DNA of 21,895 nucleotides from positions 1-21,895 of the IMG/VR virus record IMGVR_UViG_3300006865_000207. One strand, 5' to 3'. How positions within the stretch are numbered: the first letter of the stretch is position 1; each line of letters starts with the position of its first letter. Positions 1 to 21,895 of this stretch are shown in pieces. Source of the stretch: a virus. The notes beneath the pieces were generated by a model, which saw only the letters and a program-made list of their open reading frames with translations, did no database searches and was not told the DNA's origin. The translations under genes were made by a program, and so were the position numbers.

Positions 1-65
1 CGGTGCTGGAGCGGACCGGCAAGTCACCGATTCCCATGAAGCCGCGCGAGGCGTGCATGCGATGA
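1..65 (+). CDS. Possible 3' end of a rightward gene (partial)
   Basis: A short open frame enters from the left edge and ends with TGA at 63-65. Its last 20 residues, including the stretch KSPIPMKPREACMR, look protein-like, but there is too little to assign a function. A 17-codon ORF (62-115) starts in an ATGA overlap with this stop; it is probably not a gene because it runs through a terminator hairpin. The opposite strand also reads plausibly here, so the strand is not certain. Confidence 0.3.
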   Translation, partial: VLERTGKSPIPMKPREACMR

Positions 66-92
66 GCGAGCGGCTCACCACCAACAAGAAAA

Positions 93-110
93 CCCCGGCG
101 CGGGCCGGGG
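93..110 (-). terminator. Intrinsic terminator for the leftward gene ending at 133
   Basis: A perfect 7-bp stem (CCCCGGC / GCCGGGG) encloses a 4-nt loop. Read on the minus strand it is followed at once by TTTTCTTGTT, the U-rich tract expected of a rho-independent terminator. It lies 22 bases beyond the stop codon of the small minus-strand gene, which supports that gene and its direction. No T tract follows on the plus strand. Confidence 0.65.
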
Positions 111-132
111 CGTGAGAGGCAGAACAATGCCG

Positions 133-336
133 TCAATCTTCGCGGCGAGCCAGGAAGAACTCTTCGAAGAGGCGGTAGGCGGCCGCCACGTTGATCACGT
201 ATTCGTGGGTCCAGCGCTGGATCTGCCGCTTGGCAGCCCGGTTGCTGGTCAGGACGGGGCAAGCGTATCGCCCACGGTCGCCACCTTGCCCCCGTGTGGC
301 GGCCGTGGGGAACGGTGGCCCCACTTGGCCAGCCAT
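133..336 (-). CDS. Small hypothetical protein, 67 aa, leftward
   Basis: This 67-residue frame has a convincing C-terminal half (QRWTHEYVINVAAAYRLFEE, then FFLARRED), rich in aromatic and mixed charged residues and probably alpha-helical. The first 20 or so residues are Gly/Pro/Arg-rich and less convincing. The only ATG, at 336, lies just 7 bases after the upstream terminator hairpin and has no clear Shine-Dalgarno sequence, so the true start is uncertain. An intrinsic terminator follows the stop. The opposite-strand ORF over the same bases has the Arg/Gly/Val-rich composition of an antisense shadow. I do not recognise the family. It could be an early or regulatory phage gene on the strand opposite the late operon. 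Confidence 0.5.
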   Translation of the reverse strand: MAGQVGPPFPTAATRGQGGDRGRYACPVLTSNRAAKRQIQRWTHEYVINVAAAYRLFEEFFLARRED

Positions 337-342
337 AAGAAA

Positions 343-362
343 GAGGCCCGCGTACGGGCCTC
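343..362 (-). terminator. Intrinsic terminator for the leftward gene ending at 391
   Basis: A perfect 8-bp stem (GAGGCCCG / CGGGCCTC) with a 4-nt loop is followed on the minus strand by TTTCTTATGG. It lies 28 bases beyond the stop of the small minus-strand gene at 391. The ATG used by the next leftward gene (336) falls just after the T tract, so that gene would need read-through or its own promoter. Confidence 0.7.
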
Positions 363-390
363 GTGGGCGCTCTGGGCGCCAAGGGGAGCG

Positions 391-573
391 CTAGGTCGAC
401 GCCTCGTGCTCGGCCGCCAACAGGCGAATGACCTCGATCAGGTCCGCCCACCGGCAGGCGTAGGCGTCGCACCAGGCCTCGATCTCATCGAGCGTGTCGC
501 CGGCGGCGTCGTCGTCCAGAACGATCACGTGCACATCTCCGCGCTCCTGGGTACGTTCGAGAAGCGCGATCAA
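391..573 (-). CDS. Small acidic hypothetical protein, about 60 aa, leftward
   Basis: The protein-like reading here is on the minus strand, with the stretches DVHVIVLDDDAAGDTLDEIE and WADLIEVIRLLAAEHEAST: acidic, helical, with Trp and Cys. I choose a TTG start at 573 because GAGGAA lies 6 bases upstream; no ATG or GTG is available nearby in frame. The long frame continuing to 1287 runs antisense through both terminase genes and is not coding beyond about 600. A stem-loop terminator follows the stop. The function is unknown. It is divergent from the terminase small-subunit gene, so the promoters for both directions should lie near 574-620. Confidence 0.5.
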   Translation of the reverse strand: MIALLERTQERGDVHVIVLDDDAAGDTLDEIEAWCDAYACRWADLIEVIRLLAAEHEAST

Positions 574-600
574 CTCGAGTTCCTCGGGGCCCTCCGGTGA

Positions 601-1209
601 ATGGCCGCCAAGAAGAAGCAACCCGGCAAGCGGGGCGCTACGCCACCGAAGATCACGGTCCGGCCCGGCAAGGAGGACGGCCGGAAGGTCGACGGGCCGA
701 AGCTGCGCAAGCGACCGCCCGAGGAACGCATGGCGATGAAGGCCGACTGCGAAATGATGGTGCGGGCCTCGTGGCCGACCGGCCAGATCAAGGCCGCGCT
801 GAAAAACAAATACAAACTGCGGCACCGGGCCGCGATGAACTACATCAGGCGGGCCCAGAACGTCATCCTGGCCGAGGCGGACGTCGAGCCGCGCGTGTTG
901 ACGGCGACGCTGCTTGTGCGGCTGCAAACGATCATTCAGCATTCGACCGACGACAAGACGATCATGCGGGCGGTCGACTCGATCTCGCGTCTGTTCGGCC
1001 TCTACGGCGGCCGCTTCATTCACGCACCGGTCCAAACGGAGCCGCGCGATGACAGCGACGAACCACTGGACGCTCGCCGAGCTCGAATCCTTAGCCTGGT
1101 TAGCGAGGCACGGCGACGCCTCGGAACTGGCGACGCTGGAGCGCGTGCTTACGACGACCATGCCGCCGATCCCGATGTGCCCGCATCGGCCGAACGCGAA
1201 ACAGGCTAG
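601..1209 (+). CDS. Putative terminase small subunit
   Basis: This 202-residue protein has a Lys/Arg-rich N-terminus, a helical middle (about residues 44-90, ending in the segment AAMNYIRRAQNVILAEADV) like the DNA-binding helix-turn-helix of small terminase subunits, and a second helical segment (about 100-140). The small subunit recognises the packaging site and loads the large subunit. Identification rests mainly on position directly upstream of a clear large subunit, plus charge and helix pattern. ATG at 601 is the first start after an in-frame stop. A second in-frame ATG at 730 has GAGGAA 4 bases upstream and is an alternative. The C-terminal 53 codons overlap the large-subunit gene in another frame. 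Confidence 0.65.
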   Translation: MAAKKKQPGKRGATPPKITVRPGKEDGRKVDGPKLRKRPPEERMAMKADCEMMVRASWPTGQIKAALKNKYKLRHRAAMNYIRRAQNVILAEADVEPRVLTATLLVRLQTIIQHSTDDKTIMRAVDSISRLFGLYGGRFIHAPVQTEPRDDSDEPLDARRARILSLVSEARRRLGTGDAGARAYDDHAADPDVPASAERETG

Positions 1210-2539
1210 GTTCCTGGCGCTCGACGACGTCGAGGAGGTGATGTACGGCGGGGCGGCCGGCGGCGGCAAAACCGACGCGCTGCTCATGGCCGCCGTCCAG
1301 TACGCCCACGTCCCCGGCTACTCCGCCCTGATTCTGCGCCGCGAAATGGTCGATGCCCTGCAGCCCGACTCGATCCTGTTTCGCGCCCACACATGGTGGG
1401 ATCAGATCGCCCGCTTCTCGCCCAAGACGAACACGTTTACATTTCCCTCTGGCGCGACCATTACCTTCGGCCACATGCAGCACGAAAGGGACAAGCTGCG
1501 CTACCAGGGGTCGGCGTTTCAGTTCATCGGATTTGACGAGCTGACACACTTCACAGAAACGCAGTATCTGTATCTGTTTTCGCGCTTGCGGCGCCTCGTT
1601 GGGATGAACGTGCCGCTACGCGCCCGGGCGGCGACCAACCCTGGTGGGCCGGGGCATTCATGGGTCAAGTCACGCTTCGTTTCGGACGACGCTGAGCGTT
1701 GTCTCGTCGACGGCATCTACGACCGCGTGTTCTACGTCGGCGATCGGGCCTTCGTGCCTGCCCGCGTCGAGGACAATACGGCAATGGACCTGCCGAGCTA
1801 CCTCAAGAACCTCGATAAGCTCGACCCCGTCACCCGGGCCCGCCTCAAGCTCGGCGACTGGCGAGCGGCCGAAGAAGGCCTCGTCGATCCGGCATGGCTC
1901 CGCGACTATCGCGTCTTGGAGCACGAGTATCATCTATTCGACAACGAGCACAATTTCGTGCGCAGCGTGCTCCAGTCGGACGCGCGGCGGTATCAGGTGA
2001 TCGATGCCGGCGGCACGTCGAAGGAGCTTGCCGAGCAGCACAAGAACGCCCGGCCGTCCAATAGCGTTATCACGACGTTCGACTACTATCATCACGCCGA
2101 CGGCTGGCGAGCCTGGATCATCGTCAACTGCCGGGCCGGCCTCTACGCATTTCCGCAGCTCGTTGCGGCCGCCCGCGAGGAGGCCGAGCGATTCGCGCCG
2201 CTGTGGATTGGCGTGGAGGACAAGAATCAGGGCCGCGCGCTCTGGGAAACGCTCCGCGAAGAACTTCCGATGGTGCCCCTCGAGCCCGGCTCGCAGGACA
2301 AGGCGACGCGGGCCGCCCCGGCGCTGAACGCGATGTATAAGGGCGAGGTGTATTTTCCTGAGGAAGCGCCATGGCGGCCGGCGTTCATGGACGAGCTTCT
2401 GTTTTGGCAGGGACTGCCAGAACAACAGGACGATCGGATCGATACGCTCGCCTACGGTGTCGACCGCGTCCTGGTCCTGGCCGGCTCGCCCCGCGGGGCC
2501 GGCAGCGACGGACCTTTCGTCGGCGGGGGGATTTGGTGA
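1049..2539 (+). CDS. Terminase large subunit (packaging ATPase/nuclease)
   Basis: This 496-residue protein is the DNA-packaging motor and head-filling nuclease. The Walker A loop GGAAGGGKT is at residues 67-75, with Walker B (FIGFDE, D163-E164) and a coupling-type segment ATNPGGPG at 195-202. The C-terminal nuclease half contains candidate metal-binding acids in VIDAGGT (D319), GVEDKNQG (E390-D391) and DDRIDTLAYG (D461-D465), in keeping with an RNase H-like fold. The length is normal for the family. I choose ATG 1049 because GGAG lies 7 bases upstream and residues 1-45 read well (TLAELESLAWLARHGDASEL). The frame is open further upstream, but that part looks like an antisense or out-of-frame reading of the small subunit. 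Confidence 0.93.
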   Translation: MTATNHWTLAELESLAWLARHGDASELATLERVLTTTMPPIPMCPHRPNAKQARFLALDDVEEVMYGGAAGGGKTDALLMAAVQYAHVPGYSALILRREMVDALQPDSILFRAHTWWDQIARFSPKTNTFTFPSGATITFGHMQHERDKLRYQGSAFQFIGFDELTHFTETQYLYLFSRLRRLVGMNVPLRARAATNPGGPGHSWVKSRFVSDDAERCLVDGIYDRVFYVGDRAFVPARVEDNTAMDLPSYLKNLDKLDPVTRARLKLGDWRAAEEGLVDPAWLRDYRVLEHEYHLFDNEHNFVRSVLQSDARRYQVIDAGGTSKELAEQHKNARPSNSVITTFDYYHHADGWRAWIIVNCRAGLYAFPQLVAAAREEAERFAPLWIGVEDKNQGRALWETLREELPMVPLEPGSQDKATRAAPALNAMYKGEVYFPEEAPWRPAFMDELLFWQGLPEQQDDRIDTLAYGVDRVLVLAGSPRGAGSDGPFVGGGIW

Positions 2540-2542
2540 CCG

Positions 2543-2797
2543 ATGGGAAAACCGCAGAAGGCCCCTGAGCGGCCGCGCAAACGGATGAGGATGGGCCGGC
2601 CGCTGGGCATCGCCCGCGACTGCATGTGCTTGACGGTCGATCCGTCGCCGCTGGGCATCGAGGCCCTGCTGCAACCGTACCTCGAGACCGGCTGGGAGAT
2701 CGCCTCGGCGACGATGGGCGGCTACGACGACACCGGCGTGCATCGCTCGATCGGTGTCATGACGATCATCCTGCAGCGAGACAAGGAACTCGGATGA
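2543..2797 (+). CDS. Small hypothetical phage protein, 84 aa
   Basis: This 84-residue protein starts 3 bases after the terminase large-subunit stop and overlaps the next gene by 4 bases (ATGA). The N-terminus is strongly basic (KAPERPRKRMRMGRP) and the C-terminal half is a compact mixed region with ETGWEIASATMGGYDD followed by a hydrophobic strand GVMTIILQR. The latter pattern resembles small beta-alpha proteins in which a polypeptide must be judged 'in a way that improves context' (often phage accessory proteins), but I cannot name a family. Co-translation with terminase is likely from the spacing. Confidence 0.65.
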   Translation: MGKPQKAPERPRKRMRMGRPLGIARDCMCLTVDPSPLGIEALLQPYLETGWEIASATMGGYDDTGVHRSIGVMTIILQRDKELG

Positions 2798-3018
2798 GCG
2801 TCGCGTTTTTCACCTACGATCTGATAGGGGGCCCGCTGGACGGCGGCACCATTCTACATATCAGACAGCTCCCTCTGCTGGTTTTCGTCGGGCCAGCCGA
2901 AGAAGGCGATACGTTCGCACCGTACGGTCCGATGCGATCTGTGCGCACCCCTTGGGCGTATCGTTTCGACGGCATCGCCTACGCACATTCACCGCACGAG
3001 TCGCTACGTCGCAAGTGA
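2794..3018 (+). CDS. Small hypothetical protein with GGPLDGG motif, 74 aa
   Basis: ATG at 2794 overlaps the upstream stop in ATGA. The 74-residue product begins with FTYDLIGGPLDGG and ends with a YRFDGIAYAH segment. A strand followed by GGPLDG or GGPMDG near the N-terminus is a recurrent pattern in short phage and environmental bacterial proteins, as I recall it, with no known function. The 3' end overlaps the 3' end of the leftward 450-residue gene by 15 bases, so this is the last gene of the terminase block. Confidence 0.65.
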   Translation: MSVAFFTYDLIGGPLDGGTILHIRQLPLLVFVGPAEEGDTFAPYGPMRSVRTPWAYRFDGIAYAHSPHESLRRK

Positions 3019-4356
3019 GTCGGCCCGCGTTTCGGCACCGGCGTTGTTCGACGGCATTTGCACGCCGAAGGCCCGTCGAAAGAACCGCTGAAAGACACCC
3101 TCCGAGTTTGCCACGGTGAACGACCAGCGGTCGCCGCGCAGTGCTTTGGCGAACTCGGCCCCGCGCCGCCAAGCCAGGCCGATCCCGCCGAAGTAGGAAA
3201 CCTCCCCGAAAACAATGTCGTCAACCCGCACGGTTTTGCCGCTCGTTGGGTTCGTCGCCCAGATAAGATGCAGGTTGAGCGTGGGGCGAATGTACTCGGG
3301 GATCAGCACAAATCCGTAGGCGTGAGTCCACGCCGTTGCGGCGGAAAGGACCGCCGGCGCCAGGGTCACCGCCGAACCAATCGTGCCGGAACCGTCCTGA
3401 ACGTATATGGAGAGATCGCCGGCTAGGATACCAGCCTCGCCTAAGTACCAGAACGATAGGCAGTAGAGGCGATTGCGCTTGGCCTGGGTGATGGGCAGCG
3501 ACTGAATAAGCGAGATCGACGCCGGTGCACCGGAGGCCAGTAACTTGAGCGACTGCGCGCCATGAAACGCATTTCCGTCCAGGAAGATGTGCGTGCCCGC
3601 CGTGCCCGTATTGATTTGCCAACTGCTCGGGATATTCGCCGCCCCGCTCTCGAAGTCGCCATTGGAGACGAGCGACGTCGAGTGCAGGCCCTGCAGCGTG
3701 CCCTGATCGCCGAAGCCCTCGGGGTCCACGCCGTGCGCCTCGGTTTCCTTTGAGCCCTTCACGGTGAAGGTCTCCGATCCCTCGGGGCGCCCGTCCCGCT
3801 CGCTGTCCGCGACGCACTCGACCGAGACGGTGTCGCTGGGCACGGCCAACTCGCTATTCACACCAGCGTAGTCGGGCTGGGCGCCGATCTGAATGCCCGA
3901 CACGCGCCCCGGCGACATATAGCCGTCGAGTACCTTGGTCGTCATGAGCACGGCGTCGCTGGCGTGATTTCCAGCCGCCGCCGACACGGCGCCGATCGTG
4001 ACGACCGAGGCATTGATCGACTCCGAGGCCGCCACCATCGCGAGCCGAAGCCGATAGAGAAGCTCGTCGATCGAGCCGCCCGGCCAGCCCAACTCGTCCA
4101 GGATCGTCGTCTTATCCTGCAGCCGGGTGCTCGCGATGCCCGCCAAAGCGGCCCGCCTCCCGACGTGCTGCGCCTTCCACGAGGCAAAGGACGAAATCAG
4201 CGTCCCCTGCGGCCCCAGAATCGGCAGGGCATCCTGATAAACCGCGAGGATTTCGGCCAAATCGGTGTCGAGATCGGTGCCGTCGGTCTTTTGCAGGTCG
4301 TAGTGTTTGACGAGCTTTCCCAGGTCCTCGAACAGCTCGGCGTAGTTCAGGGCCAT
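3004..4356 (-). CDS. Virion-associated or moron-like protein with carbohydrate-binding-like domain, leftward
   Basis: This 450-residue protein lies on the strand opposite its neighbours. Residues 1-125 are mostly helical. Residues 126-210 are beta-rich. Residues 229-385 begin with SNGDFESG, include SSWQINT and GAQSLKLLAS, and end VRVDDIVFG: the signature of a jelly-roll carbohydrate-binding-like or galactose-binding-like domain. Residues 386-450 are a basic tail. No signal peptide is seen. The start at 4356 has GGGAG about 11 bases upstream, separated by an A8 tract. I recall similar N-terminal regions (MALNYAELFEDLGKLVKHY type) in uncharacterised planctomycete proteins. It may be a virion surface protein transcribed separately, or a moron gene expressed from a prophage. 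The function is not proven. Confidence 0.75.
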   Translation of the reverse strand: MALNYAELFEDLGKLVKHYDLQKTDGTDLDTDLAEILAVYQDALPILGPQGTLISSFASWKAQHVGRRAALAGIASTRLQDKTTILDELGWPGGSIDELLYRLRLAMVAASESINASVVTIGAVSAAAGNHASDAVLMTTKVLDGYMSPGRVSGIQIGAQPDYAGVNSELAVPSDTVSVECVADSERDGRPEGSETFTVKGSKETEAHGVDPEGFGDQGTLQGLHSTSLVSNGDFESGAANIPSSWQINTGTAGTHIFLDGNAFHGAQSLKLLASGAPASISLIQSLPITQAKRNRLYCLSFWYLGEAGILAGDLSIYVQDGSGTIGSAVTLAPAVLSAATAWTHAYGFVLIPEYIRPTLNLHLIWATNPTSGKTVRVDDIVFGEVSYFGGIGLAWRRGAEFAKALRGDRWSFTVANSEGVFQRFFRRAFGVQMPSNNAGAETRADSLAT

Positions 4357-4414
4357 CGTTTTTTTTCTCCCTGGGCTTGATTTTCATCTACCAGCGTGCG
4401 GCATAAATGCGGCT
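4357..4414. promoter_or_regulatory. Divergent intergenic region between the leftward 450-aa gene and the capsid block
   Basis: These 58 bases separate two divergent starts, so promoters for both directions may lie here or just inside the genes. On the minus strand GGGAG (4367-4371) and an eight-T run (4359-4366, A8 on the coding strand) precede the ATG. On the plus strand a weak pair TTGATT (4377-4382) and CATAAA (4402-4407) has a 19-base spacer, longer than ideal. No Shine-Dalgarno sequence precedes the plus-strand ATG, so leaderless or weak initiation is possible. Confidence 0.3.
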
Positions 4415-5830
4415 ATGGCGAAATCGAAGCTATTTCGGCAGGTCGCGTTGAAGCCGGGAACCTACCAGTTCCCCGGCGGCACCCGCATAAGCTACAGCCG
4501 CGACGATCTCAAAAGCTATGTCGAGGGGACGCGGAAGGCGCTGGCGGCTGGCAAGCGTATCTCGGTTTTCCTCGAGCACCCAAAGCCTGGCAGCGTCGAG
4601 GGCGGCCCGCTGGACGAGCACGACGCCAAGGCCGACCGCCTGCGGAACACGGTCGGGAAACTCGTGGCGATCGATCAGGAGCCCGACGGCTCGCTGTCCT
4701 ACGTGCTCGAGATTGCCGGGGCGGCCGCCGAAAAGGTCGCCGACGGCCACATTCGCTACACGAGCCCCGAACTGCGGCGGACCTACCGGAACGGCGACGG
4801 TGTCGAGATCAACAATCTCGTCGCCCATGTGGCGCTGACGAACAACCCCCGCACAACGCAGCAGGGCGAGTTCGAGTACGCCGACGCGACCGAGGCCCCG
4901 GCCCTGCAGTTTTCCCTGGCCGACTACGTCGAGGACCAAAGCATGCCCCGCGCCAATCCCAAGAAGGCCGCTCCCAAGGCCAAGCCCACCGCCAAAACGC
5001 CCGCTGGCCGCAAGGCCGACTTCGTGCAGGCCCTCTCGGGCCTCATTGCCCAGTTCGCCGACGACGAAAAGTCGGAGGACGTCCCGCCGAGCGAAACCAG
5101 CGATGACGATTCGACGTCAGAGGTCCCGCAGCCTGGCAGCGACAAGGATCAGCAGGTCAAGGCCTGCGTCGCGGCTCTGGCGAGCTTCGACATTGTGCTC
5201 CCCGAGGACACGAACGCCGAGAACTTCATCGCCAATCTGCGGGCCGCCGTGACCGCCCTGGCCGCCGTCAAGGACAGCCTCAACGGCGGTGACGACGAAC
5301 CCGGCCCCGAGGAGTCCTATATGCCGCCGCAAGAGGAAACCACGCCCCGCCAGTTCAGCCTCGAGGACGTCACCAGCGGCCGCCTCAAGAAGAAAAACGC
5401 CGTGCTGGCGAAGCTGCTCACGCAGACCGCGGCGCATGTCAACGCCGAAATCGAGGGGCTGACCAAGAGCGGCACGATCACGCCCACCGTCGCCAAAGCG
5501 CTGCGGACCAAGTTCAACGCAGTTCAGTTCTCGGCCGATGGCGACGAGCGGCCCAGCTTCACGCTCGACGAGGTCGTCGGTCTGCTTCGGGCCAACAGCC
5601 GTGCGGATCGATTCGGCAACGCGCAGTTCGCTGCGGACGAGGACGAGCACGCGACGCCCGGATTCTTCGACGCCGGCGAGCAGAGCCCGCTGGGGCCGAC
5701 GCCCGGCAGCAACCGCTACAAGGCCGCCGTCGCCGCAATGTCGGACACCGTCACAAACATGCAGGGCGGCCGCCGCAGGCACCTAGACGCCCCTCCGTTC
5801 ACACGTTCGCAAACCTTACCCGCCCGCTGA
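4415..5830 (+). CDS. Mu I-like capsid protease with C-terminal scaffold
   Basis: This 471-residue protein resembles the Mu I-like head-maturation protease family. FLEHP (H55) and RYTSPEL (S117) are candidate catalytic positions, and ALTNNP (140-145) is a family hallmark. These enzymes cut the scaffold and themselves during capsid maturation. Residues 180-471 are low-complexity, acidic and helical, as in scaffold regions (SEDVPPSETSDDDS near 220). The motif QF[SA] recurs at 165, 213, 313, 371 and 404. An in-frame ATG at 4943 could start a scaffold-only product. The gene lies directly upstream of the decoration and major capsid genes, the normal place for this function. Confidence 0.82.
   Translation: MAKSKLFRQVALKPGTYQFPGGTRISYSRDDLKSYVEGTRKALAAGKRISVFLEHPKPGSVEGGPLDEHDAKADRLRNTVGKLVAIDQEPDGSLSYVLEIAGAAAEKVADGHIRYTSPELRRTYRNGDGVEINNLVAHVALTNNPRTTQQGEFEYADATEAPALQFSLADYVEDQSMPRANPKKAAPKAKPTAKTPAGRKADFVQALSGLIAQFADDEKSEDVPPSETSDDDSTSEVPQPGSDKDQQVKACVAALASFDIVLPEDTNAENFIANLRAAVTALAAVKDSLNGGDDEPGPEESYMPPQEETTPRQFSLEDVTSGRLKKKNAVLAKLLTQTAAHVNAEIEGLTKSGTITPTVAKALRTKFNAVQFSADGDERPSFTLDEVVGLLRANSRADRFGNAQFAADEDEHATPGFFDAGEQSPLGPTPGSNRYKAAVAAMSDTVTNMQGGRRRHLDAPPFTRSQTLPAR
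4931..4945 (+). promoter_or_regulatory. Internal ribosome binding site and start for a scaffold-only product
   Basis: GAGGA (4931-4935) lies 7 bases before an in-frame ATG (4943-4945) that is codon 177 of the protease gene. Initiation here would give a 295-residue protein ending at 5830. It would lack the protease domain but keep the acidic, helical scaffold part. This is the arrangement known for lambda C/Nu3. The outer start at 4415 has no comparable Shine-Dalgarno sequence. Confidence 0.5.
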
Positions 5831-5854
5831 GATCAGCCTCGAGGACCGATCATC

Positions 5855-6655
5855 ATGACCCGCGCTAACCCGTTCGGCCTGCCAGGGATCGACGCTCGCA
5901 TCCAAGGCGAGACGTATGAGGTCCACTGGGGCAAAGACGAGCAGATCATCAAGGGCAAGGGGATTATTTCGTCGGCCGCCCGCGACAGTGGCAACACGCC
6001 CACGACGACGCTCCGCGGCGGTCTGGTTTTGGCCCGCCTCACCGACTCGGGCAAGTACGTCGCCTACTCGGCGACTGGGGCCAACGGGGCCGGCAGCGAT
6101 CGCGCCTCGGCGATCCTCGAGCAGGGCGTCAATCTGCTGGACTACACCGGCACGGCCGTCGATCGCCTGATGCCGGTTCTGCTGGGCGGCCCGATCCGCG
6201 ACAGCCAGTGCTTCGGCCTCGATGGACACGCCAAGAGCGCCCTTTCGCGGCACTTCGTGTTCGAGGACGCGCTTAACGAGGCGGCGGCCCAGAACTACGG
6301 AGGCCTTGGCCCGCCGAATGCGCTCAAGCTGTTCTCGGTCTATGCTTCGACCAACACGGTGACGCTGACGGCCGAAATGAGCGGATCGATCTTCCTGGGC
6401 AATCACTCGACGAACATGATCTACACCCTGCCGACGCTCGCCGCCGGCCTGCGGTACCGAGTCATCAACCTCGTCGACTTCACCGTGACGATCAACGGCG
6501 CCGCCGGCACGATCGTCAAGAAAAACAACGCCGCCGCAAACTCGGTGGCGTTCGTCACGGCCGGCGAGCTGATCGGCGCGACGATCGACATCATCGCCAA
6601 CCACGACGCCACCAAGTGGCTGACGTATCCGGCCGGCGGTTTCACGATCACCTAG
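5855..6655 (+). CDS. Head decoration protein (lambda D-like) with C-terminal extension
   Basis: Residues 45-120 follow the lambda D-like decoration pattern: TTLRGGLVLARLTDSGKYVA, then ASAILEQGVNLLDY and DRLMPVLLGGPI. Such proteins bind the outside of the capsid and stabilise the expanded shell. The protein is 266 residues, about twice the usual length. Residues 155-266 form a separate beta-rich domain (TLTAEMSGSIFL, MIYTLPTLAAGLRY, VTINGAAGTIV) like domains often seen in phage fibres and decoration extensions. The start has GAGGA 9 bases upstream. It lies between the protease/scaffold and major capsid genes, the same order as in lambda-like head modules. Confidence 0.8.
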   Translation: MTRANPFGLPGIDARIQGETYEVHWGKDEQIIKGKGIISSAARDSGNTPTTTLRGGLVLARLTDSGKYVAYSATGANGAGSDRASAILEQGVNLLDYTGTAVDRLMPVLLGGPIRDSQCFGLDGHAKSALSRHFVFEDALNEAAAQNYGGLGPPNALKLFSVYASTNTVTLTAEMSGSIFLGNHSTNMIYTLPTLAAGLRYRVINLVDFTVTINGAAGTIVKKNNAAANSVAFVTAGELIGATIDIIANHDATKWLTYPAGGFTIT

Positions 6656-6661
6656 CGCCCG

Positions 6662-6677
6662 GCGGCCAGTAGGCCGC
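6662..6677 (+). other. Hairpin between the decoration and major capsid genes
   Basis: A perfect 6-bp stem (GCGGCC / GGCCGC) with the loop AGTA sits in the 67-base gap upstream of the major capsid gene. There is no T tract, so I do not call it a terminator. It could mark an mRNA processing or stability point, or be a chance palindrome in GC-rich DNA. Confidence 0.35.
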
Positions 6678-6722
6678 GCCCCCTGCACCCTGTAACTCGA
6701 CCCTCGATTTCGGAGCGAAACC

Positions 6723-7853
6723 ATGCGCCTGCCCATTCCGGACATCCTCTCGCCGGCGGTCCTGAACGCGACGGTCGAGGAAATCCACGTCCGCAACACG
6801 GCGCTGCAGTCGATCTTCGGCGGACCACTGCTGGGCGGAAACACCGTCGACATCGGCGGCCGGAACTTCGCCTGGGATGTTGCCGACCCGACGCGCGAGA
6901 TCGCGACGGGCCGCGCGCCGGGCACAGGGCCGTCGAAACAGAAGCCCAAGAATAACGACTGGGTGACGGGCCGCTTTCCGCGGGTGCACGAAGCGATCGT
7001 GCTCGACTACGAGCAAATTCACAACCAGCGGGCCATCGGCGGCCCGGTGGGCGAGATCGACCGCGCCGGCCGCTCGTATATTGCCCGCCAGGCGATGATT
7101 AAGAAGCAGCGCGTCTCGAATCACATCGAGTTCCAACTCGCGGCGATGCTGCGGGGAACCTACTACTACTCGATCGACGGCGACGATCTGATCCCGTCGT
7201 TCACGTCCGGCGACATCACCGTCGATTTCCGCATTCCTTCGGGCAATAAGCTAATCGGGGCATCCTTTGCGACCGGCCTCGATCCGCTCGGCGAGGGCAA
7301 TATAATCGACGCCTCGTGGGCGACGACCTCGACGAAGATCATCGAGCACCTCTACAAAATCGACGACGCGATGACGCGCCTCTGGGGCGGCCGCCTGGGG
7401 CACGTCGTGACCACGTCGAAGGTCATGATGAGCGTCTTCAACAACACGCAGGTCCAGCAGTTCGCCGGCACCAGCGTGTCGCCCTTCGAGGTCGTGCAAA
7501 AGCAGCTGAACCCGGAGCAGGTCGACTTCCGCATCCGCATTCGCGGCGCCGACTGGGTGCAGTTCCATGTGGTCAACGAGTCGCTGAATCTCAACGGCAC
7601 CGCGACCCGCATGATCCCCGAAGGGTACTGCTCGTTTATTCCGGACGTGGGCGGCGACTGGTTCGAGTACTGGAACGGCAGCGAAATCGTCGTGCCCTGG
7701 GTCGGCCAGCAAGGCTACGAGGCCTTCGGCATGCACTTCTGGGCGAAGCCGATCGACGAGCCCGCCGGCTACAAGCTGATGAGCGTGCACAATGGCATTC
7801 CGGCCCTGCACAAGCCCAAGGCCCTGATGTTCGCCCGCGTCCAAAACGATTAG
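6723..7853 (+). CDS. Major capsid protein (lambda gpE-like, HK97 fold)
   Basis: This 376-residue protein has the features of the lambda gpE-like major capsid family. It opens with an N-terminal segment reading IPDILSPAVLNATVEEI. A helix around RQAMIKKQRVSNHIEFQLAA resembles the spine region. The C-terminal part has IPEGYCSFIPDVGG, then FGMHFWAKPIDEPAGYKLMS, matching the pattern of gpE-like proteins in which an 'IPeG' segment precedes a conserved capsid core. It builds the icosahedral shell. Length and position after protease and decoration genes fit. GGAG 7 bases before ATG 6723 is a good ribosome binding site. A strong terminator-like hairpin follows the stop. Confidence 0.85.
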   Translation: MRLPIPDILSPAVLNATVEEIHVRNTALQSIFGGPLLGGNTVDIGGRNFAWDVADPTREIATGRAPGTGPSKQKPKNNDWVTGRFPRVHEAIVLDYEQIHNQRAIGGPVGEIDRAGRSYIARQAMIKKQRVSNHIEFQLAAMLRGTYYYSIDGDDLIPSFTSGDITVDFRIPSGNKLIGASFATGLDPLGEGNIIDASWATTSTKIIEHLYKIDDAMTRLWGGRLGHVVTTSKVMMSVFNNTQVQQFAGTSVSPFEVVQKQLNPEQVDFRIRIRGADWVQFHVVNESLNLNGTATRMIPEGYCSFIPDVGGDWFEYWNGSEIVVPWVGQQGYEAFGMHFWAKPIDEPAGYKLMSVHNGIPALHKPKALMFARVQND

Positions 7854-7894
7854 TTCGAAGTTTCGCGGCCGGCGGTCTCCGGCTCTGCGTGATT

Positions 7895-7930
7895 GGGCGG
7901 GCGGCCGCGAGGCCCCCGCCCATTTTCATT
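7895..7930 (+). terminator. Terminator-like hairpin after the major capsid gene
   Basis: GGGCGGG (7895-7901), a bulged C, GGCC, the GNRA tetraloop GCGA, GGCC and CCCGCCC (7915-7921) form an 11-bp stem. It is followed by ATTTTCATT. It lies 42 bases after the capsid stop and 22 bases before the next start. It probably gives partial termination, so that capsid protein is made in excess of downstream proteins, or it stabilises the 3' end of the capsid mRNA. Confidence 0.7.
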
Positions 7931-7942
7931 GGGGAATCGACG

Positions 7943-8278
7943 ATGCCGACCCGCTCTGCCGCCCTCACCGTTCAGACGCCCGTCACCATGACGCTCGCCA
8001 ACACTGAGTACTCTTTCGTGCTGCCGGTGAATACCGTCCGCTGGGGCATGAAGTCGCGCGGGGGAAACGCATTCCGCTTCGCTACGGTGACCGGAAAGGT
8101 GGCGACGCCGACCGACCCCTACGTGACGGTCGCCGCCGGCCAGATTTTCAACTCGGCCGAGCTCGAGCCGCTCGCGCCCGGCGACGGGCTGGCCGGCCAG
8201 ACGATCTATGTCGGCACGGACACGGCCGGCGACGTGATCGAAGTCTGGACCTACCTGCACGCCGATAACACCTACTAG
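7943..8278 (+). CDS. Small beta-rich structural protein, 111 aa
   Basis: This 111-residue protein starts at ATG 7943, preceded by GGGG 8 bases upstream. It is rich in short beta strands with Thr/Val/Gly (NTEYSFVLPVNTVRWGMKSR, then GDVIEVWTYLHADNTY at the end). The pattern of a short strand-rich virion protein next to the capsid gene suggests an accessory capsid, fibre-base or neck component. No family is recognised. The longer frame extending upstream through the capsid gene is an out-of-frame shadow and is not part of the gene. Confidence 0.6.
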   Translation: MPTRSAALTVQTPVTMTLANTEYSFVLPVNTVRWGMKSRGGNAFRFATVTGKVATPTDPYVTVAAGQIFNSAELEPLAPGDGLAGQTIYVGTDTAGDVIEVWTYLHADNTY

Positions 8279-8289
8279 GGACCGAGCGC

Positions 8290-9990
8290 ATGCTCACGTC
8301 GGGCGTTTTCGGTCGAGGCCTCGCCGTGGGATTCGGCGGCGGCGCGGCGCCCCCCATTGGCGGCCTGCCGCTGCCGATTCTTCTTGGTGCCGATCTGTGG
8401 TTGCCACTGTCCTGGCCTGTAGCGCTCTGGACCAACTCGCCGGCTGGAATCAACGAGACTCACGCCTCGGCCGACGGCAATCTCGTCGGTCAGATCGACG
8501 CCCAGGGCCTATGGCCGGGGTTCTGCATCGCGGGCAGCAGTAGCGCCCCCACGTCGACGACGGGCAGCGAGTCCTCGCGCGGCACGCTGGGATCGACCAG
8601 CCGCCTGTCGTCGTTGACGCGCACCACGTCGCACCTCTACGTCCTGGAGCGGAGCACGCGAGCCTTTCGGTATATGTACGTCGAGAAGGTCTGCACGCTG
8701 ATTTTCTTCGTGCATTTCACGTCCGACGGCTCGACCTGCATTCTCTGGGACACGATCAAGGGCAGCGCGACGACCGACGGCAGCACGGCCGCCGGCTGGT
8801 ATCTCGGCCGCACGTCTTCCAACACGATTCAGATACTCGTGGCCAACGGGGCGGGCGCCCTGATGGTGAACACGACAACGACCGGCAAGACCGTCACTAA
8901 TGCGAACGGCATGGTAATGATCGCCGTGACGCTGAACGGCCACGGCGCAAGCCTGGGAAAGATTCGGGCCTACTCGTGCGCGACCGGCGCGCAGCTCTGG
9001 GCCGAGCACGCCTTCGCCACGAACGGCGCTGCAGCGGCGGCGGCCGGGACGAACACAACGCGCAACGTGGGGATCGGCGGCTACGCCGATGGTACGTCAT
9101 CGACGCAACGTCTCGTCGGCCACCAGGGCGACATCTTGACGTTCGACCGCGTGCTCACCGATCAAGAACTGTCGCAACTCGCCCTCTGGAATCCGCCGCG
9201 CACCTCGGCAACGCTGGCCCGCGCCTTGGCGGCCGGAACATCGCTTCCGCCGACAAGCCTGTCGGGCTGCCTCATGTGGTTCGATTTCCTGACAGCCGGA
9301 ACGTGGAATTTTCAGGAGCGGACGTCGCCCACCACGCCCGCCGCCGACGGCCAGCCGCTGGGGTATAGCTTCAACCGCGCCGGCTCGCGCCTGCACCGCG
9401 ACATGGTGGCCCAAAGCGACGGCGAGCGGCCCATCTGGACCGACGATCTATTCGGGGCGGGTCTTGGCGCGATTAGCTTCTCGGGTGCCGACGCCGAACG
9501 GATGGATTTTCCAGCCCTTCCTAAGGCTGGCAACATCACGTGGCTCATCGCCGGGCGGCAGCAAGACGCCAGCGACGGCAGCCAAGTCCTCCGCGCGTCG
9601 TCTGGTAGCATCTACGCCACGCAGACGAAGAACGCCTACGAGTCGGTCGACGACTGCTACTGGATTACACATGATCCCGTGGCCTATTATGGCCGCCAAG
9701 GCGGCATCGGGCCGGTCTATGACGGAGAGGCGTTGCACGCCTGGGGCATTCGCTTCGAGGCCCCCGCAGCGCAGGTTGGCGTCGGCGGCCAGTGGGGCAC
9801 CGCCGTTTCGACGCCCGGCAGCGTGCATAACTTCGACCGCATGGGAGCCAGCGCGTCGCACGATGCCGATTTCGACCCAACAATGGACATCGCGGCTGTG
9901 TGCTGCTGGAAAGACCTGCACAGCCAAGCCGACTGGCGCAAGGTGATGCAATATTTCATCGACCTAGGACTAGCCGTCACCGTGCTTTAG
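8290..9990 (+). CDS. Tandem LamG/concanavalin A-like domain virion protein
   Basis: This 566-residue protein appears to contain two concanavalin A-like (LamG-type) domains, about residues 33-310 and 325-566. The first ends with GHQGDILTFDRVLTDQELSQ, the typical last strand and following helix of LamG domains (D-R-x-L-x-D-x-E). The second includes AISFSGADAERMDFPALP and GNITWLIAGRQQ, again typical, and ends with an equivalent helix near WRKVMQYFIDLG. Such domains bind glycans or proteins. The N-terminal 25 residues are Gly-rich and may be an attachment segment. It lies among head genes, so it may be a capsid-surface fibre. Binding partner unknown. Confidence 0.7.
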   Translation: MLTSGVFGRGLAVGFGGGAAPPIGGLPLPILLGADLWLPLSWPVALWTNSPAGINETHASADGNLVGQIDAQGLWPGFCIAGSSSAPTSTTGSESSRGTLGSTSRLSSLTRTTSHLYVLERSTRAFRYMYVEKVCTLIFFVHFTSDGSTCILWDTIKGSATTDGSTAAGWYLGRTSSNTIQILVANGAGALMVNTTTTGKTVTNANGMVMIAVTLNGHGASLGKIRAYSCATGAQLWAEHAFATNGAAAAAAGTNTTRNVGIGGYADGTSSTQRLVGHQGDILTFDRVLTDQELSQLALWNPPRTSATLARALAAGTSLPPTSLSGCLMWFDFLTAGTWNFQERTSPTTPAADGQPLGYSFNRAGSRLHRDMVAQSDGERPIWTDDLFGAGLGAISFSGADAERMDFPALPKAGNITWLIAGRQQDASDGSQVLRASSGSIYATQTKNAYESVDDCYWITHDPVAYYGRQGGIGPVYDGEALHAWGIRFEAPAAQVGVGGQWGTAVSTPGSVHNFDRMGASASHDADFDPTMDIAAVCCWKDLHSQADWRKVMQYFIDLGLAVTVL

Positions 9991-10164
9991 CAGGCCGCCT
10001 CGCGCGTCCAAGACATCAAGACAATCGTCCGGTGGACCAGCGCGCTTGAGAAACAGCGCATCGACACGGCCCGCCCAGATACGATTACGACGAACCCAGC
10101 GCCGCCGTACATAGAGCAGCAGATACGCAGAGACAATCCCCAGAACGGTTATCGCGGTCAGCAT
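9970..10164 (-). CDS. Small single-pass membrane protein, 64 aa, leftward
   Basis: This 64-residue frame begins at an ATG (10164) with GGAG 8 bases upstream, a strong ribosome binding site. Residues 1-18 (MLTAITVLGIVSAYLLLY) form a membrane segment. They are followed by a very basic stretch (VRRRWVRRNR) that would keep the C-terminus in the cytoplasm, and then a charged tail. It overlaps the last 21 bases of the LamG gene on the other strand. It could be a holin-like, superinfection-exclusion or other moron-type protein, but no family is recognised. The longer frame to 10272 has no support. Confidence 0.5.
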   Translation of the reverse strand: MLTAITVLGIVSAYLLLYVRRRWVRRNRIWAGRVDALFLKRAGPPDDCLDVLDARGGLLKHGDG

Positions 10165-10178
10165 TGGTCGTTCTCCAG

Positions 10179-10207
10179 TTGGTTGTCCCGCGTTGCGACG
10201 ATAAACT
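10179..10207 (+). promoter_or_regulatory. Weak candidate promoter for the connector gene
   Basis: TTGGTT (10179-10184) and TAAACT (10202-10207) are separated by 17 bases in the gap between the leftward membrane protein and the rightward connector gene. Matches to the sigma70-type consensus are 3 of 6 and 4 of 6. The leftward gene interrupts the operon here, so a new promoter would make sense, but the match is poor. Confidence 0.22.
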
Positions 10208-10228
10208 CCCCCGCCGAAACAAGCCACG

Positions 10229-11299
10229 ATGCCACCCACCATCACACCACCGGTCGATCGGGCCGACGGCACGGGCGCAGACGCGACGATCGCGGGGGCC
10301 GAGAGCGGTCAGGCGCAGGTGCTCTATTATTCGCTCGCCAACATCGGCGGTGCAGATTATGAGGACACGACGTCGATCACAGTGCCTTCCGTGCTGCGGC
10401 TCGGCAGCGGTGCTGTGGCAATCAACGCCACGCCTGGCCGTTATCGCGGTTTCGTCGCATTCAATAACGCGTCGAAACTTTCCGAGCCCTTCGTGTTCGA
10501 CGTCACTGGCACGCCGCCCACGCTCACGGTGGCCGACAACGAGGACGGCACCGGGGCGGTCGTAACCATCGCCGGCGCTCAGGCTGCGCTCACTCAGACG
10601 GTCTACATCGTCCCCTTGGCGGGCACGCCGCAGACGAACCAAAGCCGCACCGGCAGCGGCACGATTACCCTGGCGCTCGCCACCGGACGCTATGCGATCG
10701 TCGGCCTACTTGACGGCGGTCTCTACACCATCGGCCCGTATATCTTCGACGTGACGCCGCTGCCCGCGGCCGTGGTATCGATCTCCGGCGGCTATTGCAC
10801 CTCGGCCGAGGTCGCCTCGATCCTGAGCCAGTTCGCGATCGACGTTCGCACGGACGACGAGCACGACGAGGACTATCTGGCCGCCGATGACCTGGCCCGG
10901 CAGGAAGAGGCCCTCGAGCGGGGCTCGGCCTGGATCGATATGTTTCTGCAGGCTCGCTACGACGCGGCGACGCTCGTCGGCAATCGCTGGGTCAAATGGG
11001 CGACGGCCCACCTCGTGGCCTGCGAGCTTGAGCGGCGCCGCGGCAACGGTGTGGCGGCGAGCCTGGCGGCGGCGACAGAAACCTATGTGGCGATGCTCGA
11101 GGCAATCGCCAAGGGCGCCCGACACCTGGCCGGTCCGGGCGGCCCCGAGCCCGAGCGTGGCGATGCGATGCCCGGCTGGTCGAACGTGACGCCCGACCTG
11201 CGCTACCTCTGGTCCTCGATCCGCCGCGTCGATCAGACCTCGGCCAAGACGCCGCTGCCGCCGAACAACGCCCCCGATCCGAATAGCGGTGTGTGGTGA
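10229..11299 (+). CDS. Head-tail connector fused to two Ig-like repeats
   Basis: This 356-residue protein has two parts. Residues 4-93 and 96-176 are tandem copies of one beta-sandwich-like repeat: both carry DGTGA, then TIAGA, a GRY segment and a closing F-D-V-T strand. Residues 189-345 are helical and resemble DUF1320/Mu gp36-type head-tail connectors (YCTSAEVASILSQF, GSAWIDMFLQARYD, then a second helical pair). Connectors of this kind sit under the portal and form the neck. Ig-like repeats on virion proteins are usually exposed and may bind host surface or glycans. The repeats are N-terminal and part of the same frame. ATG 10229 is the first start after an in-frame TAA. No strong ribosome binding site is seen. 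Confidence 0.72.
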   Translation: MPPTITPPVDRADGTGADATIAGAESGQAQVLYYSLANIGGADYEDTTSITVPSVLRLGSGAVAINATPGRYRGFVAFNNASKLSEPFVFDVTGTPPTLTVADNEDGTGAVVTIAGAQAALTQTVYIVPLAGTPQTNQSRTGSGTITLALATGRYAIVGLLDGGLYTIGPYIFDVTPLPAAVVSISGGYCTSAEVASILSQFAIDVRTDDEHDEDYLAADDLARQEEALERGSAWIDMFLQARYDAATLVGNRWVKWATAHLVACELERRRGNGVAASLAAATETYVAMLEAIAKGARHLAGPGGPEPERGDAMPGWSNVTPDLRYLWSSIRRVDQTSAKTPLPPNNAPDPNSGVW

Positions 11300-11301
11300 A
11301 A

Positions 11302-11364
11302 ATGTATTCGGTGCGGCGCATGAACTTATCGAAACGGTCGCGAAAAGGTGCGCGAGTTTCGTGA
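11302..11364 (+). other. Possible 20-codon leader ORF upstream of the tail-completion gene
   Basis: ATG at 11302 opens a basic 20-residue frame (MYSVRRMNLSKRSRKGARVS) that starts 3 bases after the connector stop. It ends with a TGA overlapping the ATG of the next gene (TGATG at 11362-11366). It fills the gap exactly and could carry ribosomes to the next start by translational coupling. It is too short to judge as a protein. Confidence 0.25.
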
Positions 11365-12221
11365 TGCTTGAAACGACGATTTACACTCGCCAGTCGAACG
11401 CCGAGATTCGGGCCCTCGTCGCCCGGATTCCGGCGATCTTGGCCGGCGACGAGCCGGACCGGGCCGGCATGCGCCTCGGCCTGCAACTGCGTGTCGGGTA
11501 TGCATTTTTGTCGTTCGTCAAGGCGGCGTTCGTGGTGAAGGCCCGCGGCGGCACCGACGAGGGGGGCGAGTCATGGGCGCCGCTCTCGCCTGCCTATCTG
11601 GCGTATGGTCGCGGGCCCAAGTCGACTCGCACGGCCGGAGGGCTGTCCCCGGGCGGCAAGGACGGCTTCATGTCGCCCGCCGACCTGAAGCGCTGGCGGT
11701 CGGTCTTTCGGCAAATGCTTGCGATCCAGGCGCTGGCCTACGGGCCCGACGCGGCCCGCGACTTCCAGCTAACCGCCGACGAGGTCTATAAGCGGGACGC
11801 ACCACAGGCCGCCGCGACGGCCTGGATCGACGCCAAGGAGCGTGGCGTCAAAACCAAGCTCGCGGTCTTCGGCAGCCGGCCGCATGAAATCCTCCGCGAC
11901 CGGGGCATCCTGCTCAACTCGCTTTCGCCCGGGATCGTCGTCACCGAGCGGGACGCGGCGGCGAGCGGTCTGCCGCCGTCATACACCCGCCCAGGCGGCG
12001 AGGGTGGCGAGCAGCAGGTCATGCGTGCCGAGCCGGGCGCGCTGATCGTCGGCACCTCGGTGGCTTACGCCGCCGCCCACCATTACGCCAAGCCCCCCCG
12101 CATTCGCCGCCGTCTCTGGCCGGAGACGTTGCCGGCGTCCTGGGCCGCCTCGATCGCCAGGACGGCCGCTCGCGGCCTCGGGCGGGCGCTGGGGAAATAC
12201 GTGCGAGGAGGCCAGCTGTGA
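11364..12221 (+). CDS. Tail-completion protein (phage virion morphogenesis family)
   Basis: With ATG 11364 the product is 285 residues. A longer version from GTG 11289 (310 residues) is open, but its first 25 residues look poor. The segment ESWAPLSPAYLAYGR is a hallmark of virion-morphogenesis (Mu gpG-like) proteins. HEILRDRGILLNSLSP followed by ALIVGTSVAYAAAHHYA matches the second conserved part (a 'lr.tG.L..Si' segment, then 'G.n..YA..h..G'). These proteins complete the head-tail joint. The C-terminus is basic (PPRIRRRLWPE). The 3' end overlaps the next GTG start by 4 bases. Confidence 0.75.
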   Translation: MLETTIYTRQSNAEIRALVARIPAILAGDEPDRAGMRLGLQLRVGYAFLSFVKAAFVVKARGGTDEGGESWAPLSPAYLAYGRGPKSTRTAGGLSPGGKDGFMSPADLKRWRSVFRQMLAIQALAYGPDAARDFQLTADEVYKRDAPQAAATAWIDAKERGVKTKLAVFGSRPHEILRDRGILLNSLSPGIVVTERDAAASGLPPSYTRPGGEGGEQQVMRAEPGALIVGTSVAYAAAHHYAKPPRIRRRLWPETLPASWAASIARTAARGLGRALGKYVRGGQL

Positions 12222-12766
12222 GCGTAGGGCTCGTCCTTGACGGCGTGAAGGAGGTCCTGATGGGGGCCTTCTCGAAAAACGAGGATTGGATCGACCTCAT
12301 GCCCGAGGGCCGCCCGCCGGCCGCCGCCGGGCCCTGGTTCATCGGGATCACCGAGGGGGGCAGCTATCAGGCCGACGCCAACGACGTCCTGGCCGAGCTA
12401 TTCCGGGTCGAGATCGTGATCTCGATCCGCACCGCCAAGCTGCCGCGCGACCGCCGCGGTATGATCTACCGCCACATGCTCGGGGCCTTCGAGCCGCTCG
12501 AGCGGCTGATCATGGGCGCCATGACGCCCTGGGCCGCGTCGTTCATCGCCGCCAACGCCGCCGGCGGCCTGGGGACGACCGACACCGGTAGCGTGATCTT
12601 CGGCCCGCTGCTGTGGACCGGAACCAGCCCCGCGGTTGGCAAGGGCCCCGAGTGGGCGCTAGGCGACATCGCCAGCATTCGCGGCGCCGATACCGAGGTC
12701 TGGGCAGTGAGGAGCTTGAATTATCAGGGAGCCCTTCGGGTACAACCGTTTGACGCCGTCAAGTAA
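12218..12766 (+). CDS. Putative tail terminator or neck protein
   Basis: This 182-residue protein starts with GTG at 12218, overlapping the upstream stop (GTGA), with GAGGAG 7 bases upstream. The fold pattern is mixed: an N-terminal helix, a strand (LFRVEIVISIRT), a helix (YRHMLGAFEPLERLIMGAM) and a C-terminal strand (EVWAVRSLNYQGAL). This order, and the place between tail-completion and tail-tube candidates, fits tail terminator proteins, which cap the tail tube and join it to the neck. Assignment is by gene order and pattern. No diagnostic motif is seen. Confidence 0.5.
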   Translation: MSVGLVLDGVKEVLMGAFSKNEDWIDLMPEGRPPAAAGPWFIGITEGGSYQADANDVLAELFRVEIVISIRTAKLPRDRRGMIYRHMLGAFEPLERLIMGAMTPWAASFIAANAAGGLGTTDTGSVIFGPLLWTGTSPAVGKGPEWALGDIASIRGADTEVWAVRSLNYQGALRVQPFDAVK

Positions 12767-12780
12767 GCGAGGTTTCACCC

Positions 12781-13353
12781 ATGCCCAGCCCCCTAGTCGT
12801 TGCCATGACGGGCAACTACAGCCTCGAGTGGGCACCGCCGGCGATCGCCGCCGGCTACACCACCCCCGAGACCGAGGCTGGATATGGCGCCTATTTGAAC
12901 GTGGGCCAGACGGCCGTCGCGAAGGTTTTCAAGCGCTCGTTCGCCGTGCAGCCGGTCGTTTCGGACCTCTACGGCCAGAACGCCATGCTCGACGGGATTC
13001 AGCAAGGCGTCGTGCTGACGCTGGCGATGGACCTAGCCGAGTACACAGCGAACGTCCGGCATTTGCTCTGGCCGTGGGGCATGACGGTCGGCGGGGTCGC
13101 CGACTTCGGAATTTTCCCTCAGGCCGGGACCCGCATGTCGCAGTATTGGGGGCTTATTCGCCTCACGGCCGCGACCGGTTCGCCGGCGGCCGCGCCCAAC
13201 GGGCCGGCGACGTTCATCGCCAAGGCGGCGGTCGTGGCCCCAGACTCGCCGCACGAAATGATGATGGGCACGGTCTGGCGCCGCAGCCCGATCACCATGA
13301 ACCTTTTCCCGTACTTTGACGGTACGAACTACCGCAACTTCGCCGTTACCTAG
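12781..13353 (+). CDS. Putative tail tube protein
   Basis: This 190-residue protein has GAGG 8 bases before ATG 12781. Features are an N-terminal strand region (NYSLEWAPPAIAAGY), a middle segment with alternating strands (GVVLTLAMDLAEY), and a C-terminal segment (EMMMGTVWRRSPITMNLFPY) of the type that closes tail-tube proteins, with a terminal strand NYRNFAVT. Tail-tube proteins stack as hexamers round the DNA channel. The position directly before a tape-measure-like gene supports the call. No sheath gene is visible, so a non-contractile tail is likely. Alternative: another minor tail or neck protein. Confidence 0.55.
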   Translation: MPSPLVVAMTGNYSLEWAPPAIAAGYTTPETEAGYGAYLNVGQTAVAKVFKRSFAVQPVVSDLYGQNAMLDGIQQGVVLTLAMDLAEYTANVRHLLWPWGMTVGGVADFGIFPQAGTRMSQYWGLIRLTAATGSPAAAPNGPATFIAKAAVVAPDSPHEMMMGTVWRRSPITMNLFPYFDGTNYRNFAVT

Positions 13354-13368
13354 GCTCCGAGGTGCTCG

Positions 13369-14232
13369 ATGGCTGAGGAGGCGACCTTTCGGTTCGTGTT
13401 TCAGGACGGCACGCTGGCCGGTGCCGGTGATCGTCCCGCAGGCACAACCGGCGTTCCGGCGCCGCCCTCTGTTACGCCGCAACCGGCGCCCGTTGCTACT
13501 GAGTCCGTCAGTGACGATATCGCCGAGACATCGGCTCGCTTCAAGGCGATGGGCACAGTGTTCGACGATGTTCGCGCAACGATGTCGCTGCTCCCGGGCA
13601 AAACGGCGGCCGTCGCCTCGGCGATGAGCGCGACCGCGGCAACGGCCGGCCAGGCAACGGCGGCGGTGAGCGGTCTGTCGACCGCCGCGATTGCGACCGG
13701 CGGGGCCCTGATCGTGCTGGCCGGCGCTGCCCTGGCGCTGAAGGCCACCATTTCGGCGGCCAACGAGAAGCTCGATGAACTCGCTGCCTTCTCGGGCGCG
13801 ATTCAGCAGGCGCGGGCCGAGAATCGTGTGGCCGAAATCCAGTCCCGCATTCGTCGGGCCCAGGAGGTCGGTCCCGAACTCGCTAACTTCGATCGCGCCC
13901 AGGCTGCCCTCTCGCGCGAGTGGCGCGAGCTCACCGATAAGCTCGTCGAGCTTTTCCTGCCGCTGGTGACCGGTCTGGCCGACGGCATGACGCGCATCCT
14001 GCAGATGATCAACACGCTGGCCGAGGCCCCAGAAAAACTGCTGGAAGACATCGGCGAGCTGCTACAGGTCTTTGCGCCGGACGCCTGGGACAAAAAGATC
14101 GACAAGTGGCTCGAGCAGCTACGCGAGGACCAGAGGCCGCAGCCCGACGCGCTCATCAACATGTTTCTGGGCGGCCTCAATCCGTTCGCGCCGAATCGCA
14201 TCCCGGGCGGGCCGCCGGTCCCCACGTTCTAG
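13369..14232 (+). CDS. Short tape-measure-like protein
   Basis: This 287-residue protein has a Pro/Ala-rich N-terminus and then an Ala/Thr-rich stretch leading to a membrane-like segment (IATGGALIVLAGAALALKAT, about 108-127). It continues with a long amphipathic helix (ANEKLDELAAFSGAIQQARA, then repeated R/E-rich turns to about 190) and a second hydrophobic segment (VELFLPLVTGLADGM). Helical tape-measure proteins with membrane-like segments set tail length and pass through the tail tube. Typical ones have 600 to over 2000 residues, so this is very short. At about 1.5 angstrom per residue it would give a tail near 43 nm. GAGG 6 bases before ATG is a good ribosome binding site. Confidence 0.6.
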   Translation: MAEEATFRFVFQDGTLAGAGDRPAGTTGVPAPPSVTPQPAPVATESVSDDIAETSARFKAMGTVFDDVRATMSLLPGKTAAVASAMSATAATAGQATAAVSGLSTAAIATGGALIVLAGAALALKATISAANEKLDELAAFSGAIQQARAENRVAEIQSRIRRAQEVGPELANFDRAQAALSREWRELTDKLVELFLPLVTGLADGMTRILQMINTLAEAPEKLLEDIGELLQVFAPDAWDKKIDKWLEQLREDQRPQPDALINMFLGGLNPFAPNRIPGGPPVPTF

Positions 14233-14235
14233 ACG

Positions 14236-15987
14236 ATGCCTCAAACCCCGCTGCCATCGCTCACCTTTAGCGGCGTGCTGTCCGCCGGCCTGCCGACCAT
14301 CGGGAGGATCGTTTACAACGGCTACGAATTTCCCTCGGCCCAGCGGCATCGTCTTCGCTGCACGCCTCTGTTCTCCGACAGCGGAATGTCCCACAAGTGC
14401 AACGTCTGGACACTGTCCGTAGCGTTTTTTCTGACCTACGACGACGAAGATGGCCTGGCGACACGCCTGCAGGATTTCAGCGGCGCGGGCAATGCGGGCC
14501 TGCGCGATAAGCTCACCGCCCCCGGCCGGCAATTGATCATCGAGGACTGCGGCTACGGCGATATCAACATTTCGCCCAACACCGACGGCACCCGCGACGT
14601 GCTCTGGGGACCGAAGATCGTCGATTTTCAGATCAATCGGATTGGCAATCAGGCCGCTGAGGTCATTTGGACCTGCCAGTTTGCGATCGCCGACTGTTTG
14701 AACGTGACCGACGGCACGGCGATCTCGAAGCTCGAGCAAAATCTGCTGGCGGCCGAGGCCAACGTTGAATTCGTGATCGACGACGACGGCCTCACATCGC
14801 GCGTCATCAGCGGCTACATCGAGGTGCCGCAAATGCGGAGCGACACGAACCGCCCGGTGCGCGACGTCGAGGCCATCTTCAGTACGATTGTGTGGGAAAC
14901 CCCGGTCGGCTTTCGCCGCTCACCCTCGGACCGCCGCGTCTCGGCCAATCGCGCCCGGATCGACTATCGGATCGTGGACACCGAAATGCCGGGGGATGAC
15001 GCGCCGCCCGACGGCACGACGCAGGCCGAGGTGACGATGTCGCTGGAAAACCGCCAGCCGAGCAATTTTCACCTCTGGCAGTGGACGATTGAAGGCCGCA
15101 TCAAAAGCCGCCGCGGGTTCGATCGCAGCCACCCGTACAACGCGGCATTTCAGATTCTGGCCGGCTACGTCAGCCGCATGCGCGCCCACGTGCTGTCCGT
15201 CGGTCAATCTCTGATCCCAGAGTTTGTGCGGCTGCGACGGATGCTGCACGGGCGCGAGATCAACTTTCAGTTCTCGTTTCAGGTCGCCATGCCGATCGAG
15301 CAGATCATCACGGCCAGCGGCATGTTCGAGCCTGTTCCTGGCGCCGACTGGAACACCTGGAAGGCGTCTCTGCAGCAGATATGGCAGCCTCGCGGATTCG
15401 CGCAGCTTCGCGTCGAGCCGCTGCAGGAGGCGATCGTAAACATTTGCGAGGGTGGCGCCCCATCGGTGCTCTCCACCGATAACCGTCCATCGTCGAGCCC
15501 CTCGCCGGTCCCGATCTTCGACTGCCAGGGTATCACGCAGCAAAACTCGTGGATCGACTACGACAACCGCCTCTACGGGCAGTGCTATTCGCCCGGCACC
15601 GAGCACGCCGGCAGCGAGGAGCAAACGCTCGACATCAACGACAGCACACAGGCCGACTTTCAGGGCGCTGGCGCGACGCTGCTGGGCAAGTTCGACAACG
15701 CGCAGACTGTCGATTATCAGTTTCACGGCCCGCCCCTGATGCGGGTCCTGATGGTTGGACGGGCGAAGCGCGTCCAGTTCAAGCCGACGGTCCCGGCGAT
15801 TTCGACGATTGACGGCCAGCCGGTGGTGGAGATCGACCGCCGCGTCGAGAATCGGAAGGCCGGGGCCTACGCGGGTTGCACTGTGTGGGCCACCGAGTGG
15901 AGAATCCTGTACCAGGTGATTCAAAATCCGGCGGCCGAGGTCGCCGCCGACGCCGACTTCCCCAATCCATTCACCGGAGGCCCCTGA
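14236..15987 (+). CDS. Large tail/baseplate-associated protein
   Basis: This 583-residue protein starts 4 bases after the tape-measure stop and ends in a TGATG overlap with the next gene. It is beta-rich with many Trp, Cys and aromatic residues. It contains two partly similar halves, each with a strand-helix segment (FQINRIGNQAAEVIWTCQFA and REINFQFSFQVAMPIEQ). The C-terminal part (about 460-583) looks like a separate beta domain. Its place just after a tape-measure protein is the usual one for a distal tail or baseplate component, but I recognise no family and no enzyme motif. The cysteines (CGYGD, TCQF, DCLN, ICEGG, DCQG) may be structural. Confidence 0.6.
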   Translation: MPQTPLPSLTFSGVLSAGLPTIGRIVYNGYEFPSAQRHRLRCTPLFSDSGMSHKCNVWTLSVAFFLTYDDEDGLATRLQDFSGAGNAGLRDKLTAPGRQLIIEDCGYGDINISPNTDGTRDVLWGPKIVDFQINRIGNQAAEVIWTCQFAIADCLNVTDGTAISKLEQNLLAAEANVEFVIDDDGLTSRVISGYIEVPQMRSDTNRPVRDVEAIFSTIVWETPVGFRRSPSDRRVSANRARIDYRIVDTEMPGDDAPPDGTTQAEVTMSLENRQPSNFHLWQWTIEGRIKSRRGFDRSHPYNAAFQILAGYVSRMRAHVLSVGQSLIPEFVRLRRMLHGREINFQFSFQVAMPIEQIITASGMFEPVPGADWNTWKASLQQIWQPRGFAQLRVEPLQEAIVNICEGGAPSVLSTDNRPSSSPSPVPIFDCQGITQQNSWIDYDNRLYGQCYSPGTEHAGSEEQTLDINDSTQADFQGAGATLLGKFDNAQTVDYQFHGPPLMRVLMVGRAKRVQFKPTVPAISTIDGQPVVEIDRRVENRKAGAYAGCTVWATEWRILYQVIQNPAAEVAADADFPNPFTGGP

Positions 15988-16433
15988 TGCCCGACGACAC
16001 GCTGGCGATCGATGTGAAGCTGAATCCCGAGACCGGGCGGGCCGCGATCGCCCTGGGGAGCCTCGAGCCGATCGACATCGACGTCTATGAGGCGGCCGAC
16101 GCGATGGCGGACATCGAGCGACAAATCGCCGGCACGCCGGCCGAGCAGAACCTCGTGGCCCGCTCGCGGCTCGTGGCCGAGTACGTCGCCGAGACGTACC
16201 AGACGCGGCTAACGCCCTATCAGGCCGACGCCTTCTTCCAGCTGGCGGTGCTGCTGGTCGAGGCCCTCAAAAAAAAACAAGCCGCCTCGATCGCCTCCGT
16301 TGTCTCGTCGCTTGGGCTTACGGCGGCCTCGACACCCGCGACTGGGGCCGGCACGACCTCGAACGCTACGCCGCCGGAATCAGCGCCTGCCGAGACTACG
16401 AGCGACTCCACGGCCCCGACGTTTACAGCATGA
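15987..16433 (+). CDS. Tail-chaperone-like protein, zero-frame product (G-like)
   Basis: This 148-residue frame starts at ATG 15987 (TGATG overlap; GGAGG 6 bases upstream, the strongest site in the region). Residues 1-97 are well ordered (PETGRAAIALGSLEPIDIDV, then helices to VLLVEALKKK). Residues 98-148 are low-complexity Ala/Ser/Thr/Pro. KKK at 95-97 is encoded by the nine-A run. Ribosomes that slip -1 there leave this tail and read 92 different residues. Such a pair is the arrangement of phage tail-assembly chaperones (lambda gpG and gpGT), which bind the tape measure. Position near the tail genes agrees, although it lies after, not before, the tape-measure gene. Confidence 0.65.
   Translation: MPDDTLAIDVKLNPETGRAAIALGSLEPIDIDVYEAADAMADIERQIAGTPAEQNLVARSRLVAEYVAETYQTRLTPYQADAFFQLAVLLVEALKKKQAASIASVVSSLGLTAASTPATGAGTTSNATPPESAPAETTSDSTAPTFTA
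16269..16277 (+). promoter_or_regulatory. Programmed -1 frameshift site 1 (A9 run)
   Basis: Nine adenines are read CTC AAA AAA AAA CAA in the zero frame. A AAA AAA (16271-16277) fits the X XXY YYZ slippery pattern. GAGG at 16260-16263 is a Shine-Dalgarno-like element 7 bases upstream, as in dnaX-type bacterial sites. GCCGCC (16281-16286) can pair with GGCGGC (16322-16327) as a downstream stem. Most lysine codons elsewhere in the window are AAG, so AAA AAA AAA stands out. Confidence 0.75.
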
Positions 16434-16555
16434 CGAGCGACGACGTTTACAAACTGGCGATGCGGGTCTTTGACAACCCGCGCAAGGCCGAGGACTATCA
16501 GCGCGCGGTGGCCTGGGCCAAGCTCGAAGCACAGCTGGCGGCCGAGGCCGAGTAA
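16277..16555 (+). CDS. -1 frame extension of the chaperone-like gene (T-like part)
   Basis: In the -1 frame there is no stop from the A run to TAA at 16553-16555. The 92 residues are clearly protein-like: LRCLVAWAYGGLDTRDWGRH, then ERYAAGISACRDYERLHGPD, MTSDDVYKLAMRVFDNPRKA, ending AKLEAQLAAEAE. Joined to residues 1-97 of the zero-frame product this gives a 189-residue fusion. An ATG at 16430 overlaps the zero-frame stop (ATGA) and could start a 41-residue product alone, but residues upstream of it also look coding, which favours slippage. The next gene (portal) starts at 16556, directly after the stop. Confidence 0.7.
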   Translation, partial: TSRLDRLRCLVAWAYGGLDTRDWGRHDLERYAAGISACRDYERLHGPDVYSMTSDDVYKLAMRVFDNPRKAEDYQRAVAWAKLEAQLAAEAE

Positions 16556-18013
16556 ATGGCAAGCACCAAAAAGACCCGCCGGCACGACGTTCGCGAGCTC
16601 GTTCAGGACGAGGTCGCCTATGCTGCGCCGCAGGTCTATCTGCTTCAGTATTTCGCCGACCGCGTGCCGCCATTCACGCTCTACACGGCCGAACTGATGG
16701 AGCTCGACGAAACGGTCTGGTTTGCGTCCTGCGTGGCCGATGGCCCGCTTTACGCGGCCGAGATTCTGGTCAAGGCCCGGAGCCCCGAGGTCCGCGAGTT
16801 CGTCCACGCGACGTGGAAGAAGTTCTGGTCTGGATGGTCCTGGTACGTCATGCGCAGCAAGCAGTTCGGCTATCAGGCCTTCCAGGTGCTCTATCGCTAC
16901 GACCACGACAAGCAGCGCTGGGAGCTCGATCGCCTCAAGGACCTGCATCCCCGCGACGTTCGCGTGCTCACCGTAAAACGCAAAAAGGTCGGCGTGCGTA
17001 TCAAGGCCGGGGCTAGCTATCTGCCGCAGGTCAACACGCAGGGCCAGCACGACCTGTGGGGCGCCGGAGGCCTGTGGTGCGTTCACCAGTTCGAGTTCGG
17101 CGGCTGGTACGGCCGGGCGCTGTTCGAAAAGGCCCACAACGCATGGTGGGAAAAGCGCGGTCGCGGCGGCGGGATCGACGTCCGCCGGCTGCGCATGATG
17201 AAAGACGCCTGGCGGGGCGACTTTATGCGCTACCCCGAGGGCACCCGCAAGGACGAGGAAGGCAAGACGATCACGAATCGGGCCTTCGCCCTCAAGATGA
17301 TCGAAATGCTACAGTCCGGCGGCGTCGTTGCCCTGCCGACGGCCCGCGATCAGAAAACCGGAGAATATCTCTGGGATTACACACCACCGTCCGGCGGCAC
17401 GGCCGGGGCAAGCCAGGTCATCGAGTGGGTCGATAAGCTCGACGACGGCGTGCTGCGGGCCATGAACGTGCCCAAGGAGGTTATCGAGGCAGCCACCAGC
17501 GGCAGCGGCTTCTCGGGCCGCTCAATCCCGATGATTTCGTTCTTGACGATGGGCGATCGCCGGCTCAAGGAGCACGTTCGCGACTGGCGCCGCGACATCA
17601 TGGACCCGCTCGTCGACGTGAACTACGCGGGCGAAACCTACGATGTTGAGCTCGTCCCCCTAGTCGAGATCGTGGGCGAGCAGGTCGGCAACATGGGGCA
17701 GCCGAACTTATCGAGCCAGGCGAACCCTGCGCGGCCGCCCGGCCCCCCCGCCGGTCAACTGTTCCCCGGCGCCGGGCGGCCCGCATCGATGCCGCCGCAA
17801 AACGGGCGGACCTCGGCGGATCGCATTGGAATCCCGCGCCAGTTCGCCGGCGACGATGCCGAGCAGCCGGCCGCCGATCAGCTCGTTGAGGCCGCCGCCT
17901 CGGCCGCGCGTGCGATCAGCGATGAGGTCAGTCGTCGCGTGCAGGCAGCGCTAAAAAAAAACGGGACCCGGTCGAGTTTCTGGCCGAGGTCACCCGCAGC
18001 CTCGAGGACCTGA
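16556..18013 (+). CDS. Portal protein (Mu gp29-like/DUF935 type), zero-frame product
   Basis: The portal forms the ring through which DNA enters and leaves the head and is the docking site for terminase and the neck. This 485-residue protein has an N-terminal segment SKQFGYQAFQVLYRYDHDKQ and the segment HPRDVRVL, with VHQFEFGGWYGRALFEKAHN and KLDDGVLRAMNVPKEVIEAA further on, all in the order seen in Mu gp29-like portals. From about 395 the C-terminus is Pro/Gly-rich, then helical (ADQLVEAAASAARAISDEV). The last 16 residues after the A run look unordered and end at 18013. A -1 slip at the run instead continues into MuF. GAGG lies 8 bases upstream of ATG 16556. Confidence 0.82.
   Translation: MASTKKTRRHDVRELVQDEVAYAAPQVYLLQYFADRVPPFTLYTAELMELDETVWFASCVADGPLYAAEILVKARSPEVREFVHATWKKFWSGWSWYVMRSKQFGYQAFQVLYRYDHDKQRWELDRLKDLHPRDVRVLTVKRKKVGVRIKAGASYLPQVNTQGQHDLWGAGGLWCVHQFEFGGWYGRALFEKAHNAWWEKRGRGGGIDVRRLRMMKDAWRGDFMRYPEGTRKDEEGKTITNRAFALKMIEMLQSGGVVALPTARDQKTGEYLWDYTPPSGGTAGASQVIEWVDKLDDGVLRAMNVPKEVIEAATSGSGFSGRSIPMISFLTMGDRRLKEHVRDWRRDIMDPLVDVNYAGETYDVELVPLVEIVGEQVGNMGQPNLSSQANPARPPGPPAGQLFPGAGRPASMPPQNGRTSADRIGIPRQFAGDDAEQPAADQLVEAAASAARAISDEVSRRVQAALKKNGTRSSFWPRSPAASRT
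17953..17961 (+). promoter_or_regulatory. Programmed -1 frameshift site 2 (A9 run)
   Basis: Nine adenines are read CTA AAA AAA AAC GGG in the portal frame. A AAA AAC (17956-17962) is a classical -1 slippery heptamer, and A AAA AAA is available one codon earlier. AGG at 17943-17945 is a weak Shine-Dalgarno-like element 10 bases upstream. Downstream, GGTC and GAG near 17970 can pair with CTC and GACC near 18001-18010. After a -1 slip, translation continues CGG GAC CCG GTC GAG. The -1 frame is closed by a TGA at 17923, just 27 bases upstream of the run. Confidence 0.75.
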
Positions 18014-18864
18014 GCCCAACGATCGCCGAGACGATCTACGGTGCCTCGATCGCCGGCTGGGCGGCCGGGGCGGGGCAGGTTCTGGGCGAAACGGCGGTCG
18101 AAACGCTGGACGAGCGGCGAGGGACCCCGCCTGAGGCCCCAGGATCGCCGCAGGGGCCGCCGGATCGCGTGGGCGGCATTCTGTTCGAGACGCCCGGCGA
18201 GGGCGTGGTACGCCTTCCTGTGATCGATACCGCGATCCGCCGGATGCAGACCTCCGAAGTCCTGATTTCCGACGACTACTATGCGATCGCCGCCGCTGCC
18301 CGCGGCAATGCTTTTACGGTGACGGGCGATATCACCACCAGTACGATCGAGCGGCTGCGGGACCTCGTGTACGAGGATCTGGCCCAGGGCACCAGCCGCG
18401 AGGCCTTCATGGAGGCGGTCGAGGCCGCGATCCCGGGCCTGCCGATCTCCGAGGCCCACCTCGAGCAGGTCTACCGGAACGCCGTCAACGCCTCGTTCAC
18501 CGAGGGCCAGGAGACGATTCTGCGGCACCCACTCGTCGAGGACGAGTTTCCCTATCGCGTCTACGCGGCGATCCGCGACGACCGAGTGCGCGACGAGCAT
18601 CGCGAGCTCGAAACGCTCGGCCTGGACGGCACGGCCGTCTACCACAAGGACGATCCGACGTGGCGGCGGTTTCGGCCCCCCTGGTCGTGGAACTGCCGAT
18701 GCGGCTGGTACGCCATCACCGTCGAGCAGGCGGCGGCCCTTGGCGTCCGCGAGGCCCGCGTCTGGCTTGAGACCGGGGTCGAGCCACGCCACGAACCAGT
18801 GATGCCGCCGAACTTCGCTCCCGACCCGCGCTGGGATCGGTCGCCCTTCGGAGTGCTTCCCTGA
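17962..18864 (+). CDS. MuF-like head morphogenesis region, -1 frame, fused to portal
   Basis: The 300 residues read after a -1 slip end at TGA 18862-18864, giving a 769-residue portal-MuF fusion. Without slippage the only start is GTG 18169 (231 residues), with no convincing ribosome binding site; residues before it (RDPVEFLAEVTRSLEDLSPT, then AETIYGASIAGWAAGAGQVL) are clearly coding. The MuF signature is at the end: YRVYAAIRDDRVRDEHREL (R679-D680-E681-H682 in the fusion), then FRPPWSWNCRCGW (C714, C716). MuF proteins are minor head proteins, made in few copies and often injected or needed for head assembly. A low-level portal-linked copy would fit that need. Confidence 0.78.
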   Translation, partial: RDPVEFLAEVTRSLEDLSPTIAETIYGASIAGWAAGAGQVLGETAVETLDERRGTPPEAPGSPQGPPDRVGGILFETPGEGVVRLPVIDTAIRRMQTSEVLISDDYYAIAAAARGNAFTVTGDITTSTIERLRDLVYEDLAQGTSREAFMEAVEAAIPGLPISEAHLEQVYRNAVNASFTEGQETILRHPLVEDEFPYRVYAAIRDDRVRDEHRELETLGLDGTAVYHKDDPTWRRFRPPWSWNCRCGWYAITVEQAAALGVREARVWLETGVEPRHEPVMPPNFAPDPRWDRSPFGVLP

Positions 18865-20354
18865 TGCCGGCCTATGCGACGCGAGTCTTGATCGACGACG
18901 TGCCATGCCGGGCATGGCCGGGGAAGTTTCCGCTTGCGCGCCGCGTGGCGAACTCGTATCACTGCCCGCGCGGCATGCAGCCGGGGCTGGCAAACGTCGT
19001 GCTCAAGCGATCGCAGGTCGACGCGCTAAACTTCGAGACGGCCCATACGCTGACGTTCGTCGCGCAGGAGACCGTGACGTTGCGCGGCCTGCGCGTTCTG
19101 CAGGCGCAGAACCTGATGCCCTCGGCGACGACGCAGCTCGACACGCCCTGTCTCGTGACGCTTGCCGATCCGCGGTACGTGCTGCTGAATCTGACGAGCG
19201 TCAACAAGAACTACAACGTGCCGGTCGATGAGCAGCCGCACGGCTCGGCGGGGATCGAGTACTTCACCGATACGACCGACGCCGGCACTCCCTGGACGTG
19301 GCAGGGGATCGTCGACGACCTCTGGGACCAAATGCCCGCCTCCCTCGCTGGTGCGGCCCCGACGATTCCCTCGCCGCCGGCGACCGATCCGATCAATTAC
19401 TGCTTCGCCGGCCTGTCGGCCTGGGAGGCGGCCTGCATCGTGTTCGGCGATCTCGGGCTGGCGGCCTACTACAATCCCTTATCGCTGTCCTTCGGGCTGG
19501 CGGCCTACGGCGGAATCCAGTCGGGGCTCTCGAACAGCCTGGCCCGCGTCAACCGCCGCGAGTTCGACACCTTCGCCAGCTACGGGCTGTCGACGCACGT
19601 CCCCGAGACCATCAAGGTCGCGTTTCGCAAGCGGCAGTCGATGCATAGCTCGCCGACCTGGATGGAGATTTCCGGCGGCCCGCTCTCGTCGGCCGTGGTC
19701 ATCAAGGACGTGTTGACGCACGTGGCCGGAGCAATCGCCGGGACCGTTGTGACAATTCACGATTCGATGCCGGTCGAGCTCGATGTCAACGGCAGTGTGA
19801 CGAACGACGCCGACCTGCAGACGCGCGCCGATGCCGTGGCCCTGTCGTGGATCAATCGCGCGAAATCCTCGGCCGGGACGATTCGGGGCGATCGCCGCGT
19901 GGCCGGAATCATCAACGACGTCTATCCGGGCGAAGAACTGGCGGCGGTGAAGTGGGCGAACTACGGGCCGCTGAACGAGCCCTACGATGGGTGCGGGACG
20001 TGGCTGCATTTCCAGCCAGCCGGCTACGAGGACCTCGAGGCGTCCGCCAGCCGCCGTCTCGTCGCCGAGTGGCCTCTGGTCAATTACCGCGACCCCAATG
20101 GCGACCGTCTGGGGCTGACCTACTGGCGCGAGCCGATCCTGTGCCGGTTGAACTCCACGCTGTCGGCTGGCGGCAGCGCACCAGCTGGACGACTATTCTT
20201 CGACGGAATGGCGTGGCAGGAGTTTAGCGCGTCGTCGGCCGAGATCACCGTCTACGACTCGCTCAACAGCTTCAACGGCATCACGGGCGACCGCTGCTGG
20301 GTATACTGGTGTCGGGCCTCGGGCCGATACGAAATCCTCCAGAAGAAGTGCTAG
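18864..20354 (+). CDS. Putative tail hub/baseplate-like structural protein
   Basis: This 496-residue protein starts in a TGATG overlap with the MuF stop. It is beta-rich. The part about 130-270 (IEYFTDTTDAGTPWTWQGIV, then SAWEAACIVFGDLGLAAYYN) has a layout like tail-hub proteins, in which a short helical insert with aromatic residues precedes strands, but no diagnostic motif is present. The part about 290-380 (ELDVNGSVTNDADLQTRADA, ARAKSS-type helix) is similar. The C-terminus reads GDRCWVYWCRASGRYEILQK, a compact Cys- and aromatic-rich end that looks like a small folded domain. I recall such ends in planctomycete phage-like proteins. Confident as a real gene, not as a hub. Confidence 0.55.
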   Translation: MPAYATRVLIDDVPCRAWPGKFPLARRVANSYHCPRGMQPGLANVVLKRSQVDALNFETAHTLTFVAQETVTLRGLRVLQAQNLMPSATTQLDTPCLVTLADPRYVLLNLTSVNKNYNVPVDEQPHGSAGIEYFTDTTDAGTPWTWQGIVDDLWDQMPASLAGAAPTIPSPPATDPINYCFAGLSAWEAACIVFGDLGLAAYYNPLSLSFGLAAYGGIQSGLSNSLARVNRREFDTFASYGLSTHVPETIKVAFRKRQSMHSSPTWMEISGGPLSSAVVIKDVLTHVAGAIAGTVVTIHDSMPVELDVNGSVTNDADLQTRADAVALSWINRAKSSAGTIRGDRRVAGIINDVYPGEELAAVKWANYGPLNEPYDGCGTWLHFQPAGYEDLEASASRRLVAEWPLVNYRDPNGDRLGLTYWREPILCRLNSTLSAGGSAPAGRLFFDGMAWQEFSASSAEITVYDSLNSFNGITGDRCWVYWCRASGRYEILQKKC

Positions 20355-20357
20355 CGC

Positions 20358-21158
20358 ATGGTCGTCAATCGCCGGCGGGTTTGTCTGACCTGTGGAGGCA
20401 AGCGCAGACGCCGGGCGTGGGGCCGATACTTCGCGTGGTATCCATGCCCCGATTGCTGCGAAGAACCAGGCGGCGGCGGCAGCGGCGGGAGCGGTCCAAG
20501 CAGCGGCTCGAGTGGCAGCAGCGGCTCGAGCGGATCATCGCTCATCCTCACGCAACCATGCACGAACGCCTGTCTGGGTGGCCTCATTCCGGCGCGATTG
20601 CTGTTGGAGGTAAGCGGCGTGGTCTTGGGCAGCGCGTCTCCGGGCTGCGACGACGTGAGTTATTTCAACGGCTCGTTCGTGTTTGATTACTGCGGATTTA
20701 ACTCATTCAGGCGCGAGTGCTGCTATTACGCGCCGATCACGTGCAACGGGTGCTGCCTGCCATCCACAATCCCCCCCTACTGCCCATCCGCATCTGTGTG
20801 GCACAACACGCACTCGCACTCTTGGAACATCTGCCTCCGCTCATGGAACCCGCCCGGCCCTGTGATTGAGGCCACGCAGATTGACATCAGAAGCGGCCTC
20901 GGCCGAGGTAATACTGGCGTCTGCCGCACAGACGCTGATTACATCGCTGCCTGCCCGGGTGATTGCGCTGTTGGCGGGGCGGTCCAGAGTTGCGCGACGC
21001 CCGGATTTGTAGTGGCAATTCGGCTGCCCGACAAGATCGACTGTACGACACTCAACGCGTCATTCGATGCGTCGTCGCTGGGTGATAACCGGATCATCGA
21101 AGACGGCACTCCGTACATTGATATTTCCGCGCTGACCCTCACAGTAAGTGCTCTCTGA
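20358..21158 (+). CDS. Cys-rich protein with zinc-ribbon-like N-terminus and GS linker
   Basis: This 266-residue protein contains 21 cysteines. Residues 1-36 carry C9-x2-C12 and C30-x2-C33-C34 in a very basic context (GGKRRRRAWGRYF), like a zinc ribbon. Residues 38-61 are a Gly/Ser linker encoded in part by two copies of an 18-base repeat unit. Residues 62-266 are beta-rich with paired cysteines (ECCYY, TCNGCC, ACPGDC), suggesting a folded, metal- or disulfide-stabilised head. It starts 3 bases after the upstream stop and ends in a TGATG overlap. The arrangement (anchor, flexible linker, Cys-rich head) suggests a virion tip or host-contact protein. Family not recognised. Confidence 0.65.
   Translation: MVVNRRRVCLTCGGKRRRRAWGRYFAWYPCPDCCEEPGGGGSGGSGPSSGSSGSSGSSGSSLILTQPCTNACLGGLIPARLLLEVSGVVLGSASPGCDDVSYFNGSFVFDYCGFNSFRRECCYYAPITCNGCCLPSTIPPYCPSASVWHNTHSHSWNICLRSWNPPGPVIEATQIDIRSGLGRGNTGVCRTDADYIAACPGDCAVGGAVQSCATPGFVVAIRLPDKIDCTTLNASFDASSLGDNRIIEDGTPYIDISALTLTVSAL
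20500..20531 (+). repeat. Direct repeat in the Gly/Ser linker of the Cys-rich gene
   Basis: The 14-base unit AGCAGCGGCTCGAG occurs at 20500-20513 and again at 20518-20531, with an 18-base period, and codes for part of the Gly/Ser linker. A perfect period of six codons suggests recent duplication, so linker length may vary between related phages. Confidence 0.7.
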
Positions 21159-21895
21159 TGGCGCATTGCGACTTTGGAGAAACTCAGGGCCGCGGCCGCG
21201 CCGTGTATCGCTGCCGGCATTGCGGGTTCACGCTGCGGGCCGTTTGGCCGATCACGGCCGAGTGCCGGCGAATCGAGCTCGTGCCGAAGGTCGTCGCCTG
21301 CCGCGCTTGTGGCGAGAGGCAAGGTTGGCTGAATCGGGCCTCCGATTTGGTCTCGACCAAGATCAAGCTCGGCGATCGGGTCGCCGCCGTGGCTGGGCCC
21401 GTTCAGCGGGTTTGGCGGTGGCTCACCAATTGGCGGCCGCCGCGAACGACGATCCTCCTGCGCTTCCCGCACGGGCTGGGTGACTGCGTTCAGCTGTCCC
21501 CTGTGCTTCGGCATATTCGCGAGCTTCATCCGCACGTCGACGTAGATATCGTCGTTGGCCGAGGCAAGGGCAAGATGCTCTCGCACCTATGCCGCAATGT
21601 GTTCGAGGATCACGAGCCGCCAGGCCCGTACGATCAGCGGCGCGACGTCTTTGCCGACGAGCCCGGCGGTGAAGGCTGGCACGGCCACCCATCGACCAAG
21701 GCCGAGTGGATACTGCGGCGCCTCATGTCGATCGAGCCACGCAACGAATGGTGCGGTTATGACGTGGCCTGGGACGCAGGCGATGCCTTGGCGGCCTCGG
21801 CCTTCATCGATCGCCACGGCCTCGAGTCGCGCCGCTACATGCTGCTGCACTACCAGGGGATCACGAAGCGCAACCAGAAGAACGCCGGCGAGGAG
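21158..21895 (+). CDS. Zinc ribbon fused to family 9 (heptosyltransferase-like) glycosyltransferase, partial
   Basis: The gene starts at ATG 21158 in a TGATG overlap and has no stop before the window ends, so 246 codons are seen and the 3' end is missing. Residues 19-22 (CRHC) and 48-51 (CRAC) form two CxxC pairs typical of a zinc ribbon, with further Cys at 4 and 36. After a linker, residues 99-125 carry the GT9 N-terminal pattern ILLRFPHGLGDCVQLSPVLR then HIRELHP. The family moves a sugar from a nucleotide donor onto a glycan. The segment YMLLHYQGITKRNQKN fits the start of the donor-binding half. Possible role: modifying phage DNA, virion proteins or host surface glycans. It is co-translated with structural genes. 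Confidence 0.75.
   Translation, partial: MAHCDFGETQGRGRAVYRCRHCGFTLRAVWPITAECRRIELVPKVVACRACGERQGWLNRASDLVSTKIKLGDRVAAVAGPVQRVWRWLTNWRPPRTTILLRFPHGLGDCVQLSPVLRHIRELHPHVDVDIVVGRGKGKMLSHLCRNVFEDHEPPGPYDQRRDVFADEPGGEGWHGHPSTKAEWILRRLMSIEPRNEWCGYDVAWDAGDALAASAFIDRHGLESRRYMLLHYQGITKRNQKNAGEE

Follow-up and report, generated by a model that had tools for sequence, protein, structure and literature searches.

A nine-adenine run as a candidate −1 slippage site joining the portal and MuF reading frames of an uncultured phage

The window analysed here is the whole stretch of DNA, 21.9 kb in length with a GC content of 65.3%. Between positions 12781 and 18864 it carries, in order, a tail tube-like gene, a tape measure-like gene, a gene for a 583 aa protein of no assigned family, a tail-chaperone-like gene, the portal gene and the MuF gene. 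The portal lies far from the terminase and is placed after the tail genes, and the order of genes around it is common to several relatives. The features are as follows.

15987–16433, + strand: tail-chaperone-like gene, short form (tA plus 0-frame tail), homologous in relatives
16269–16277, + strand: A9 run, putative slippage site 1 (CTC AAA AAA AAA CAA), a conserved −1 junction in relatives
16280–16555, + strand: tB, the −1 frame extension of the tail-chaperone-like gene, marked by a phase switch and kept in relatives
16556–18013, + strand: portal reading frame, 485 aa, comprising a Mu-like portal core, then a Pro/Gly-rich linker, then an MuF N-terminal segment
17831–17952, + strand: first ~30 residues of the MuF N-terminal domain, in the portal frame, assigned from the gain in MuF HMM score and from alignment
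17923–17925, + strand: TGA shutting the −1 frame upstream of the second A9 run
17926–18864, + strand: −1 frame ORF, the remainder of MuF with the Phage_Mu_F domain (PF04233 and phrog_220 matches)
17953–17961, + strand: A9 run, proposed −1 slippage site 2, marked by a switch of coding phase and improbable by chance
18010–18013, + strand: CTGA, in which a MuF-frame CTG overlaps the portal stop (a weak reinitiation start in a rival explanation)
18169–18171, + strand: GTG, the earliest standard start codon in the MuF frame (an internal start in the same rival explanation)

The portal frame scores 19.9 bits against PF06074 (Portal_Mu), under the cut-off of 23.9, and 219 bits against a portal HMM made from nine relatives with the window left out. 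Judged by these scores, it is portal-like of its own phage group rather than a member of PF06074. Its codons over site 2 read GCG CTA AAA AAA AAC GGG ACC, and the frame stops 16 codons past the run, as a preliminary description of this DNA had noted. That description also assigned a clear MuF domain to the −1 frame, which is open from 17926 to 18861 with a stop at 18862–18864. Indeed, this frame matches Phage_Mu_F (PF04233) with 37.3 bits, above the curated cut-off of 29.6, and phrog_220 (minor head protein) with 94.9 bits (6.9e-27). Equally borne out are the closure of the −1 frame by the TGA at 17923 and the position of its first standard start, with no ATG, GTG or TTG upstream of the GTG at 18169.

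GC content by codon position reveals that the coding phase changes at the A9 run. Portal and MuF in this record are not one continuous frame, and the change of frame coincides with the run. The A_AAA_AAC heptamer singled out earlier as slippery (17956–17962) does lie in phase, but it is not the sole heptamer of the form X_XXY_YYZ at site 2, as A_AAA_AAA (17953–17959) is also in phase. A search for a stimulatory RNA structure downstream of site 2 found folding no better than that of shuffles (z −0.75 and +0.57); such structures are not required at every bacterial −1 frameshift site.

The run had been placed at the border between portal and MuF, a view that does not survive profile comparison, which puts it ~30 codons within MuF. 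With a MuF profile built without the window sequence, the part after the run alone gives 276.5 bits with a match from profile position 45. When the 41 preceding portal-frame residues are added, the score rises to 288.0 bits and the match begins at position 4. An equal gain was obtained for none of 1000 shuffles of the segment and for none of 84 other slices of the portal. Because the gain beats both shuffles and slices, the portal frame can be taken to encode ~30 MuF residues, so that the run divides the N-terminal domain of MuF.

The MuF of the window is intact over the entire profile, and its homology remains colinear on the two sides of the run. When joined, the protein matches the portal family phrog_2662, which includes MuF, across the junction with an E value of 5.7e-7, compared with 0.001 for the MuF part alone. 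The residues adjoining the junction in the predicted fusion are RDPVEFLAEVTR. A structure predicted for the joined MuF, of low confidence (mean pLDDT 64.9, pTM 0.39), has two helices that come together at the turn specified by the A9 run. An early alignment had put the run within a Mu-type portal C-terminal domain; this candidate scored 9 bits with an hhalign probability of 1.6% and was rejected in favour of the shuffle-supported MuF N-terminus.

Close relatives were absent from single-sequence scans with portal, MuF, TerL and MCP, and a phage DNA collection searched with the portal and the gene that follows MuF gave no match. Relatives were found by alignment-based scans of portal and MuF. 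All 38 loci carrying both genes, which include some overlapping pieces of one contig, provide MuF with its own standard start codon near or past the portal stop, leaving the window as the only one of 39 loci whose MuF lacks a start codon. MuF in this group begins ~35 residues ahead of the run position, and no relative starts as late as the GTG at 18169. Because relatives often place MuF in the −1 frame relative to portal through ATGA or GTGA overlaps, this relation is probably ancestral and ordinary, and the notion that it is itself special can be discarded. What is peculiar to the window, as judged from these loci, is the apparent loss of both stop and start, with the A9 run in their place. 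No A9 junction is present at site 2 in the 38 relatives, all of which encode MuF separately, and viral contigs yielded no second copy of the window junction at any run length.

Some loci carry unusually long versions of either protein. Portal ORFs with C-terminal extensions of ~500 to >1,000 residues are found at L017:2-3241, L170:4773-8945, L175:4791-9908, L193:2591-7066 and L208:4884-8522, and the extension in L017 contains a P-loop (AGGGGSGKGTATKNH) similar to that of a zeta-toxin-type kinase. The MuF ORFs of L009, L015, L020 and L021 span 1266–1768 residues, with the MuF domain set within long extensions like those of polymorphic MuF toxins. In other phages, MuF proteins frequently bear toxins.

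Runs of six or more A nucleotides occur only twice on the + strand of the window; both are exactly A9 and both lie at −1 frame switches. Window dinucleotides predict 0.009 runs of at least nine A nucleotides, compared with the two observed. By window codon usage, the probability of CTA AAA AAA AAC given Leu-Lys-Lys-Asn is 0.0014, and AAA AAA appears at none of the 10 other Lys-Lys pairs of the window. C7 runs within window genes are accompanied by no frame change, and no other broken gene was seen in the window. In 459 kb of related loci, there is no A10, and the A9 runs on the + strand are mostly −1 junctions between tA and tB.

The first of the two window runs, site 1, resides 1.7 kb upstream of site 2 in the tail-chaperone-like gene. 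Here the 0 frame continues to 16433, and the coding signal is carried by the −1 frame up to a TAA that immediately precedes the portal ATG. Profiles of tA and tB built from the window, L016 and L018 also identify this gene in other IMG/VR phages, where it is likewise upstream of the portal. In relatives, the offset between tA and tB is −1 exactly at the A run, and this run is A9 in four further lineages (L018, the L016/L171–L173 cluster, L174 and L191). The junction reads CAA AAA AAA ACG in L018 and L174, CTA AAA AAA AAT in L016/L171–L173, and CTA AAA AAA AAC in L191, where all 12 bases (CTAAAAAAAAAC) match those at site 2. Shorter runs are found in L175/L176 (A8, CTA AAA AAA AGT) and L170 (A6, CTA AAA AAC, or A_AAA_AAC). 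A 0-frame stop shortly after the run is common to site 2 and the site 1 junctions. The search for the same A run in related phages, suggested in the preliminary description, is negative at the portal/MuF site and positive at site 1, which is a conserved −1 junction.

Two further A9 runs were noted among the relatives: one (L177:1015-1023) is an exception that lies within one unbroken ORF with a tA-like domain, and at another (L184:4248-4256) the −1 frame opens within the run and stays open for 84 codons.

In L177, L181, L193, L203, L183 and L208, tA and tB share one frame. Most in-frame loci have a separate tA-only gene ~3.5 kb upstream, although none was seen for L193. In L208, a short tA-type paralogue immediately precedes a gene weakly identified as the tape measure, with the fused long form further on. 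Tail assembly chaperones are made as short and long forms by frameshifting in some phages and from two genes in others (PMC10885494). Because the short and long pattern, whether by frameshift or by two genes, fits tail assembly chaperones, site 1 is very probably a G/GT-like recoding site. A family profile that names the site 1 gene was sought and gave no match. The G/GT place in tail assembly chaperone systems is between the major tail protein and the tape measure; the window gene comes after a weakly identified tape measure.

We favour, with moderate confidence and on the basis of one sequence, the reading that the A9 run at 17953–17961 is a −1 slippage site yielding a minority portal–MuF fusion. 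The majority product would be a portal that ends 16 codons past the run and bears a short MuF-derived helix, and a fraction would slip back one base into the −1 frame to give a fusion of ~768 residues. Slippage could involve a ribosome on A_AAA_AAA or A_AAA_AAC, or RNA polymerase adding one A. That several lineages share an A9 run at site 1 hints at the polymerase, and the A8 and A6 runs of other lineages hint at the ribosome. Because MuF lacks its own start codon, slippage would be its only source, and its copy number would be fixed relative to the 12-subunit portal ring.

Slippage is the best-supported reading because the second A9 run is a conserved −1 junction in relatives and because the window MuF is alone among 39 loci in lacking a start. 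On these two points the fusion by −1 slippage that had been suggested earlier gains support, but it is weakened by the absence of site 2 from all 38 relatives and by the location of the run inside MuF. Also counting against it is the fact that the run interrupts a domain that all relatives keep unbroken, as an indel would. The sequence itself shows the gene anatomy, the frame switch, MuF homology on both sides of the run, the missing start and a second A9 run at a conserved −1 junction; slippage as such, its efficiency, the machine that slips and the use of the fusion in the virion are inferred. A broader model, for which we see the case as evenly balanced, holds that programmed slippage would set the number of subunits, out of 12 in the portal, that carry an MuF arm, with A9 runs serving throughout the group as signals for −1 recoding in two or more neighbouring morphogenesis genes.

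The same interruption would be seen if the locus were a plain in-frame portal–MuF fusion gene whose run is really A10, or some other in-frame length, and was miscounted in assembly. Homopolymers are where such errors occur, MuF homology continues colinearly through the run, site 2 is shared by none of the relatives, and in-frame fusions of 740–853 aa are present in L024/L092, L067 and Porphyromonas phage013a. A miscount is nevertheless unlikely, given that so long a run of A is hardly to be expected here in the absence of selection, that site 1 has equal length and is a real conserved −1 junction with A9 in independent contigs, that the C7 runs leave window genes unbroken and that A10 is absent from the 459 kb of relatives. 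Alternatively, a genuine A9 run might reflect a recent mutation of a fused gene, null or phase-variable, rather than a programmed site. Its absence from relatives and its splitting of a conserved domain fit such a mutation, which could be survivable, as the MuF homologue gp7 of SPP1 is dispensable (PMC6316719). We consider this quite improbable, however, as no other broken gene is seen in the window, MuF is intact over the full profile and the run length equals that of the conserved site 1.

No frameshift would be needed if MuF were made separately from an internal start, either the GTG at 18169 or the CTG at 18010 that overlaps the portal stop. The GTG would give a protein of 231 aa, near the 246–265 aa of Mu-like MuFs, and the CTGA overlap resembles the ATGA overlaps of relatives. 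However, both GC phase and homology indicate that the −1 frame is coding from the A run on, well upstream of 18010 and 18169, and initiation at either position would leave conserved −1 frame sequence untranslated. Moreover, CTG is weak, the only AGGGG upstream of the GTG is distant, and group MuFs begin ~35 residues before the run with none starting so late, which makes a separate internal start very unlikely.

Recoding in tailed phages is mainly a feature of tail chaperones, tail tubes and some capsid proteins. G/GT-type −1 frameshifting of the tail assembly chaperone was reportedly described for phage lambda by Xu, Hendrix and Duda in 2004, and SPP1 17.5/17.5* is a further case. Site 2 resembles these systems in its proposed −1 shift, in having a brief slippery stretch towards the end of a morphogenesis gene and in the expected pairing of a major short product with a minor long one; site 1 is very probably the same kind of junction. 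Unlike G/GT, which joins two chaperone domains, site 2 would join a portal to MuF, and the extension is a 300-residue head protein.

Fused portal–MuF proteins encoded by single ORFs are known from Microbacterium phages EA3/EA5/EA8/EB (PMC7302621) and are also found in Porphyromonas phage013a, in a Pelotomaculum prophage (L024/L092:2318-4570) and in an IMG/VR phage (L067:2414-4633). These proteins, like those of phrog_2662, contain both domains in similar order and size, but in a continuous frame, whereas the window changes frame at the A9 run and would yield both portal and fusion.

Bacterial RNA polymerase slips efficiently on nine A or T nucleotides, and Thermus thermophilus dnaX undergoes transcriptional slippage on A9/T9 (PMC5009743). 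Site 2 likewise has exactly nine A nucleotides and so reaches the length threshold for transcriptional slippage, whereas related site 1 junctions also have A8 and A6, favouring ribosomal shifting there. In a halovirus, A_AAA_AAC is known to serve as a g-t shift site (PMC5009743). Phage A2, as cited in PMC10885494, has a −1 frameshift in its major head protein; by that citation it resembles the window in having a head structural protein with a minority −1 extended form, but the protein is the major capsid protein and not the portal. No report of a frameshift-made portal–MuF protein was found in the literature searched. The parts, recoding in phage morphogenesis genes and fused portal–MuF proteins, are known, and their combination would be new.

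If true, a recoded portal would offer a simple means of mounting MuF proteins on the portal ring in a small, fixed number. Having a pair of A9 sites within one genome provides an internal positive control, by which efficiency and mechanism (ribosome versus RNA polymerase) are directly comparable. One portal/MuF relative recovered by the alignment-based scans, L089, sits in a Pirellulaceae assembly, which suggests that the host of this uncultured phage is a planctomycete. Annotation of planctomycete phages would lose MuF and the long tail chaperone wherever such sites stay unjoined.

Elsewhere in the window, a gene of 450 residues on the − strand (3004–4356) lies between the terminase and head genes. 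Positions 20358–21158 encode a Cys-rich protein of 266 residues with a Ser/Gly repeat linker (GSSGSSGSSGSSGSS), and the gene that follows resembles a heptosyltransferase-type glycosyltransferase.
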